Assembly: GCA_003139095.1 (NCBI GenBank) | Contig: PLHW01000044.1 | Location: forward strand, 1,838-65,837 | Reading direction: 5' to 3' | Source of the DNA: Acidobacteriaceae bacterium | Lineage (GTDB): Bacteria; Acidobacteriota; Terriglobia; Terriglobales; Acidobacteriaceae | Length of the DNA: 64,000 bases | Shown: positions 1 through 64,000 of the stretch, piece after piece | Position numbering within the stretch: position 1 is the first letter of the stretch | How the letters are laid out: each line of letters opens with the position of its first letter | Position numbers and translations under genes: made by a program | The notes under the pieces: generated by a model | The model's database searches: none | Told to the model about the DNA's origin: nothing | What the model saw: only the letters and a program-made list of their open reading frames with translations

Positions 1-524
1 TTGTACTTGAAACCACCGTCTTCCGGAGGATTGTGGGAAGGTGTGATGACGATGCCATCTGCGCAAGGAACATGTCGAGTGCGGTTGCACACCAGGATGG
101 CATGGGAGATTACCGGTGTTGGTGTGACGCCATCGTCCTTCTGAATAATGGTCTCAACGTTGTTCGCGGCGAGAACTTCCAGCGCAGAACACTGCGCAGG
201 CGAAGACAGGGCGTGCGTGTCCTTCCCCATGTACAGGGGACCCGTAATACCTTGCGCCTTGCGGTAATCGCAGATCGCCTGGGTAATAGCGAGAACGTGC
301 GCTTCAGTGAACGTGCCGTTTAGAGATGTCCCACGGTGGCCGCTTGTTCCAAACACAACCAACTGGTTGGCATCCTCGAGATCCGGCTTGCGGTCAAAGT
401 ATTCCTTCTCCAATCTGGCCAGGTCCACAAGCATTTCCCTGGGAGCGGGTTTCCCGGCCAGCGGTGAAATCCTGGCGTCGCTCAACTTCGTTGCCGATTG
501 CTTCTTTTCCAGCACTCTGGACAT
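1..524 (-). CDS. pgm: Phosphoglucomutase, N-terminal part (gene runs off the left edge)
   Basis: Interconverts glucose-1-phosphate and glucose-6-phosphate in the cytosol, linking glycogen or trehalose metabolism with glycolysis. About 174 codons are visible from an ATG at 522-524. The reading begins [16 protein letters not shown], contains [15 protein letters not shown], typical of the alpha-D-glucose-phosphate-specific subfamily, and near the edge [15 protein letters not shown], the loop with the catalytic phosphoserine (S of PSHNPP). The rest lies outside the window. The acetate kinase gene lies upstream on the same strand, 126 bases away, so the two may be co-transcribed as a central-carbon pair. 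Family is certain from the two signature motifs; subfamily is likely. Confidence 0.9.
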
Positions 525-650
525 CGTTCCATCCTTCGATTGTCGCCCAAACTAAGCGACGGTGCGGTCGTTTGAAAAACTAGCAGAACTGATTAAGTTT
601 CATTCTCCCGCAACTCTGTATCGGCCGCATTTATGCTCCAGTCGCAGCGT

Positions 651-1891
651 TTACGACGGGTGCAGCACGCCTAAGTTAACTCGCACAGTGTCCCGGGCTA
701 TGAGGAGTTCCTCATCAGTCGGGATAGCATATGCGAGCAACTTGGAGTCTTCCGTTGATATCTTGCCTTCGCGACCGACCGTCTCCTGATTCTTCGCCGG
801 GTTGAGGCAAAGTCCTGCCCACTCCATCCCCGCACAAATTCTTGCGCGAATATCCGGCGAATTTTCTCCGATGCCGCCCGTGAAAACAACGGCGTCAGCT
901 CCGCCCATCGCAGCCAGATATGCGCCGATGTATTTCTTCGCCCGATAACAGAAGACTTCGATACCCAGACGGACCCGGCGGTCTTCACGCTCTTTCAACT
1001 CCGCCTGCAATTCACGCATGTCATTCGTGAGCCCAGAAATGCCGAGCAAGCCGGATTGCGTGTTGAGCAACCTGTCCACTTCGAAGGCGGATAGCCCCTC
1101 TTTTCTGGCGATGGCGCTGACCAAAGCGGGATCCACGTCTCCTGACGCGTGCCCATGACTAGACCTTCAAGCGGCATCAGCCCCATCGAAGTATCGATGG
1201 AACATCCACCTTTGATTGCGGCTGCCGAGCAGCCGTTGCCTAAATGGAGCGTGATGATGTTGGTTTGTTCGCGCGTCAGTCCTCGCACTGCACGATAGCG
1301 GAAAGCGACATAGCGATGAGAGGTACCATGAAATCCGTACCGCCGGATGCGGTGCCGACGGTAAAGATGATACGGAATGGCATACAGGTAGGCCTGCTCG
1401 GGAAGCGAATGATGAAAGGAAGTGTCGAACACCGCCACTTGGGGAATGTCTTTGCCGAATAATTCGCGGGCTGCCCGGACAGCTTTGATGTTGTTTGGAT
1501 TGTGAAGTGGGGCCAGATCGATGCAGTCCTCAAGTCCCTTCAAAACCGAGTCGTCAATCAGGGCTGAATCTTTGAACATCTCACCGCCATGCACCACTCG
1601 GTGTCCTACCGCGTTCACGTCAGCCGCACTCTTGATTTCAGATACTCCTGGATTCGAAGCGATGTAGCGAATCAGGTATTCGAGTGCGGCGGCCACATCT
1701 CGCAACGGCTCTGTGAGAGTCTGCCTTGGCTGGTTGCGGTACCTGATGCGAATGATTGCCTCTCCTCCTATGCCCTCAACATCGCCCCGGCAGATGCGGT
1801 CGTCTTTATCTTGAGCGATCCGTTCAAGGTCTGTGGCAATCACTTGAAACTTCAGGGTGGAACTTCCCGAGTTTAGAACCAGTACGTTCAT
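651..1891 (-). pseudogene. ackA: Acetate kinase gene with a single-base frameshift
   Basis: Acetate kinase makes ATP and acetate from acetyl phosphate. The N-terminal frame (from ATG at 1891, MNVLVLNSGSSTLKF) carries the phosphate-binding start, HRVVHGGE, FDTSFH and GFHGTSH motifs and runs to [17 protein letters not shown]. There the family continues SGDVDPALV, but this frame reads QETWIPLW and goes on out of frame. The next frame takes up exactly with DPALVSAIA and runs through [10 protein letters not shown] to the stop at 651. One base is therefore missing near 1144-1145. Restoring it gives about 413 residues, close to the usual 400. Everything else is intact, so this is either a very recent inactivation or an assembly error. 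Confidence 0.88.
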
Positions 1892-1967
1892 TGCGTCTGC
1901 CGAGCCTGAAAGGTGGGAATCTTATCCGACTTTGCCGCGTTAAACCAACACTACTCCGAATGAGTGC

Positions 1968-3556
1968 TTACGAATCCAGCAGTGCAGATGGCTTGCCAAT
2001 CCAATCGTCCCTGCAACCTTGCCAATTTCCGTATTTCTCTGCACTTCTCTCCACTATAGGCATGCCCTGCCTTGGGCAGTGCCGCAATCTGGGCAGAGGC
2101 TCGAAGGACAAAGATCGCAGAGATTGTGGCGCTAGAGGGACATACCGTTCGGTCTCGATTGGCACATTGCATGCAAACTGTAGAAAGTTCATGTGCGCAC
2201 GCAAAGCCCGTCGGTGAAGTAGGGGTGCGCTGCACTTGATCCCAGCTCTCCCCAATAGTTGATAAACCTGACGTAGGGTCTCGTAGAAATTGTAGGTCGC
2301 AATCGTAGTGCTCGTCGTTGTGGTGCCGTCTTCGGCGAAATTGATCGTCGTCTCGTTTCCATTCGGATCAAACACCGTTGTGGTCCAGATCGAACCTGGA
2401 CCGGGCGTCCCGCTCACCAAGCTTCGTGAATACTTCCACTCGCCTCCGGGATTCAAAGGCCGATTGAGGCCAGCCGTGCTGCCGTCGCTTTCGATTCCAT
2501 TGCTTCCACCAGTGTAGGCATAGGTGATTTGTCCGCCTGTCGGCAACGTCACCTCCGCTAATCTCCCAGTCACACAATTGCTGGAATAAGTGCCAGACAA
2601 TGGTGTGCACGAGCCTGGTGTCACTTCATAGGTGAACAGGTACTGGCTCCCATCAGGGAGCACAATGCTGTTCACAAGTGAATTGGCGAGAGGCCCGTAC
2701 TCTTGAATACCGCTCACTCCGAATTTCGTTTTTACGGTGTACTGTTGGTAGGTCATCGTATATTTTGCAGATCCGCCGGGAGCCGCATATTGATATGTAA
2801 CCTGGCTAGGAGGGGCCCCGGAGATGGTAAGGGCGGTAGTCCCCAGTGTGTCCGTAAAGGTGGTTGTGCCCGATGACGTGATTGACGTTATTTCATTGCC
2901 GTTCTTGTCTTGAAGAGGCGTCGGCGCCGCCGAGTAGGGGTTAATGACTGATCCGTTGGGCGCTACGAGAGAATTAGCCTCACCACCAGTCACGCTGATC
3001 GTATAGCCCGAGTTGTCGGTAGCTGTGGTTGCGAAGCTCGTAGAACTTAAGGGGCAACTTCCGTTGACAGGACCGCCAGGGTATTTGTTAATAGTGGAAC
3101 CTGGAAACGGATGCCGCGTTCCCCATCCGTCGTAATATGCCCAGTTGGTATATACCGTAGTGTATTCATACTCCCACGTCCAATAGGGAGGATCCGGCGG
3201 GTCCTGGACCTCAATCCGAGCACATTGTGCACTCGTGGTCGAGGCCGTGTTACTCATATAGCCCCCGCGCGGCATCGAATTGTTCCACCCCCAAAGCATG
3301 GTTCCGTTGTTAGTCGGAACCCAGCTCGTCGAACCATTCGACGTCACCGGAATCCAGATCGAACCGTCGTAGACCAGGTTGTAGGTGAACGGCAAGCCGC
3401 GTCCAGCTTTATTCAGTACCGGAATCACGAAATGCACGTTCAAATTTCCTAGATTGATGGTGTCGAATGGTCCTCCGCCGAGGCTCGCAAAAGGCGGCGT
3501 ACCGGTGGCTACCTGAGGCAGCAGTAAACCAACTTTGCCCGCATCTCTTCCCGGTT
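1968..3556 (-). pseudogene. RHS/YD-repeat protein fragment, broken at both ends
   Basis: The open frame reads like the N-terminal part of acidobacterial RHS proteins: FDTINLGNLNVHFVIP, then KAGRGLPFTYNLVYDGS, and many Gly/Ser/Thr/Tyr-rich strands (LPDGSQYLFTYE, LPTGGQITYAYTGG, VFDPNGNETTINF). RHS proteins are large secreted or surface-bound shells, often polymorphic toxins. The only start in frame is a TTG at 3443, yet homologous sequence continues upstream to a stop near 3556, so the 5' end with its export signal is gone. After NFYETLRQVYQ (about 2280) the reading turns into unrelated, basic sequence and stops at 1968, so the repeat core and C-terminus are lost too. It abuts a truncated nuclease gene on the other strand. 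A non-functional remnant is likely. Confidence 0.75.
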
Positions 3557-3595
3557 ATAACCGCCGCCGAAGAGCGGACATCGGGCACGCGTGCT

Positions 3596-4333
3596 ATGCC
3601 AAATTTGCCAGCGGGCGAAGAGGCACGAGGCACTCGGTATGAATTGACCGGAATAGTAGATGTGATCTCAAGCGTGATGCTGGGGCAAGCAACGACGAAC
3701 CCGATGGTGTCAATCATCCAAGCCACGCTTCCCAACACGCCTCAAGGTGAGTACGACCTCATCGTGGATTACAAAGCCGGTCGTCGCCCTGCGACCAACT
3801 CCCCGTTCAGAACGCAATTTCAATTGCAGGTCCAGACTTACGCATGGCTGCGGTCGCAAGTTTTCCAGGCTCGACCTGTTGGTGCTGGTGTCCTCATTTA
3901 CATCAACGAGCTTTCTCCGTCGCAGGATGACATGTCTGAACTGAGAACGGAGATGGCACATCAAATAACTGACGTGATTCCGCAAAATGGTTCTGCGGAT
4001 TATTACGCTCTGCACGGTTGGCAGCCCGGTCAAGCGGTTCCCAACCTGTCGTTCGAGTTTCGGCTCCGGCGGGCCTTTCACGTGGTCGATACGGCACCTG
4101 CACTCGTCCAACACGCAGTCACGCAGATCGATTCGGTCATCTCACGAATAGAGCCAGCAGCTTTTCGTGAACACAACAGCGGCAATATCCCAAATAATTG
4201 GGAGCCTTGCGGCGGTCCAGAAGACTGCGTGGCGTGCGACTTCGTTCACTTTTGCCCGGCACCCGCTCAACTGAGGGCACAGCTCCAACAACCTAATCCA
4301 CCGGCCCGGACGCCTCCACTGGCCCCAGGATAG
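3596..4333 (+). CDS. RecB/Cas4-type PD-(D/E)XK nuclease domain protein, probably missing its N-terminus
   Basis: Likely DNA exonuclease domain. From the ATG at 3596 (245 residues) it shows the RecB-family core: TGIVDV (Asp22), LIVDYKAG (Asp58 and Lys60) and the QVQTYAW helix. A C-terminal cysteine group follows (C205-x5-C211-x2-C214-x5-C220, ending DFVHFCP) like the iron-sulfur-binding ends of Cas4 and AddB. The same frame is open back to 3467 and the segment just before 3596 (HLFPVITAAEERTSGTR) also looks protein-like. Upstream of that it overlaps the RHS fragment on the other strand, so the original N-terminus was probably cut away. queD starts 19 bases downstream. No cas genes or repeats are nearby, so a CRISPR role is not supported. 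Confidence 0.6.
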   Translation: MPNLPAGEEARGTRYELTGIVDVISSVMLGQATTNPMVSIIQATLPNTPQGEYDLIVDYKAGRRPATNSPFRTQFQLQVQTYAWLRSQVFQARPVGAGVLIYINELSPSQDDMSELRTEMAHQITDVIPQNGSADYYALHGWQPGQAVPNLSFEFRLRRAFHVVDTAPALVQHAVTQIDSVISRIEPAAFREHNSGNIPNNWEPCGGPEDCVACDFVHFCPAPAQLRAQLQQPNPPARTPPLAPG

Positions 4334-4352
4334 CTCGGGGTCATGCGATTCT

Positions 4353-4712
4353 ATGAAGATGGAAATATTCAAGGACTTTACGGTCGAGTCGGCACACTTC
4401 CTACCCAACGCCCCAGAGGGGCACAAATGCCGTCGCCTTCACGGGCATTCCTTCAAAATAGGGATACACGTCTCGGGTGAAGTCTCTCCAGACTCGGGCT
4501 GGGTGATCGACTTCGGGGACATCTCAAAAGCGTTCGCCCCTCTTCTTGCAGTCCTGGATCACAGCCTGCTCAACGAGATCGATGGATTGGCCAACCCGAC
4601 CAGCGAGAACATCTCGATTTGGATATGGGAACGTCTTAAACCTGCGCTGCCAAGTCTCTCCAAGGTCGTCGTTCATGAAACCTGCACGAGCGGATGCGCC
4701 TTCTCCGGGTAA
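4353..4712 (+). CDS. queD: 6-carboxy-5,6,7,8-tetrahydropterin synthase (QueD family)
   Basis: QueD converts dihydroneopterin triphosphate to 6-carboxytetrahydropterin, the second step of 7-deazaguanine (queuosine precursor) synthesis. The 119-residue protein has normal family length. Visible are the zinc-binding histidines (SAHFLP and LHGHSF), the catalytic Cys in KCRRLHGH, DHSLLNE, the PTSENIS loop, and the usual end HETCTSGCAFSG. A second ATG two codons in could also be the start. It follows the RecB-like nuclease gene by 19 bases, probably in one transcript. queC, queE and queF are not in the window, so it could serve queuosine made elsewhere or a DNA-modification pathway; nothing here decides that. 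Confidence 0.9.
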   Translation: MKMEIFKDFTVESAHFLPNAPEGHKCRRLHGHSFKIGIHVSGEVSPDSGWVIDFGDISKAFAPLLAVLDHSLLNEIDGLANPTSENISIWIWERLKPALPSLSKVVVHETCTSGCAFSG

Positions 4713-5079
4713 CCTGAACGGATCATCGAGAGTTGCTACTGAGTCGCCAAAGTGAATTCAACACTATGACATATCGATATGCCTACTCGAAGAGGGAAAC
4801 CCGTGTCGGCGACTTGGTGTTTTCCTTTCAGACTGGATCATGGGCATGGCGGTTCGCTCGGCACACCGTTGGCACACTCCAAAATTTGATCAGGGTTGAT
4901 TTGATACAGTCTTGTGGGCTTGCGGGCTGATCGGCCGTCAGTCGCTCGTTTCGAGATCAGAATGAGGGAAGTTCGTTAGGAACGTGGGGTTGTTGAACTC
5001 TGAGGATTTTTCAGCCTCAATTTTGCCTACAGCGCTGTAGACGAAAAACCAGAAGTCATGTTTATGTGCTTGAAAATAT

Positions 5080-5124
<45 letters not shown>

Positions 5125-5492
5125 AACGGGATTCGGGAGTCGTACTGAATGTTTTCAATCTCTTGCGGTGGTGCTTCGACCGTCTCAGTCCTGCTCGATC
5201 ACCTCATTCCGGGGTGAATGTAAGTCCTCGAATGGCAGTCCCTGGCCAGGGGTTCAAGAAGACCGGTTGGCTCGGACTGAAACTTGTCTGTCGCCGTGAC
5301 GCACCTGCCTTGGGCGCACGCCCGCCCGCGCTAAACGCTCTTCTTTTTCTGACGACTTCTCGAAAAAACAATAACTTGGGGAGTCTGCTTTTCGTTCAAG
5401 CATATCTCCAGTGCCTTGAACCAGACTGGATGGCGAGCATCCCATGTGGATGAAGGTACAGTCCGACTCTCATCGAAAGGTGAGTCAGATCG

Positions 5493-5535
5493 CATGACCC
5501 AAAGGTCGGCGGTTCAAATCCGCCCCCCGCAGCCA
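5493..5535 (+). repeat. 3' half of a CAU-anticodon tRNA (initiator tRNA-Met-like)
   Basis: The stretch reads CATGA-CCCAA-AGGTC, then T arm GGCGG-TTCAAAT-CCGCC, acceptor strand CCCCGCA, G and CCA. This matches the 3' half of bacterial initiator tRNA-Met from the anticodon on; the CCCCGCA acceptor end fits the C1/A72 mismatch of initiators. The bases before 5493 cannot form the 5' acceptor strand, D arm or anticodon stem. Like the tRNA-Pro piece 370 bases to the left, it looks like an attachment-site remnant. The inverted repeat right after it (5537-5566) may be the old tRNA terminator. Confidence 0.65.
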
Positions 5536-5536
5536 T

Positions 5537-5566
5537 GAACGCCACTGCCGAAATGCAATGGCGTTC
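5537..5566 (+). terminator. Hairpin after the tRNA 3' fragment
   Basis: GAACGCCA at 5537-5544 pairs perfectly with TGGCGTTC at 5559-5566, with a 14-base loop and a CT-rich tail. It follows the CCA end of the tRNA fragment directly, so it may have ended that tRNA transcript. It also faces the 3' end of the copper ATPase gene on the other strand. Confidence 0.4.
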
Positions 5567-5635
5567 GCCTTCTCCAAATCGATTTCTTCCGCCGTTGCAG
5601 AACTCCTTCTAACCCCTTTGCGACAGTCTCCCCTT

Positions 5636-7696
5636 TTATACGGCAGTTTGCTGCAGCTTTAGTCGGCGAAGCAACTGAGCGTTCGCGGCAACGATGATGG
5701 TGGAGAGACTCATCGCAACTGCGCCAACGCTCATGGGCAGATCGAATCCCCAGTGGACGAAAACGCCCGCTGCAACCGGGATGGCGACAAGGTTATAAGC
5801 GGTCGCCCAAACCAGATTTTGGATCATCTTTCGGTAGGTGGCGCGAGAGAGTTCGATCGCTCCTACAACGTCTCGTGGATCGCTGCGCACGAGCACAATC
5901 CCGGCCGACTCAATCGCCACGTCGGTTCCCGCGCCAATTGCGATTCCAACATCTGCGGTCGCCAGTGCCGGCGAGTCGTTCACGCCGTCACCAACCATTG
6001 CGACCCTCTTGCCGCCGGCCTGAAAGCGCTTGACTGCCGATGCTTTGTCAGCGGGAAGAACCTCGGCTGCCACCTGGTCGATACCGATGCGTTTCGCGAC
6101 CGAATCGGCTACCGTCTTTGAGTCTCCCGTGATCATTGCGACACGGATACCAAGGCGATGAAGTTCCTTTACGGCCTCATTGGATTCGGGTCGAATCTCA
6201 TCCTCGACGGCAAATGCACCGAGCAGTTTCCCTTCGGCAACGACATAGAGAACTGTCTTTCCCTCGGATGCCCATTGGCTAGTCAGGTTTTCAACTTCTG
6301 GGGGCAATATCGCTTTCTTGTCAGCCAACAAACGCGGTCCGCCGATAATGACGCTCTTGCCGTTGACTTGTGCTTGCGCCCCTCGACCGGGCAGTCCTTC
6401 GAAGTTGGTGGCTTGCAATGTTGGCAGGTTTCTGAGTTTTGCTTCGTTCACGATTGCTCTCGCGAGCGGGTGTTCGGAGTTCGCTTCGACAGCAGCAGCA
6501 TCGGCGAGCAAGTCATTCTCGTTGCCGCCTGGCGCGGCCGCGATTCCAGATAATGCGGGCGCCCCGCGCGTGAGGGTTCCGGTCTTATCGAAAATCACCA
6601 TGTCCAAATTGCGGGCACGTTCGAGTGCGAGTCTGTCCTTGACGAGAAGACCGTTCTGAGCGCCAATAGAGGTCGAGATCGCAATCACTAGCGGAATGGC
6701 CAGTCCGAGAGCATGTGGGCAAGCAATGATGAGAACGGTAGCCGTCCTGATCAAAGCATGTTCTTTGTCCCCGGAAAGCCACCAGTAGGCGAAAGTAGTC
6801 GCTCCCGAGGCGACGGCAACATAGAAAAGAATTGCGGCGGCACGGTCGGCGAGAGCTTGCGTGCGAGACCCGGAAGCCTGCGCTGCGGCCACGAGTCGCA
6901 TGATGCCGGATAAAGCGGTCTGCTCCCCAACTGCCGTAATGCGAACTCGAAGGCTTCCGCCAGCGGCGACCGTTCCCGCAATGACCGTGCCGCCCCGCCC
7001 CTTCGCGACCGACGTGGACTCGCCGGTAATCATCGACTCGTCTACATCGGCGGAGCCCTCGACGACCGTGCCATCCGCCGGAACGCGAGTTCCGGGCCGG
7101 ACAAGGACAACGTCGTTCACTTTCAACTCAGAAATTGGAACCGTCTGAGTCTCGGTTCCGTTTGCACGTTCGGCAGTGTCTGGAAGGAGTGCGGCGAGCG
7201 CATTAAGCGCACCACGAGCCTGGGAAATGGCTCGCATTTCGAGCCAATGGCCTAGGACCATGATCGTGATCAACGATGCGAGTTCCCACCAGACTTCAAT
7301 CTCGAAGAGGCCAAAGGTTGCGGCGAGCGATGTTCCGAAGGCGACTATGATCGCCAGGCTGATGAGGGTCATCATGCCGGGCTTGCGGTCGGCAAGTTCG
7401 CCCCATGCGCCACGAAGGAAGACTAGCCCGCCATAAACAAAGACGACCGTTCCAAGGATTGCGGGGATAAATTTCGAACCAGGGAAGGAAGGCGCTGTGT
7501 ACCCCAACCAATTTTGGACGTCTGTCGACCAGAAGACCACGGGAATCGTGAGAGCGAAGCTCAACCAAAACTTGTCGCGAAACATCGCGACAGAGTGTCC
7601 GGCGTGACGGTCGTGGTTGCCGTGGGCGCCGGACATCTTGCTGCCGGCGTGTGGGTCGCCCGCTTGTCCGTGGCCTTCATGTGTCATGTGGTCCAT
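5636..7696 (-). CDS. copB: Copper-translocating P-type ATPase, CPH type (CopB-like)
   Basis: Inner-membrane pump exporting copper ions at the cost of ATP. The 686 residues start with a His/Met-rich cytosolic tail (about 1-35, many HxxH-like pairs) instead of a CxxC metal-binding domain. Then come transmembrane helices, TGES (224-227, actuator), the intramembrane metal site CPH (326-328), phosphorylated Asp370 in DKTGTLT, the EHP nucleotide-site motif (His409-Pro410) and GDGVND (569-574). CPH rather than CPC together with the His-rich tail marks the P1B-3/CopB subfamily, usually linked to copper (and silver) export. It is the last gene of the minus-strand metal-efflux locus, 157 bases after cusA. 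Confidence 0.92.
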   Translation of the reverse strand: MDHMTHEGHGQAGDPHAGSKMSGAHGNHDRHAGHSVAMFRDKFWLSFALTIPVVFWSTDVQNWLGYTAPSFPGSKFIPAILGTVVFVYGGLVFLRGAWGELADRKPGMMTLISLAIIVAFGTSLAATFGLFEIEVWWELASLITIMVLGHWLEMRAISQARGALNALAALLPDTAERANGTETQTVPISELKVNDVVLVRPGTRVPADGTVVEGSADVDESMITGESTSVAKGRGGTVIAGTVAAGGSLRVRITAVGEQTALSGIMRLVAAAQASGSRTQALADRAAAILFYVAVASGATTFAYWWLSGDKEHALIRTATVLIIACPHALGLAIPLVIAISTSIGAQNGLLVKDRLALERARNLDMVIFDKTGTLTRGAPALSGIAAAPGGNENDLLADAAAVEANSEHPLARAIVNEAKLRNLPTLQATNFEGLPGRGAQAQVNGKSVIIGGPRLLADKKAILPPEVENLTSQWASEGKTVLYVVAEGKLLGAFAVEDEIRPESNEAVKELHRLGIRVAMITGDSKTVADSVAKRIGIDQVAAEVLPADKASAVKRFQAGGKRVAMVGDGVNDSPALATADVGIAIGAGTDVAIESAGIVLVRSDPRDVVGAIELSRATYRKMIQNLVWATAYNLVAIPVAAGVFVHWGFDLPMSVGAVAMSLSTIIVAANAQLLRRLKLQQTAV

Positions 7697-7853
7697 TTAA
7701 ACTTCCAATCCATAAAACGAACGCCGCCGAATTGCGCGCCAGTATTTGTGAGACGTTGAGGGTACAACCGATTGGCCGGGCGAGAGTGATCAGTGTTGCT
7801 CAAGGCTTGTAGTCCCGATGACATGCGGCGGTGATCCCCGTCAGAGCCAATGT

Positions 7854-10800
7854 TCACGATTGCTCCGCTCCCGATTGTTTTGTCAAAGTGCCATGCCGGA
7901 GCGCACGGCGCTTCAGTAAGAAGAAGAAAACCGGGACCAAGATCAACACGTGAATGGTCGATGTGATCATCCCGCCTACGATGGGCGCGGCAATCGGTTT
8001 CATGACATCGGATCCGATGCCCGACTCCCACAGGATCGGGGCAAGACTAAGGATTACGGCGGTCACGGTCATTAACTTGGGACGCAACCGCTGAACCGCG
8101 CCTTCGATAGTGGCCTGCTCTACATCCTCGTCGGTTAAAGTCGCACCTGTGGCGAGCCGGTGTTGAAGCGACTCGTGCAAGTAAACCACCATCACCACGC
8201 CGGTTTCGACCGCGATACCAAACAGCGCGATGTAACCCACCCAGACCGCGACGCTGAAGTTGTAACCCAGCACCCATTGCAGGATGAGTCCACCAGACAT
8301 GGCATAGAGGGTCGGGAAGATCAGCACCGCCGCCTCGGCCGCGGATTTGAAGACCATGTAGAGCAACAGAAAGATGACGAAGAACACGATCGGCAGAATG
8401 ATTTTCAGTCTCTCTTTGGCGTGAAGTTCGAACTCATACTCGCCCGCCCAACGATAGGTGTACCCTGCTGGCAAATCCAGCTTGCTCCGCAACAACTTGT
8501 CTGCTTGGTTCACAAACCCGCCGTAGTCTTTTGTTTTCAAATCGAGATAGACGTAGCCGGTGAGAGCACCGTCTTCATCGCGAATCATTGCCGGACCTCG
8601 CGAGAACGAAAGGCGCGCTACTTCACTGATTGGGATTTGCGCTCCCGACGAAGTGGCGATGAGAGCGTCGCCTACGGCTTCGGGATCGCCGCGGAAATCG
8701 CGCTCGTAGCGAACGTTGATGGGAAAACGCTGGCGTCCCTCGATATTCTGAGCGATATTTGCGCCGCCGATGGCAGAGGTAATGACTCGCTGAACGTCTC
8801 CCACGGTTAGCCCGTACCGTGCGGCTTCCGGTCGATTCACCTCTACGTTCAGGTAAAAGCCTTGCGACACTCGCTCTGCGAATACCGAACTGGTCGCTGG
8901 TATGCCGGTAAGAATCTGTTGCATTCGTGCGCCGATATCCTGAATCTGCGCCAGATCGGGCCCTTGGATCTTCAGACCAAGCGGGGTTTTGATGCCCGTG
9001 AGTTCCATGTCCAGCCGGTTTCGCACCGGCATCGTCCACGTGTTGGTGAGACCGGGGAATTGGAGCTTGGCATCCATTTCCGCGATGAGCTTTTCATACG
9101 TAACACCCGGTCGCCAGTTCTCCTGGGGCTTCAACATAATAGTGGTGTCGTACATATCGAGCGGCGCATTGTCAGTGGCGCTGTCGGAACGGCCCACGGT
9201 GCCGAACACGCTTTCCACCTCCGGAAAGGAGCGGATAATACGGTCCTGCTCCTGCATCAGCAGGCTTGCCTGCTGAATGGAAATCCCCGGCAGTGCCGTC
9301 GGCATGTACAGGGCTGATCCCTCGTACAACGCTGGCATGAATTGGCTGCCCAGTTTGAAATACAACGGAATGGTCACCGCCAGAAAGATCAGATTGATCG
9401 CGATTAGCAGTTTCCAGTGCCGCAAACACCAGCGTAGGACGGGGAGATAAATCGCTTGAGTGATCCGGGCCGCAGGGTTTTGCGATTCAGGACGCAAGCG
9501 GCCGCGAATGAACAATGGCATGAGCACGGGAACCAACGTGATCGAAAGCAGCGAGGAAAACGCCAACGCTGACGTCTTAGTCCAAGCCAGAGGGCGGAAC
9601 ATGCGCCCTTCCTGTGCTTCCAGCAAGAAAACGGGCAGGAACGACACGAGGATGATAATCAGCGAATAGAATAAAGCGGGGCCAACCTGCTTTGCCGATC
9701 GCACCAATATAGATCTGCGTTCCTGGGAGCTGAGTTTGTCGGTATGTTCGCCGGCACCGAGGCCGCTACGTTCCGCTAGGTGCTTGTAACCGTTCTCGAC
9801 CATCACGATAGCGGCATCGATCAACACCCCAATCCCCAAAGCCAGTCCGCCCAACGACATAACGTTGGAACTTACGTTGAGGTAGTACATCGGGATGAAG
9901 GCCGCCAGCACCGCAATCGGCAGCGTGATGATAGGCACTAACGCCGAACGCAGATGGAACAGGAAGGCGATGCATACGAAGCTGACGATGATGGCTTCCA
10001 GGATCAGATCCCGCTTCAGTGTCTTGATGGATTCATTGATCAGCCATGAGCGATCGTAACCCGTCACAATTTCAACTCCAGGAGGAAGTGACGGTGCAAT
10101 CTCACGCAGTTTGGCTTTCACACCATTGATCACGTCAAGCGCGTTCATACCGAAACGCATTACCACAATGCCGCCCACGGTTTCTCCTTCGCCCTGCCAA
10201 TCGGCAGCCCCACGGCGTACCTCGGGCCCGAAATCGACGCTGCCCAGATCGCGTAGCAGGACGGACGTTCCATTCTTTGTCGCGACTGGAACGTTCTCCA
10301 GGTCGGCGACTGACCGCAGGTAACCAAGACCTCTCACCATGTACTCTGCGCCGTTCATCTCCAGAACATTGCCGCCAACTTCGTTTGTGCTGTCGCGCAC
10401 GCGATCGATTACGGTAGAGACCGGAATGCCATATGAGAACAGCTTATTGGGATCGAGCTTCACTTGGTATTGCCGGACGTAACCGCCGATGGTTGCAACT
10501 TCGGCCACCCCGGGCACGGTTTCGAGTTGGTAGCGGAGATACCAGTCTTGCAGAGCACGTAAGTCAGCCAGGCTCTTGGTGTGAGTTCGATCAATGACGG
10601 CGTACTCATATACCCAACCGGCTCCCGTGGCATCGGGTCCGATGGCGGGGTGAACGTCCGTTGGCAACCGTCCGCCTATCTGCTGCAGATATTCCGTGAC
10701 CCGCGAACGCGCCCAGTAAAGGTCCGTTCCGTCTTCAAATACGACGAAAACGTACGAGTCCCCGAACATGGTCTGCGCACGCACAGACTTAACGTGAGGT

Positions 10801-11027
10801 GCTGCCAGCAGAGTGGTGACGATTGGGTAAGTGACCTGGTCTTCGATCACATTGGGCGGTTCTCCCGGCCATTCGGTGTGGATGACCACCTGCACATCGC
10901 TGATATCGGGAAGCGCATCCAGCGGGATGTGACGCAGGCTCCAAACACCCGCTACCGTTAGCAGCACCACCCCGGTAAACACCAAGAAACGATTCTGTTC
11001 ACACCACTCAATAATTCGGGAGATCAT
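7854..11027 (-). CDS. cusA: Heavy-metal RND efflux pump (CusA/CzcA family)
   Basis: Proton-driven inner-membrane pump of a tripartite Cu/Ag efflux complex that spans the envelope. The 1057 residues have the family layout: N-terminal helix (MISRIIEWCEQNRFLVF), DALPDISDVQV, a large periplasmic domain, the helix 4 motif GIGVLIDAAIVMVEN with the proton-relay acids, a second periplasmic domain and helices to the end. Methionines in YMPTALPG and RNRLDMELTGIK match positions that carry monovalent copper or silver in CusA, favouring Cu/Ag over Co/Zn/Cd. Its ATG overlaps the stop of the membrane-fusion gene (TAATG), so translation is coupled. Substrate is inferred from these residues and the CopB neighbour. 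Confidence 0.93.
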   Translation of the reverse strand: MISRIIEWCEQNRFLVFTGVVLLTVAGVWSLRHIPLDALPDISDVQVVIHTEWPGEPPNVIEDQVTYPIVTTLLAAPHVKSVRAQTMFGDSYVFVVFEDGTDLYWARSRVTEYLQQIGGRLPTDVHPAIGPDATGAGWVYEYAVIDRTHTKSLADLRALQDWYLRYQLETVPGVAEVATIGGYVRQYQVKLDPNKLFSYGIPVSTVIDRVRDSTNEVGGNVLEMNGAEYMVRGLGYLRSVADLENVPVATKNGTSVLLRDLGSVDFGPEVRRGAADWQGEGETVGGIVVMRFGMNALDVINGVKAKLREIAPSLPPGVEIVTGYDRSWLINESIKTLKRDLILEAIIVSFVCIAFLFHLRSALVPIITLPIAVLAAFIPMYYLNVSSNVMSLGGLALGIGVLIDAAIVMVENGYKHLAERSGLGAGEHTDKLSSQERRSILVRSAKQVGPALFYSLIIILVSFLPVFLLEAQEGRMFRPLAWTKTSALAFSSLLSITLVPVLMPLFIRGRLRPESQNPAARITQAIYLPVLRWCLRHWKLLIAINLIFLAVTIPLYFKLGSQFMPALYEGSALYMPTALPGISIQQASLLMQEQDRIIRSFPEVESVFGTVGRSDSATDNAPLDMYDTTIMLKPQENWRPGVTYEKLIAEMDAKLQFPGLTNTWTMPVRNRLDMELTGIKTPLGLKIQGPDLAQIQDIGARMQQILTGIPATSSVFAERVSQGFYLNVEVNRPEAARYGLTVGDVQRVITSAIGGANIAQNIEGRQRFPINVRYERDFRGDPEAVGDALIATSSGAQIPISEVARLSFSRGPAMIRDEDGALTGYVYLDLKTKDYGGFVNQADKLLRSKLDLPAGYTYRWAGEYEFELHAKERLKIILPIVFFVIFLLLYMVFKSAAEAAVLIFPTLYAMSGGLILQWVLGYNFSVAVWVGYIALFGIAVETGVVMVVYLHESLQHRLATGATLTDEDVEQATIEGAVQRLRPKLMTVTAVILSLAPILWESGIGSDVMKPIAAPIVGGMITSTIHVLILVPVFFFLLKRRALRHGTLTKQSGAEQS

Positions 11028-12604
11028 TACATGCCTCCCGTGACGCTTACGCTGAGCTGCTTGCCGGCAATCGTCTGACTGCCACGTTTCACCACTACCG
11101 TGACTTGCCAGGTCCCGCTGGTTTCGAGATTCAGCGGGCCTTCGTAAACACCATCCCCTTTTTCGCGGAGCGTGGCTACGCTTCGCACAGCGGCCATACC
11201 CATCGCCGGCATTGCTGCCATGAAGAAGGTCGCGGTCAGTTCCGCTCCGGCGACGGGTTTGCCGTCCGCACTAGAGAGCTTCACTCGTACCGAGTTCGCT
11301 CCTTTATGCGGAGGTGACGGATCAGTGCTGAAATCGACAGCAATGCGCTCGGCCGGTCCATTCATCGCCGCCGCCGCTCCTGCACCCGGCGGCGGAGGCG
11401 TGAATGACCCAATCGCTGCCTGCAGCTGCGATTCTGAATCCACAAGGAAATTGGCGGAGCTGACAATGCGTTCGCCCACCTTCAAACCCGTCAGCACGAC
11501 TACGTGATCGTCGATCCGGGCTCCGACCTCAATCTCACGCGGTTCGAGATAACCGTCGCCACGGTCGATAAAGGCCATTTCCTGCGTGCCGGAATGCAGG
11601 ACGCCAGACGCAGGAATGACAAGTTGACGACCAAGTGGAACCGCGATACTGACGTTGACGTACATGCCAGGCTTGAGCGCGATTCCCGGGTTGTTGAAAA
11701 CGAAGCGCACGGGCAGGGTGCGCGTCGTGACGTCGACCTCTGGCAGGACTTGATCAATGCGTCCTTTGAACGTACGTCCTGGATAGGCATCAACCGTTAC
11801 TGTGGCGGGCATTCCTCGCTTCAGCGTGCCGACGCCAGTCTGAAAAACGTTGGCGTTTACCCACACTGTCGAAAGGTCTGCGATGGTGTAGAGCTTCGTT
11901 TCCGGTTGCACGTATTGATTGGGAAGTGCGTTGAATTCGGTGATATAGCCGGACGCAGGGGAATCGATGCTCACATCATGCTGCACTGTGCCTGTCTGCT
12001 CCAGCCTCGCGATCTCGCTCGGCGGCACGCCAAATTGGCGCAAACGATCGGCAGCAGCCTGAAGAAGCCAATCGCTCTCGTGCGATGCAGTCCCATGCCC
12101 GTCGCCCGCGAAAGCCTGCTGGTTTTGCTTGGCCAGTAGATACTCTTGCTCGGTACTGACCAAGTCCGGGCTGTAGATTGTGAACAACGGCTGTCCCTTT
12201 CGTACGAACTGGTATGTGGCGTTGGCAAAAACCTTCTGGATCCAGCCTGGGAATCGGGTTTGCACATAGGCGAGCTGGCTCTGATTCATATCCACATTGC
12301 CCGGCACCCGCAGCTCGTTGCTTCCATTTCGCATCTCAACCAGCGCAGTCTTCACGCCAATCGCCTGCATGCGCTGCGGAGACAGTTGCACTGGAGTGAG
12401 AGACGCTGATGAACCGGAAGGAGGGACTGTGCTGGCCACCGGCTGCTCCGGAAAATCAGGGCCTTTGGCCATGATAGGGCTGGAGTTCTCGCCCCCCGTC
12501 GCAAAGTAACGGCGACCCCAGATGACATACGCAAGCGTGCCTGCCAACACGAGGCAAATCACTGCGCTAATTGCAAAAGCTTGCTTATAAGTGCGGTCGC
12601 TCAT
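11027..12604 (-). CDS. cusB: Periplasmic membrane-fusion protein of the Cu/Ag efflux complex, with extra C-terminal domain
   Basis: Adaptor joining the RND pump to the outer membrane channel. The 525 residues begin with one membrane anchor (about 9-30), then a Pro/Ser linker and the fusion-protein body: barrel-sandwich hybrid halves around TRFPGWIQKVFANATYQFVRKGQPLFTIYSPDL (shown in parts: FPGWIQKVF, GQPLFTIYSPDLV), an alpha hairpin, and beta-barrel segments such as GMPATVTVDAYPGRTFKGRI. After about residue 400 an additional domain of about 105 residues follows, with a Met-rich loop (MAAMPAMGM) and beta strands like YtkA/FixH-type domains, which may bind copper. The start overlaps the outer membrane gene by 4 bases (ATGA) and the stop overlaps cusA. 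Confidence 0.9.
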   Translation of the reverse strand: MSDRTYKQAFAISAVICLVLAGTLAYVIWGRRYFATGGENSSPIMAKGPDFPEQPVASTVPPSGSSASLTPVQLSPQRMQAIGVKTALVEMRNGSNELRVPGNVDMNQSQLAYVQTRFPGWIQKVFANATYQFVRKGQPLFTIYSPDLVSTEQEYLLAKQNQQAFAGDGHGTASHESDWLLQAAADRLRQFGVPPSEIARLEQTGTVQHDVSIDSPASGYITEFNALPNQYVQPETKLYTIADLSTVWVNANVFQTGVGTLKRGMPATVTVDAYPGRTFKGRIDQVLPEVDVTTRTLPVRFVFNNPGIALKPGMYVNVSIAVPLGRQLVIPASGVLHSGTQEMAFIDRGDGYLEPREIEVGARIDDHVVVLTGLKVGERIVSSANFLVDSESQLQAAIGSFTPPPPGAGAAAAMNGPAERIAVDFSTDPSPPHKGANSVRVKLSSADGKPVAGAELTATFFMAAMPAMGMAAVRSVATLREKGDGVYEGPLNLETSGTWQVTVVVKRGSQTIAGKQLSVSVTGGM

Positions 12605-13938
12605 TTCGTCACCTCCGGGGTATTGGGTACTCCTGTCCTGTCAATTGGCGCTCCGACCGCAAATTCCAAGTCGGCGAATCGCGTTTCGAAGTCCGCCATG
12701 GCCTGGAAGTAAGCGAGGTCGATATCCACAACCGTCATCTGGCTATCGAGCAGATTGAGAAAGTCCGTGCGGTCATTTTCGTAGGCTATGACCGTCGAGC
12801 GCAGAGTGGCCTCAGCTTGCGGCTGCAGCAAACTCTGGTAAAGGTCCGCAAACCTTTTCGCAGACCGCACCTGTGCCAGCGCTTCCTGAATTTGACCAAA
12901 AGCAGAGTTCCGCAAGGCGGCAAGCTCAGCATCTTGCTCGCTGACCACAGCCTTGGCCTCAGAGATTTCGGCGTCATGCTTGCGCCGGTTCAACCAGGGC
13001 AGGTTGATCGAGCCTTCCACCATGTAGTCGTTGCGGTAATTCGAGCCACTCGGCATGAGCATGTAACCCGCTGAAACGGTCATATCGGGGGTGTAACTTT
13101 TGTCTGCCAGCGCTTGCTGCTGATGACTCTTCTCCAGGGCGGCTTGCGCCTGGGCCAGGTCGGGCCGCGAGGCAAGCGCCAACTTCTCCAGTGCTTCCGT
13201 CGCCCGCAAGTGTTGTGGAATACCGTAGTCTCCTCGTATATTGATGGGCTCGACGGGGTCGTGACCCAGGAGCGTATTCAGGCGAGCGCGGGCAATTTCG
13301 GCGTCCTGCTCGAAGTGAATCATGTGCTCGGCCAGGCGGGTAAGTTCCACTTGTGCCTTCAGGATGTCCTGCTGGGGTACCTTGCCCACCGTGTATTTGA
13401 TTCGGGCCGCCTCGACTGCCTGCCGGGCGATGGCTACGTGCCCGTCGTGGATGCGAAGCTCATCTTGAGTGCGCAGGAGATCGTAGAATGCTTTGCGCAC
13501 CCGCACCCGAACATCGAACCGCATGTTATCGAGCGCTGCCTTGGCTTCGGCGACATCGCTTCGAGCAATGTCGGCGCGTAACCCACGTTTTCCGAATCCC
13601 GGAAACGTCTGGCTCACCATGAACATGTTTTGGGCCGAGTTGTAATCCCAGGGTCGGCGCAGAGGTACACCCCATCCTCGATACATCAATGAGGGATCAT
13701 CGAGGGCACCAACCGTGGGCACGTGGGCTTCAACGACAGCCAAGTGTCGAACCGCGACGCGAATCTCCGGATTGCTGAGCAGCGCCATCTGCTCGATCTC
13801 TTCAAGTGTGTGGGCAGGTCCCGATGCAGCTGAATGCTCGTGCTGCGGCAACAGCGCATTTGCAGCGGGAAACGGGTCCTCGGCTGCAGCACTCACCGCG
13901 CACGCGCACACTAAGAACAATGCGTATGGAACTCTCAT
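12601..13938 (-). CDS. cusC: Outer membrane efflux protein (TolC/CusC family)
   Basis: Channel that lets the pump discharge metal across the outer membrane. The 445 residues start with a signal peptide (MRVPYALFLVCACAVSAAA). Two similar halves follow, rich in long amphipathic helices (for example ALLSNPEIRVAVRHLAVVEA and ALASRPDLAQAQAALEKSH), the TolC pattern of paired outer-membrane-factor repeats. It is the first pump gene of the minus-strand operon; its stop overlaps the fusion-protein start by 4 bases. There is no clear lipoprotein Cys, so it may lack the acyl anchor of E. coli CusC. Confidence 0.88.
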   Translation of the reverse strand: MRVPYALFLVCACAVSAAAEDPFPAANALLPQHEHSAASGPAHTLEEIEQMALLSNPEIRVAVRHLAVVEAHVPTVGALDDPSLMYRGWGVPLRRPWDYNSAQNMFMVSQTFPGFGKRGLRADIARSDVAEAKAALDNMRFDVRVRVRKAFYDLLRTQDELRIHDGHVAIARQAVEAARIKYTVGKVPQQDILKAQVELTRLAEHMIHFEQDAEIARARLNTLLGHDPVEPINIRGDYGIPQHLRATEALEKLALASRPDLAQAQAALEKSHQQQALADKSYTPDMTVSAGYMLMPSGSNYRNDYMVEGSINLPWLNRRKHDAEISEAKAVVSEQDAELAALRNSAFGQIQEALAQVRSAKRFADLYQSLLQPQAEATLRSTVIAYENDRTDFLNLLDSQMTVVDIDLAYFQAMADFETRFADLEFAVGAPIDRTGVPNTPEVTK

Positions 13939-14008
13939 AATTCTCTCCGTCAGTAGAAATACACTTCGGGCTTTGGCCCAAAAACAAACAAATAAGACGG
14001 AGAACTGC

Positions 14009-14368
14009 CTAGACCCTCAGGACAGTGGTTTTAGGTAAGTATTCGTTTGGTGGATGGTCTGAATTGTTGTTGTGAAACCGGTTCGAGCACGGCGGCGACA
14101 TCGGAACAGGAAGAGCCACAACTACTTGCAATATTGGACGAGCTTGCTGGTTGTGTGTCACAACCATTGTTGTGCCCGGTCGAACTTCCGTTTTACAACA
14201 AGAGTGCGACTGCGGCATGTTCGTCGATCCGCACATCTGGGCCATATGCTTGCAGCATTCCATCTCTGGAGCCGTCATCGCTCTTTCTGGGATCATGCAT
14301 GCCAAGAGCGGCGCAGCAGTCCAGCAGATCACCAGGATGACGACGGCTATGGCGGCGAAACGTCGCAT
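14009..14368 (-). CDS. Small secreted Cys/Met-rich protein next to copper-efflux genes
   Basis: A 119-residue protein with an N-terminal signal segment (MRRFAAIAVVILVICWTAAPLLAC; cut or lipidated at the Cys is possible). A Met/Cys/His-rich part follows: EMECCKHMAQMCG, SHSCCKTEV. This composition suggests periplasmic binding of Cu(I) or Ag. No named family is recognised. It lies 70 bases upstream of cusC on the same strand and is probably the first gene of the metal-efflux operon. Function is inferred from composition and position only. Confidence 0.65.
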   Translation of the reverse strand: MRRFAAIAVVILVICWTAAPLLACMIPERAMTAPEMECCKHMAQMCGSTNMPQSHSCCKTEVRPGTTMVVTHNQQARPILQVVVALPVPMSPPCSNRFHNNNSDHPPNEYLPKTTVLRV

Positions 14369-14758
14369 GATGTGAGTCTAGGCCGACAGTGTCTCGGAGG
14401 CAAGTGATCCCAATCACATTGCTGAGTGACCTTGGTCTTCCACTCCTGACGCGCAAAACCCAATACCGCTTCCCAAGGGACGTCCTCACAAAAAGAGATA
14501 CGAAGTGAGTTAAGGGAACGAATCGAGGGACAAGCTATGGCATTTCCATCGGAATCACTGCATGATATCCGGCAGTTGCCAGTCCTCAGGTGCGAATTCT
14601 CCCTCTAGGATAGAAAGACATAGACGGCCCTCCGGGTCGCCTAACGGATCTTCCGCAATTTGAAGAGGTCCTACTCCGAGATCGAAGATGCGTCGCACAT
14701 GCTCGACACCTTGGTGAAGAATTAATAGGGGAACATTTCTATAGGGAGAGCTAAGAAA
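14369..14758. other. Intergenic stretch between the copper locus and the globin gene
   Basis: It should hold the copper operon promoter (leftward, near 14370-14450) and that of the globin gene. No MerR/CueR-type spaced dyad could be picked out with certainty. A frame antisense to the globin gene extends into it, but it shows no family features. No gene is called here. Confidence 0.4.
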
Positions 14759-15139
14759 ATGCAGGAACTCGAAGTTTATTCGATGATTGGCACGGAAGGT
14801 TTCACACGCTTGGTCGCCGCCTTCTATCGACAAGTCCCGGAAGACGACCTTCTGGGGCCCATTTACCCGGCGACGGATCTTCCAGGTGCCGAGCAGCGGC
14901 TCCGAGATTTCCTGATCGGCCGGTTCGGAGGGCCGCAGACTTACATCGAACAAAGAGGCCATCCCCGCCTCCGCGCGCGGCATTCTCCGTTCCATATAAA
15001 TCAGGCTGCCCGCGACCGATGGATGCGCTTGATGAATAGCGCTTTTGGGGAAGCTGCGTTACCGGCAGAGGCCGAGCAAGTCCTTCGGAAATTCTTCGAC
15101 GGAATGTCGAGCTTTATGATCAATCGGGTAGAGCCTTGA
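14759..15139 (+). CDS. glbO: Truncated haemoglobin (group II-like)
   Basis: A small 2-on-2 globin of 126 residues, cytosolic haem protein for oxygen or nitric-oxide chemistry. It shows the truncated-globin pattern: MIGTEGFTRLVAAFYRQVPED, DLPGAEQRLRDFLIGRFGGPQTY, and RGHPRLRARHSPFHINQAARDRWM, where the His of GHPRLRARH is the probable proximal haem ligand and W of DRWM is typical of group II. ATG is preceded by a GGAGAG-like ribosome site about 8 bases away. It stands alone on the plus strand between minus-strand genes. The subgroup is likely, not certain. Confidence 0.9.
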   Translation: MQELEVYSMIGTEGFTRLVAAFYRQVPEDDLLGPIYPATDLPGAEQRLRDFLIGRFGGPQTYIEQRGHPRLRARHSPFHINQAARDRWMRLMNSAFGEAALPAEAEQVLRKFFDGMSSFMINRVEP

Positions 15140-15227
15140 GCCGGCTAGCGCAAGGCGACGCGCCCGGCTGCCCAGGCGCACAGGAATTTCTCAAAACAAT
15201 CCTCGTAGGTTGATTCGAGGATTTCAT

Positions 15228-15842
15228 TCATTCGACCCGGCAGAAACAATAAAGAAACTGCTGGATGGTATCGAACGGTGTGCGATGCAGTTCCTCAGAG
15301 TGTCCCAACAGACGGAAACGCACACCAAACTCGCGGTGCAAGGACTCCGCATCATAGCGAACAACGTCCAGACCGCTGCATTTCGTGGGGCCATCGGGCC
15401 CGAAGGTGCTAAGGATCACATGCCCTCCGGGCTTGACAGCTTTCGCTACTTGGCGAACATACGCGAGGCGCTCTTCTGACCCGGTTAGAAAGTGGAACAC
15501 CGCGCGATCATGCCACACGTCGTAGGTACAGGACTCTAGATTCGCTTTCGTGATGTCAGCGACGAGCCAACGGACATGTTCCGAGGCTGACCCTAGGCGC
15601 CTCTTGTTCACATCGACGGCAGTCTGCGAAATATCAAGGACACTGATGTTCCCGTATCCGCGAGCAAGCAAATCGTCGACGAGAGTGGATTCGCCACCGC
15701 CGATGTCGATTATGGAGGCAGAGAATTCGGGCGCTGCACGTTCTATGAGTTCAAGGGAGGTTTCAAGGTGCGGACGGTACCAGCTGACCGCGTCCGCGGC
15801 CTTCTTGCCATAGATATTCTCCCAATGGCGCTGTGCATCCAT
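15228..15842 (-). CDS. Class I SAM-dependent methyltransferase
   Basis: The 204-residue protein starts MDAQRHWENIYGKKAADAVSWYRPH, a common start of small-molecule methyltransferases. Motif I is SIIDIGGGESTLVDDLL (SAM-binding glycine loop), followed by NISVLDIS (acidic ribose-binding end of strand 2), WLVADITK, and KPGGHVILSTFG after the catalytic core. The best matches in memory are annotated only as class I methyltransferases. Substrate is unknown; it resembles thiopurine/tellurite-type enzymes in size. It is a single gene facing the globin gene. Confidence 0.85.
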   Translation of the reverse strand: MDAQRHWENIYGKKAADAVSWYRPHLETSLELIERAAPEFSASIIDIGGGESTLVDDLLARGYGNISVLDISQTAVDVNKRRLGSASEHVRWLVADITKANLESCTYDVWHDRAVFHFLTGSEERLAYVRQVAKAVKPGGHVILSTFGPDGPTKCSGLDVVRYDAESLHREFGVRFRLLGHSEELHRTPFDTIQQFLYCFCRVE

Positions 15843-15987
15843 CGTCTCTCCGTTGACAGCTCTCGTTAATCATAAGCCGATCGGAAACGACGCGGCGGTG
15901 AAAACTATTTGGGTGAAACACGGCACATGCTAAGGGCTGCTGCTTCACTCGCGTATCACTGCGGCGAGCGTGTCATAATGCGGTTTA

Positions 15988-16602
15988 ATGAACTCTGTTC
16001 TCCACGTCCCGACGCAAGATACCACCCAACTGATCCAACGGATTCAAACAGTCACAATCCTTTGGATGACCGTGGAAGCATCCGTATCGCTGTCTGCTGC
16101 GTGGATGGCACGCAGCCCTGCGCTCCTCGCTTTTGGTGGAGACAGCGCGATCGAACTTCTTTCTGCAGCGGCAGTATTGTGGCGGTTTCGCTCTTCTGCC
16201 CAGGAGCGATCAGAAAAACAGGTGGCGCGAATGGCTGCGGCACTATTGTTCATACTTGCGGCCTATGTGGCTGTCGTTTCCGCAATGACACTCCTGGGGC
16301 ACCGTGAAGCGAAAACTACATACTGGGGGATAGCCATCTTGATCGGCGCTGCTGTAATCATGCCCTGGCTAGCCAAGGAAAAGCGGAGGCTGTCTGCCAT
16401 TACGGGCAGTGCCGCACTCCGAGCAGATGCCGCTGAATCCGCTCTGTGCGCTTACCTCTCCGCAATTGCTCTTGTTGGCCTTGGAATCAATGCGATTTGG
16501 CACATTTGGTGGGCCGATCCGATTGCTGCTCTTGTGATTGTTCCGCTCATCTTATGGGAGGGATGGGAAGCCATCCACGGCAAAGCTTGTGGTTGTTGCT
16601 GA
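15988..16602 (+). CDS. Cation-efflux (CDF)-like membrane protein
   Basis: A 204-residue integral membrane protein with about five to six hydrophobic helices. FGGDSAIELLSAAAVLWRF, SALRADAAESALCAYLSA and WWADPIAALVIV match the helix 2, helix 5 and final-helix patterns of cation diffusion facilitators, with the Asp residues (GGDS, RADAAES) in the metal-site places. It lacks the large cytosolic C-terminal domain and instead ends GKACGCC, a possible metal-binding tail. Function as a transporter or regulator of divalent cations is inferred. Confidence 0.75.
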   Translation: MNSVLHVPTQDTTQLIQRIQTVTILWMTVEASVSLSAAWMARSPALLAFGGDSAIELLSAAAVLWRFRSSAQERSEKQVARMAAALLFILAAYVAVVSAMTLLGHREAKTTYWGIAILIGAAVIMPWLAKEKRRLSAITGSAALRADAAESALCAYLSAIALVGLGINAIWHIWWADPIAALVIVPLILWEGWEAIHGKACGCC

Positions 16603-17518
16603 TTTGACGAATAGGGAGCTCTCACGAGAGCAGAAACCCGGATCAATTGAAAGAACCGCGAAAAACATAAAAGTGCGACTCAGTCGTCCCAGGGGCGGTT
16701 TGTGAGCAAAGACATTAGATCCCGCCGTAACTTTCCCTGTCAATGCAAGCACGACACTCGTTCGCTGTCCTTTAGCTGTCCAATAACGATTCCTTAGCGC
16801 TTCTTACAAGGTTTTTCAGGGGCCACCCGCGTCTTGTAAGTTGTTGAAATTCCAATTAACCGTGGGCTCATAACCTAACGGTCCTTAAGATTCCTTATTG
16901 CTCCCTAAGAGGATTTTCGCAAACAGGGTGTATATCGCGCGGGCCATCGGCGATCATTCATCCTCCGCGCTCAGCAAGGCAAATAGACGACTCGTTGAGA
17001 TCATCGTTGTTGAAAGTCACTTCAACAATTGGCGGATTGATCCCAAGCCGGATCTGAACTTCGACTGTCCGATGGCTGTCCAATAAGGAGTTTCAAATCG
17101 GAATCGGATGATAACCCAAAGGCCGGGTGGGTCCGCGAGGTTGGGATTGCATCCGCCGGTGTCCCCCTGTGCGGTACGTCGGGTGCGCACTGTTTCCCTA
17201 TGATCACGCGCATGTAAAGGATTTCGGGATACCATTATTGCTGCCTTGCGACTGTGACAGAACCGAATACACCAGGGGGTTGGAATGAAAAAATACGTCG
17301 GTCCTGACCACTGAGCGCTACCTAGGTTGCAAGCAGAATCTGGAAAACCGGTGAATGATCGGTTCGGCTGCCTGTTCTCCGGAGGTGTCGATCCGCGATA
17401 AAGCCTGAAGTCGTCAGTCGGGAACACTTGGCCACGCTGCTCGTATCCGGAGCTGACAATGCACTCCGGTTCTCAGCTAACTTGTTCGGAGCTTTGTCCG
17501 CAAAATAAGTCAGGGCCA
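16603..17518. other. Long stretch with no recognised gene
   Basis: About 900 bases with only short open frames on both strands. A plus-strand frame around 16898-17086 and a minus-strand frame around 17017-17427 were read; neither has a signal peptide, family motif or ribosome site that would support a gene. The base composition is a little more AT-rich near 16800-16910 (many short A/T runs), so decayed coding sequence is possible. Confidence 0.4.
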
Positions 17519-17725
17519 TTAGGCAGCCCATTCATCGAATCGGCGCATGATCTCCATGAGCCAACATCCCAACAGGATGACAGAGCCCCACAATAAGAAG
17601 GGGACGCCGTAGAGTAGGAGATGCTTGCCCGAACGGGCTAAGTCAAACACGCGCATCGTCACGAATGCGTAAACGTTCGCTGCGAGATAAGGAACGACCA
17701 AACAGCTCACTACCAGGTTGTGCAT
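17519..17725 (-). CDS. Small membrane protein of unknown function
   Basis: A 68-residue frame with two hydrophobic segments, about residues 3-25 (LVVSCLVVPYLAANVYAFVTM) read in two parts: LVVSCLVVPYLA and 38-60 (LLLYGVPFLLWGSVILLGC). The upstream sequence on the minus strand has AGGGAGGAGC before the ATG, a strong ribosome site, which argues the frame is real. No family is recognised. It lies 80 bases downstream of the secreted-protein gene on the same strand. Confidence 0.55.
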   Translation of the reverse strand: MHNLVVSCLVVPYLAANVYAFVTMRVFDLARSGKHLLLYGVPFLLWGSVILLGCWLMEIMRRFDEWAA

Positions 17726-17805
17726 CTTGTTGCTCCTCCCTTAAAAAGCGTTTTCGAGACTTGGCGCCGCCACTGCCTTCGGTAAGGCGCTGCTGACCCG
17801 TTTCC

Positions 17806-18432
17806 CTATCGGTCACCGGCAACGGCGAGCCGGGGTGAACTGTGATAGGAAGTGACGAGTTTTTCGAATTCTGGCTGCATGTCGTGAAATAACGACTCCG
17901 CGCACCAAGCAGTGACTTTTATGAAATTGTTGTCCGAGCGGCTGATGAATGCGGTGACAAATTCGACAGATGTGTTGGGCGGTACTGGAATGTTTCCACG
18001 ATAGTGGGCGAGGATCGCTCTCTTTCCGTCGATGGTAACGCTGGACTGCGAGCGTTCTTCGAAATTGCTCAAAGTGATCCTCACGGCTGCAATGCTCAAC
18101 TCTTTGTAGCTTGCGAGTGAACCCGGGTATTCCCTTTGCTCCACGATGGCGAAGCGCGTCTTGTCGCTAGAGCTCAGCCCTGCCAATGTAACCGGCCTGT
18201 GACGCAGGTCGGCATTGATGATCCATTCCGGGGGCAGCGTCAGCGAGAATTTACCAGTGCGGTTCACATACTCCGTTCCATGCAGACTCTCGTCGATTTT
18301 TGGGAGATCCGCCTTGACGGTGTTCGCTTCGGTGGCAGCCTTCTCTGCCCCCTGCTGCGCTTCCACTACTGGTGCGGTCGCGGAGATGACAACTAAACTT
18401 GCCGCTACCAAAATCTGCTTCATCGCTTTCAT
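17806..18432 (-). CDS. Secreted protein of unknown function (PsbP/DUF1795-like)
   Basis: The 208 residues start with a signal peptide (MKAMKQILVAASLVVISATAP, cut near VEAQQ). After an Ala/Glu/Lys linker comes a compact alpha/beta domain: EYVNRTGKFSLTLPPEWI, RFAIVEQREYPGSLASYKELS, ERSQSSVTIDGKRAILAHYRG and NFIKVTAWCAESLF. The order (short strand, LP.EW, later KVTAW before a helix) is like PsbP-like domains, which bind small ligands or proteins outside the cytoplasm. No enzyme residues are apparent. GGAGGAAAC before the ATG supports the start. Confidence 0.6.
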   Translation of the reverse strand: MKAMKQILVAASLVVISATAPVVEAQQGAEKAATEANTVKADLPKIDESLHGTEYVNRTGKFSLTLPPEWIINADLRHRPVTLAGLSSSDKTRFAIVEQREYPGSLASYKELSIAAVRITLSNFEERSQSSVTIDGKRAILAHYRGNIPVPPNTSVEFVTAFISRSDNNFIKVTAWCAESLFHDMQPEFEKLVTSYHSSPRLAVAGDR

Positions 18433-18536
18433 TGTTTCCTCCTGGGCGGAGCGCGCTATTGCATAAAATGCGCAAAGGCATGGGGGTCACTTAAGACCGT
18501 TCTCGATGCCGCTTGCCCTCCCGCATCGCCCACACG

Positions 18537-19283
18537 TTAGAGTTGAGACCATCCTCCGTCGACAGGAAGTTCGGCGCCGTTCGTGTAGGTCGCGTCGAAC
18601 CCAAGGAACAGGACGGCCTTCGCGACTTCCTCCGACGTCCCGAAGCGTTTCATCGGGACAATACCGGACATCTTCTCCTTGATCTGGGCAACCGCGTTTT
18701 TATCGGCAAACACTTTGCCGAGGATCGGCGTGTCGATGGGACCGGGCGTCACCGCGTTGACGCGAATTTCCCGAGGAAGCAACTCGACGGCGAGCGTCCG
18801 GGCCAAGGATCGCAGCGCAGCCTTGGCGGCTCCATAGGTGGCCTGGCCGGGCAATCCCTTAACGTTGGCGACGGAGGTCGTGAGGACGACAGAGCCGCCC
18901 CGTTTGATCAGCGGCGCGAGCTTCTGAACCGCGAAAAACGGTCCCTTGGCGTTCAGGTTGAACATCTCGTCGTAGATGGCCGGGGTCACGTTCTCGAGAG
19001 GCGTTGGAATGCTGAAGCCGGCGCTGACGGAGAGCAGGTCGAAGGTGTCGAATTCGGACTTCACCCGGGAGGCGAGGGCGTCGATGTCCGTCAACGAACG
19101 CGCGTCGCTCGCAAACACGATGGCATGCTTGCCAATCTCCTTCTCCGCCGAATCCAGCCCGGCCTTCGAGAGACCCGTCACCAGAACGCGCGCGCCCCCA
19201 TCGATGAGCAGCTTCGCCGTCGCAAGCCCCATGCCGCTCGTGCCGCCGATAATCACCACCTTTTTACCTTGGTACCGTTCCAT
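18537..19283 (-). CDS. Short-chain dehydrogenase/reductase (SDR)
   Basis: NAD(P)-dependent oxidoreductase of 248 residues. Cofactor loop VIIGGTSGMGLA (about 10-21), a VSAGF segment in the NNAG place, catalytic Ser in TTSVANV, catalytic YGAAK, and PGPIDTPI followed by the usual PVDGGW end. The substrate cannot be read from the sequence. It lies downstream of a second SDR in the same orientation; the region between carries a motif shared with the tetR upstream region, suggesting control by the TetR protein encoded from 20659. Confidence 0.9.
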   Translation of the reverse strand: MERYQGKKVVIIGGTSGMGLATAKLLIDGGARVLVTGLSKAGLDSAEKEIGKHAIVFASDARSLTDIDALASRVKSEFDTFDLLSVSAGFSIPTPLENVTPAIYDEMFNLNAKGPFFAVQKLAPLIKRGGSVVLTTSVANVKGLPGQATYGAAKAALRSLARTLAVELLPREIRVNAVTPGPIDTPILGKVFADKNAVAQIKEKMSGIVPMKRFGTSEEVAKAVLFLGFDATYTNGAELPVDGGWSQL

Positions 19284-19324
19284 GCGTATTCTCCTTAAGA
19301 GGTTAGCGTTGCTTTGTTAATTTA

Positions 19325-19400
19325 GAACTGTTCAGTACGATAATCAGGCGCGCCCAGGCTGTGGTCAAGGCATTTGTGAACTATTTATTTCAAAATACGG
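19325..19400. promoter_or_regulatory. Putative TetR operator copies upstream of the SDR gene
   Basis: GAACTGTTCAGT (19325-19336) and GAACTATTTATTTCAAAATACGG, here noted by its parts GAACTATT (19378) and AAAATACGG (ending 19400), both resemble the element at 20605-20629 in front of the divergent SDR/tetR pair. The shared pieces suggest one regulator acting at both promoters. Confidence 0.5.
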
Positions 19401-19534
19401 TAAGACCCGCGCTGACGATACGTAGCTCCGCACCGCCTGCTGATCCGGATTACCGGAATCAGTTCAAGCCGCGATCGGGCTCTCTTCAGAACACCGCTCT
19501 CACGTTGCTGCGGAAGACGACGATTTTTCTGCGT

Positions 19535-20530
19535 CTACGGGCCGCTTTTTATCGACGGAGCCGACGGCGACGCAGGCTTGACGGTCGATAAATCGACGCC
19601 AGAGACCTTGACGACGGCCTGCCACGCGGCTTCCTGGTTGGAGCGATCGTGGAGGTGCGGTTGGCTCTGCACCTCAATTGGGCCAGAGAACTTCCCTTTG
19701 GCCGAGGCGAAGAATTGCCCCGAGAGATCGGTTCCGAACTTTGATGCCTGGATATACCGGCTGGCCGCGGTCTCCGGCGTCTGATTCATACCGGGAATGA
19801 GGTTCACAATCGGGATAAAGATATGCTTCAACGCCCAGCCAGCGCTTCGCACCACGTTGGTGCCGGTCGCGCCACCGGGCGACACGGCGTACACGGCCAT
19901 GCCGGAGGGCAGCCGGCGGGCCAGCGCCGCGGTCCACCAAGCGACGATGAGCTTCGCGTCCGCATACGCATTATTGGGCACGTACTTCACGTTCGGCCCG
20001 TTGCGTATCAGCGCTTCAACAGCGGCGGTTCGATTACCCTGAAACCGTTTGGCCGCGAAGGCTGGCAAGTCGGTGTATTTGAACATGGGTACGCCCCCGC
20101 GGGCAGGTTCTGCACCTGCGATAACGATCCGCGCCTCGGGACTCAGCAAGTTGGCATTGAGCAACCTAACCGTCAGTTGATGATGCCCGATAAGCGGGGC
20201 CTGAGAAGACTCGACGCCCGTCGCCGTGACAACGCGCTTCTTAAAGGGAACCAACCCCGCATTGAGCAGCAGGAAATCGATCGGCTGGCCGCGCTTGACG
20301 CGCTCGGCAACGGCCGACTGAACGCTGGACGGCTTGTCCAGATCGAGCGCCATCGGCGTGAAGGTCACTGTTTTGTGCTCAGCGGCGAGTTGAGCGGCCG
20401 CTTTCTGGGCCCCGGCCAGGCTGCGCCCGGTGACGATGATCTCGCGCCAGCCCTCTTCGGCAAGAAGTCGGGCGGCCGCCTGACCGAGCCCGGAAGTGGC
20501 GCCGGTGACGAGGGCGGTCTTATGTTCCAT
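19535..20530 (-). CDS. SDR family NAD(P)-dependent oxidoreductase (long form)
   Basis: A 331-residue enzyme. The N-terminus TALVTGATSGLGQAAARLL is the dinucleotide loop, VTGRSLAGAQK fits NADP binding, and FLLLNAGLV stands for NNAG. Catalytic pair is YADAK (in NNAYADAKL); downstream AVSPGGATGTNV is the usual PG segment. The extra 80 residues and LLN...SPEARIVIAGAEP resemble retinol-dehydrogenase or protochlorophyllide-reductase-like SDRs. A Ser at the usual catalytic position is replaced (IVIAGAEP), which is worth checking. It is divergent from the tetR gene at 20659. Confidence 0.85.
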   Translation of the reverse strand: MEHKTALVTGATSGLGQAAARLLAEEGWREIIVTGRSLAGAQKAAAQLAAEHKTVTFTPMALDLDKPSSVQSAVAERVKRGQPIDFLLLNAGLVPFKKRVVTATGVESSQAPLIGHHQLTVRLLNANLLSPEARIVIAGAEPARGGVPMFKYTDLPAFAAKRFQGNRTAAVEALIRNGPNVKYVPNNAYADAKLIVAWWTAALARRLPSGMAVYAVSPGGATGTNVVRSAGWALKHIFIPIVNLIPGMNQTPETAASRYIQASKFGTDLSGQFFASAKGKFSGPIEVQSQPHLHDRSNQEAAWQAVVKVSGVDLSTVKPASPSAPSIKSGP

Positions 20531-20604
20531 AATTGTGTTCCATGGACAGCTCCGTGATGAAGGTCGAGTCGTAGCCCCGCGAGACCGAGGCGCTTGATAT
20601 TTTC

Positions 20605-20629
20605 GAACTATTCAGTTATAAAATACGGG
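20605..20629. promoter_or_regulatory. Putative TetR operator between divergent SDR and tetR genes
   Basis: GAACTATTCAGTT (20605-20617) contains the inverted repeat AACT-ATTC-AGTT and is followed by ATAAAATACGG. The same elements recur at 19325 and 19378 upstream of the next SDR gene. Position between divergent genes is typical for TetR autoregulation. Confidence 0.5.
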
Positions 20630-20658
20630 ATGACCGCTGTCAATGAGTTTCGAACCAA

Positions 20659-21282
20659 ATGATTCAAAATACCGCTAGGCCGCGGGGTCGACCGCGCAGC
20701 TTCGACGAGACAGGGGCGCTGGAAAAGGCGACTCAGGTGTTCTGGTCGAAAGGCTACGACGGCGTGACGATTGACGATCTCGTCGAAGGGATGGGTGTGG
20801 GACGGCCGAGCCTGTATGCCATCTTTGGGGACAAGCGGGCGATATTCTTGCGCGCCCTTAAGGGGTACGCGGAACGCAAGGGAGCAGCGGCCACTAAGGC
20901 ACTCCTCGCGCCACAGACGCTTCGCGACTCGATCGTCGGCTTTCTGAGGTACGCCGTCGAAAGTGCGACAGAGAAAGGGTCCGCCCGGGGCTGCCTCATG
21001 ATGTGCGTCGCGCCGCTTGTGAACGACGTTGAGGTTCAGCAGTTCCTGCAGCGCGCAGTCGCAGGCGGCGCCGCGCTTTTGGAGCGCCGTTTCCAGGACG
21101 GGATCAGTGCGGGAGATATCCCACCTGACTTTCCGGTAGCCGCGCGTGCGATCCAAGTAACGGATTTAGCGCGTGGGCTAACCATGCGTGCGCAGCTAGG
21201 CATGCCGCGCAAAACGCTCCTCAAAGAGGCCGAGGAAGCGGCCGACTTGGTGCTCCTGCCGCGGCGTAGGGCGTCAAAATGA
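20659..21282 (+). CDS. TetR/AcrR family transcriptional regulator
   Basis: A 207-residue repressor type. The N-terminal helix-turn-helix spans about 10-58: GRPRSFDETGALEKATQVFW, GYDGVTIDDLVEGMGVGRPSLYAIFGDKRAIF. The C-terminal part binds a ligand and dimerises; GSARGCLMMCVAPL is the Gly-Cys loop seen in the YsiA-like C-terminal group that senses electrophiles or small aromatics. It is transcribed away from the SDR gene at 20530 with 128 bases between, and probably controls the two SDR genes to the left. Confidence 0.9.
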   Translation: MIQNTARPRGRPRSFDETGALEKATQVFWSKGYDGVTIDDLVEGMGVGRPSLYAIFGDKRAIFLRALKGYAERKGAAATKALLAPQTLRDSIVGFLRYAVESATEKGSARGCLMMCVAPLVNDVEVQQFLQRAVAGGAALLERRFQDGISAGDIPPDFPVAARAIQVTDLARGLTMRAQLGMPRKTLLKEAEEAADLVLLPRRRASK

Positions 21283-21530
21283 GATCTCAGCACCTTAGAG
21301 CCACCCAATTCATGGGGATCTCGGTTCGAGCAGGCGCCAAAGCCCGCCGAGAATTTCGAGGAACTTGCGAGACGCCTTCGAGAGATAAAGAGTCGCAGCA
21401 CGCAGACCGCAAAGTAGAGATTCGTCTCAGTCGTGCTTAAGCCCTCGGTCGGTGGTTAATTGTCAGAATCCATCGGGATTCTCGCTCATCAATTACATGG
21501 CAACTAAATCATCGACTCCGGAGCAGAGTA

Positions 21531-22010
21531 ATGTCGACCGAGGAAATACTTTCCCGCACCGCGCTCAATTCTTGGAAACTCGTTATCGATCGCTTCAGCC
21601 AAGCCATCACGCCGCTCAGCGACGAACAGCTGGAGCGACAGGTCGCTGCAGGTCGGAATCGCGTACGATACCTCCTTGGGCACCTGACTGCCGTCCATGA
21701 TCGTATGTTTCCGCTTCTAGGCCTTGGTGAACGTTTACATCCAGAGCTGGATGAAGCCTATATCAAAAGTCCCGATAGAGCGCTCCCTGATCTTGTTTCC
21801 GTCACCGACCTCAAGAAGGCATGGGACGAGGTCAACCATAAACTCACTTCGGCTTTCGAGGCCTTTACGCCGAAAGAGTGGCTGGAGAAGCATACTGCGG
21901 TCTCGGATGAAGATTTTGCGAAAGACCCGACGCGCAATCGGCTCGCTCTAGTGATGAACCGGACAAATCACGCGTCATTCCACATGGGACAGGCAATCCT
22001 CGCGAAATAG
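21531..22010 (+). CDS. DinB-family protein (metal-dependent four-helix bundle)
   Basis: The 159-residue protein fits the DinB/YfiT fold: four helices with a metal held by three His. Candidate ligands are in LLGHLTAVHDRMFP (about 50-60) and NHASFHMGQAIL near the end (HxxxH). Members include thiol transferases (bacillithiol or mycothiol S-transferases) and many unknowns. TGTCGACC before and an AGAGTA just upstream of ATG 21531 give a modest ribosome site. It stands alone after the tetR gene, 248 bases away. Confidence 0.8.
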   Translation: MSTEEILSRTALNSWKLVIDRFSQAITPLSDEQLERQVAAGRNRVRYLLGHLTAVHDRMFPLLGLGERLHPELDEAYIKSPDRALPDLVSVTDLKKAWDEVNHKLTSAFEAFTPKEWLEKHTAVSDEDFAKDPTRNRLALVMNRTNHASFHMGQAILAK

Positions 22011-22299
22011 AGCCGCTCTTAACGGTGTCTGAACGTTTGGGAGCATCATCGGACGTTTGAGAATATTCTCTGCACGCAACCGAACGCGTACCGGACGTCT
22101 TGAGTAGCGGATCGCTACCACTCTCCCAAGATGGGCAAAGCCCCCAGATCCAGCCGCCGATGGGGGAAGAAGGAGCCTTGGTCTCTTTAACCCAAAGCCC
22201 CTTCTTGCGAGCAGTTTGCCGTCCGCTGGCCTAAGCTAGCGGACAGGCCGACATGGGGGAAGCGCACTGCACGCACACCGTGGAAAACTTCTATTGAGC

Positions 22300-22496
22300 C
22301 ACGCATTACGCGAACCGATATCGTCCTTGAACACATTCTTCCAAAACTCCTGCCGCTGCTGCCGAACCTCGAACACGATCCCGAATTGGCGCGCGAGCTC
22401 GTTGCCAAAGTCGCCGAGCACCGGAAAGGTCAGCTTGTTCTTCTCGATCGCAATGATCCCGTGGTCCGGCTTCTCGGGAGAAATTGCCATCAGGGT
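22300..22496 (-). pseudogene. Peroxiredoxin-like fragment
   Basis: The minus-strand reading AISPEKPDHGIIAIEKNKLTFPVLGDFGNE is shown here by parts: AISPEKPDH, KNKLTFPVLGDFGNELARQFG and IVFEVRQQRQEFW. This matches the middle of AhpC/TSA-type peroxiredoxin-like proteins (the segment after the peroxidatic Cys region). The part with the catalytic Cys and the C-terminus are missing; the frame runs into unrelated sequence at both ends. It is a remnant, lying against the 3' end of the hypothetical gene at 22490. Confidence 0.55.
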
Positions 22497-22930
22497 AGAC
22501 TCCGAATAAACTCCGCGACAACGATTCCTTCCTTCCAGACACGGTTGGTCCGCCAGCGGATCGGAACGCGCGTTGAATACGTTCCGCCGAGCACTAACTC
22601 CCAATCTGCAGTATGTTCGCCTTGCCGACTCAGGTAAGTCGATGTCAACCGGAACTTATCGATGGATGCCATACCCATTTCGAGCAAAGTGTGGATCGGG
22701 TCGACTGCGTCCGCCATCCGTCGAAATGAAGCGAGTTTGCCTTCCGTCAATTTGTCTTGAAGCAAAAGCGCGACATCCTCGCTGTAGTACTTGCCGACGG
22801 ACTCCACGAAAAGAGCTTGCAAATCAAAGTTGGCAAGAAGGAAATCCGTACGACGAAGCTCAACGATCGCCTCATTGAGTTCTAATTCCAGGGAGTTGGA
22901 GCTAACTCTCATGACTTCTCGATTTGCCAC
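22490..22930 (-). CDS. Hypothetical protein, possibly NTF2-like
   Basis: A 146-residue frame with good protein character: helical N-terminal half (LELELNEAIVELRRTDFLLANFD in parts: LELELNEAIVELRR, FLLANFDLQALF) and a strand-rich C-terminal half (FRLTSTYLSRQGEHTADWELVLGG, TRVPIRWRTNRVWKEG; read in parts). Length and helix-then-sheet order recall NTF2/SnoaL-like proteins, but no motif proves it. It sits between two gene remnants (peroxiredoxin and metallo-hydrolase pieces) on the same strand, so it could be part of a decayed locus. Confidence 0.45.
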   Translation of the reverse strand: MANREVMRVSSNSLELELNEAIVELRRTDFLLANFDLQALFVESVGKYYSEDVALLLQDKLTEGKLASFRRMADAVDPIHTLLEMGMASIDKFRLTSTYLSRQGEHTADWELVLGGTYSTRVPIRWRTNRVWKEGIVVAEFIRSLP

Positions 22931-23106
22931 GTTATTCCAATCTGCATCATGACGTTAGGCGGCGCTCTGTGAGCGATTGTATAGCGCCTAGTATAGAACG
23001 CTTGGCGCTTCCCGTCCAGATACTGGAGAAATCCGTCGCTGACAGATGCGACTTCGAACTCTCCAATCTTGAACCGGTAGAAGCCGGCGCCTTGTTCTTT
23101 ACTCAT
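22909..23106 (-). pseudogene. N-terminal fragment of an MBL-fold metallo-hydrolase
   Basis: The 65-residue reading MSKEQGAGFYRFKIGEFEVASVSDGFL has the typical start of MBL-fold hydrolases of the type GFYRFKxGxFEVTxLSDG. The reading then drifts and stops before any HxHxDH metal site, so only the first beta strands remain. AGAAAGTGGA before the ATG looks like the original ribosome site. It overlaps the next gene by 22 bases and faces away from the SDR gene at 23295. Confidence 0.5.
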
Positions 23107-23211
23107 TCCACTTTCTCCTTTGGGGCCGACCGCTTGTGGAGCGGTTAGCAGCCGATTCCTTGCTGGTTCACGCGTTGCAGCATCGCTCCCCGTCCCCTGG
23201 TACTATATCGA

Positions 23212-23265
23212 ATACTATAGTATAATCGTTTTGTTGTCAGTTTTGTATAGCTATCGCTATACAAA
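23212..23265. promoter_or_regulatory. Two palindromic operators before the SDR-cupin-VOC operon
   Basis: ATACTATAGTAT (23212-23223) is a perfect palindrome. TTTGTATAGC-TATC-GCTATACAAA (23242-23265) is a perfect 10-bp inverted repeat with 4-bp spacer. They lie 30-80 bases before the ATG at 23295. Related CTATA/TATAG half sites lie before the tetR gene at 26256, pointing to that TetR protein as the binder. Confidence 0.65.
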
Positions 23266-23294
23266 CGCGCGTCGATGCTACAGGAGGGCACAAT

Positions 23295-24044
23295 ATGCCT
23301 GCACTACAGGGAAAGGTCGCCATCATCACGGGCGGCAGTAGCGGAATTGGACTCGCTATCGCAAAGCGTTTTGTGTCGGAGGGCGCATACGTCTTCATCA
23401 CCAGTCGCCGCCAATCGGAGTTGGATAAGGCCGTCGCCGAGATCGGCAAGAACGTCACCGCGGTTCAGGGCGACGTTTCAAAGCTGGAGGATTTGGATCG
23501 GCTCTATTCGGCTGTCTCTTCTGAGGGGCGGAAGATCGATGTCGTTGTCGCAAATGCGGGTTTCGTCGGAATGGGTCCAATCGCAACTGCAACACCTGAG
23601 TTCTTCGATCGGACCTTCGATACGAATGCGCGCGGAGCATTCTTCACCGTCCAGAAGGCGCTGCCATTGATGAACGACGGTGGTTCCATCATCCTCATTA
23701 CTTCAGCGGGGAAAAACAAGGCGACCCCTGGCCGAAGCGCGTACAGCGGGACGAAAGCAGCTCTGCGATCTTTCGTCCGCACCTGGACCATGGAACTGAA
23801 AGATCGAGGTATCCGCTCGAATGTCCTCAGTCCGGGAGCCACCGAAACACCCATCCTCGAAGGCTTGTTCGGCTCGAAGGAAGCTACTGAAGCGGGAAAG
23901 GCGCAATTCGTAAAAGCGACTCCGCTTGGCAGGATGGGCCGGCCCGAGGAGATTGCTGCGGCAGCGCTATTTCTGGCGTCAAGCGAGGCCAGCTTTATTA
24001 CAGGCATTGATCTAGTTGTGGATGGCGGATTGAGCGCTGTCTAA
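23295..24044 (+). CDS. SDR family oxidoreductase
   Basis: 249 residues with the classical SDR signature: IITGGSSGIGLAIAKR (about 9-24), GDVSKLED, VVANAGFVG, catalytic Ser in LITSAGKN, YSGTK, and PGATETPIL; end DLVVDGGLSAV. It is closely similar to the SDRs encoded at 30180 and 38193 (shared AKRFVSEGAYVFIT-type segments), so these are paralogues. ACAGGAGGGC before the ATG is a strong ribosome site. It begins an operon with the cupin (37 bases on) and the VOC protein, behind palindromic operators. Confidence 0.92.
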   Translation: MPALQGKVAIITGGSSGIGLAIAKRFVSEGAYVFITSRRQSELDKAVAEIGKNVTAVQGDVSKLEDLDRLYSAVSSEGRKIDVVVANAGFVGMGPIATATPEFFDRTFDTNARGAFFTVQKALPLMNDGGSIILITSAGKNKATPGRSAYSGTKAALRSFVRTWTMELKDRGIRSNVLSPGATETPILEGLFGSKEATEAGKAQFVKATPLGRMGRPEEIAAAALFLASSEASFITGIDLVVDGGLSAV

Positions 24045-24081
24045 CCAAACCAAGCATTCCAACCAATCGGGAGAGTACAAA

Positions 24082-24606
24082 ATGAAGATTCAGAGAATCA
24101 TTACTGCCGAAGGCAAAACTGGCGTAGCCACCAAAATCGATACCATCGACACAGCGACAGCTGACTTCCTTACCAATATCTGGGGATTCGACAAAGTTCC
24201 CAACTTGCCGCTAAAGCTCGAGCAGGTTCTGGGCGAATATAAACCATTGGGGATATTTGGCCCGCTCGGCGGTATTCGGGTCGATCTCTTCACCCTGGCT
24301 CCCGAGACGCCAGAGGGCCCAGCGCCGCTTGAACGTGCCGCCTCAATCGACATGGGCACCCCAGGAATGGTCCCGGGCAAAGAAGGTGACGGGATGCACC
24401 GCACCAACAGCATCGATCTTGCCATCGTGATGGATGGCGAAGTAAATGCCGGTTACCCTGGCGAAGATGGTCGGGTACACGAACTCACGCTCAAGACAGG
24501 GGATCTGGTTGTGAATAACGGAACGTTCCATAGCTGGCATAACCGTTCCACCAAGCCTTGCACCATTCTCTTTGTCGTTCTCGCGGCCGAGCGCAAAGCG
24601 GCTTAA
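24082..24606 (+). CDS. Cupin-domain protein
   Basis: The 174-residue protein has a single cupin barrel in its second half: MHRTNSIDLAIVMDGEV (motif 1 region), ELTLKTGDLVVNNGTFHSWHNRS (motif 2, G-D-x6-G-x2-H-x-W) and CTILFVVLAA. One His of the first motif is at MHRT; the GTFHSWHN His residues may bind a metal. Similar proteins sit beside SDR genes and are annotated only as cupin. It is the second gene of the operon, with AGAGTACAAA before its ATG. Confidence 0.8.
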   Translation: MKIQRIITAEGKTGVATKIDTIDTATADFLTNIWGFDKVPNLPLKLEQVLGEYKPLGIFGPLGGIRVDLFTLAPETPEGPAPLERAASIDMGTPGMVPGKEGDGMHRTNSIDLAIVMDGEVNAGYPGEDGRVHELTLKTGDLVVNNGTFHSWHNRSTKPCTILFVVLAAERKAA

Positions 24607-24677
24607 CGGCGTCCGATCTCATTAGGATTCAAGTCAATGAGAAGGCCAACATCAGCAACACCGAACAAGGAGGAACA

Positions 24678-25100
24678 ATGCCAAATACTTCGTACGAACT
24701 CTTTCCCAGCACCGGCTTCACCGTGACGCACTTTCTCGTTTCTGCGGACATAAAGAAGTCGTTGGACTTCTACTCGCGGATACTCGGCGGGAAGGTCGTC
24801 ATGGACGGCGAGAACGGTAAGCCGTGCGTGGTCCAGCTCGAGAACACATGGGTCATCATCAATGTCGGCGGCGGGCCGACCGACGACAAGCCCGGCGTCT
24901 ATCTCGCGCCTCCGAAGGAGGGCGAGGCTGTCAGCAGCTTCATGAACATCCGCGTCGCGAACATCGCAGAATGCTACGACCGTTGGAAAGGTTTAGGGGC
25001 GGAGTTCCTCACCGAACCGAAGGTCCATGAGGCCGAGACGCGGTGCTACATGCGCGATCCCGACGGACGCCTCATCGAGGTCGGCGAGGCGAAAAAGTAG
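24678..25100 (+). CDS. VOC-family (glyoxalase/dioxygenase fold) protein
   Basis: 140 residues from ATG 24678, chosen because AAGGAGGAACA stands just before it; the frame is open further upstream without a ribosome site. It has the paired beta-alpha-beta-beta-beta units of the VOC fold: VTHFLVSADIKKSLDFYSRILGGKV, and FMNIRVANIAECYDRWKGLGAEF ending CYMRDPDGRLIEVGEA, where the Glu of LIEV is a usual metal ligand. A His in THFLVS can be another. Function may be detoxification of a reactive carbonyl or similar; substrate unknown. Third gene of the SDR-cupin-VOC operon. Confidence 0.88.
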   Translation: MPNTSYELFPSTGFTVTHFLVSADIKKSLDFYSRILGGKVVMDGENGKPCVVQLENTWVIINVGGGPTDDKPGVYLAPPKEGEAVSSFMNIRVANIAECYDRWKGLGAEFLTEPKVHEAETRCYMRDPDGRLIEVGEAKK

Positions 25101-25130
25101 CGGCGAGTCGCGAGATTGAGCCCGCGGCGA

Positions 25131-25168
25131 ATGACGGCCTGGAGTGTCTGCGAACGACAGGCCGTCAT
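25131..25168. terminator. Hairpin between convergent genes
   Basis: ATGACGGCCTG (25131-25141) and CAGGCCGTCAT (25158-25168) form a perfect 11-bp stem with a 16-base loop, 30 bases after the VOC gene stop and before the 3' end of the minus-strand gene. There is no T run, so it may act on both strands with Rho or simply protect RNA ends. Confidence 0.45.
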
Positions 25169-25313
25169 CCGCCCGGGAGCCGTCTTGTGTTGTTCCTTCT
25201 GCACGCGATACGTCGGCAGTGTTCAACTCAAGCACCGCGCTTCTCTCGACGACTGAACGCTTAATTGTGGCCGTGAGATGATTCTCCGGTAGCGCTTATC
25301 CCGCGTCGACTAT

Positions 25314-26105
25314 TCAGGCTCTCCCCGCTACGGAGCGCGCCACATCTAGGGCTGTCGCCCCGACCCTGGCACCGAGTTTGTATGCCGTTTCGTTCACCGC
25401 CGAGATAATGCCCTGCTTCAGCGTCGATTCGCCATCACCGATACACGCCGAATCCGCGGCGACCGTAGCGGCGGCAATACCATCAGAATCGAGAAGAGGA
25501 AGGCAGGCAGCGCCCGCGCGGTCTGCGCCGAAGCCGGCATCGTTGAAGAAAACAAGGCGTGGCTTGAAGGAACGCGTAAATGGAGCGGCGCTTCTGCCGC
25601 CATGACTACCGCTTGCCACGACCAAGCCTGCATCTTTTGGAGTAGCAAATGAGATGGAGCCTATGCAGAGGATGCCGTCAACAAAGGCGCGTTCCTCTAC
25701 CGGTGCCTCCACGTCTGCGTGGGGCCAGGGGGCAGACTTCAATAGCTCCACTGCTTGTGCGACGGTTTGACCGGTCTCTACGCCACACGTGGCCGCAAGT
25801 TTGTTGACGCGACTGATGATCCCCCGGTGGAGCATGTCTGCGGCGTCGCCCGCCCTGGCGCTGTCCGTCGCTACGGCCGCCATAGCCATGCCATGCTGGT
25901 CCGCCCAAGGCAGACCTCTGACCCCCGCCTCATCCCGACCGATGCCGCAGTCATGATGTATGGCAGCGCGAACGCCAGCTCTGGCCGAGAAATACGCCGC
26001 GTAAGCCGTGGCATTCGAACCGCCAACAACGACGGCACCGTTTGCTTCTGGAGGAAGCTTAACTACGCCATCCACCACTAGAACAGGAACGTCCTTTGAA
26101 AGCAT
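25314..26105 (-). CDS. Unassigned protein made of two ungapped repeats
   Basis: The 263 residues fall into two homologous halves at a constant offset of 137: G29-S30 and G166-S167; HD 51-52 and ND 188-189; GIG 54-56 and GFG 191-193; DSA 81-83 and DSA 218-220; GIIS 95-98 and GIIS 232-235; VN 100-101 and VN 237-238. Each unit has a Gly/Asp-rich first part (HDxGIGxDxAG) and a helix (GIISxVN). No signal peptide or membrane segment. I cannot name the family; conserved Asp, Ser and Gly residues suggest a nucleotide-, metal- or pterin-type site, but that is a guess. The gene is divergent from tetR (26256) and probably under its control. Confidence 0.75.
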   Translation of the reverse strand: MLSKDVPVLVVDGVVKLPPEANGAVVVGGSNATAYAAYFSARAGVRAAIHHDCGIGRDEAGVRGLPWADQHGMAMAAVATDSARAGDAADMLHRGIISRVNKLAATCGVETGQTVAQAVELLKSAPWPHADVEAPVEERAFVDGILCIGSISFATPKDAGLVVASGSHGGRSAAPFTRSFKPRLVFFNDAGFGADRAGAACLPLLDSDGIAAATVAADSACIGDGESTLKQGIISAVNETAYKLGARVGATALDVARSVAGRA

Positions 26106-26177
26106 TTCCGAGCTCCGAAAAACTGTGTGTGCTCGCGCGATCGCACCGAGATAGGTACATCGTCTGCGCCAGCACTT

Positions 26178-26240
26178 CTATAGTGAACGTTATAGTATGC
26201 GAACATGAGGTGTCAAGTTTATGTAGTGCGTGGTATAGAA
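26178..26240. promoter_or_regulatory. Putative TetR operator region
   Basis: CTATAGTGAACGTTATAG (26178-26195) is an inverted repeat CTATA-N8-TATAG, and GGTATAGAATAATG follows about 35 bases on. The half sites match the palindromes before the SDR-cupin-VOC operon (23212-23265). It lies between the divergent repeat-protein and tetR genes. Confidence 0.5.
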
Positions 26241-26255
26241 TAATGATAATTAGCT

Positions 26256-26852
26256 ATGGGGCGTCCACGCGAATTCGATATCGATGAAGCCATCCAGATG
26301 GCGACTGAACTCTTCTGGCGAAAGGGCTACGAAGGCACATCGCTCAGTGATCTCACCGGTGCGATGCGCATCACGGCGCCGAGTTTCTATTTTGCCTTTG
26401 GAAATAAGGAAAAGCTCTTCCGGAGAGTCATCAAGCAGTATTACGAAAATCAGATAGAACTTCTCGAGAGTGCGCTTCGGGAGCCGACCGTGCGAGGTGT
26501 GGCGGAGAGATTTCTCTACGGTTATGCCGACGTCCTCACCGGCCGAGCTCACGCGCCTGGCTGCCTCGCTCTCAACAGCTCTCTTCCTTGTGCAGAGGAC
26601 GACACACTTCGAGCTTGGCTGGCCAAGCTGCGCGGCGAGTTGACCGTCAGACTTCGCAAACGCTTCGCCCAAGCCCGTGGCACGCACGAACTTCCGATAA
26701 ATGCTGATCCCGAGGCGCTCGCGCGCTATATCGCAATCGTTGCATGGGGATTAGCCGTCGAAGCTCAATCCGGAGCGAAACGTAAAGAACTCTACAGTGC
26801 GATCGCCGTGAGTCTCGCAATGTGGCCGTCGACCGCGCCCATTTCCTCTTGA
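26256..26852 (+). CDS. TetR/AcrR family transcriptional regulator
   Basis: 198 residues. The N-terminal domain GRPREFDIDEAIQMATELFW then GYEGTSLSDLTGAMRITAPSFYFAFGNKEKLF is a full TetR helix-turn-helix. The C-terminal part has APGCLALNSSLPCAEDD, the Gly-Cys loop also seen in the TetR protein at 20659, so both belong to one subgroup. Likely represses itself, the divergent repeat protein, and, by shared half sites, the SDR-cupin-VOC operon 2-3 kb to the left. The ATG lies close to AATTAGCT with no strong ribosome site, compatible with a leaderless or weakly translated repressor. Confidence 0.9.
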   Translation: MGRPREFDIDEAIQMATELFWRKGYEGTSLSDLTGAMRITAPSFYFAFGNKEKLFRRVIKQYYENQIELLESALREPTVRGVAERFLYGYADVLTGRAHAPGCLALNSSLPCAEDDTLRAWLAKLRGELTVRLRKRFAQARGTHELPINADPEALARYIAIVAWGLAVEAQSGAKRKELYSAIAVSLAMWPSTAPISS

Positions 26853-27075
26853 ACCTTTTCGTAGCGCGTCGACACGAATATTCGTTTGCCGCTCGCTGCG
26901 GCAGAGTGGTCGCGCCACGCCCACTTCAGAGGTAGCAAAAGCTTTAAGCCTTCAGGGGGATCCACAGTCGTCGGAGTCTCTAGAGACCATCTTTTTTATA
27001 GGACGATGAAAACAGTATGTAACCTTTTCGGGTACTAAGTGTCTTATGGACATTCCCATAGAGGAGTACTTTTCC

Positions 27076-27687
27076 ATGCCCACGTATCCTTCCGCCGCCC
27101 GCAAACTCGTTAGGTTCGCGTCACGCCCACTCAATCCGTCGCTTCGTTTGATTCTCGCTTTCATCTGGATGTTTTCGATTGGCGTCCCCGTGTTCGCGCA
27201 AACTCCCGTCGTAGGCGATAAAGCGCCGGACTTCACGCTCTCAACTCCCTCCGGCAAGGCTGTCACGATGTCATCCGAGCAAGGCGGGCAGGGCCTTATT
27301 CTGGTGTTATTACGTGGCTACCCCGGCTATCAATGCCCCTTTTGTGTGCGGCAAGTGCACGACTTCGTTAAGCACGCATCGGACTTCGCGGCCAAAAATA
27401 CGAGGGTCCTCCTCGTTTATCCTGGACCTCCCGCTAATTTGGACCAACGCGCCAAAGAGTTCCTCGAAAAGCAGGCTGACCTGCCCGCTAACATCGTCCT
27501 CGTGACCGACCCAGACTATAAGGTGACTAACCTATATGGGTTGCGCTGGAACGAACCGAATGAAACTGCGTATCCGTCTACATTCATTCTCGACAAAAAG
27601 GGTATGGTCGTTTTCGAGAAGATTAGCCGCAGCCACAGTGATCGCCTGTCCGCTCAAGATGCTCTGGACCACCTCGCCGCACAGTAG
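27076..27687 (+). CDS. Exported AhpC/TSA (peroxiredoxin-like) protein
   Basis: 203 residues from ATG 27076, preferred because GAGGAG stands 9 bases before it, whereas the upstream ATG at 27046 has none. N-terminal signal or anchor (about 22-41, LRLILAFIWMFSIGVPVFAQ), then VVGDKAPDFTLSTPSGK and the redox motif GYQCPFC (C87, C90) after LVLLRGYPG. AYPSTFILDKKGMVVFE is the cis-Pro part of the thioredoxin fold. It probably reduces peroxides or disulfides in the periplasm. It stands alone on the plus strand. Confidence 0.88.
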   Translation: MPTYPSAARKLVRFASRPLNPSLRLILAFIWMFSIGVPVFAQTPVVGDKAPDFTLSTPSGKAVTMSSEQGGQGLILVLLRGYPGYQCPFCVRQVHDFVKHASDFAAKNTRVLLVYPGPPANLDQRAKEFLEKQADLPANIVLVTDPDYKVTNLYGLRWNEPNETAYPSTFILDKKGMVVFEKISRSHSDRLSAQDALDHLAAQ

Positions 27688-27750
27688 CTCACCTTCGAGG
27701 GCATGGAATCCGGCATGTTAGTTGAACAATTAGCGGGCCACGGTTCGAAA

Positions 27751-28227
27751 TTACTGTGAGCCCGCCGCAGGTTCGCTGGACGATTGGGCGAAGACAGCTT
27801 CGATACGCTTGGATTCGACTTCTCCCGCCGAGTTGTAGAGTGGCTTCCCGTTTGCGTCCAGAACTAAAACGTGAGGGATGGAGCCCTGATAGTACTGCTT
27901 GACCAGTTGCTGCTGCGCGGGTGATCGCTTCACATCCAGGTCAACCACAACGAAGTGCACCTGGTTGCGGTACTTGTTGTAGAGTTCCACAGTTCGACGC
28001 GCTTGCCGCTTAGAGTTAAAACAACCTTCCCCGTAGATGATGACGTAGTTGACTTTGCCGGCAACAAAGCCCGATTGCGCATCATCCCCTTTAATGAGCG
28101 CTCCATCCAGACTGTCGCTTTGATAGTCAAGCTTCGTGTTGAGCTTCAGATTGTCGATTCCGAACAACATTTGTGCGCTCAGCAGGAGTACAAAGACTCC
28201 GCTCAAGAACGTGTTTTTTCTGGTCAC
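27751..28227 (-). CDS. Exported thioredoxin-fold protein with CxxS site
   Basis: 158 residues with signal peptide (FLSGVFVLLLSAQMLFG). VNYVIIYGEGCFNSKRQARRTVEL is a thioredoxin-like active-site region in which the second Cys is Ser (CFNS); YNKYRNQVHFVVVDLDVK and GSIPHVLVLDANGKPLYNS (with IP for the cis-Pro loop) complete the fold. One Cys only suggests isomerase, glutathionylated-protein or binding function rather than disulfide formation. Its start overlaps the stop of the upstream thioredoxin gene by 4 bases. Confidence 0.78.
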   Translation of the reverse strand: MTRKNTFLSGVFVLLLSAQMLFGIDNLKLNTKLDYQSDSLDGALIKGDDAQSGFVAGKVNYVIIYGEGCFNSKRQARRTVELYNKYRNQVHFVVVDLDVKRSPAQQQLVKQYYQGSIPHVLVLDANGKPLYNSAGEVESKRIEAVFAQSSSEPAAGSQ

Positions 28228-28787
28228 TTTGCAACCTCCAACTGGAATGATTCCTGGTTTATATTGGCCTTGTTTGCGTATTCCTCAAGAGCGTAATCGG
28301 CCGCGTCTTTGAACGATTGTTTTTCGCTGTTGCCTTCGGATGGCAGATATCCCGCGCCGAAATACAACTTGCCATCCGGTGTTATGAAAGATGTGAGAGG
28401 CAAGCCCGCAGGCAGGTTCAGAATTGCCTGTGCCCGCTGCAGCTGCGCCACCAGCTTGGGCAAAGCGTCGAAGTCGACCTTTACGGCAACGAAGTGTTGG
28501 TTGATGTAGTCCGCTGTCTTGGGATTCGTATACGTGTCCCGATCCATGAGGCCGCACCAGGGACACCAGATCGCGCCGACATCCAGCAAGATTGGGCGGT
28601 CCAATTCTTTCGCCCGATTGAATGCCTCCGCGCCCCAGGGATACCAATCGACCGGTTGCCCCGCAGCACGGTTGAGATACGCCGAATTCTGACCGGTAAG
28701 GTGATTCCGGGCAAAGGCCTGAGGAGCACTCGTCCAGGCACACAACGTCGCGACCAATAGAGCGGACGTCCTGACGCTGTCTCTCAT
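28224..28787 (-). CDS. Exported thioredoxin-like protein (DUF255/YyaL N-domain type)
   Basis: 187 residues with an export signal (about 8-27). The body GQNSAYLNRAAGQPVDWYPWG, EAFNRAKELDRPILLDVG and AIWCPWCGLMDRDTY matches the thioredoxin domain found at the N-terminus of YyaL/SSP411-type proteins, with CPWC (C75-C78) in the redox site, followed by FVAVKVDFDA and LPLTSFITPDGKLYFG (cis-Pro loop). The large second domain of that family is absent, so it acts as a stand-alone redox protein, probably in the periplasm. First gene of a two-gene operon with the CxxS protein. Confidence 0.85.
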   Translation of the reverse strand: MRDSVRTSALLVATLCAWTSAPQAFARNHLTGQNSAYLNRAAGQPVDWYPWGAEAFNRAKELDRPILLDVGAIWCPWCGLMDRDTYTNPKTADYINQHFVAVKVDFDALPKLVAQLQRAQAILNLPAGLPLTSFITPDGKLYFGAGYLPSEGNSEKQSFKDAADYALEEYANKANINQESFQLEVAK

Positions 28788-29069
28788 GCAGCGTTAGAGT
28801 CCCGAGAACGAAATAGGTTACAAGGAAGATGCGGGCGGTTGGGCCACATCTTCGTCGAGAAAGTAGTACTCGATTCGCTTCTCCATATCGACTCCAAAAC
28901 AAAGGGTGCACCCCTTCTCGGATCTTTCGAGAACGGGCCCGTCACTGTCGTCGCAACCGTGGTCTTTCATCACCAACGTCAATGGTTGGCGTCACAGCAG
29001 TGTTGCGTTGGGCCGGTTTAGGACAGACTCGCTTGGTTCGTACAACGCTGGGGTGGCGACCGAACACAG

Positions 29070-30059
29070 TCACGGCGCCGTTCCGGCATTACCGTGGCCT
29101 TGAAAACCACGTTTGATGTATTCACCAGTGTTGGCTCCGACCACTCGCTTGAACGCCTTACTGAACGCAGCGTCGGATTCGTAACCCACCAGCCGAGCGA
29201 CATCAATGAGCTTCTTATCACGCTGTTGTAGTAACTGCATGGCCTTCTGCATCCGCCACTCGGTTACATATTCCAGCGGTGTTTGTCCGAGTAGCTCTTT
29301 GAAACGCGCTGCGAATGCGGACCGCGACATGCCCGCCGCTTCGGCCAGGGATTCGACCGTCCAGGGTGTATTCACTCTGTTGTGAATGGCACTCAAGGCG
29401 GTGCCGAGTTGAGGATCGAAAACGGCACGAAGCCATCCCTTGTTGCGCTCCGGTCCCGCCGTGATGTGCGCCCGGAGTAGCTGGATAAACAGAACCTCAG
29501 CCAGTCGAGTCGCGACGACTCCAGATCCCGGCGCTTGTTCTGCCATTTCTGAGGCCAAGGCCTGGATTGTGCTGTGAAGAGCAATCGTGCGTGCCTGATC
29601 GGCCTTAATCAGAATGAAGCTCGGCAATAACTGCGTGATCGGCTTCAGGCTGCCCCGATCAAAACTGAAGGATCCACAGACGATTGTCGTTGGCGCGCCA
29701 CCGCCTCCGTAATGAGCGACATTGCTTTTGGCTTTAGCGCCGATTTCGCGGAAGGTTGACCGCGGACGTGTTCGCTGGCTATCGCGCATGATGATCGAAG
29801 TCTCGCGGGCCAGCAAGAAGCAGTCTCCACCGGTCAGGGGAATCGGTTCCGGAATCCCTTCCACGGTGAGCCAGCAGTTACCGCGCAACAGCATGGCGAA
29901 GTGCGCCAAATCTGTCGGCGAATTCTTTTCGCCGGAAGGCGTGACCCGTTCCTCGGTACGTTTCTCCTGTATCAAGCCCCATGGGGCTGTGACTTCGAGC
30001 CTGTGCTGACCAAATGCGGTCACGTGCATCGTCCTGAAGATGTCGGTTATCGGATCCAA
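29070..30059 (-). CDS. AraC-family regulator with cupin-like sensor domain
   Basis: 329 residues from a TTG at 30059, chosen because AAGAGG stands 5 bases upstream and the sequence from there (DPITDIFRTMHVTAFGQ) is the usual start of this subfamily; the frame is open further upstream but that part is antisense to the SDR gene. Residues 20-190 form the AraC cupin_6-type sensor (GQHRLEVTAPWG, HFAMLLRGNCWLTVEG). Two C-terminal HTH motifs follow: TVESLAEAAGMSRSAFAARF and DVARLVGYESDAAFSKAFKR. It is divergent from the SDR gene at 30180 and likely controls it. Confidence 0.88.
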   Translation of the reverse strand: MDPITDIFRTMHVTAFGQHRLEVTAPWGLIQEKRTEERVTPSGEKNSPTDLAHFAMLLRGNCWLTVEGIPEPIPLTGGDCFLLARETSIIMRDSQRTRPRSTFREIGAKAKSNVAHYGGGGAPTTIVCGSFSFDRGSLKPITQLLPSFILIKADQARTIALHSTIQALASEMAEQAPGSGVVATRLAEVLFIQLLRAHITAGPERNKGWLRAVFDPQLGTALSAIHNRVNTPWTVESLAEAAGMSRSAFAARFKELLGQTPLEYVTEWRMQKAMQLLQQRDKKLIDVARLVGYESDAAFSKAFKRVVGANTGEYIKRGFQGHGNAGTAP

Positions 30060-30179
30060 TGTGGCCTCTTGGTTTGGACGAATAGACAAAATATTAGGAC
30101 TATCGGGCAGTTCTCGTCCACCGCCAAAGAACTCTACTCTACTGTACGCATGTTTACACACATTCCGAAGGGGGTCATC

Positions 30180-30929
30180 ATGGGAAAGCTTGAAGGTAAG
30201 GTTGCAGTCGTCACGGGTGGCAATAGTGGCATAGGCTTGGCCACAGCAAAGCGCTTGGTGGAAGAAGGCGCTCATGTCGTAATCACTGGCCGACGGGAGA
30301 AAGAGCTGAAAGAGGCCGCAGCCCTGATCGGGAGAAACGTTACGACGGTCGCAGGCGACGTATCGCGCTTGGATGATCTCGACCGTCTCTATGCCGTCGT
30401 CAAACAGAAGCACGGCCACATCGACGTCCTCTTCGCAAACGCTGGCTGGGGCGAAGTCGCACCGATTGGAACGGCGACCGAAGCTCATTTCGACAAAACC
30501 TTCGATTTAAATGCCAAGGGAACATTCTTTACGGTGCAGAAGGCCATTCCTCTCTTCAAAGATGGAGGTTCGATCATCCTTAACACTTCGGTGTCCAACG
30601 TAATGGGATTGCCGACGTTTGCCGTCTATGCCGCGAGCAAGGCGGCTGTGCGCAGTTTCGCACGTGGCTGGGCCATGGAGCTGAAAGACCGCAAAATCCG
30701 AGTGAATGCGATAAGCCCCGGACCAATCGACACTCCAGCACTTGAGAAAGCGGGTCTCACTCCCGAACAAGCCCAACAAGCGGCCGAACAGTTCGTCACG
30801 CAGGTTCCGCTCGGTCGCAGAGGTAAACCTGAGGAAATTGCAGCCGCCGTGGTGTTTTTTGCCTCCGATGAAAGTTCTTACATTACCGGCGTGGAGCTTG
30901 CCGTCGATGGAGGCATGGTGCAGGTCTGA
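30180..30929 (+). CDS. SDR family oxidoreductase
   Basis: 249 residues from ATG 30180, with GAAGGGGGTC before it. Shows AVVTGGNSGIGLATAKRL, VITGRREKEL, GDVSRLDDL, FANAGWGE, catalytic Ser in LNTSVSNV, YAASK and PGPIDTPA, ending LAVDGGMVQV. It is a close paralogue of the proteins at 23295 and 38193. It is divergent from the araC-type gene (121 bases between), probably its activator. Substrate is unknown; such pairs often respond to aldehydes, quinones or aromatic compounds. Confidence 0.92.
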   Translation: MGKLEGKVAVVTGGNSGIGLATAKRLVEEGAHVVITGRREKELKEAAALIGRNVTTVAGDVSRLDDLDRLYAVVKQKHGHIDVLFANAGWGEVAPIGTATEAHFDKTFDLNAKGTFFTVQKAIPLFKDGGSIILNTSVSNVMGLPTFAVYAASKAAVRSFARGWAMELKDRKIRVNAISPGPIDTPALEKAGLTPEQAQQAAEQFVTQVPLGRRGKPEEIAAAVVFFASDESSYITGVELAVDGGMVQV

Positions 30930-31101
30930 CCCGGCGCGATCCCTTGGCTGGCTCGCCGGTCGCGGGAGCACCATGACGCGGAGCCTAGAGCGCCGTCGCT
31001 GCTTGTGCCCCAGAGTACGCGCAGGACTTGATCGATTGTTCGAGCAACATGGCCAACGTTCGCTTCGCGAACCTTGGTTTTAACACGGATTGGAGAACAT
31101 T

Positions 31102-31704
31102 ATGAGCTACGCAATTGTAGGATTCGGAAAGATAGGCCAGGCCCTCGCCCGCGCCTTCGCCCGTAAAAACATCAGCGTGACTGTCGCGAGCCGCCGGCCG
31201 CCCGAGGATTTGGCGCCGCAGGCCCGCGCGATTGGACCCACGGTAGTCGCCAAGTCGCTGCGCGATGCAATCGACGCCGACACCATCATCTTGGCGGTCC
31301 CGTTCGGGGAGCACCGCGAGGTTGCGAAGGCCCTGCCGAACTGGAAAGGCAAGACGATCATCGACGCGATGAACTCGTTTCCAATTCCGCCTGAAGACTT
31401 AGATGGTCTCCCGTCCTCGGCATTCGTTGCGAAGTCTTTCATCGGCGCTAAGGTCGTCAAGGGTTTCAATCACCTGATTGCGGCTACCTTGGCTACCGAT
31501 CCGGTCGTCGAGGGCGGCCACCGGGTCGTCTTCCTGTCGAGCGACGACGAGGACGCGATCGCTCCCGTGGCGGATTTAGCCAAACAACTCGGATTCGCAC
31601 CCGTCAAGCTGGGAAAGCTCAACGAGGGTGGCGCGCTCGTGCACGCACGCGGCAAGACTTGGGGGCGGCTGATCTTCCAGGACTTGTTCAAGAAGCAGCA
31701 GTGA
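31102..31704 (+). CDS. F420-dependent NADP reductase-like (NAD(P)-binding) protein
   Basis: 200 residues from ATG 31102, with GGAG 8 bases upstream (a TTG at 31090 is also in frame). The start MSYAIVGFGKIGQALARAFARKN, read in two parts, is a Rossmann loop GxGxxGxA with VASRRPP following, which fits NADP. TIILAVPFGEHREVAKAL and KTIIDAMNSFP are as in F420:NADP oxidoreductase-type proteins, and AKQLGFAPVKLGKLNEGG is the usual later segment. Whether F420 is used cannot be seen; many bacterial members use other partners. It lies 170 bases after the SDR gene on the same strand. Confidence 0.82.
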   Translation: MSYAIVGFGKIGQALARAFARKNISVTVASRRPPEDLAPQARAIGPTVVAKSLRDAIDADTIILAVPFGEHREVAKALPNWKGKTIIDAMNSFPIPPEDLDGLPSSAFVAKSFIGAKVVKGFNHLIAATLATDPVVEGGHRVVFLSSDDEDAIAPVADLAKQLGFAPVKLGKLNEGGALVHARGKTWGRLIFQDLFKKQQ

Positions 31705-31784
31705 TCGAGCTACGACCGTCCGATTAGACTCGGACACACTTGGTGAACGGAAACTGATCCACTGCTCGGTGAACTCCGCAATGT

Positions 31785-31814
31785 AACCGGAGACAGTCCT
31801 GTCTGTCCCCGGTT
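31785..31814. terminator. Hairpin downstream of the reductase gene
   Basis: AACCGGAGACAG (31785-31796) pairs with CTGTCCCCGGTT (31803-31814): a 12-bp stem with one mismatch and a 6-base loop, followed by ATTTCA. It lies 80 bases after the reductase stop. It may be a terminator or part of a dispersed repeat. Confidence 0.4.
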
Positions 31815-31830
31815 ATTTCACTCTTACCCA

Positions 31831-31910
31831 ATGTCACCCTGAGCGCAGGGGACGACACAAAGTGAAGTCCCTGTGGAGTCGAAGGGCCCCTACTGCCTCC
31901 ACGATTCGGC
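31831..31910. repeat. Acidobacteria-type intergenic repeat (likely)
   Basis: The block contains AATGTCACCCTGAGCGCAGG and later GTCGAAGGGCCCCTAC. The pair TGTCATCCTGAGCG and CGAAGGAtCTC-like is a well-known dispersed intergenic repeat in acidobacterial and related genomes. Only one copy is visible in this window, so dispersal is from memory, not seen. Confidence 0.4.
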
Positions 31911-32113
31911 GGGTCATTTCTCCGCAGGAGTGGAGTACCCAATCTGCCGACCCAGAAGAAATAGGTTAGTGTTCGGAAGAACTTAACCGTGGTCCAGATA
32001 ATAGTCGTTATAACCACTATTATTCCCTGAGATTCGGGTTATACTGCCGCGGCGGAGAAGTGGCCCACGCGCCAACCAATAGGTCCGGCGGCAACGGCCC
32101 CAGAACAAAACGC

Positions 32114-32407
32114 TCACTTCGCAGCTAGGATGTCGAGTTTCTCAATCTGTGGCGGCGCAGCCAACAACTCCCCCGCCTTGGCGAATAGCGCCTTCGCGAT
32201 TTCGCCACTGAGGTGAGCGTTCCTGCCGGCTTCATCCGGAAAGGTGTCGAAGATCCCGAACTTTGAGGACCCTATCCTGAACGCGAACCAACTCAGCGTC
32301 TGGGTCTCTTTGTTGGCCAAGGGCAGCGCCGATTTCAGAAACGCGGATACTTCCTCTTCCTTCCCCGGTTTAGCCTCCAAAATCGCCAGTAGTGCAAGTG
32401 TGTGCAT
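32114..32407 (-). CDS. Antibiotic biosynthesis monooxygenase (ABM)-family protein
   Basis: 97 residues from ATG 32407, chosen because AAGGAGGACGTT stands right before it. The sequence LALLAILEAKPGKEEEVSAFLKSALPLANKE (read in parts) followed by SWFAFRIGSSKFGIFDTF and DEAGRNAHLSGEIAKALF is the ABM ferredoxin-like fold of small quinol-type monooxygenases or quinone-handling proteins (YgiN-like). It works as a dimer and needs no cofactor. It stands alone on the minus strand between plus- and minus-strand redox genes. Confidence 0.85.
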   Translation of the reverse strand: MHTLALLAILEAKPGKEEEVSAFLKSALPLANKETQTLSWFAFRIGSSKFGIFDTFPDEAGRNAHLSGEIAKALFAKAGELLAAPPQIEKLDILAAK

Positions 32408-32774
32408 AACGTCCTCCTTGTGTAAAAAGTATTGGGTTGTTCCGAAAGTATATGGGGTGTCGCTGGGTTTGTGGCGGCGTAGTCCCATCGCACTGATGAG
32501 ATGGGTTTCTCGCCCCAAAGTTAGATGCTGCCAGCCGGTTGTTTAATCGACCACTAATTGCGGCTGTCACCCAATCGCAATCACGCGACTGTTGCCGCAC
32601 GGCCGGAATCGCCGCAGGATGATATAGAAAACAACCTGTCCAGGCGTGAAGCTACTCGACACCGACGCGAAAGAGTGGCTGCGCGCTCAAGTGGAATTCG
32701 CCGATTCTCAGTCAGCGGCAAAGCAATGATTCACTTCCGCGTCGTGTGCAAGTCATCGTCGCCCGGTCGAAGGA
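32408..32774. other. Intergenic stretch without recognised gene
   Basis: It carries the ribosome site and presumably the promoter of the ABM gene near 32410-32460. Nothing else is recognised; short frames lack family features. Confidence 0.4.
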
Positions 32775-33278
32775 TTAGCTCTTGGGAAGTCTCTTCCAAG
32801 ACCTAGACTTGACCAAAATCGCAAAGATCATTAAATGTGAAACGAGTACCAACGGAGCGTAAAACGTATAAACATACCAAAAGGTGGCCAGGTTGAAGCT
32901 CGGCACGTTCAGCTGCAGGACGCCGCGTACTCCGTTTAGCAGGTCCACGAATCCCCACGTGTTGGCCACCCAAACCAGAGGAACTGCAATGCGCCAGTTG
33001 CCCCGCAGAGCAAAGATGGAAACCAAGGCCAGCGCCGCTTCTAATAGATCACCGTAAGCAGCACTGGAACGGAAACCTAGAGGCAAGTTCGGATCGACCA
33101 TACCTGCAACTAATAGCGTCATTCCCACATAGCGGGGCACATGAACGAAGAGCAGAAGAATGAGAGCAGAATTGCGAGAAAGTTTGGTTAGGTACGGCCC
33201 AACGTACCACACTGAGACGATGCCGAAGACGACAACGCTCGTAAGAAGCTGCATCCAGAATATTTGAGGCGTGTCCAT
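32775..33278 (-). CDS. Integral membrane protein of unknown function
   Basis: 167 residues with about four to five hydrophobic helices (10-30, 38-58, 76-95, 98-115, 133-158). HVPRYVGMTLLV and NTWGFVDLLNG carry charged residues inside or at helix ends. No transporter or enzyme family recognised. AAGGAGCAC before the ATG is a good ribosome site, supporting a real gene. It follows the old-yellow-enzyme gene on the same strand (100 bases), perhaps co-transcribed. Confidence 0.7.
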   Translation of the reverse strand: MDTPQIFWMQLLTSVVVFGIVSVWYVGPYLTKLSRNSALILLLFVHVPRYVGMTLLVAGMVDPNLPLGFRSSAAYGDLLEAALALVSIFALRGNWRIAVPLVWVANTWGFVDLLNGVRGVLQLNVPSFNLATFWYVYTFYAPLVLVSHLMIFAILVKSRSWKRLPKS

Positions 33279-33377
33279 TTCCGTGCTCCTTAACGTTAGG
33301 CTGTCGTGATGTCAGCGGCGCGCCGGCAAATGCTCGCGCCACTTTTTGTTCAGCGGTGCAGGTTGCGTAAACCTCAA

Positions 33378-34469
33378 TCAGGTTCCGCTCCTGGCCAACT
33401 CCGGATAGTCGGTATAGCCGCGTTCGTCGCCGCCGTAAAAGCTCGCCGTATCGGGTACGTTCAACGGCCCGCGGCGACTTAATCGCGTGGGCAGATCGGG
33501 GTTCGCGAGGAAGAGCCGGCCATAGGCGACGGCATCGGCAGATCCTTCCGAGACCGCGCGCTCACCCCGCTCAGCGTCGTATCCTCCGTTGGCGACATAG
33601 ATCCCCTTCCATGCTGAGCGCAAGCGCCGGAAAAAGTCCGCTTTGTGCTCGACCGGGGACGCCGGGTCGATAGTGTCTTCCACGACGTGCAGGTATCCGG
33701 GTTGATATCCGTTGAGCACATCCACAACGCACGCGAACGTTTCCTCAGGATTTCCATCGCCCATGTCATTGAAGGTGCCGACGGGGGAAATCCGCACGCC
33801 AACGCGCGTACGCTCCCATACCCCGAGCACAGCTTCAACCACTTCGCCGAGAAAGCGCGCCCGGTGCGCAGCACTGCCGCCGTAGGCGTCGGCGCGGACG
33901 TTTGATTTCGACCGTAAGAACTGGTCAATTAGGTAGCCGTTGGCTGCGTGAATCTCGACGCCATCGAAGCCTGCGGCCTTGGCATTCGCGGCGCCGCGAC
34001 CATAGTCCTCGATCGTGCTCTGAATTTCCGCCAGACTCAGCGCTCGGGGCTCCGAAACATCGACGAACCCAGTCTCAACGACTGTCTGCGCGCGGGCCCT
34101 AATCGCAGAAGGCGCCACCGGGGATGCGTTTCGCGGCAACAGGCTGTTGTGAGAGATTCGGCCCACGTGCCAGAGCTGAAGAAAGATTCGCCCGCCCGAG
34201 CGGTGTACTGCATCGACGACCGGCTTCCAACCGGCGATCTGCTCCTGCGAGTGGATGCCTGGGGTGTTGATATAACCCTTTCCCATGGGCGAGATTTGGG
34301 TTGCCTCTGTGACAATGAGCCCGGCCGATGCGCGCTGGCTGTAGTACGTGGATGCCCACGGGCCCGGCACCCCACTTGGCATGGCGCGATTTCGGGTCAA
34401 TGGCGCCATGAAGACGCGATTTGGCAGCGTCAATGACCCGATACGGACAGATTCGTAAAGACTTGGCAC
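33378..34469 (-). CDS. Alkene reductase, old yellow enzyme family
   Basis: FMN enzyme that reduces activated C=C bonds (enones, quinones) or nitro groups with NAD(P)H. 363 residues in a TIM barrel: LTLPNRVFMAPLTRNRA at the start, LIVTEATQISPMGKGY, IFLQLWHVGRISH (FMN side), FDGVEIHAANGYLIDQFLR with the catalytic His-Ala-Ala-Asn, then GVRISP and VAYGRLFLANPDLP at the FMN phosphate end. Member of the NemA/XenA-like group. It sits between the membrane protein and the CMD protein, all on the minus strand, and fits an electrophile-detoxification theme. Confidence 0.93.
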   Translation of the reverse strand: MPSLYESVRIGSLTLPNRVFMAPLTRNRAMPSGVPGPWASTYYSQRASAGLIVTEATQISPMGKGYINTPGIHSQEQIAGWKPVVDAVHRSGGRIFLQLWHVGRISHNSLLPRNASPVAPSAIRARAQTVVETGFVDVSEPRALSLAEIQSTIEDYGRGAANAKAAGFDGVEIHAANGYLIDQFLRSKSNVRADAYGGSAAHRARFLGEVVEAVLGVWERTRVGVRISPVGTFNDMGDGNPEETFACVVDVLNGYQPGYLHVVEDTIDPASPVEHKADFFRRLRSAWKGIYVANGGYDAERGERAVSEGSADAVAYGRLFLANPDLPTRLSRRGPLNVPDTASFYGGDERGYTDYPELARSGT

Positions 34470-34570
34470 TTTGTACTCCTTTGGTTGTTTTCAGCATGGT
34501 CCGATACGACTGGCGTAGAGACTCGCCATGATTGTTTCGACCGGTTCTTATCTTTCCTCGGTGCCGCGTT

Positions 34571-35125
34571 TTAGCCTTCAGCCTGGAATGCCGGATCGAT
34601 TTCGGTAGGAGAAATGTGATCCAAATAGTTGCTCATCGTCTTGAGAGCGACGCCGATCAGCACCTCGAGTATTTGATCCTTACGGTATCCTGCGGCCAGG
34701 AAGTTCTCGATCGTCTGCGCGTCCACATGTCCACGTTGAGAAACGATCTCCTTTGTGAGGGCGATAAGCGCTTCTAACTTCGGATCGGATACAGGTTGGT
34801 TGGACCTCACTGCCGAAACAACGTCGGCCGGTACATGCAGGAAAGCCTTCAGCACCGTGCTGTGAGCCGCCGTGCAGTACCGACAGCTGTTTTCAACGCT
34901 GGCGGCCAGTAGGACGATCGAGCGCTCCACCGCACTCAGGCTCCCCTTCTCGAATACTCCTTCAAGTCCAAGATAGCCCTCAAGCAAAACGGGGGAATTT
35001 GCGAACACTCCGAAGAGATTGGGAATGAACTTAAACGACTTTTGGATCTTTTCTAAAAGTGGACGAGACTTCTCCGGGGCGGTTTCCAAGCCGAGGGGGG
35101 AGAAGAGGGCAGTTTGCGTGGTCAT
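34571..35125 (-). CDS. Carboxymuconolactone decarboxylase-family (AhpD-like) protein
   Basis: 184 residues with the AhpD/CMD core: AVERSIVLLAASVENSCRYCTAAHSTVLK (read in parts), with the redox CxxC of CRYC (about 87-90) and following His of AAHS. PKLEALIALTKEIVSQRG and KDQILEVLIGVALKTMSNYLDHI are the remaining helices. Likely a thiol-dependent peroxidase or redox protein rather than a decarboxylase. Divergent from the tetR gene at 35239; the space between has two perfect palindromes, so it is the likely regulated target together with the downstream old-yellow-enzyme gene. Confidence 0.9.
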   Translation of the reverse strand: MTTQTALFSPLGLETAPEKSRPLLEKIQKSFKFIPNLFGVFANSPVLLEGYLGLEGVFEKGSLSAVERSIVLLAASVENSCRYCTAAHSTVLKAFLHVPADVVSAVRSNQPVSDPKLEALIALTKEIVSQRGHVDAQTIENFLAAGYRKDQILEVLIGVALKTMSNYLDHISPTEIDPAFQAEG

Positions 35126-35168
35126 AGTGGTAACACTCCTTTAGCAGAATCAAGATAGATAGATAGAT

Positions 35169-35221
35169 AGACAGACAAGTCTGTCTCGATGCATAAACAG
35201 TATAGACAGACTGGTCTGTCT
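35169..35221. promoter_or_regulatory. Two perfect TetR-type operators between divergent genes
   Basis: AGACAGACAAGTCTGTCT (35169-35186) and AGACAGACTGGTCTGTCT (35204-35221) are both perfect 8-2-8 inverted repeats with identical arms, centres 35 bp apart. They lie between the CMD gene and tetR start (35239). A short tetranucleotide (ATAG) run directly precedes the first. They probably bind the adjacent TetR protein. Confidence 0.85.
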
Positions 35222-35238
35222 TCTGTCAAGATAATTCG

Positions 35239-35793
35239 ATGGAAACACAAAAAAAGACCGATCCGCGAGCAAGAATCCTGGAGGTTGCCGACCGCCTCTT
35301 CTATGCCGAGGGGGTCCGCGCGACCGGCACCGAGAAGATCATGTCCATTGCCGAAGTCGCAAAGGCGACGTTTTATCGGCATTTCGAGAGCAAGGATGCC
35401 CTAGTGCTCGCGTACCTCGAAAACCGAGATCAAGCTCTTTGGGACTATCTTTCTCATCCCACACCCGCCGAAGATCTGCGCGAGGCTTTGACCAAATTCG
35501 AACAAATGGCGAACTGGCCCGAAATAATCGGCTGTCCGTTCCTTCGTATCGCATCCGAATATCCGGATACTGCCCACCCGTACCATCGCCTGGCGATCGA
35601 ACACCAAAACAAGATTCTTGACTATCTAACCGATCGGCTAAAGCCCTTCGCAATCGACAAAAGGGCAGCGGCGGCGGCGATACTTAGTGTCATCGATGGG
35701 GCCTTCTCCATTCGAATGCTCTACGGAAATTCGAAGGTAGTTCCGATTCTCTCGCCCGCGGAGGCAGTACTAAAGAGCTTTCAGAGCGCATGA
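35239..35793 (+). CDS. TetR/AcrR family transcriptional regulator
   Basis: 184 residues. The N-terminal DNA-binding domain is DPRARILEVADRLFYAEGVRATGTEKIMSIAEVAKATFYRHFESKDALV, here in parts: ILEVADRLFYAEGVRATG and IAEVAKATFYRHFESKDAL. The C-terminal domain has IGCPFLRIASEYPD, a Cys-containing pocket. The gene starts 18 bases after the second palindrome, so self-repression is very likely. Target: the divergent CMD gene and probably the old-yellow-enzyme and membrane-protein genes behind it. Confidence 0.92.
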   Translation: METQKKTDPRARILEVADRLFYAEGVRATGTEKIMSIAEVAKATFYRHFESKDALVLAYLENRDQALWDYLSHPTPAEDLREALTKFEQMANWPEIIGCPFLRIASEYPDTAHPYHRLAIEHQNKILDYLTDRLKPFAIDKRAAAAAILSVIDGAFSIRMLYGNSKVVPILSPAEAVLKSFQSA

Positions 35794-35813
35794 GCTCAAC
35801 GCCGCCGATAATT

Positions 35814-35833
35814 GGCTGTCATTATGGACAGCC
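35814..35833. terminator. Hairpin after tetR
   Basis: GGCTGTC (35814-35820) and GACAGCC (35827-35833) form a perfect 7-bp stem with a 6-base loop, 20 bases after the tetR stop. No T run follows, so termination strength is uncertain. Confidence 0.4.
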
Positions 35834-36158
35834 TCATCGCCTCACAACGATTCAACTCTGGCCTGGGTCAATGGCCTCCTACGCGAAGTTCAAAGCACTT
35901 CAGGGCCAATCCCGTAAGAAATCTGCTATCAACTTCTAGCGGACATATCATTACCAATCCGGCTCTATGAGTGACATTGTCATCTCCAAATGCTTGCGTG
36001 CTCACTATCTATATGAAGCCCTCAGAGCGGGGCTCGCCGTAGTTCAACACCCCTAGACTAGTGAGAAGCTTTTCTGAGAGTGCGGTGGTTATCAGAAAAC
36101 GCGAAGTAATTTGGCCTATGACGTTTTGACAAACAAATGCGGCGCCGATTCGAAGAAT

Positions 36159-36200
36159 TGGCGGGAGCGACGGGACTAGAACCCGCGGCCTCTTGCGTGA
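36159..36200 (-). repeat. 42-bp copy of the tRNA-Asp 3' half (possible attachment site)
   Basis: On the minus strand this stretch ends ...GTCGCTCCCGCCA like the tRNA-Asp gene at 54442-54518. It agrees with 39 of the 42 bases at 54442-54483 and breaks off in the anticodon arm. Orientation is the same, and it lies on the 3' side of the intact gene, as expected for the distal attachment site of an element integrated into tRNA-Asp. The T loop reads TTCTAGT here. Confidence 0.75.
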
Positions 36201-36365
36201 AAGCGAAATCTTCAACCGTAACTAACTGAAAACACGCGGCACGGATGGCGCTACAAAAACGTTCTAATGACCCTCGGAAACAGTTCGTGGACTGTTAATG
36301 GACCATGGAATTTGAATGTGCTTTTCGAGAACGGGTTCCTCCCAAGACGAGATGACGCACCGCGA

Positions 36366-36992
36366 CTAGGCGACGCTCGTAGTCCCAGTAGGCTCTTGTG
36401 CCTTCACCAACGGTACGTCGACTAAGTGCTCACTCAAAAACCACACCTGAAGCTCATTTCTGCGCAGCACCTCGCTGACCACGAGGTCGTTTGTGCCGTC
36501 ATCCCCAATTGCCGATGCCCGGCGCGCCAGCTTGCGGGTTTCGCCAATGATGATTTGGTGCGCATCGAGTAATCGCGACAACTGGACCGGAACTTCTTCG
36601 CGACCGCGAGGGGGACGCCCGATCTGAGTGGTCTCTGCCACGTCTGCGGCCATGGCCAAACTGACGCCCCCTAGGAGCTGAATTCGTTCGGCGATGGAGT
36701 CGACAAGTTCAACCTGTTCGTCGTAGTGCTTGTCGTAAAGCAGGTGGAGTTGATAAAAAGTGGGACCAGCGACCTGCCAATGGGATTTCTTGTACAGATC
36801 GCGAAGTGTCATCGTATCCGCGAGCAGTTGGTTTAACTGTTCGGTCATCTCCAGGCGTACCGGTTCGTCGAGTTCGAGCGGCAGGGCATGATTTACGGTT
36901 CCGTAGGGCTGGATTTCTCGCGCACGCTGGTGAAAGCGGGGTTGGGCGTTGATGTGATCGGTAGTTTTTGCGTCAGTCTGCTCTTTTCCCAT
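36366..36992 (-). CDS. dps: Dps-family DNA-protection ferritin
   Basis: Dodecameric mini-ferritin that oxidises Fe(II) with peroxide and shields DNA in stress or stationary phase. 208 residues; an N-terminal hydrophilic extension of about 45 residues, then the ferritin helices with LADTMTLRDLYKKSHWQVAGPTFYQLH (in parts; H of SHWQ) and LYDKHYDEQVELVDSIAERI (D and E ligands), the inter-subunit ferroxidase site. The last helices ASAIGDDGTNDLVVSEVLRRNE and WFLSEHLV follow. Length exceeds the usual 160-180 because of the extension. First gene inside the putative island from the left. Confidence 0.92.
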   Translation of the reverse strand: MGKEQTDAKTTDHINAQPRFHQRAREIQPYGTVNHALPLELDEPVRLEMTEQLNQLLADTMTLRDLYKKSHWQVAGPTFYQLHLLYDKHYDEQVELVDSIAERIQLLGGVSLAMAADVAETTQIGRPPRGREEVPVQLSRLLDAHQIIIGETRKLARRASAIGDDGTNDLVVSEVLRRNELQVWFLSEHLVDVPLVKAQEPTGTTSVA

Positions 36993-37073
36993 GGCTTTTC
37001 TCTTTCTGACTCGTAGATTAATTTGCGGACAACGAGTGACACCTAAACCCCAGTTGGCTGTTCCAGCCTGTCC

Positions 37074-37469
37074 CTATGCCGCGACCTTCGCCGCCAAAGT
37101 CTCGACTATAGCGACAGTCTGCATCAGATCCGGTGGCAAGCCATACCGTGTCTGCAGATAGGCTGTGCTGTTGTAAGAAACCCAGACCTTACCGTGAATG
37201 TCTTCCCAGATCAGAATCTTGAGAGGAAGATCGATGGCCATACTCGGGACGGCGAGCATCAGGGGTGTGCCGGCTTTGGGGCTCCCAAAGATCAGCAGCT
37301 TGGTGGGAGGCATTTTCATTCCCGCCTTTTCCGCCTCTCCGCTATGGTCGATTAGAGCAAACAGGGTGGCTCCCGTTGCCCGCAGAATTCCCTTGAGCTT
37401 TTCCACTGTTAGGTCCACGGAATGATTGCATGGCATGTTGATGATCCCTTGGACCGCAGCGACTGTCAT
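37074..37469 (-). CDS. DUF302 protein
   Basis: 131 residues from ATG 37469, preceded by GGAAGGGACT; a longer open frame to 37631 overlaps the protoglobin gene and looks unreal. DUF302 signatures are KLKGILRATGATLFALIDHSGEA (read in parts), KLLIFGSPKAGTPLM and LPLKILIWED with KVWVSYNS. DUF302 proteins are small alpha/beta proteins of unknown function, often with redox or metal genes. It lies 80 bases downstream of the protoglobin gene on the same strand. Confidence 0.85.
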   Translation of the reverse strand: MTVAAVQGIINMPCNHSVDLTVEKLKGILRATGATLFALIDHSGEAEKAGMKMPPTKLLIFGSPKAGTPLMLAVPSMAIDLPLKILIWEDIHGKVWVSYNSTAYLQTRYGLPPDLMQTVAIVETLAAKVAA

Positions 37470-37549
37470 AAGTAGTCCCTTCCTGTTCCTGGACCGCAAG
37501 TCAATCCATCCCAGAAACAAAATAATGGCAGATTCAATCCAAAGATGAG

Positions 37550-38161
37550 TCACCACTCGGTTGGTGGCTGTCTCGTGTCTCCGTACGGGCCGATCCAAAG
37601 CGCTAGCTGCATCTGAATTGACTTGCACCATGCTAGATGCATCTTGGCCACCTCTTCGGCGGAGCTTCCCCTCGCCGCTAGATACGGTTTGATGGTCTCA
37701 TTCATGACCGCGACAAAGGTCATAACGTCGCGAAGCGGCACAAACGGGGTTGATTGAACTCCGTCAACCTGGTTCTTTTTTGCGCTCGTGTGTCGCAGCG
37801 CAATCTCCTGCTGATAGTTGATCCAGTCCTGATCGTAAGGTCGCAGGCAAGTGTCCAGGATCCATTGCTCAAAACGCAGATTACTCTTTGCCAGATACTC
37901 GGGGATTGGTGCCCCCTCCGGAGAACGAGAATGTCTGGCGAGGTTGGGGATGCTGGCGATGATGCCACTGCGCCAATGATCGACGATCTGCTTAGTCTGA
38001 CCGGTGAGCACTTCGCCGGCGAGCTGCAGATAGCGCTGATCCTCCTCCGTAAATCCCGCGCTGGTTTTCAACTTCTCCAAATCCAGGGTCGAGACGGGCG
38101 ACTTGGCTACCGCCGCCGCTCCGTACGAATATCCCGGAATATGTTCGGAGACTCGCTTCAT
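37550..38161 (-). CDS. Protoglobin-domain protein
   Basis: Single-domain haem protein of 203 residues, similar to the sensor globins of globin-coupled signalling proteins and to archaeal protoglobin. Visible are IPGYSYG (N-terminal extension), GFTEEDQRYLQLAGEVL, HWRSGIIASIPNLARHSRSPEG, EQWILDTCLRPYDQDWINYQQEIALRH, where the His of ALRHT is a probable proximal ligand, and PLRDVMTFVAVMNETIKPYL. It binds O2, CO or NO. With no output domain it may scavenge or transfer gas. It follows the SDR gene on the same strand by 31 bases. Confidence 0.88.
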   Translation of the reverse strand: MKRVSEHIPGYSYGAAAVAKSPVSTLDLEKLKTSAGFTEEDQRYLQLAGEVLTGQTKQIVDHWRSGIIASIPNLARHSRSPEGAPIPEYLAKSNLRFEQWILDTCLRPYDQDWINYQQEIALRHTSAKKNQVDGVQSTPFVPLRDVMTFVAVMNETIKPYLAARGSSAEEVAKMHLAWCKSIQMQLALWIGPYGDTRQPPTEW

Positions 38162-38192
38162 GGAGTTCGATCTTTCATTTAGCTAGTGCTGC

Positions 38193-38948
38193 TCAAATCT
38201 GAGCCAGGCCGCCGTCGACAAATAACTCGATACCGTTTACATAACTGCTGTCATCAGAAGCCAAGAACAAAACGGCTTTCGCGATCTCATCGGTGGTACC
38301 GGGACGTCCCAGAGGTATGCCACTGATCGAGCCTTGCACAAACTGGTCGACCTGCTGCTGCGTCATCCCCAGCGAAGTGTTGTAGCCCGGAGTTGGCACA
38401 ACCCCGGGGCTAATCGCGTTGACTCGTATCTTGCGGTCTTTCAGGTCCACACACCAGGTGCGCGCAAATGAGCGCACCGCAGCTTTGGTCGCGCTGTAAA
38501 CGCTAAACGCCTGATTCCCTTTTGTCGAAACAATCGATGCGTTAAGCACGATCGAACCTCCCGGCTGCAGCAAGGGCAATGCCTTCTGCACCGTGAACAA
38601 TAGCCCCTTAACATTCACGTCGAACTGTTTGTCAAAGTGCGCCTCAGTAATTTGGCCAAGCGGAGCGAACTCGCCGGTACCCGCATTGGCAAAGACAATA
38701 TCGAGCTTGCCTTTCTGCTCCTTGACCACCGAGTACACTGTGTCGATGTCCGCCAGTTTTGAGACATCGCCCTGAACACCCGTCACATCATGGCCGATCT
38801 CTTTCACCGCGGCGTCGAGTTCGTTCTTCCGCCGTCCTGTGATGAAAACGTACGCGCCTTCATCCACGAATCGCTTTGCGGTCGCAAGCCCGATCCCACT
38901 GCTTCCCCCGGTAATCACCGCAATTCGCCCTGCAAGTCTCTGCGACAT
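38193..38948 (-). CDS. SDR family oxidoreductase
   Basis: 251 residues: AVITGGSSGIGLATAKRFVDEG, FITGRRKNEL, GDVSKLADI, VFANAGTGE, catalytic Ser in LNASIVST, YSATK, PGVVPTPGYN, and FVDGGLAQI at the end. It is closely related to the SDRs at 23295 and 30180 (identical AKRF/GAYVFIT and TAVQKALPL-like stretches), here without an adjacent regulator. It lies inside the island in the run of minus-strand genes with the protoglobin gene downstream. Confidence 0.92.
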   Translation of the reverse strand: MSQRLAGRIAVITGGSSGIGLATAKRFVDEGAYVFITGRRKNELDAAVKEIGHDVTGVQGDVSKLADIDTVYSVVKEQKGKLDIVFANAGTGEFAPLGQITEAHFDKQFDVNVKGLLFTVQKALPLLQPGGSIVLNASIVSTKGNQAFSVYSATKAAVRSFARTWCVDLKDRKIRVNAISPGVVPTPGYNTSLGMTQQQVDQFVQGSISGIPLGRPGTTDEIAKAVLFLASDDSSYVNGIELFVDGGLAQI

Positions 38949-39037
38949 CTTTACCTCATTCCTGGTTGGATGTTGTGTTGTGCCTATCGCGACCTTCCAC
39001 TTCGAGAACCCGTATCAGCGGGATAACAAACGGCCGC

Positions 39038-39505
39038 TTAAAGACCAAGATCACCCAATCCAGGATGATCATCGGGGCGGCGGCCGAGCACCCAATGATA
39101 TTTGCGATCTGATTCCTTGATTGGAAGATCATTAATGCAAGCGAACCTCAGCCTCATCAGGCCATCATCGTTGAACTCCCAATTCTCGTTGCCATACGAG
39201 CGATACCAGTTTCCTGAGTCGTCGTGCCACTCGTAAGCGAAGCGCACGGCGATGCGGTTATCTGTGAAAGCCCAGAGCTCTTTGATCAGACGGTAGTCGA
39301 GTTCTTTCGTCCATTTACGCGAGAGAAAAGCGATGATGTCCTGTCTTCCATTCACAAACTCGGAGCGGTTTCTCCAGCGCGAATCGAGAGCATAGGCGAG
39401 GGCGACTTTCTCCGCATCTCGCGTGTTCCAACCATCTTCTGCGAGACGCACCTTTTGGATCGCGGTCTCGCGGGTAAATGGTGGTAGCGGCGGTCTGGTT
39501 ATCAT
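39038..39505 (-). CDS. DUF1348 (NTF2-like) protein
   Basis: 155 residues. [69 protein letters not shown] and [24 protein letters not shown] are the DUF1348 landmarks (shown in parts): a cone-shaped NTF2-like fold with an open pocket. Members often accompany SDR and reductase genes; no reaction is known to me. GGGAGAACTC before the ATG is a good ribosome site. It lies 89 bases upstream of the SDR gene on the same strand. Confidence 0.85.
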
Positions 39506-39680
39506 GAGTTCTCCCGTTAACGAATCGAGTCTGATCCTTTGGCGATAATCCCGAATAACCCCCGGTCCCGAATAACCTCCGGTTACGATCGCGACTCCCC
39601 CGAGAGGTCAACGCCTGCAATGATATCCGCCGCCAGGGAACCGGGACCGAAGCCGGACTGTATTGGCTTTTGCGCGGCGG

Positions 39681-39923
39681 TCATGAGGCACGCCTGGAAA
39701 TTACGTCTCCGGTTGGCCCGCCGCACATTTCTCTCGTCAAAGCCGGTCCTTTCGTCGAGAAGTGCTTCGCCATGATCTTGTCGGTCGCTATATAACCCAC
39801 CGTGATAGAGACGATTAGTAAGGCCCCCACGAGCTTTGGCGGGCCCGGCAATGGAATATCAAACCACCTGCAGCCGGCTCCAATCACCAGTCCCAAAATT
39901 AACCCAGCGATGATTTTGATCAT
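39681..39923 (-). CDS. XapX-domain membrane protein
   Basis: 80 residues from ATG 39923 (TGGGGGAAAACAC before it); the frame is open further upstream but that overlaps the Ni/Co permease gene. Two hydrophobic segments (3-18 and 32-48), with IAGLILGLVIGAGCRWFDIPLPGPPKLVGALL (in parts: GLILGLVIGAG, IPLPGPPKLVGALLIV), the XapX/DUF1427 pattern. These small proteins are found with xanthosine permease-like and other transport genes; function unknown. Last gene after the NiCoT permease. Confidence 0.82.
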   Translation of the reverse strand: MIKIIAGLILGLVIGAGCRWFDIPLPGPPKLVGALLIVSITVGYIATDKIMAKHFSTKGPALTREMCGGPTGDVISRRAS

Positions 39924-39948
39924 GTGTTTTCCCCCAATCAGTTCAATT

Positions 39949-40677
39949 TCAAACACTAGCCGATGCACTGTCACCTTCAAATTGATAGGTCGCAGCAAGG
40001 TCGCGGAGCTTCGAGGGCGAAGTACCAGACCGCGCCCAGATGCGAATGCCGATTACCGTAAGGAAAAGCGTGAGCCCTAATGGAAAAGCAAAGCGGCTGA
40101 GGTCCACGCCGGCCAACTCGGCACCACCAAGACCAAACGCAAAGCTCACGACCAGCACACCGAGCATGCGGGAAGCAGCCTTGGCATTTTCACTGCCCGC
40201 GACTGCAAGACGCTGTGTCGCCGCTGCCAGGAATCCGTCCACGCCGTCGACCAAGACCATTCCTCCAGAGAACGCCGCGCCCAACAGCCAAGGATTGGTC
40301 TCCCCGGCAAGGATGAGCGCCGACAACTGCGAAGAGGTTTCGAAGCCGGCCGCGAGAAGCATTCCCAAGAGCAGAGGCTGTGCCACAACAGGACGCGGAA
40401 CAACTCCCACGTGCGAGTCGTTACGGAACAGACGCCACAAGTTCAGCACGCCAATTAAGATCAATGTCCACGGAGCAAGAAAGGCAAATCGCCCCGCCAG
40501 AAATCGTCCGATCCCAACCGCGAGCAGAATGACGACCAATCCGTGCCCGAGTGCGAAGAACACGCCGTTCGTCGAACGTGGTCGAACGCGGGTCAGCCCG
40601 TCAATGGCGGCGAGATGATCCGGATCCGTCCCGTGCCGCATTCCCAGAGCCAGACCGACGATGAGGAGTGCATTCAT
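39949..40677 (-). CDS. Nickel/cobalt transporter (NiCoT family)
   Basis: High-affinity Ni2+/Co2+ uptake permease, 242 residues with about seven to eight membrane helices. Signature RHGTDPDHLAAID (helix II metal site, HX4DH), LGHGLVVILLAVG, LLAAGFETSSQLSAL and SGGMVLVDGVDGFL. The ATG overlaps the stop of the ferredoxin-like gene (ATGA). Position in the operon of a cobalt-type nitrile hydratase-like enzyme suggests it supplies Co2+, as NhlF does in Rhodococcus (established for that system; inferred here). Confidence 0.88.
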   Translation of the reverse strand: MNALLIVGLALGMRHGTDPDHLAAIDGLTRVRPRSTNGVFFALGHGLVVILLAVGIGRFLAGRFAFLAPWTLILIGVLNLWRLFRNDSHVGVVPRPVVAQPLLLGMLLAAGFETSSQLSALILAGETNPWLLGAAFSGGMVLVDGVDGFLAAATQRLAVAGSENAKAASRMLGVLVVSFAFGLGGAELAGVDLSRFAFPLGLTLFLTVIGIRIWARSGTSPSKLRDLAATYQFEGDSASASV

Positions 40678-41096
40678 AGTGCATTCTCGACGGCGACCTC
40701 TGATTTCACCACCGGCTCCGTCAAACGAAATGGATCAAACCGAAGTGCGTCAAATTCCTGCGGCAAGGGCAAGAACCTTTCGGCTGCTTTGGTCAGTGAA
40801 GCCCAATCGACCAAAGCGAGGTACTGGCGGAAGTGGCGAATGTTGCCTAGCCAAACGGACCCGCTGGAACTGGACACGGTAACCACGTTCGGCAAATCGC
40901 AAGGTCCAAGGCATCCGCTGAACGTCAGTTGAATGTTCTTCAGGAGTCCGCGTTGTCGCCATTCCTTCTTTAACCACTCCACAGGAACCTCAGGCCTACC
41001 GCGTTCTATGTGGCCACAGCAGCAACCTTGACACACTGTGATATGGCCAATCACCATGCGTTTTGTAGCTACTGGGTGCTGAAAAGAAGTTGCCAT
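40674..41096 (-). CDS. (2Fe-2S) ferredoxin/thioredoxin-like protein
   Basis: 140 residues from ATG 41096. GHITVCQGCCCGHIERG and LTFSGCLGPCDLPNVV give the cysteine pattern of thioredoxin-fold 2Fe-2S ferredoxins, several of which occur with cobalt or cobalamin genes. ASLTKAAERFLPLP may form a terminal helix. It could donate electrons, or deliver or sense metal for the cobalt enzyme. It starts 5 bases after the DUF2934 stop and overlaps the NiCoT start, so it is translationally coupled in the operon. Confidence 0.8.
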   Translation of the reverse strand: MATSFQHPVATKRMVIGHITVCQGCCCGHIERGRPEVPVEWLKKEWRQRGLLKNIQLTFSGCLGPCDLPNVVTVSSSSGSVWLGNIRHFRQYLALVDWASLTKAAERFLPLPQEFDALRFDPFRLTEPVVKSEVAVENAL

Positions 41097-41100
41097 TCGT

Positions 41101-41367
41101 CTAAGCCGCCGATTGTGATCGGGTGGATTTGTTTCCGGGCGTCGCCTTTGTTTTCTTGTCCGTTGACACCGGCGTAGACAACGCCTTCTCGGCCGCAAAC
41201 CAATCAACTTCAGGTGAGCCGAGAGGACGCCCTCTGCGCTCCCATAGGTCGTAGGCCAACTGTGCGGTGGAATGCCACGCGGCCTCGGTCACCTCAAGTG
41301 CCTCTCCGGCCGATGTGCGAGGCCCACAGCCAGGAACCACATCATTTCCTCCGACGATCGTCTTCAT
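41101..41367 (-). CDS. DUF2934 protein
   Basis: 88 residues. STAQLAYDLWERRGRPLGSPEVDWFAAEKAL is shown in parts: AQLAYDLWERRGRP and PEVDWFAAEKAL, the DUF2934 motif common in acidobacteria and rhizobia. The tail is Lys/Thr/Ser rich. Function unknown. It stands between the small nitrile hydratase-like subunit gene and the ferredoxin-like gene, all on one strand, so it may act in the same pathway. Confidence 0.8.
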   Translation of the reverse strand: MKTIVGGNDVVPGCGPRTSAGEALEVTEAAWHSTAQLAYDLWERRGRPLGSPEVDWFAAEKALSTPVSTDKKTKATPGNKSTRSQSAA

Positions 41368-41452
41368 GCTCTCCGCTCCAGTTGCGATCTCATGAGACTT
41401 GTCAGGCGCCTTCTCGCTCCGTGCGCTTCATTCGCGGTTGTCTCATTGATGG

Positions 41453-41797
41453 TCAATCACATCGAACCGTGTCACCCGAAGAGCGCGATGATACTTCCTC
41501 CATCTTTCTCGCGAGTTCATCTGGCGTAAGGATCTGCTTTTGAAACAGGATGTTCGCGAAGGCGATAATCCACCGCTCGTAATAGGTAAGTTTGCCAACG
41601 ATCTCACCTCCCAGACTCTCAATCCCGCGGCGCTTCTCCTCCGTGTTCACGATCTTGCGGATATCGAGGACGTTGGCCAGCGCATGGCAGCGCTTCTCCC
41701 AGGGAAGGTACTCGTGCTCCACTCGTTCGACAGGGCCGGCGTCGAGCCCACCCAATTCCGTGGGCAGCTGTCTTAGGAGGTTTTCCGTCTGCGTCAT
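41453..41797 (-). CDS. Small subunit matching the N-terminal half of nitrile hydratase beta (or its activator)
   Basis: 114 residues: GGLDAGPVERVEHEYLPWEKRCHALANVL (parts: GPVERVEHEYLPWEKR, CHALANVLDI) and LTYYERWIIAFANILFQKQILTPDELARKM (parts: YYERWIIAFANILF, ILTPDELARK). The W-E-x-R helix and YYERW helix are found in the N-terminal half of NHase beta and in the NHase activator proteins; sequence alone does not separate the two. In thiocyanate hydrolase a separate subunit of this kind exists. Its start overlaps the catalytic-subunit stop by 4 bases (ATGA). Confidence 0.75.
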   Translation of the reverse strand: MTQTENLLRQLPTELGGLDAGPVERVEHEYLPWEKRCHALANVLDIRKIVNTEEKRRGIESLGGEIVGKLTYYERWIIAFANILFQKQILTPDELARKMEEVSSRSSGDTVRCD

Positions 41798-42438
41798 CGC
41801 GTTCTCTCCTTTGCTTCCGGCGTGTTGGCTTTGACCACGCCGATCATGGCGTCCCTCGTGACCAGCGATGCAAGCTGTTCCTCACCGAAGTTCTCAGTGT
41901 TCGGCGGCCTCTGCGGTAACACCAGATAACGCACCATGGATGTCGAATCGCTGACTCGAACCTCAACATCATCCGGAATTACCGTGCCGAACTCGGCCAG
42001 GACCGCCCTTGGCTCTTTCACCGCGCGAGCTCGATAAGGCTTCAGCTTGTACCAGTCCGGCGGCAAGCCGAGAACCTCCCTTGGGTAGCAGGAGCAGAGG
42101 GTGCACACAATAAGGTTGTGGACCTTGTCGGTATTCTGCAAAACGATGAGTTCGGTGTTCTCGAAGAGGTCAATGCCGAATTCTCCAACGGCCGCACGGC
42201 CCTTCTCGAGTAGCCGTGCCCGAAACTCAGGATCGACCCACGCCCTAGCCACCACTTTTGCGCCAAGCGCTGGCGTGCGGGAGTCCATCACTTCGAGCAT
42301 GCGACGGATCTCGTCCGCGCCGATTACTCGCTTTGCAACGAGTAACTCCCGCACCGCGGTTTCCATAATCTCGTAATAACCGAGCGTCGAGTTGCCAGGG
42401 TCGGGGACTGGCGTGTGGGGGTGGGCATGGGCGTTCAT
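41794..42438 (-). CDS. Cobalt-type nitrile hydratase alpha/thiocyanate hydrolase gamma-like catalytic subunit
   Basis: 214 residues. The N-terminus is His/Pro rich (NAHAHPHTP). The metal claw is V-C112-T113-L114-C115-S116-C117-Y-P; Thr113 is the cobalt-type mark (iron enzymes have Ser). Cys115 and Ser/Cys partners are oxidised to sulfinate/sulfenate in known enzymes. GLPPDWYK and RAVKEPRAVLAEFG, RVSDSTSMVRYLVLPQRP match the family. It hydrates nitriles to amides, or hydrolyses thiocyanate to COS and ammonia; the split beta partners favour the latter architecture, but substrate is not settled. Confidence 0.9.
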   Translation of the reverse strand: MNAHAHPHTPVPDPGNSTLGYYEIMETAVRELLVAKRVIGADEIRRMLEVMDSRTPALGAKVVARAWVDPEFRARLLEKGRAAVGEFGIDLFENTELIVLQNTDKVHNLIVCTLCSCYPREVLGLPPDWYKLKPYRARAVKEPRAVLAEFGTVIPDDVEVRVSDSTSMVRYLVLPQRPPNTENFGEEQLASLVTRDAMIGVVKANTPEAKERTR

Positions 42439-42441
42439 CGT

Positions 42442-42774
42442 TCAACTCCTCTCTAACCAAGTCTCGAAAACTTCGATTCGTAGGCCGTCGTCCACCGAAC
42501 CAGCATATTTCGGCCACAATTCAGTGAGGGGGATGGCGATGCGATAGTAGTGGCGCTTTGGGCCAGCATTTCGGCCAAAGCCCTCCTCTTCGTTATTCAC
42601 AGCAGCCGGTTTGATAACCGATTCCACGACACCAGATTTTCCGCGAATGTAGTTCGGTACACGGAAGTGGCCTATCGGAAATCGTTTGGAAATCCTGACA
42701 CTGTCCCCAGCCTTGAAAATCGGTTCCGCGCCTTCGGGCTTGACGACGGTCATTAAGACCTTTGCTGCTGACAT
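42442..42774 (-). CDS. Small subunit matching the C-terminal (SH3-like) half of nitrile hydratase beta
   Basis: 110 residues: FKAGDSVRISKRFPIGHFRVPNYIRGKSGVVE (parts: GDSVRISKRFPIGHFR, PNYIRGKSGVVE), then HYYRIAIPLTELWP and LRIEVFETWLERS. This is the beta-roll end of NHase beta (F..GD.V.......GH.R.P.Y.RGK.G.V), a whole gene here and not fused to the N-terminal half, which lies downstream (41453). Such a split is known for thiocyanate hydrolase alpha. First of the three subunit genes, 30 bases after the MBL gene. Confidence 0.85.
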   Translation of the reverse strand: MSAAKVLMTVVKPEGAEPIFKAGDSVRISKRFPIGHFRVPNYIRGKSGVVESVIKPAAVNNEEEGFGRNAGPKRHYYRIAIPLTELWPKYAGSVDDGLRIEVFETWLERS

Positions 42775-42804
42775 CGACGTGATCCTCCTGTCAGTTTCGA
42801 CCCT

Positions 42805-43761
42805 TCAGACGCCCTGGTACACCAGTTCGAGAAACGCGCTGGGCGTCATAAATGACCTGCCCCACTCGGCGTCATAACGAGCGCCGGGTTTGGAGGCGAC
42901 AACTTCCGCGAGGGTCCTGCCCTGTTTTTTCAGCGTTGCAACCTTGTCCCGCATTTCGACCAAGACGTCCCGGAACAGAATCAGGTCAGCCTTGCCGCCC
43001 ACAGCCCCGTGTCCCCCAATAACGATCGTCTTGTCGTTGACCTTTGACAGGTTTGCCTCCGCCGCTCGTATTTGGCCGTCGATACTGCCTCCGGTCGAGT
43101 AGTCAATGAAAGGGTAATCACGGTTCCAAAAAGTGTCCCCGACATGAAGGATGTCGGCTTCTTCGAAGTGCACAGAGATGTCGGAGTCCGTGTGGGCAGG
43201 TGGGTAGTGCTTGAGGGCAAGAGTGGTGTTATTGCTGTGCACGGCGTATTCCTCGCCGAAGACGGTCGAGGGGATAGCGCCGGAAGGCGCGGCCGGGAAA
43301 GTGTGGTGCCAGCCTTCGACTCGCGTGTCTACCAAAAGATGTTTGCGCGTGTTCTCTTGCGCCAGGATGCTGGCTCCGGCCTCGTGTAGCCACTCATTGC
43401 CGCCCGTGTGATCGAAGTGCCAGTGAGTGTTGATCAATTGCTTGATTGGGTCCGCATTGATGCTCGCCAGCGCTGCGGACACATTCGGACGTGCGGTGAC
43501 GATTTCGGCGTCCACAAGGAGCTTCCCGTCAGGGCCGGTGAGAACAGCGATGTTTCCACCCGGACCCAAGAGAACGCTGATATTGCGACGAAGGGTCTGG
43601 ACCGTGATCTTTGCTGTCGCAGATTCCCTCATTGCCTCAGGGACGAGCTCATCTGCCTGGGCGAAAAGCCCCCGAGGAACAAGGCAGGCCGCGGCAACCG
43701 CGAAACCGCCTGCAACGAGAAATTGGCGGCGTGATACTTCGGTACGTGGTGGGGTGATCAT
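42805..43761 (-). CDS. Tat-exported MBL-fold metallo-hydrolase
   Basis: 318 residues. N-terminus SRRQFLVAGGFAVAAACLV is a twin-arginine signal, so the protein is folded before export, consistent with a metal cofactor. The zinc site motif is NTHWHFDHTGGN (HxHxDH); further ligands fit HYPPAHTDSD, LHVGDTFWN and GGHGAVGG. Related to SoxH/quinoprotein-relay type periplasmic MBL proteins. It heads the nitrile hydratase-like operon and may act on a product, or be an independent hydrolase. Divergent from the DUF6130 gene. Confidence 0.9.
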   Translation of the reverse strand: MITPPRTEVSRRQFLVAGGFAVAAACLVPRGLFAQADELVPEAMRESATAKITVQTLRRNISVLLGPGGNIAVLTGPDGKLLVDAEIVTARPNVSAALASINADPIKQLINTHWHFDHTGGNEWLHEAGASILAQENTRKHLLVDTRVEGWHHTFPAAPSGAIPSTVFGEEYAVHSNNTTLALKHYPPAHTDSDISVHFEEADILHVGDTFWNRDYPFIDYSTGGSIDGQIRAAEANLSKVNDKTIVIGGHGAVGGKADLILFRDVLVEMRDKVATLKKQGRTLAEVVASKPGARYDAEWGRSFMTPSAFLELVYQGV

Positions 43762-44126
43762 TGGCAGCTCCTTGCCAAATTGCTATTGCATGAGCGGTGC
43801 CAATAGAAAGATCGAATCATTCTTCCCCGGAAAATCTAGCGATTCCGCGGCTGATCCTTGGAATTGGCGATTGCCCTCATCGCGAGGAAGTGTCATGAGA
43901 ATGACACCTGACTAAACAGGAGTCAGTGTCGCGTCCTCGTGAATTCTCAAGAGAGCAATTAGGGCCGCAAGCTGGCGTGTCGAGCAAACCGAGATCCCAC
44001 CTAGAAATGACAGGCTAATTTCACCGCTCTTTGAGAGCGTTCTTTCGCGTCGCGAGCTTTGGCAGGAAAAGTGCCGCAAGGGATCCGTGTAGTCGTCGCG
44101 CAAGAAGCCGCATCGGGGGGAAAGTC
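43762..44126. promoter_or_regulatory. Divergent control region of the island
   Basis: All genes to the left to 36.4 kb run leftward from here, all to the right to 54.3 kb rightward, so both large transcripts probably start in these 365 bases. A perfect inverted repeat GTGTCAT-GAGA-ATGACAC (43890-43907) lies near the middle and may be an operator. No regulator gene adjoins it. Confidence 0.5.
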
Positions 44127-44579
44127 ATGAGTCATGTATGGGTCAGCTTCTTGCTACCTGCTGTGGCGCTATTCACATCCACAGTGGCAGCGCAGAGCGC
44201 TAGGGACGTGCGCGGCCCATCACCTCTAATTGCTATCGATAACGAAGCACCGCCTAAGCTCATTGTCGATCCGCCGCTCCCCGAACCGCTGTCGCGAGGT
44301 CTCGTCTTTATCCAATACAGGACGGAGAACTTGCGCGTCCTCCCGGTGTTTGGCAAACGCGCTCTCGAAGTGTCGCCGCGCATCGGCCACGTCCACGTCA
44401 CCGTCGACGAGTCGGGCTGGCACTTTGTGGACGCCAGCGGTGAAACGTTAATCGTGGTCGGTCTCAAACCTGGTCCACACAAGGTATTGATCGAACTGGC
44501 TGACCCTACGCATAGGGTCATCACCAGCGAAACGGTGAGGTTCACGTTGCCCGGCCCTAAACCCCCTGATTCAAAGTGA
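44127..44579 (+). CDS. Exported DUF6130-like protein
   Basis: 150 residues from ATG 44127 (GGGGGGAAAGTC before it). Signal peptide (VWVSFLLPAVALFTSTVAAQ), then a Pro-rich linker and a small beta domain: LIVDPPLPEPLSRGLVFIQYRTENLRVLPVFGK (parts), HVHVTVDESGWHFVDASG and LKPGPHKVLIELADPTHRV. The HVHVTVD ... PGPHKV pattern is that of DUF6130 and DUF4399-type secreted proteins with an Ig-like or cupredoxin-like look. Function unknown. First gene of the rightward arm. Confidence 0.72.
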   Translation: MSHVWVSFLLPAVALFTSTVAAQSARDVRGPSPLIAIDNEAPPKLIVDPPLPEPLSRGLVFIQYRTENLRVLPVFGKRALEVSPRIGHVHVTVDESGWHFVDASGETLIVVGLKPGPHKVLIELADPTHRVITSETVRFTLPGPKPPDSK

Positions 44580-44674
44580 TGTGAGTCCCGTCAAGATATG
44601 ACCGTCTGACACTGGAGTGCTCGCACCCCTTAACGTTGGCAAGTTCTACAGAAAAACATAAGGAGAAGACAACG

Positions 44675-45574
44675 ATGACCACTATCAGCAGTTCCGCAGA
44701 AAACAGCACCGTGCATTACAAGACAGTGCGTATCAATGATCTCGACATTTTCTACCGGGAAGCAGGCGCGAAGGATGCTCCTGTGATCCTTCTCCTGCAC
44801 GGGTTCCCAACCTCTTCGAACATGTTCCGAAATCTGATCCCTCGTCTCGCCGATTCGTTTCACGTAATCGCGCCCGATTATCCCGGTTACGGCCTGAGCA
44901 GCATGCCGGATCACAAGAGCTTCGCGTATACATTTGAGAACTACTCGAAAATTGTCGACCAGCTTGTGGAGAAGCTCGGAGTCAAGAAGTATTCGTTGTA
45001 TTTGATGGATTACGGAGCGCCAGTTGGCTACCGGCTGGCATTGCTGCATCCCGAGCGCGTTGAGGGTCTGATCGTGCAGAACGGAAATGCATACGATGAA
45101 GGGCTGCTCGCATTCTGGGACCCGATCAAGAAATATTGGAAAGACGGCCTACCTGAAAGTCGAGCCGCCATTCAATTCCTGGTGGACCCCAAGTCAACGC
45201 GCTGGCAGTACGAGAACGGCGTGAAAGACTTGACGCTGCTGGACCCGACAACCTGGGCTTTGGACCAGATTGGTCTTGATCGCCCGGGGAACATGGACAT
45301 TCAGATGGACCTGATGTATGACTACCGAACGAACGTTCCCATGTATCCAGAATTCCAGGCCTTCTTCCGGAAGTATCAGCCTCCGACACTGATTGTGTGG
45401 GGCAAGAATGATTTCATTTTTCCAGCGGAGGGCGCTGCACCCTATAGCCGGGATCTGAAGAACATCGAGACGCATCTACTGGACACGGGTCATTTTGCGC
45501 TGGAGACGCACGGAGAAGAGATCGCAAGCCGCATCGAAAACTTCTTAACGAACCAACAACGCAAGGCGGCGTAA
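44675..45574 (+). CDS. Alpha/beta hydrolase with Asp nucleophile (epoxide hydrolase/dehalogenase-like)
   Basis: 299 residues from ATG 44675, preceded by AAGGAGAAGACAACG. LLLHGFPTSSNMFRNL is the oxyanion region, APDYPGYGLS the next strand. The nucleophile elbow is YLMDYGAPVGYRLA, where Asp takes the place of Ser, as in epoxide hydrolases and haloalkane dehalogenases. Acid Asp in VWGKNDFIFP and His in DTGHFALE complete the triad. FWDPIKKYW is in the cap. Start of a run of plus-strand genes with PNPOx-like and chloroperoxidase-like genes. Confidence 0.88.
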   Translation: MTTISSSAENSTVHYKTVRINDLDIFYREAGAKDAPVILLLHGFPTSSNMFRNLIPRLADSFHVIAPDYPGYGLSSMPDHKSFAYTFENYSKIVDQLVEKLGVKKYSLYLMDYGAPVGYRLALLHPERVEGLIVQNGNAYDEGLLAFWDPIKKYWKDGLPESRAAIQFLVDPKSTRWQYENGVKDLTLLDPTTWALDQIGLDRPGNMDIQMDLMYDYRTNVPMYPEFQAFFRKYQPPTLIVWGKNDFIFPAEGAAPYSRDLKNIETHLLDTGHFALETHGEEIASRIENFLTNQQRKAA

Positions 45575-45589
45575 AAGCTCACGAGAGTC

Positions 45590-45615
45590 GCGAGCTGGCG
45601 ACGCAGCCAGTTCGC
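45590..45615. terminator. Hairpin between hydrolase and PNPOx-like genes
   Basis: GCGAGCTGGC (45590-45599) and GCCAGTTCGC (45606-45615) pair over 10 bases with one G-T. It lies 16 bases after the hydrolase stop and ahead of the next gene. No T run; it may lower read-through or shape the mRNA. Confidence 0.35.
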
Positions 45616-45632
45616 GGCCCGGGAGAAACACA

Positions 45633-46274
45633 ATGCCGAACTTTGGATCTCTGGTTTTCACACCAGCCGTTAAGGCCTTGCAAGAGCGGTACGGCAGCCG
45701 TCGGCAGTACGCGCGCCTTGAGGGGTCTGGGTCATCGCCCGCTCGACTGGGCCCAGAGGAGTCAGAGTTCATCGGCGAACGCGACACCTTCTACATGGCG
45801 ACTCTAGGCTCGACAGGTTGGCCTTACGTTCAACACCGAGGTGGCCCGAAGGGCTTTCTGAAAGTGATCGACGAAAGAACCGTGGCTTTCGCCGACTTTA
45901 GGGGAAACAAGCAATACATCAGCACCGGCAACCTGATGACCGACAATCGCGTGGCGATCATCCTGGTCGACTATCCAAGACAGCTACGTCTTAAGATACT
46001 CGGCCGAGTCGAAATCTTCGAAGGTGAACAAGCGCGAGAGTGGATCGAGAAGGTTCGCGATCCGGAGTACAAGGCCTTTACGGAAAGGGTGTACGTAATC
46101 CGCATCGAAGCCTTCGACTGGAATTGCCAACAGCATATTGTCCCTCGCTACACCGAAGAGGAAATTCGAGAAGCTGTCGCCCCTGCAGAAAAGAGAATGC
46201 AGGAGTTAGAGCAAGAGAACGAGAGACTCCGGAAGGAGCTTTCGCGACTAGGCAAGAAGAATGGAAATCCTTAA
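45633..46274 (+). CDS. Pyridoxamine 5'-phosphate oxidase-family flavoprotein
   Basis: 213 residues. [34 protein letters not shown] (parts: [21 protein letters not shown], read to 20) and [37 protein letters not shown] (parts) are the FMN-binding split barrel as found in the FMN-flavin reductase/PNPOx group. The C-terminus has a charged helix (about 175-205, [20 protein letters not shown]) that looks like a short coiled coil. Its stop overlaps the start region of the next hydrolase. Likely FMN-binding; reaction unknown. Confidence 0.85.
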
Positions 46275-46302
46275 CTCAAATCACATCAAAGGAGAAGATG
46301 GC

Positions 46303-47145
46303 ATGCCGACAATCACGACGAAAGATGGGACGCAGATTTATTACAAGGACTGGGGAAAGGGCCAGCCGATAGTGTTCAGTCACGGTTGGCCGCTCACCGC
46401 CGACGATTGGGACGGACAGATGATGTTCTTCGGCCAACATGGCTACCGCGTCATCGCCGCGGACCGGCGAGGGCATGGCCGTTCAGACCAGACTTGGGAC
46501 GGCAACGATATGGACACCTATGCCGATGATCTCGAGGCCCTCACTGCCAAGCTTGACCTCAAGAACGCGATCCATGTTGGCCACTCCACCGGCGGTGGAG
46601 AAGTTGCCCGCTACATTGGCCGGCATGGCAGCAAGCGTGTCGCGGGGGCGGTTCTGATCAGCGCCGTACCGCCGCTGATGGTGAAGACGGACAAGAATCC
46701 TGCGGGCGCGCCCATCGAGGTGTTCGACGGCCTGCGCGCCGAATATCTTAAGAATCGGCCCCAGTTTTACAAGGACATCACCCTGCCGTTTTACGGCTAT
46801 AACCGGCCCGGCGCCAAGATTTCAGAAGGCATCCGGGAAAAGTGGTGGCTCCAGGGGATGATGGGTGGGATGAAGGCGGGCTACGACTGCATTAAGGCTT
46901 TCTCCGAGACGGACTTCACTGAGGATCTAAAGAAGTTTGACATGCCCACTCTCATTCTTCATGGCGACGATGACCAGATCGTGCCCATCGGTGCGGCCGC
47001 CTTGCAGTCTGCAAAGCTTGTGAAGGGTGCAACGCTTAAAGTGTACCCAGGCTTTCCACACGGAATGCCCACCACCCAAGCAGACACCATCAATGCCGAT
47101 CTGCTCGCGTTCATCAGACAAAACGCACGAGAAAAAGCGGCGTGA
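46303..47145 (+). CDS. Alpha/beta hydrolase, non-haem chloroperoxidase-like
   Basis: 280 residues from ATG 46303 (AAAGGAGAAGATGGC before). Typical cofactor-free perhydrolase/chloroperoxidase: [26 protein letters not shown] at the start (parts), [14 protein letters not shown], nucleophile elbow [14 protein letters not shown] with Ser, acid Asp in HGDDDQIVP, and His in FPHGMPTT. Members act as esterases or, with organic acids, perhydrolases. The reading begins just after the PNPOx-like gene with a short overlap region, so it is probably in the same mRNA. Confidence 0.92.
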
Positions 47146-47154
47146 TCCACATCG

Positions 47155-47187
47155 GCCGGTGCATGTGCCCCTGGCACGTGCACCGGC
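47155..47187. terminator. Strong hairpin after the chloroperoxidase-like gene
   Basis: GCCGGTGCATGTGCC (47155-47169) pairs with GGCACGTGCACCGGC (47173-47187): a 15-bp stem with one mismatch and a 3-base loop, 10 bases after the stop codon. A likely terminator despite the lack of a long T run. Confidence 0.6.
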
Positions 47188-47249
47188 TTCACCAAAACAG
47201 ACTGATAAGAATGTCTGACGTTTCACAATCTTGCTCTAGAGGTGCGCTG

Positions 47250-47759
47250 ATGCAACAGAAACATGCACGAATTCTCGGCTTCGTTGGAACCTTGTTGTTG
47301 CTGGGCGCTGTTTCGGCGCAGACAACCGGCTATGACGTTGCATTCCCAAGTGGGTTGCGGGATTGGTTCGAGGTGAATTCTATGATTGTCACCAAGGACA
47401 GCCCTATCTTCGGTCAACTCGGTGGCATGCACTTGATCCACGTGAACGCGAAGGGATTGACGACGCTCAAGAACGGCGGCCCGCTCCCTTATCCTGACGG
47501 AACGGTCTTCGCGGATGACGTTCACGAATTTTCTCTGAAGGATGGTTCCTACGTCGAAGGAAACAAGAAGGCGATAGCGGTGATGGTGAAGGATGCGAAG
47601 AAGTATCCTACGACTGGCGGTTGGGGATTCCAGGTGTGGGGCGGAGGTGATCCGTCGAAACCACTCGTTCCTGACGTCGCTCACGCTATCACGGCGTGTT
47701 TCGCCTGCCACACACCACAAAAGGAACAGGACTATACGTTTTCAACCTACATTCCGTGA
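47250..47759 (+). CDS. Cytochrome P460-family protein
   Basis: 169 residues from ATG 47250; an upstream in-frame ATG at 47211 also exists. Signal peptide (ILGFVGTLLLLGAVSAQ), then YDVAFPSGLRDWFEVNSMIV, DGTVFADDVHEF, AIAVMVKDAKKYPTTGGWGFQVWGG (parts) and, near the end, one haem c site CFACH (ACFACHTPQ). P460 cytochromes carry a cross-linked haem and oxidise hydroxylamine in the periplasm; many non-nitrifier relatives are of unknown role. The conserved Lys in VMVKDAKKY region is a candidate cross-link. A mono-haem periplasmic redox protein is secure. Confidence 0.83.
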   Translation: MQQKHARILGFVGTLLLLGAVSAQTTGYDVAFPSGLRDWFEVNSMIVTKDSPIFGQLGGMHLIHVNAKGLTTLKNGGPLPYPDGTVFADDVHEFSLKDGSYVEGNKKAIAVMVKDAKKYPTTGGWGFQVWGGGDPSKPLVPDVAHAITACFACHTPQKEQDYTFSTYIP

Positions 47760-47769
47760 GAAGAAAAGT

Positions 47770-48177
47770 ATGAGCCAGGAACAAGCTGTCCGCATCGCGC
47801 AGCGACTTCTAGCTGACATTGGAGCTGGTGTCGACCCCGATGAGATCGCCGCGCTTTTCAGCGCCGAGGTTCAATTCGAAATTCCGGGCGACATCGGCGC
47901 ATTGCCCTGGATCGGACGCCGAACTGGGTCTACAGCCATTTCCGACTTTATTCGCGGCACGCGCTCCCTGCTCGAACGCATTCGCTTTGACGTAGAAGGA
48001 ATCATGGCCAAAGACGATCGGGCAGTTATCTTCGGTCACCTCATCTCAAAGGTCAATACGACTGGAAAGATTATCGACTCGCCGTTTGCGCTCATCTTGC
48101 AGATTTCGGCTGGTAAGATTACTCGCTTCCAGATGTTGGAGGACAGCTTTGCAGTTTCGCAGGCAGCGAGACCTTGA
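47770..48177 (+). CDS. SnoaL/NTF2-like protein
   Basis: 135 residues from ATG 47770, 10 bases after the cytochrome stop, with AGAAAAGT before it. SQEQAVRIAQRLLADIGAGVD, EIAALFSAEVQFEIPGDIGALPWIGR (parts) and FDVEGIMAKDDRAVIFGHLISKVN, then FALILQISAGKITRFQMLEDSFAV (parts) form the NTF2-like cone. Such proteins act as isomerases or hydrolases of small molecules or as binding proteins; the substrate is not readable. Between P460 and rpiB genes. Confidence 0.85.
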   Translation: MSQEQAVRIAQRLLADIGAGVDPDEIAALFSAEVQFEIPGDIGALPWIGRRTGSTAISDFIRGTRSLLERIRFDVEGIMAKDDRAVIFGHLISKVNTTGKIIDSPFALILQISAGKITRFQMLEDSFAVSQAARP

Positions 48178-48191
48178 AGAAAGACACAACG

Positions 48192-48653
48192 ATGAAAATT
48201 GTTGTCGGGTCCGATCACGCAGGTTTCATCCTGAAACAGGAAATAGTTGAACGCGTTTCACACCTCGGCCACGAGGTGCAAGACCTTGGCGCCTACAACA
48301 GCGAACCGTCGGACTATCCGGATTTTGCAGCAGTTGTCGGTAAGGCGATCATGGCTGAGGCGGCGGAGCGTGGGATCCTTATCTGCGGGTCCGGCGTAGG
48401 CGTTTGTGTCGCCGCGAATAAAATGCCCGGAATTCGCGCGGCGATATGCCACGACACATACTCAGCTCACCAAGGTGTCGAACATGACGATATGAACGTG
48501 CTAGTGATGGGATCTCGGATAGTAGGCTCGGCTCTCGCCTTCGATCTAACAATCGCCTTCCTGAAGGCCCGGTTTCAGCCCTCGGAGGAGCGCTTCGTCC
48601 GCCGGCTAAACAAGCTGAAGGAGATTGAGCGTCTCTATATGCATGCCGTGTAA
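48192..48653 (+). CDS. rpiB: Ribose-5-phosphate isomerase B
   Basis: Interconverts ribose-5-phosphate and ribulose-5-phosphate. 153 residues from ATG 48192. KIVVGSDHAGFILKQ (nucleotide-like loop), LGAYNSEPSDYPDFA, GILICGSGVGVCVAANKMPGIRAA (parts), with Cys of ICGSGVG as general base and H-D in CHDTYSAHQGVEHDDMNVL. It may alternatively be an allose-phosphate isomerase. It ends the plus-strand run started by the hydrolases. Confidence 0.92.
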   Translation: MKIVVGSDHAGFILKQEIVERVSHLGHEVQDLGAYNSEPSDYPDFAAVVGKAIMAEAAERGILICGSGVGVCVAANKMPGIRAAICHDTYSAHQGVEHDDMNVLVMGSRIVGSALAFDLTIAFLKARFQPSEERFVRRLNKLKEIERLYMHAV

Positions 48654-48809
48654 ATCCGTGCTGTAATGGGTGTCCTCGACAGGTGGCACCTTGACGATTG
48701 ATCCCCATAACCCGGTTCGAGTCCGCAGCGTGGTAGAAAATCCACGATTGGACCGAGCAGAACTGGCCTGGCAACTTAACCACGATACTGCAATTCACCA
48801 CAGGCCAAA

Positions 48810-51800
48810 ATGAAACACGGGAACCGGTCCAAGCAGTCGACGCGCCTCGAATTGACCTTCCTCTGCGTGCTATTCGCCTCCTTCGCAACTAACCTCGCTC
48901 GCGCTGTCGATCCTAACAATCACATCTCGCAATACGCGCACACCGCTTGGCGCATTCAGGACGGGATTTTCGAAGGCACCCCGAGGGTATTAGCCCAGAC
49001 AGCGGACGGCTATCTCTGGATTGGAACAATGTCTGGGCTGGTTCGCTTCGATGGCGTTCGTTTTGTTCCATGGGCGCCACCGGCTGGCGAGAAATTGCCT
49101 TCGCAGCGGATCAATTCACTTCTCGGCGGGACGGACGGAAGTCTTTGGATCGGTACAGCGGTTGGGCTGAGTCGCTGGCAGAACAACCATCTCACAAATT
49201 ATGAAGATCAGCGGGGAGTGGTGACCGCCATTGTTGAGGACACCGACTCAACCATCTGGGCAAATATTTCACCATCGGCGGCCAGCACTCCACTCTGCAA
49301 GGTCAATAATGCGGGAATGCAATGTTTTGGAGCTGCCGATGGAATCCCGCCCGGGGCTTACTGGGCATTGACTGAGGATCATCAAGGAAATTTTTGGATC
49401 GGCAGACACCATGGCCAGGGATTGATTCGCTGGAAACCGGATTCGCATGACATCTTCCCCCTCAAGAGGACAAAAAATACCGATGTATCGGTAAGTTCGA
49501 TTGCCGTCGAAACAGACGGTTCTTTGTGGACCGGATTTGACGAACCGGGTCCCGGTTTAGGACTGCAAAGATTTGTCGACGGCATTTGGAAGCCTTTTCT
49601 CACTTCTGAATTGGATGGAACTAAAGTGGCCGTTGAAGGCGTGCTTTTGGACCGCGAAAAAGCGCTTTGGGTTGGGACTACTAAGAACGGAGTTTACCGA
49701 ATTTATCGGGACAAGGTGGACCACTTCGGGAGTGCGGATGGACTGTCGAGCGATTTCGTATTCAAATTATTTGAGGATCGTGAAGGAAACGTTTGGGCCG
49801 CCACAAGCAAAGGCATAGACAATTTCCGCGATTTACGAATTGTCAGCTTTTCGACTGCGGAAGGCCTCAGCGCAGAAGAGGTTGATTCGGTCTTCGCTGC
49901 CCGGAACGGAGATGTGTGGGTGGGAGGTCCCAGTTCGATGGACCTTCTCCGGAACGGCCACATCTCTTTCGTCCTGGCGAAGCGAAAGATGTCGGGCGGG
50001 GCGACGGCTTTCTTCGAAGATCATGCCAACCGCCTTTGGGTTGGAATCGATGAAACTCTGAGGGTTTATGAGAATGGGAAATTTCGCGAGATTACCAGGA
50101 AGAATGGCAGTCCGACCGGGATGATTTACTCGATAACAGAAGATACAGATAACAACATCTGGGTCAAGGGTGCCGGACCGCTCATTCGCATCCGAGACTT
50201 CAAAGTAGAAGAAGAATTTTCATCAGCCCAGGTTCCATCCGCTTTGAGGGTTGTTGCCGATCCCAAAAGGGGTGTCTGGCTTGGTCTGACAAACGGAGAT
50301 CTTGCTCGATATCAAGATGTCCGAACCGAAACCTTTCATTTTCAACATTCCTCACAAACCAGAGTTCAGCAACTCACGGTAAATCCGGACGGCTCAGTGC
50401 TTGGTGCAACCGGCGACGGGTTGGTTGGGTGGCGAAACGGAAAGCAAGCCACCCTCACCGAACAGAATGGGCTACCTTGCGACATCGCGTACGCTTCCGT
50501 TTTGGATGATCGAGGCAATCTCTGGATTTACATGCAGTGTGGGTTGGCCGAGATTAACAAGGAGGAACTGCAAACCTGGTGGGAACATCCGGGTGCCAAG
50601 GTCCAGTCGAGGTTGTTCGATATGTTTGACGGGGCGCAGCCAGGCTTGGGGCCGTTTGGGCCAGTGTCGCGGTCTCCTGACGGAAAGTTGTGGTTCGCCA
50701 GCGGCATAGTGTTGCAGACCATCGATCCGGATCATCTGGCATCAAATTCCGTGTTGCCTCCGGTGCATGTTGAGGGAATTGTAGCCGACCATCGAAATTA
50801 CGCAGTGCAAGACGGTCTTCGCCTACCCGCGCTTACACGAGATGTCGAAGTTGATTACACGGCGTTAAGTTTTATGGCGCCTCAAAAGGTACGTTTTCGC
50901 TACAAACTGGAAGGGCGCGATACGGACTGGCAAGATCCAGGAATCCGCCGCCAGGCCTTTTACACCGATCTTCGTCCAGGCAAATACAGGTTCCGGGTGA
51001 TTGCCTGCAACAACGACGGTCTCTGGAATGAAGAAGGAGCAAGACTAGACTTCACCGTTGCAGCAGCCTGGTATCAGACGAATTGGTTTCGCGCCACCTG
51101 CGCAGCTTCTTTTCTTCTGTTTCTGTGGGCGCTCTTTCGCTTCCGGACCCATCAACTCGCAAGACAGTTCAATACGACGACGGAGACACGCGTCGCCGAG
51201 AGGACGCGCATTGCGCGCGACCTCCACGACACGCTACTGCAAAGTCTGCATGGGCTCATGTTTCGATTTCAGGCGGCACGGAATATGCTGCCTCGGCGAC
51301 CAGAAGAAGCCATGCATGCCCTCGATGGCGCGATTACGCGGACTGAACAAGCAATCGCAGAAAGCCGGGATGCGATCAAGGATTTGCGTTCTGAGTCCTC
51401 TGTGCAGGCCGATCTGGCCGAGCTATTATCGGCAATCGGCCACGAATTAGCGGCCTCGTCCGATACGAATAGCGATCCGCCGAACTTCACCGTAACGGTA
51501 GAGGGTGAGCGGCATAGCACATCCCCGATTGTCCAGGAAGAGGTATGCCAGATTGCTCGTGAGGTGCTACGCAATGCTTTTCGGCACGCAAGAGCACATC
51601 AAATCGAAGCGGAGATTCGCTATGATCGTAGCGGGTTACGCTTGCGTTTCCGCGATGATGGTACCGGAATTGATCCGAAGATTCTGAAAGAAGGTGGACG
51701 TCCCGGACACTGGGGGCTGCCTGGCATTCGTGAACGGGCGAAACGCATCCGCGCACGCTTGGACTTCTGGAGCGAAACCGGAGCGGGCACCGAAATTCAG

Positions 51801-51884
51801 TTGATTGTTCCAGCCGTGGTAGCTTACGAAATACCACGTACTGGCCCTCTAACCGGACTGTTACGCAGGGTGAGAAAACTGTGA
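48810..51884 (+). CDS. Hybrid-free sensor kinase with periplasmic beta-propeller and Y_Y_Y domain
   Basis: 1024 residues. Signal or anchor (about 12-31), then about 700 residues of regulator-propeller repeats (QTADGYLWIGTMSGLVRFDG, SLWIGTAVGLSRW, KALWVGTTKNGVYR; W-G-T cores), a Y_Y_Y domain (FRYKLEGRDTDWQDPG, YRFRVIACNNDGLWN), one membrane helix, and HisKA_3: TRIARDLHDTLLQSL with His about 806. HATPase follows: N box VLRNAFRHARA, G boxes DDGTGID and GHWGLPGIRERA. It senses a ligand outside the membrane (often a polysaccharide or small molecule in this group) and phosphorylates the next gene's product; GTGA overlap couples them. Confidence 0.93.
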   Translation: MKHGNRSKQSTRLELTFLCVLFASFATNLARAVDPNNHISQYAHTAWRIQDGIFEGTPRVLAQTADGYLWIGTMSGLVRFDGVRFVPWAPPAGEKLPSQRINSLLGGTDGSLWIGTAVGLSRWQNNHLTNYEDQRGVVTAIVEDTDSTIWANISPSAASTPLCKVNNAGMQCFGAADGIPPGAYWALTEDHQGNFWIGRHHGQGLIRWKPDSHDIFPLKRTKNTDVSVSSIAVETDGSLWTGFDEPGPGLGLQRFVDGIWKPFLTSELDGTKVAVEGVLLDREKALWVGTTKNGVYRIYRDKVDHFGSADGLSSDFVFKLFEDREGNVWAATSKGIDNFRDLRIVSFSTAEGLSAEEVDSVFAARNGDVWVGGPSSMDLLRNGHISFVLAKRKMSGGATAFFEDHANRLWVGIDETLRVYENGKFREITRKNGSPTGMIYSITEDTDNNIWVKGAGPLIRIRDFKVEEEFSSAQVPSALRVVADPKRGVWLGLTNGDLARYQDVRTETFHFQHSSQTRVQQLTVNPDGSVLGATGDGLVGWRNGKQATLTEQNGLPCDIAYASVLDDRGNLWIYMQCGLAEINKEELQTWWEHPGAKVQSRLFDMFDGAQPGLGPFGPVSRSPDGKLWFASGIVLQTIDPDHLASNSVLPPVHVEGIVADHRNYAVQDGLRLPALTRDVEVDYTALSFMAPQKVRFRYKLEGRDTDWQDPGIRRQAFYTDLRPGKYRFRVIACNNDGLWNEEGARLDFTVAAAWYQTNWFRATCAASFLLFLWALFRFRTHQLARQFNTTTETRVAERTRIARDLHDTLLQSLHGLMFRFQAARNMLPRRPEEAMHALDGAITRTEQAIAESRDAIKDLRSESSVQADLAELLSAIGHELAASSDTNSDPPNFTVTVEGERHSTSPIVQEEVCQIAREVLRNAFRHARAHQIEAEIRYDRSGLRLRFRDDGTGIDPKILKEGGRPGHWGLPGIRERAKRIRARLDFWSETGAGTEIQLIVPAVVAYEIPRTGPLTGLLRRVRKL

Positions 51885-52522
51885 GTAGCAACCATGAGTT
51901 AATTCGAGTGCTTACGGTTGACGACCATGCGCTTCTCCGTGAGGGGATCGCAGCTCTGGTTAACGCGGAAGCTGACATGAAGCTGGTCGCAGAAGCATCC
52001 GACGGCGAGCAAGCTATCGAAAAGTTCCGCCTGCACCAACCGGATGTGACATTAATGGATCTCCAGATGCCCGGCATGGATGGCATCGAAGCGATCGGTC
52101 GCATTCAGGACGAATTCGCTGGCGCACGAATTATCGTCCTAACTACGTATACTGGCGACGTTCAAGTGTTGCGCGCCCTCAAAGCAGGTGCGCAAGGTTA
52201 CATCTTGAAGGGCCACGTGCATCGGGAGCTCCTCAGCGCCATCCGTGCCGTGCACGCCGGCCACAAACAAATTCCTCCCGAGATCGCCGCCGAATTGGCG
52301 GAACATGCGACCGATGACGACTTGAGTCCACGCGAAGTGGACGTATTGCGGCTGATTGCGGCCGGAAATGCCAACAAACTGATCGCCGATCAACTTTCGA
52401 TTGGGGAAGCGACCGTCAAGCGCCACGTCACAAATATTCTTTCCAAGCTGGGCGCGAATGACCGCACGCACGCCGTGACAATTGGTTTAAAACGCGGAAT
52501 TATCGACTTACGAAGCAAATGA
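51881..52522 (+). CDS. LuxR/NarL-family response regulator
   Basis: 213 residues from a GTG at 51881 overlapping the kinase stop. Receiver: TVDDHALLREG (acidic pair), phosphorylation site Asp60 in DVTLMDLQMPGMDG, Thr in LTTYTGD, Lys in YILKGHVH. LuxR HTH at about 148-205: LSPREVDVLRLIAAGNANKLIADQLSIG (parts) and ATVKRHVTNILSKLGANDR. Dimeric transcription factor activated by the kinase before it. Targets unknown; the DoxX gene lies 97 bases downstream. Confidence 0.93.
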   Translation: MSSNHELIRVLTVDDHALLREGIAALVNAEADMKLVAEASDGEQAIEKFRLHQPDVTLMDLQMPGMDGIEAIGRIQDEFAGARIIVLTTYTGDVQVLRALKAGAQGYILKGHVHRELLSAIRAVHAGHKQIPPEIAAELAEHATDDDLSPREVDVLRLIAAGNANKLIADQLSIGEATVKRHVTNILSKLGANDRTHAVTIGLKRGIIDLRSK

Positions 52523-52619
52523 AAAGCCTTGCCCACTCCTACTTTTGGCGCATTGGCGGTTCCTACCATTAGGCGATTTGGCCTTGTCGCAAATCGCTTA
52601 CCCTTGACGTGGATTATTT

Positions 52620-52994
52620 GTGCAACGCCTATTTTCCACGTTCGCGAACGGTTGGCCCGGAGCCGGCCTCCTGCTCCTGCGCGTACTGACCGACTTGGTC
52701 CTACTCTACTCTCTGATCCCGCGAATTATCGATAGACCAGCGTTTGGAGTCATCGTTCCGCAAATGATTGCTGTTCTCGCGGGGACATTTCTTCTCGTAG
52801 GCTTGTGGACTCCCGTTGTTGGAACACTCATTGCCATCGTCGAGGTATGGATCATATTCGTGGTCGCAGGTGACCCTACTGTTCCCCTCATGTTAGCAAC
52901 GATTGGGGCAGCATTGGCGATGATCGGGCCTGGAGCCTGGTCTATCGACGCCCGACTCTTCGGCAGGAAGCACATCGAGGGCAGGCAATACTAG
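52620..52994 (+). CDS. DoxX-family membrane protein
   Basis: 124 residues from GTG 52620. Four hydrophobic helices: GAGLLLLRVLTDLVLLYSLI, VIVPQMIAVLAGTFLLVGL, VVGTLIAIVEVWIIFVV, PLMLATIGAALAMIGPGAW. GPGAWSIDARLFGR at the end matches DoxX-like small membrane proteins. A similar gene stands at 58956 next to the second sensor/regulator pair (same start MQRLFS and same GPGA-SxDxRLFGR end), so they are paralogues. Role is unknown; homologues act in quinone or thiol redox at the membrane. Confidence 0.8.
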   Translation: MQRLFSTFANGWPGAGLLLLRVLTDLVLLYSLIPRIIDRPAFGVIVPQMIAVLAGTFLLVGLWTPVVGTLIAIVEVWIIFVVAGDPTVPLMLATIGAALAMIGPGAWSIDARLFGRKHIEGRQY

Positions 52995-53121
52995 ACGTTA
53001 TGCTCCGCGCCAAAAGTTGTAGCGTCCTGTTTCACTAAATGCTGAGCGCACATGTCGACGATCTGGCGTTGCGCGGCGGGCGAACTAAGATCCATACTGG
53101 CCGCATTGAGGGGGATGACTC

Positions 53122-54312
53122 ATGGTCGGACAGGCGATTTCTTTCCCGAACTATCCGAGAGTGGCGCGGTCGCACCGTGGCGGTCGCGATCGACTTTGGG
53201 ATCAATCGCGAAAGAAAACATTAGAGGCAAAGCCCGCACAGTTAAGGAGCGAGATTCCTGGCGAACGACATTCTGAGTTTGAAGGGATCGTCGGAACCAG
53301 CGTGAGACTGCGGGAGGTCTTGGATCTGGTCCAGACCGTCGCTCCCATCGACTCAACCGTCCTTATCCAAGGGGAGACAGGGACCGGAAAGGAACTGATT
53401 GCGCGCGCAATTCACAATCTCAGTCCACGGCGTGACCGCCCTTTCGTAAAGTTCAACTGCGCCGCAATTCCACTCGGCCTTCTGGAGAGCGAACTCTTCG
53501 GTCACGAGAGAGGAGCGTTCACCGGCGCCGTTGCCCGAAAAGTGGGTCGCTTCGAACTAGCAGACAAAGGCACACTTTTTCTGGATGAAATCGGCGATAT
53601 CCCGCTCGAACTCCAGGCTAAGCTTCTCCGAGTGTTGCAAGAACGGGAGTTTGAACGACTGGGCAGCAATCAGACCCAACAGGTTAATGTCCGCGTGGTC
53701 GCGGCAACTCATTGCGACCTGAAACAGATGGTGCAGGAAAAACACTTTCGCAGCGATCTCTACTTTCGGCTGAACGTCTTTCCCATCGCAGTTCCCCCAC
53801 TGCGCGAACGCCGCCAGGATATACCGTCCTTGGTCACCGTGTTCGCCGAGAACTGCGTGCATCGCATGAATCGTCAAGTCGAGACAATTCCTCCTGAGAC
53901 AATGAGAGTTCTCACGGAGTATGACTGGCCCGGCAATGTCCGCGAACTGCAGAATTTCATCGAGCGGGCAGTCATCTTGTCGCCAGGTTCCGAACTTCGT
54001 GCGCCTCTGGAGGATCTCGATTGGTCGAAACAAGTCGCTCTGCCCCAGGCCGGGACGCTGGCGGAGGCCGAGTGTGGGCACATTCTGAAAGCTCTTAAGG
54101 AAACCGGCTGGGTAGTGGGAGGCCCCAGAGGGGCAGCGAGAAAGCTGGGACTTAAGCGAACGACTCTCATCGGGAAGATGCGGAAAATGGGAATCTTGCG
54201 TTCCACAGAAGCAGTTCTTTCGCCCGTAACCCAGAATCTCGTGCAACAAGGTAGCACCACTCGCATGGGGAAGAGTTATGAACTGCCCGCAAACAATTCC
54301 GACATTCGATGA
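53122..54312 (+). CDS. Sigma-54-dependent transcriptional activator without a sensor domain
   Basis: 396 residues. The AAA+ core is complete: Walker [12 protein letters not shown] (about 81-91), GAFTGA (131-136, sigma-54 contact), Walker [11 protein letters not shown] (150-159), [13 protein letters not shown] and PLRERRQDI. At the end an Fis-type [24 protein letters not shown]. The first 50 residues (before EFEGIVGTS) show no GAF, PAS or receiver domain, unlike usual members, so control may come from another protein, or the 5' end was lost. It lies right before the tRNA-Asp gene at the right end of the putative island. Confidence 0.9.
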
Positions 54313-54441
54313 GGACGATGTCCCTCCCAACCTCCGGCCATTCATCGATGCTTTGCTGAATGAAAACTGCGTTGGCAATCCAGATAGCGTGCCGCCTATT
54401 TGCCGACAAGATGTGGATGAGCAGAGTAGAAAGGTCAAGGA

Positions 54442-54518
54442 TGGCGGGAGCGACGGGACTCCAACCCGCGGCCTCCTGCGTGACAGGCAGGCGTTCTAAC
54501 CAACTGAACTACGCCCCC
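54442..54518 (-). tRNA. tRNA-Asp (GTC), with an unusual T loop
   Basis: Cloverleaf on the minus strand, 77 bases with encoded CCA: acceptor GGGGGCG/CGCTCCC (one G-T), D arm GTTC-AGTTGGTTA-GAAC, anticodon arm CCTGC-CTGTCAC-GCAGG (anticodon GTC), T arm GCGGG-TTGGAGT-CCCGT. Everything matches tRNA-Asp except the T loop, which reads TTGGAGT where TTCGAGT is expected: C56, which pairs with G19, is changed to G. Its 3' half is repeated at 36159-36200. The body is certain; activity is in doubt because of the T-loop change. Confidence 0.9.
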
Positions 54519-54825
54519 GCATGCAATGTCATCTGGTTCCCTCTGCCTCCTTTTGCTTCCCTCGTGTTCCATCTGGCCGTGCCGTGACAGGGCAACAACG
54601 ACGTGTAACTTATTGGATTTCAACGGTACTGACAGACCGTTCTTGATCCTCTAAGGAATTCTTTGACCCAGCTAATCGGACCCAGATCGGACCCAGATTG
54701 GAGAGCATCCCGTATTCCGGCTATCGCTGAGGTTGTTCATATGCGCCGCAGTCAACTCAAATCCTTTCATGATCTCCTTTGCCCGGTTCGCTCGCCGATG
54801 TCGCCAAAAGACTAAGAAAATCGTG
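54519..54825. other. Gene-free stretch right of tRNA-Asp
   Basis: It should contain the tRNA promoter (minus strand). It also has an 11-bp tandem pair, CGGACCCAGAT twice at 54677-54698. No gene is supported. Confidence 0.45.
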
Positions 54826-55452
54826 CTACATGAGAAAGCCGCGGGTCGTTGCAATGTTCACGGCATGCGTTCGGTCAGACGCTCCCAGTTTCAGCAGAAT
54901 ATTCTTCATATGCGCCTTCACAGTTGCCTCCGAAATGGAAAGGTGCGAAGCGATTATCTTGTTGGACGTGCCGCGCGCTACTTCTCGAAGTACTTCGATT
55001 TCGCGCTCGCTGAGATCATCTTCTGCATAATGGTCAACCAGTTCAGCGGCGATTTTCTGCGGTATATATTTCCGTCCGAGATGGACCGCGCGGATCGCTT
55101 CCAGCAATTCCGTCCGGATCATGTCTTTCAGGATGTATCCAGTCGCGCCGGCCTTCAGCGCGCGTCGTGCCAGGACATCTCCTTCGTAAGTGGTCAGCAC
55201 GATAATCCGGGCCTGCGGATGTTCCTGCCGGATGGCGGCGATGGCTGCGATACCGTTTACGTCCGGCATTTGCAAATCCATCAGAGTGACATCCGGTCGT
55301 TTGCTGCGGAACACTTCGATGGCCTCACGCCCGTTCGAAGCCTCCCCGACAACGACCATGTCCTTCTCACCTTGAATGATTGAGGCGATGCCTTCGCGCA
55401 GGATGGGATGATCGTCGACGGTAAGTATTTTGATTTGTCGTGCGGTCGCCAT
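54826..55452 (-). CDS. LuxR/NarL-family response regulator
   Basis: 208 residues from ATG 55452; the frame is open upstream but that part reads as antisense of the kinase end. Receiver TVDDHPILREG, phosphorylation site Asp59 in DVTLMDLQMPDVNG, Thr in LTTYEGD, Lys in YILKDMIR. LuxR HTH LSEREIEVLREVARGTSNKIIA (parts) and ATVKAHMKNILLKLGASDR. Clearly paralogous to the regulator at 51881. It follows its sensor kinase gene with 32 bases between, on the same strand. Confidence 0.93.
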   Translation of the reverse strand: MATARQIKILTVDDHPILREGIASIIQGEKDMVVVGEASNGREAIEVFRSKRPDVTLMDLQMPDVNGIAAIAAIRQEHPQARIIVLTTYEGDVLARRALKAGATGYILKDMIRTELLEAIRAVHLGRKYIPQKIAAELVDHYAEDDLSEREIEVLREVARGTSNKIIASHLSISEATVKAHMKNILLKLGASDRTHAVNIATTRGFLM

Positions 55453-55484
55453 TGCTCGATCCTTAGAATTTCGAAGGGGCCATG

Positions 55485-58463
55485 TTAACTGCCTTTTGTT
55501 TCCTCTCGCGGATAGGCAATCGCAGCTGGGATCACCAGTTCCACTTCCGTACCCGCGGCTTCGCGGCTCCAGATGTTTAGTTCTGCCCGGATTGCACGGG
55601 CACGTTCGCGCATGCCGGTCAAACCCCAATGATCAGGGTGACCGTTGGCCACTACCGCTTTATCGATTCCCACTCCATCATCCCGGACTCTTATACGAAG
55701 TGCGGACGATTCGTATGTGATTTCAGTTTCTATCTTAGAAGCTGACGCATGCCGAAAAGCATTTGTTAGCGCCTCTCCTGCAATTCTGTACGCTTCATCC
55801 TGCACTGTGGACTCAAGAATCTTCGGTTCTCCAACGATTACGAGGGTGAAAGCGGCGGTGTGATCCTTCGAAAGTTCTTCCCCATGTTTGGTCAAACGAT
55901 CAGCAAGATCATTTTCATCCGTTGTCCGTCGGCGAAGGTTGCGAACGCGTTGACGTGCTTCGCGTAGAACTCCATCGGCACGGTCGAGGACATCATCCAT
56001 CATTTTTCGGAGCGGATCCTGAGCAGGCATGTTCTTGACTACACCCTGCACTCGCAACGTGATTCCCTGGAACCCTTGCAAAAGAGTATCGTGCAATTCG
56101 CGCGCAATTCGCTCCCGTTCTTCCATTTGCGCCATCAGCCGGCTCTGAACAGTCGCTGTCGCCTGCTTCAGCCGCAACAGATAGAAAAGCGAGAGGAGCG
56201 TCCCGGTCGTAATTAGCATCAGGATCTTAAACCAAAGCGTTTGATAGAACGCAGGCGGAATGAAGAAGCTGAGAGTGTCTCCGCTTGTGTTCCACACGCC
56301 ATCGTTATTGCACGCCATCACCCGAAATTCGTAATTACCTGGGGGAAGGTTTGTGTACGTGGCTTCCCGAAAGGAAACAGGCGAGCTCCAGTCTGGATCG
56401 TATGGTTGTAGCTTGTAGCGAAAACGAACCTTCCGTGGTGAAGCAAAGCTCAACGCCGTGAAGGCGATGTGAATGCTGCGTACTTTCACGGGCAAAGAAA
56501 CGTGACCAGCACTTCCGATTTCCCGGCCATCTGCGGTGATTCCTTCGATGTGAACCGGTGGTGGTAAGGAGTTTTGATTCAGACTACTGGGATCCAGAAT
56601 ACTGAGCTGCCCCGCCGCCACGAACAAAATGCGGCCCTCGGTCGTCATTGCCGCCCGAGGTGTATACCATCCAGAGGTCGAAGCGAGGCCAACGCCATCT
56701 GTATTGTCTAAATAATGTGCGATCGCAATAGTGTGGGACGGCTGTGCGATCCAAGACGAAAGCTCGCTATCAGCGAAGGCCACCAGGCCGCATTCGGTAT
56801 ATAGCCAGACATTGTGATTCCCATCGTGTCGCATCCAATGGACCGCGTCGCACGGCAGGCCGTTCTTGTGGCTCAAAACCGATATTTTCCCGTTCCTTAG
56901 ATGAGCCAATCCGACTCGCGTACTGACCCAGACTCCACCATCCTTATCCACTTGAGGATCCCGAAGGTTACCTTCACCCAGCCCGTCGGCGGTACCATAT
57001 TGTTCTAAAAACTTTCCGCTCTTGAAAAACGCCAAATCCCCCGTACGGGATGTTAGCCAGAGACCATTGCGTCCGGGATCGTAGGCGAGTGCTATTCCGA
57101 ATTTTCCCAGGACCTTGCGGTCGAAGGTCTCGATCAATGTTCCTTTTGAGTCCAAATGCAGCAACCCGAACTCGCGGCTCGCAATCCACAGATCGCCGCG
57201 ATTGTCTTGCGCAACACCGAATACGTCTTCGCCAATTGCGACTCGAAGACGGGAGACCCTATCTCCGTCCAGCCATACCAAGCCTCTCGGATCGCCAGTC
57301 GCCACAAGCATGCGTCCCGTGGCGCTCTCAAAAAGGCTTCCCATGTTGTTGTCGGGAAACTTGAGGTTCGACTTGGTCGCCAGGTCATGGTCAAGCCTAT
57401 ATAGCCCACTGCTTGTTCCCACCCATCGCACGCCCTGAGGGGTAGTAACAACGGAACTGACAAGATCCTCCGGAAGTCCCTGCTTGCTTGTTATGGTCGA
57501 CACAGCGGGCTTGGTAAATTTATCCAGGCCGCTGTCTGTTCCTACCCACACGTTTTTTTCCCGGTCTTGGAAAATACAGCGGACTTGATTAGAGGACAGC
57601 CCATCGAGAGTGGTGAAATGATCGACACGCCCTTCGTGGAGATGAATAATCCCTTTCGTCGTCGCAAACCACAGATCGCCCTCTCTATCCCTTAACACCT
57701 CATCAGCTTGGATAATCGAAATCGGATATCGGCTGACTTTTCCGTCCGCTGTGATCGTCTTCAAGTCGTTGCCGGCAGAAAAAACCAGTTTGCCGCTGGC
57801 ATCTTCCTCGATCGCATTGTCCAAAGTTAAGTTGGGCGGCATCGATGCAAGTCTCTCAGGCGGGCCGGGACGGATTTTCCATATACCTGTGGAAGTAAGG
57901 GCCAACAGTCGATCTTTTCTGTCCTCATGTAAACCCATTACCTCCTGGCCAAGGAAACTGTCTGTTGGATAGCATTCGCTTTGACCACGATAGAAACGAC
58001 ACAGTTTAGGACTCTGCAGTTGACCTGCACCACTGGCCCAGACCCCCCCATCCTTATCCTCGATGAGGCCGCCGACTACCCATGTACCATCGAGTTGATG
58101 GTATCTACGAAACTCGCCGTTGGCCGTGAGTTCCGCTAATCCGATGCCTCCGATCCAGAGGCTGCCGTCCCTTGTTGCCAGTAATCGAAAAAACGGTTTG
58201 GATGGAAGGTCATCACTACTTGAGGATTTCGACTCTGAGAAGCGCACGCCGTCGAACTGAAGAAGACCGCCACCCTCGGACGCCAACCAGAGATACCCAT
58301 CGGGGGTCTGTGCTATTGCCTGAATGCCGCCCTTAAAGAAACCCTCTTGCGACGTCCACGAAGCATGCAGGTACTGCGAAACTTCGAGAGTGTGCTGTTG
58401 ACCAAACAAGGCCGACGGCCCAAGCAGGAATAAGAATATTGATCCTACCCACAGGCGAAGCAT
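55485..58463 (-). CDS. Sensor kinase with periplasmic beta-propeller and Y_Y_Y domain
   Basis: About 992 residues from an ATG at 58463 (MLRLWVGSIFLFLLGPSALFG, a good signal peptide). The frame extends to ATG 58559, but those first codons belong to a vanished response regulator (see separate entry). Propeller repeats (QTPDGYLWLASEGG, SLWIGGIGLAEL, DLWFATTKGIIHL), Y_Y_Y (FRYKLQPYDPDWSSP, YEFRVMACNNDGVWN), one membrane helix, HisKA_3 RERIARELHDTLLQGF (His about 791 from this start), then N box ALTNAFRHASA and DDGVGID, HWGLTGMRERA. Same plan as the kinase at 48810. Partner: regulator at 54826. Confidence 0.9.
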   Translation of the reverse strand: MLRLWVGSIFLFLLGPSALFGQQHTLEVSQYLHASWTSQEGFFKGGIQAIAQTPDGYLWLASEGGGLLQFDGVRFSESKSSSSDDLPSKPFFRLLATRDGSLWIGGIGLAELTANGEFRRYHQLDGTWVVGGLIEDKDGGVWASGAGQLQSPKLCRFYRGQSECYPTDSFLGQEVMGLHEDRKDRLLALTSTGIWKIRPGPPERLASMPPNLTLDNAIEEDASGKLVFSAGNDLKTITADGKVSRYPISIIQADEVLRDREGDLWFATTKGIIHLHEGRVDHFTTLDGLSSNQVRCIFQDREKNVWVGTDSGLDKFTKPAVSTITSKQGLPEDLVSSVVTTPQGVRWVGTSSGLYRLDHDLATKSNLKFPDNNMGSLFESATGRMLVATGDPRGLVWLDGDRVSRLRVAIGEDVFGVAQDNRGDLWIASREFGLLHLDSKGTLIETFDRKVLGKFGIALAYDPGRNGLWLTSRTGDLAFFKSGKFLEQYGTADGLGEGNLRDPQVDKDGGVWVSTRVGLAHLRNGKISVLSHKNGLPCDAVHWMRHDGNHNVWLYTECGLVAFADSELSSWIAQPSHTIAIAHYLDNTDGVGLASTSGWYTPRAAMTTEGRILFVAAGQLSILDPSSLNQNSLPPPVHIEGITADGREIGSAGHVSLPVKVRSIHIAFTALSFASPRKVRFRYKLQPYDPDWSSPVSFREATYTNLPPGNYEFRVMACNNDGVWNTSGDTLSFFIPPAFYQTLWFKILMLITTGTLLSLFYLLRLKQATATVQSRLMAQMEERERIARELHDTLLQGFQGITLRVQGVVKNMPAQDPLRKMMDDVLDRADGVLREARQRVRNLRRRTTDENDLADRLTKHGEELSKDHTAAFTLVIVGEPKILESTVQDEAYRIAGEALTNAFRHASASKIETEITYESSALRIRVRDDGVGIDKAVVANGHPDHWGLTGMRERARAIRAELNIWSREAAGTEVELVIPAAIAYPREETKGS

Positions 58464-58519
58464 CTGCCATGAGTAAAACGGGAAAGCGGCGCGAGTCGGC
58501 ACACCTACCTTAGGAAAAA

Positions 58520-58559
58520 CATCGACCGCGAGGATTTTGATTTGTTGAGTAACCGCCAT
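58520..58559 (-). pseudogene. First codons of a deleted response-regulator gene
   Basis: The reading from ATG 58559, MAVTQQIKILAVD, matches the start of the regulator at 55452 (MATARQIKILTVD), not a kinase. It then runs in frame into kinase upstream sequence. Just before it (58595-58840) lies the end of another kinase, with the same spacing as the kinase-regulator pair at 55440-55500. Together they are the scar of a deletion that removed a regulator and most of a kinase. Confidence 0.7.
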
Positions 58560-58594
58560 TCTTTAATCCTCTGGACTTCGAATGCGCAATGCCG

Positions 58595-58840
58595 TTAACT
58601 GGCTTTTGTTTCTTCCCGCGGGTAGGCGATCGAAGCTGAGATTACCAGTTCCACTTCCGTTCCTGCTTCCTCGCGGCTCCATATGTTCAATTCGGCCCGA
58701 ACCGCACCGGCCCGTTCGCGCATGCCGGTCAGACCGACCCAATGGCCAGGGTGACCGTCGGAGAGCGCGGTTTGATCGATTCCCACTCCATTGTCTCGAA
58801 CTTTTATGCGAAGTGACGAAGGACTGTAGGCGGTTCTCAT
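58595..58840 (-). pseudogene. C-terminal fragment of a third sensor kinase
   Basis: The reading has SSLRIKVRDNGVGID, GHPGHWVGLTGMRERAGAVRAELNIWS and GTEVELVISASIAYPREET (parts), the last 70 residues of an HATPase domain. It is closely similar to the end of the kinase at 55485, up to its final residues (YPREETKAS against YPREETKGS). A V is inserted in HWVGL. Upstream of about 58835 similarity stops at unrelated sequence, so the rest of the kinase is gone. Confidence 0.75.
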
Positions 58841-58955
58841 GTGTAGAGATTGAAAGTGTACGTCGTAGGGCGCGGTTTGCTGTTAGCCAAAAGTATAGTC
58901 ACAGAATTGCTCTTTCGGATTAGCGAGCGCAAGCTGCAACTGTTACCTTCTCGAT

Positions 58956-59345
58956 GTGCAGAGACTGTTTTCGATGTTTCCCACGGGTAGTGCTGGTATT
59001 GCGCTGGTCGTTTTGCGGTCCGTCGTGGCGGTCACAGTTCTCGCTAATGCGACGATATGTGGGCCCACGGGCTTCAGTCTCATCGTTGGCGCAATTGCAG
59101 CATTGGCGGGACTGTTCTTGCTTCTGGGTTTATTGACGCCCTACTGCGCAGCCGCGGCTTGCTTGGTGGAGTTGGCGCTTCTAGTCACCGGGCAGTCCTC
59201 AAACAGATTTCAACTTGCTATTTCGGCGTTAACAGCCGTCGCCACCGTCGTATTGGGGCCCGGAGCCTATTCGGTAGACTCTCGATTGTTTGGACGACGA
59301 TTGATCAAGATACCGCCAGGGCGAAATTCACAGAAGGGCAGTTGA
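58956..59345 (+). CDS. DoxX-family membrane protein (paralogue)
   Basis: 129 residues from GTG 58956. MQRLFSMFPTGSAGIALVVLR at the start and VLGPGAYSVDSRLFGRR at the end match the DoxX protein at 52620 (MQRLFSTFANG, IGPGAWSIDARLFGRK). Four hydrophobic helices lie between. Both genes stand next to a propeller-kinase/LuxR pair, here in divergent orientation, so the association is repeated. Role unknown. Confidence 0.78.
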   Translation: MQRLFSMFPTGSAGIALVVLRSVVAVTVLANATICGPTGFSLIVGAIAALAGLFLLLGLLTPYCAAAACLVELALLVTGQSSNRFQLAISALTAVATVVLGPGAYSVDSRLFGRRLIKIPPGRNSQKGS

Positions 59346-59684
59346 AGTCAGAGGCGGCAACTCCTTCAGTCCTTCCAAAGGTTGCATTTGAAACCTCGAC
59401 AAAAGAGGTACAGGAAAGGCCGTCTTTCGAAGGTTTGCGAATTTGTTCGACCCAAATATCTTCGTAGTGTTCGCGATTGGTCTCAACAAAGACCGAGCCC
59501 TAACGGTCTTTGAATGCGATTCACAGGAAAGGTTGTGCATCTTGCCCGCAACGATTCCGATGAAACAAAGGTCTCGTCAAACGAATCGTCGACGGGCTTT
59601 AGAAAAGAGGCAAAAGGAAGTGAAGAGCTAAGGAAGTTCGTCACACGAAATAGAAAGTCTAAATCAGAAAAAAGGAGCATTTTC
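59346..59684. other. Intergenic stretch before the first hydrolase
   Basis: No gene is supported. The last 20 bases hold AAAAAAGGAGCATTTTC, the ribosome site of the next gene. The rest is without recognised signals. Confidence 0.4.
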
Positions 59685-60407
59685 ATGACTAATCAGCGCA
59701 AACCAACCATCGTGTTCTGCCACGGCATTTGGGCCGATGGCTCGTGCTTCAGCAAGGTCATCCCCGCATTACAGGCGGATGGCCATGAGGTGATCGCAGT
59801 TCAATATAGTCTGGAATCGTTTGAAGAGGACGTGGCTATGGTTAAGCGGACGCTCAACCGCGTTGGCAGCCCCGTTCTCCTCGTCGGGCACTCCTACGGC
59901 GGCGCTACCATCACGGCCGCGGGCGTCGATGAGCGCGTGGCCGGCCTGGTCTACATTGCAGCAGTCGCCCCGGATGTCGGCGAGACGGTACAGGACCAAC
60001 TCAACAAGTATCCGTCGGATATCTTTTCTCGCGTGGAGGTCGTGGACGGGTACGCTTGGATGCTTCCGAACGGGACTGAGTTTTTCTGCGGAGACCTTTC
60101 CGAGCAAGAGCAGAAGCTCGTCTGGGCCACCCATTTTCCGCCTGTCGCCGACCTGTTCCAGGAACAAAAAATCCAGAGCACCCCATGGAAGTCGAAGCCA
60201 AGTTGGTACATTTTGTGCCTGCAAGACCATACCGTTCATCCCGATCTCCAACGGTGGGTCTCGAAACGCATGGGAGCAACCGTGGTTGAGGTGGAAAGCA
60301 GCCACGTTCCCATGCTCTCTAAGCCTGATCTGGTCATCGATGTGATTCGGAAGGCGGCAACGGCAGTCATGGAGAAGACCGAAGGCCGAAAGCGATCAGT
60401 CGCCTGA
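59685..60407 (+). CDS. Alpha/beta hydrolase (EstC-like small serine hydrolase)
   Basis: 240 residues from ATG 59685, preceded by AAAGGAGC. IVFCHGIWADGSCFSKVIPAL (oxyanion loop), AVQYSLESFEEDVAMVKRTL, elbow LLVGHSYGGATI with Ser nucleophile, VAGLVYIAAVAPDVGETVQ, acid in LCLQDHTVHP and His in SSHVPMLSKP. This is the group of pimeloyl-type or salicylate-esterase-like hydrolases. It and the next gene are tandem paralogues. Substrate unknown. Confidence 0.9.
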   Translation: MTNQRKPTIVFCHGIWADGSCFSKVIPALQADGHEVIAVQYSLESFEEDVAMVKRTLNRVGSPVLLVGHSYGGATITAAGVDERVAGLVYIAAVAPDVGETVQDQLNKYPSDIFSRVEVVDGYAWMLPNGTEFFCGDLSEQEQKLVWATHFPPVADLFQEQKIQSTPWKSKPSWYILCLQDHTVHPDLQRWVSKRMGATVVEVESSHVPMLSKPDLVIDVIRKAATAVMEKTEGRKRSVA

Positions 60408-60423
60408 GAAGACTACCAACAGC

Positions 60424-60448
60424 GCTGCCCGAGGCCGGCTCGGGCAGC
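60424..60448. terminator. Hairpin between the two hydrolase genes
   Basis: GCTGCCCGAG (60424-60433) and CTCGGGCAGC (60439-60448) form a perfect 10-bp stem with a 5-base loop, 17 bases after the stop, followed by TTACAT. A likely terminator or attenuator. Confidence 0.55.
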
Positions 60449-60523
60449 TTACATCCTCAGAGAAACGTGGTCATTAACTCTGCTGGAAGTCCAGCCGCCC
60501 GCGGACAACAGGAGGAAACAATA

Positions 60524-61147
60524 ATGAAAATCGCAGAAACTTTACTCGCAGGAGCCGTCGGAATCGTTATGGTGCTTTCTGGTCCCAGCCACGCACAATC
60601 GCAGCCACCTGTGAAGAACATCGTGCTCGTTCACGGGGCATTTGCAGATGGTACCTGCTGGAGCAAAGTTATTCCCATCCTTGAAGCGCGCGGCTTTCAC
60701 GTTGTCGCCGTTCAAAACCCGCTGACTTCCCTCGCGGACGACGTAAACGCAACCCGTCGGATTATCGCCATGCAGGATGGCCCGGTCATCCTCGTTGGTC
60801 ATTCCTGGGCAGGTGTTGTGATCAGCGAGGCTGGAGATGATCCCAAGGTAGCTGGACTCGTTTATGTGGCTGCTTTCGTTCCTGATGTTGGGATGTCGGC
60901 CAACGATACAAGCCGTCCTTTCGGTCCCACCCCCGCACAGAAGGCTATTCAGGTTGATTCTCAGCATTTCGCATGGATGTCCGAAGAAGGAATACTCAAC
61001 AGCTTCGCCGATGGTCTGCCGATGGCAGAGCGTCGGCTCGTCCTCGCGGTTCAAGGACAAATCTACGGTCCGATGCTCGATGAAAAACTCACTCGTGCTG
61101 CCTGGAAATCAAGACCGAGCCAACTGGTTTTCGGGTTACCTGCCTAG
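60524..61147 (+). pseudogene. Exported alpha/beta hydrolase lacking its C-terminal part
   Basis: 207 residues from ATG 60524 (ACAGGAGGAAACAATA before). Signal peptide (LLAGAVGIVMVLSGPSHAQ), then NIVLVHGAFADGTCWSKVIPIL, elbow LVGHSWAGVVI with Ser, and VAGLVYVAAFVPDVGMS like its neighbour. The reading ends AAWKSRPSQLVFGLPA. The neighbour continues from the same place KPSWYILCLQDHTVHP with the acid and later the catalytic His, which are absent here. No frame downstream restores them, so the end is deleted. It may fold but is unlikely to be catalytic. Confidence 0.75.
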
Positions 61148-63069
<1,922 letters not shown>

Positions 63070-63073
<4 letters not shown>

Positions 63074-64000
63074 GCATCCCTAAAACGGCATTGGTGTTGT
63101 GCTGGTTGTTGTCGGCGACCGTGGTTTCTAATGCGCAGATGCCAAACGTGAGTCCGCAGGTGCGCACAAGAGCCACAGCAGATGGGAAGGTCACAGTCGT
63201 AGAAATCGCGGCGCATTTTGTAACGGCAATCCGACTGCCGGAAACCGTGAATTCAGTCGCTGTCGGTGATCCTGCACTATTTCAAGTCGAGCATTCAGAG
63301 CGCGAACCGGAACTCGTGCTGGTGAAGGCTCTCACCGAACGAAGCGCCGAAACCAACTTGCTTATCTCAGGCGTCCACGGACGGCAATTCAGTTTGCTTC
63401 TGGTCAGCCGTGGGACGGGGACGGTTCCCGCCAAGGTGGATTTCCTTGTACAGTACAAGTCAGGCGGCAGTTTTCTGGTCGAGCCAGAAGTCGTTCCCTT
63501 CCCGTTGGTTGGGCAGACCACTCCCCTAGTGAAAGAGCAACCCATCGCGAGTGGCTCGGCGGCGAACGGCGCAGACCGACTGCTGACATTCATCCCAACC
63601 GAGTTCGCAACGAACGCCTCGAGTGGACCGAACTCGCCGTCAGAGCCGATAACAAACCAATCAGCACCGAAATCGCTCGATAGTTTGTTACGGCGTCAGC
63701 AAGAAGCCCAACTCCCCGTTCTCTATGGAGAACGAATGGAAGGAGAGAACGTCAAAGGGGATCGCCTGCGGGCAGGCATCAGCGAAGTAATCGACGGCGG
63801 CCAGGAGGTGATTGTGCTGTTCTCAGTCGTAAACACGAGCAAGCACGCGATATTACTCATGCCGCCACAGGTTCAGTTAGGCGGCAAGAACAAGACGGGA
63901 AAGATCGTTAAGCATGATCGCTGGTCTGCGGCAGAACAGTTAGCTGTGGCCGATTTCCGGCTGAGTCGTCGCCGTGTGGGAACCGGGGAGCGGGCGGACG
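63070..64000 (+). CDS. VirB9/TrbG-like secretion protein (runs off the right edge)
   Basis: At least 310 residues. Signal peptide (LVLCWLLSATVVSNAQ). The part VVEIAAHFVTAIRLPETVNSVAVGDPALFQVEHSERE (read in pieces) and TNLLISGVHGRQFSLLLVSRG is like the N-terminal beta domain of CagX/VirB9/TrbG proteins (outer membrane core of type IV secretion). A Ser/Pro/Asn linker follows, then VIVLFSVVNTSKHAILLMPPQVQLG, another beta region. The end is outside the window. The role in conjugation or secretion is inferred from this domain and the VirB1-like neighbour. Confidence 0.65.

Follow-up and report, generated by a model that had tools for sequence, protein, structure and literature searches.

Why does an operon for a cobalt-type nitrile hydratase (NHase), whose beta subunit is divided between two genes, also carry a cobalt importer and a ferredoxin-like protein? 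The operon occupies positions 39681-43761 of the window (the whole 64,000-nucleotide stretch analyzed) and is genuine: all eight genes lie on the minus strand at the coordinates given below. Sequence analysis, Pfam and NCBIfam matches included, bore out the eight-gene cluster of the original prediction, along with the cobalt claw CTLCSC at residues 112-117 of the catalytic alpha subunit, the separate genes for the N- and C-terminal halves of beta (betaN and betaC), the operon's own cobalt importer, and the ferredoxin as an operon partner. The prediction erred in stating that 4-base overlaps tie most genes; such overlaps occur at two of the seven junctions (alpha/betaN, 41794-41797; ferredoxin/NicO, 40674-40677), and the other five are gaps of 30, 3, 85, 4, and 25 bases.

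Judged from sequence matches, alpha together with stand-alone betaC and stand-alone betaN is a three-subunit cobalt hydratase of the NHase superfamily. Alpha (41794..42438; NHase_alpha PF02979, E = 3.3e-77) contains the Co-type claw as C112-T-L-C115-S116-C117, with Arg120 after the CSCYP motif. The SH3-like betaC (42442..42774; NHase_beta_C PF02211, 3.3e-17) retains R38, the invariant beta-C arginine present in 55/55 rows of its own class and without exception in the remaining classes, and the helical betaN (41453..41797; NHase_beta_N PF21006, 8.6e-16) retains the conserved R56. An ordinary NHase, with betaN as the activator and a full-length beta elsewhere in the genome, is ruled out: betaN scored 2.7e-12 against nitrile_beta vs. 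0.019 against nitrile_acc and grouped with beta subunits, not activators, in the betaN tree. The window's genome gave one PF02979 and one PF21006 match in total, so that these searches found no other NHase alpha or second beta-N; a P15K-type activator might escape the PF21006 search, because the SCNase (thiocyanate hydrolase) activator of locus L152 matches no NCBIfam model. Of the hallmarks of a classical Co-type NHase, the operon shares the claw but has no full-length beta and, in the flanks examined, no activator-like gene after alpha, and its alpha scores 241.3 bits against the NHase equivalog TIGR01323, below the cut-off of 249.85.

Splitting of the NHase beta subunit is not new; it is widespread, and PMC8574189 already describes a three-subunit NHase. 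The betaC-alpha-betaN group comprised 58 loci, of which 55 (including the window) have all three genes intact, an order conserved far beyond chance; we also found 31 loci with the order betaN-betaC-alpha (30 complete) and six SCNases (L152-L157) above the TIGR03887 cut-off. In a quick alpha tree, in which the SCNase branches are long, the window falls inside the betaC-alpha-betaN clade (SH-aLRT 97), and the SCNases form a separate clade (99). Gene order, alpha phylogeny, and betaN phylogeny thus all assign the window to the betaC-alpha-betaN clade, which in both trees is placed close to SCNase. The original prediction had regarded the three-gene split as the design of SCNase and had proposed phylogeny of the alpha/gamma subunit as a check. 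Neither the split itself nor the tree upholds this identity, and SCNase membership is ruled out on cut-off (209.5 bits vs. 291.45), clade, and gene order, which is betaN-betaC-gamma-activator in five of six SCNases. NHase alpha was not found in the genus's 23 other genomes, some of which are incomplete, and a gene 18 kb from the operon is 88-91% identical in three of these 23, which together indicate horizontal gain in a native contig. The donor would have been a proteobacterial betaC-alpha-betaN lineage.

The remaining neighbors differ in how regularly they occur. The metallo-beta-lactamase-fold protein (MBL) encoded by the cluster's first gene (42805..43761; Lactamase_B, 6.2e-18) has a Tat-like leader, with TAT_signal below the Pfam cut-off, and its homologs recur at 25/58 loci of the group, window included. 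We considered a SaxA-like isothiocyanate hydrolase function and rejected it, as all six PDB matches at E ≤ 1e-5 are named beta-lactamases. The DUF2934 protein (41101..41367; PF11154, 8.5e-11) and the membrane protein XapX (39681..39923; TIGR03510 of NCBIfam, 2.7e-14) were rejected as conserved partners; a single-sequence search of the flanks with these short proteins found them at none of the other 57 loci, and they are probably incidental. An aquaporin neighbors 38/58 loci of the group and was not found within 14 kb around the window operon. The ferredoxin, DUF2934, and MBL had all been proposed as novel partners; this stands for the ferredoxin, but not for the recurring MBL or the DUF2934 protein.

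The ferredoxin is a separate 140-residue gene product (40674..41096, starting at 41096), followed by a NicO-type nickel/cobalt permease (39949..40677; PF03824, 4e-12). Pfam gave no match at E ≤ 1, PF01257 included, and profile searches matched it to hydrogenase subunit B (7t2r_B, 2.4e-6) and HydB (7q4v_B, 4.3e-5). Six cysteines are invariant in the family, in the pattern C22-x2-C25-C26-C27 ... C62-x3-C66. The alignment with 7t2r_B preserves the spacing C-x4-C...C-x3-C (C22, C27, C62, and C66), whose cysteines in 7t2r_B we take to bind the cluster there. These features point to a predicted thioredoxin-like [2Fe-2S] protein with putative cluster or cobalt binding; its single-sequence AlphaFold model is unreliable, with a pLDDT of 36. 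A ferredoxin from Parageobacillus was dismissed as a direct homolog and serves as a parallel case only, since it gave no significant BLASTP match and belongs to PF01257.

Relatives of this ferredoxin link it to cobalt handling and to NHase maturation genes. They form the N-terminal domains of the cobaltochelatase CobN, are fused to an NHase activator in two genomes of one genus (G237, TIGR03889 2.1e-24; G827, 9.6e-27), and adjoin NHase genes in G140, G234, G218, G338, and G912; in G218 and G338, alpha lies on another contig than the ferredoxin, and the link is to the beta and activator genes. NHase linkage thus extends to seven other genomes in three other families. Both the activator fusions and the f62 and f45 operons go with a classical NHase of two subunits, and a ferredoxin beside a split NHase was found only in this window. 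B12 or cobalt genes accompany most of the relatives examined, with CbiM/CbiQ/CobW, ArsP and CobW, CobO, HupE, and NicO among the further neighbors, and the ferredoxin-NicO pair recurs in another genome of the window's family, G061 (NicO, 5.2e-73). The tested ferredoxin neighbors at L134 and L136 had no cobalt link, and no NHase domain was found within 8 kb of the ferredoxin at L217 and L218. Across 396 genomes, 24 encode NHase alpha (E < 1e-30), 17 a stand-alone ferredoxin, and 7 both (Fisher p = 1.6e-5, or 1.1e-4 without the window's genome; the statistic ignores kinship). Seventeen of the 24 NHase genomes in this phylum sample lack a stand-alone ferredoxin, and ∼163 kb separate the two genes in G135. 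Among open-licence papers, searched by titles and abstract beginnings, we found none joining NHase to a 2Fe-2S ferredoxin, none linking NHase, ferredoxin, and accessory protein, and, among the matches listed, none on the CobN ferredoxin domain, a weak negative.

We interpret the ferredoxin and NicO as a cassette for cobalt supply and maturation that was recruited next to the split NHase. At a probability of roughly 0.6, our main reading is that a horizontally gained, three-chain Co(III) hydratase lies beside a local NicO and ferredoxin cassette serving cobalt supply, insertion, and maturation. The operon would produce a non-corrin Co(III) enzyme in which alpha holds cobalt via C112, C115, and C117, and betaN and betaC each supply one active-site arginine; its inferred substrate is either a small, polar nitrile or an anion resembling thiocyanate. 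The split NHase would have come to lie beside the cobalt cassette in the window's lineage, probably Acidobacteriota. NicO would import cobalt, and the ferredoxin would serve insertion and maturation, most likely as an electron carrier for Co/Cys redox steps and possibly also as a cobalt holder via its extra cysteine pair. Placed after the subunit genes with DUF2934 between, it has a position akin to that of the activator gene in classical operons. A broader proposal, to which we give slightly less than even odds, is a dedicated family of cobalt ferredoxins, in which a [2Fe-2S] domain of the NuoE/HydB type, bearing an additional cysteine pair, serves nascent cobalt wherever it is inserted. Such a domain would be joined to CobN in the case of B12 and to the activator in that of classical NHase, and would stand free beside the split NHase.

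The strongest competing explanation, which we hold quite possible without favoring it, is that split NHases mature themselves: the free betaN, an activator homolog, would act as a subunit-swapping chaperone, no activator gene would be kept, and the ferredoxin would be an optional extra. In the flanks examined, a second betaN-like gene lies within 2.5 kb of alpha in 0/89 split non-SCNase operons, as against 19/20 distinct classical operons (12 of these 20 loci from one genus), and 22/50 genomes have no PF21006 match besides the split betaN. However, the flanks were ≤1.5 kb at 23 betaN-first loci, and contig ends cut L021, L024, and L168; at L005, whose genome is among the 22, another betaN-like ORF escaped the PF21006 scan, which could likewise miss a P15K-type activator. 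In the window's group, betaN directly follows alpha, the activator's place in beta-alpha-activator operons, and carries Cys37-His38 in 59/59 rows, a pair otherwise seen only in L097 among 96 rows. Against self-maturation, SCNase is also split and yet has an activator-like gene in five of six loci. The ferredoxin itself was found in none of 50 genomes that encode other split NHases, 46 of them belonging to the window's group, and such enzymes therefore do not generally need it.

It is unlikely that the enzyme functions as a thiocyanate hydrolase, converting SCN- to COS and ammonia. Its three separate subunits resemble those of SCNase, the best PDB match of betaN is SCNase beta, and the betaN AF2 model (pLDDT 82) has SCNase beta 2dd4 as its best fold match. 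Arg after CSCYP occurs in 69/69 split and SCNase alphas sampled, including 6/6 SCNases, and is the letter in PDB 3vyh, vs. Trp in 24/27 classical alphas. However, the same Arg in all 31 betaN-first split alphas means that Arg alone is no SCNase marker. Beyond cut-off, clade, and gene order, no P15K-like gene was seen, the best PDB match of betaC is Co-type NHase rather than SCNase, and SCNase betaC differs at the positions of Gly35, His36, and Pro40. It is likewise improbable that the ferredoxin and NicO provide general cobalt or B12 supply and entered the operon by chance, as the G061 pair (no NHase domain was found across the 15 kb examined there) and the B12 and cobalt company of most relatives might suggest, given the linkage in seven other genomes, two of them with activator fusions, and given the overlap of the ferredoxin gene with NicO and its position on the betaN strand, 356 bases beyond betaN.

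NHase is used as a catalyst in industry. In the review PMC7193024, activators are called indispensable for full activity, and self-subunit swapping, direct metal transfer, and an activator redox function are all reviewed for maturation, with neither the route of cobalt insertion nor the driver of oxidation of cobalt and two claw cysteines settled. The two natural activator-ferredoxin fusions and the CobN-ferredoxin fusion offer a concrete maturation candidate; fusion of this family to cobalt-inserting proteins elsewhere suggests that cobalt enzymes are assembled with a helper not yet described. If the proposed family of cobalt ferredoxins is real, it would add a redox or metal-handover component that current models lack, both for NHase maturation and for the aerobic cobaltochelatase. 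Split enzymes with no visible activator gene provide a second handle, as betaN, being a free chain there, may chaperone itself.

Among known systems, toyocamycin NHase (TNH), as described in PMC8574189, is an (alpha-beta-gamma)2 enzyme with an alpha chain of 21.2 kDa and small chains of 10 and 11.4 kDa; by description only, it resembles the window enzyme in having one larger alpha and two small chains. SCNase shares with the window the split beta, the Co-type claw, the Arg after CSCYP, and the betaN fold, but differs in its clade, its gene order, and the activator-like gene behind. Co-type NHases share the claw and both beta arginines, and those on Rhodococcus and Parageobacillus plasmids also have a cobalt importer nearby, but they have one full-length beta, an activator gene, and mostly Trp for the Arg. 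The ferredoxin has the same four cysteine positions as HydB-type thioredoxin-like [2Fe-2S] domains, and differs from them in two extra invariant cysteines (C25 and C26), in matching no Pfam family, and in its cobalt-linked contexts.

All eight genes of the operon (39681-43761, minus strand) were found where the original prediction had placed them: those for an MBL protein (42805..43761), betaC (42442..42774), alpha (41794..42438), betaN (41453..41797), DUF2934 (41101..41367), a 140-aa thioredoxin-like [2Fe-2S]-type protein, here called the ferredoxin (40674..41096), NicO (39949..40677), and XapX (39681..39923). BetaN and betaC are the N- and C-terminal halves of nitrile hydratase (NHase) beta, encoded separately. 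Pfam and NCBIfam bore out the gene families with the exception of the ferredoxin, which had no match in the Pfam scan and matched the 2Fe-2S ferredoxin models of NCBIfam weakly (0.0073). The predicted cobalt claw CTLCSC occupies alpha residues 112-117; the 4-base overlaps thought to join most of the genes occur at only two of seven junctions (alpha/betaN and ferredoxin/NicO), the other five being gaps of 3 to 85 bases. A genome search found one NHase alpha; the one NHase_beta_N match was to the split betaN.

The window enzyme is a predicted split cobalt hydratase, and, judged by gene order, such splitting is common. Scanning genome contigs with alpha yielded 62 loci, a search that reached close relatives first and so favored the window's own group. 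When all fetched loci were sorted by architecture, 55, including the window and four plasmids, had the order betaC-alpha-betaN. Our group of 58 adds L004, whose betaC is split over two frames, and L021 and L024, where no betaC was found and the contig ends within about 100 bases of alpha. The order betaN-betaC-alpha was seen at 31 loci (30 plus L168, truncated by a contig end), and in L058 a single frame (4396-5451) places betaN ahead of alpha, with betaC on the opposite strand ~1 kb off. In a sample of 300 genomes from a single order, six loci passed the thiocyanate hydrolase (SCNase) cut-off; five run betaN-betaC-gamma followed by an activator-like gene, which was not found within the 1.5-kb flank of the sixth, L157. 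Classical operons with full-length beta numbered 26, or 20 once six duplicate places were removed, and 12 of these 20 come from one genus.

We placed the subunits by phylogeny and fold. In a quick IQ-TREE analysis of alpha (96 rows; six duplicates removed; 31 of the 58 group rows included, the rest thinned out), the betaC-alpha-betaN rows formed one clade with the window inside it (SH-aLRT 97). The SCNases formed another (99), whose exact neighborhood is unsure because long branches were flagged. The betaN tree had few columns for its size (102 for 115 rows). All 24 classical activators fell into one clade (97), and the window's betaN lay outside it, in a 33-row set (95) with group betaN, SCNase betaN, SCNase activators, and locus L097; the alternative raised with the original prediction, that betaN groups with NHase activators, therefore did not hold. 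NCBIfam scores agreed with this tree (nitrile_beta 2.7e-12, nitrile_acc 0.019). An AlphaFold model of betaN from a 36-row alignment (pLDDT 82) had SCNase beta 2dd4 as its best fold match (Foldseek E 5.1e-4, TM 0.67 by query, rmsd 8.8). In contrast, betaC best matched Co-type NHase beta (3qyh, 6.5e-13; SCNase 2.9e-7).

Both conserved beta arginines are retained in the window as betaN R56 and betaC R38, which we take to be Arg52 and Arg157 as numbered in publications on NHase; the PDB titles BR52A and BR157A are in keeping. After CSCYP, the window's alpha carries Arg120, and Arg stands there in 31/31 group rows, 31/31 betaN-betaC-alpha rows, 6/6 SCNases, and the one fused row, whereas Trp does in 24 of 27 classical rows (exceptions: L061, Arg; L185, Phe; L187, Leu). 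Two structures named as cobalt NHase alpha, otherwise alike in this stretch, differ in the same way (4ob1 CYPW, 3vyh CYPR); 3vyh is presumably an engineered mutant for probing SCNase versus NHase specificity. Cys37-His38 occurs in all 59 betaN rows of the group and, among 96 other betaN-like rows, only in L097, the group's nearest betaN-first relative. From this residue pattern, we infer a polar pocket that would suit a small, polar or anionic substrate.

The ferredoxin belongs to a family with cobalt-related neighbors. Six cysteines (C22, C25, C26, C27, C62, and C66) are common to 21 sequences, including the window's. Their profile matched hydrogenase subunit B over its N-terminal part (7t2r_B, 2.4e-6; HydB 7q4v_B, 4.3e-5) and, weakly, other [2Fe-2S] proteins; the C-x4-C...C-x3-C spacing is retained, with two extra cysteines in between. 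Matches occurred in 36 of 396 genomes of the phylum: the gene stands alone in 17, and in 12 the domain is part of a frame of 1453-1790 aa (both forms occur in one genome); the rest are one contig-edge piece and seven weak matches. The long frame from Granulicella was verified as the cobaltochelatase subunit CobN with an N-terminal ferredoxin domain, and it resembles long open frames with this domain in genomes of the window's family; such relatives, together with gene content, point to Acidobacteriota as the window's source. Six of seven plasmid matches also lie within annotated CobN. Stand-alone genes adjoin CbiM, CbiQ, and CobW (L131); ArsP and CobW (L132, L133); CobO and FecCD (L139); a periplasmic binding protein together with a TonB receptor (L137, L138); HupE (L122, L127, L129); NicO and CobW, the latter read by eye (L130); or CbiM/CbiO/CobW-like genes, also read by eye (L125). 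The neighbors tested at L134 and L136 gave no cobalt link, and no NHase domain was found within 8 kb at L217 and L218.

Linkage of the ferredoxin to NHase was seen in eight genomes of four families, the window counted (samples of 396, 162, and 18 genomes). Alpha lies ~2.5 kb from the ferredoxin in G140 and G234, and the ferredoxin precedes alpha by ~600 bases in G912; in G218 and G338, its neighbors are beta and activator genes, and the contigs concerned carry no alpha. In G237 and G827, from one genus, ferredoxin and NHase activator form one protein (TIGR03889 2.1e-24 and 9.6e-27, both above the 46-bit cut-off); this single frame (L124:9540-10316 and L215:2952-3785, respectively) comes third, behind the genes for alpha and full-length beta. 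NHase alpha and ferredoxin co-occur in 7 of 396 genomes (p 1.6e-5, or 1.1e-4 minus the window's genome, uncorrected for kinship). Against the link, 17 of 24 NHase genomes lack a stand-alone ferredoxin, G135 carries both genes far apart, and the ferredoxin was found in none of 50 genomes carrying other split NHases. We found no publication on a ferredoxin in NHase maturation in the open-licence literature. A Parageobacillus plasmid (NZ_CP063415.1; L189:3066-9902) carries NHase beta-alpha-accessory genes followed by amidase, PF01257 ferredoxin, and cobalt ECF transporter genes; no relation of this ferredoxin to the window's was detectable, and the cluster is a parallel, unrelated case in which NHase and cobalt import are linked to another type of ferredoxin. 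By eye, twin-arginine-like leaders on two alphas (L122:2169-2879, L124:8136-8879) suggest exported NHases in the phylum, and an alpha fragment that shares a reading frame with an outer-membrane-like protein at a Bacteroidetes MAG contig end (L063:3182-4756) may be a chimera.

The operon seems to be a foreign enzyme joined to a local cobalt cassette, because the named relatives nearest its alpha are proteobacterial and NHase alpha was not found in 23 other genomes of the genus (completeness 71-100%), while NicO and ferredoxin form a close adjacent pair in G061, of the window's own family (NicO 5.2e-73; ferredoxin 50% identical). A gene 18 kb from the operon has 88-91% identity in three other genomes of the genus. 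Several kinds of cobalt importer lie near 38 of the 58 group loci. Several of the window's neighbors recur beside other split NHases, as would a stress or detoxification island that has moved: DUF302 (37074-37631; 24/58 loci, window counted throughout this list), DUF6130 (44124-44579; 9/58), alpha/beta hydrolase (44672-45574; 21/58), PNPOx-like (45633-46274; 8/58), and cytochrome P460 (47223-47759; 6/58). The same surroundings (36366-47759) hold a ferritin-like gene. An aquaporin (MIP) gene, possibly a channel for substrate or amide, lies near 38 of the 58 group operons (L002-L062, L099-L102) and was not found near the window's.

Maturation probably proceeds along the following lines, although beyond homology and linkage we infer the steps. 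Cobalt would enter via NicO, and apo-alpha would meet betaN, an activator homolog made straight after it. Insertion of cobalt would follow, with oxidation of the metal and of two cysteines; the ferredoxin, wired elsewhere to activator and CobN, is the candidate redox partner or cobalt holder at this step. BetaC would complete the active site last.

A betaN-like activator is present in 19 of the 20 distinct classical operons (exception: L061), and an accessory protein is annotated in five of seven reference classical plasmid operons; of the other two, L185 and L187, the latter has a small unnamed gene in its place. The 89 split non-SCNase operons, 23 of them with flanks of ≤1.5 kb, showed no further betaN-like gene up to 2.5 kb from alpha. 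One such ORF, on a long branch, lies ~4.5 kb from a split operon of Pseudomonas abietaniphila (L005:11099-11365). Of 50 split-NHase genomes, 22 gave a single PF21006 match, an upper bound because the L005 genome is included despite its second copy; in most of the rest, the extra matches resemble a full-length beta and its activator, separate from the split genes and spaced ~0.7 to 1.5 kb from each other. The SCNase activator-like gene (L152-L156) clusters on long branches with SCNase betaN, not with NHase activators, as if it came from a betaN duplication. SCNase is already published, like the three-subunit toyocamycin NHase, TNH (PMC8574189). According to PMC3511329, NHase maturation needs an alpha-activator complex. 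A large split group with no visible activator gene, as seen in this analysis, does not fit easily with what is published on NHase.
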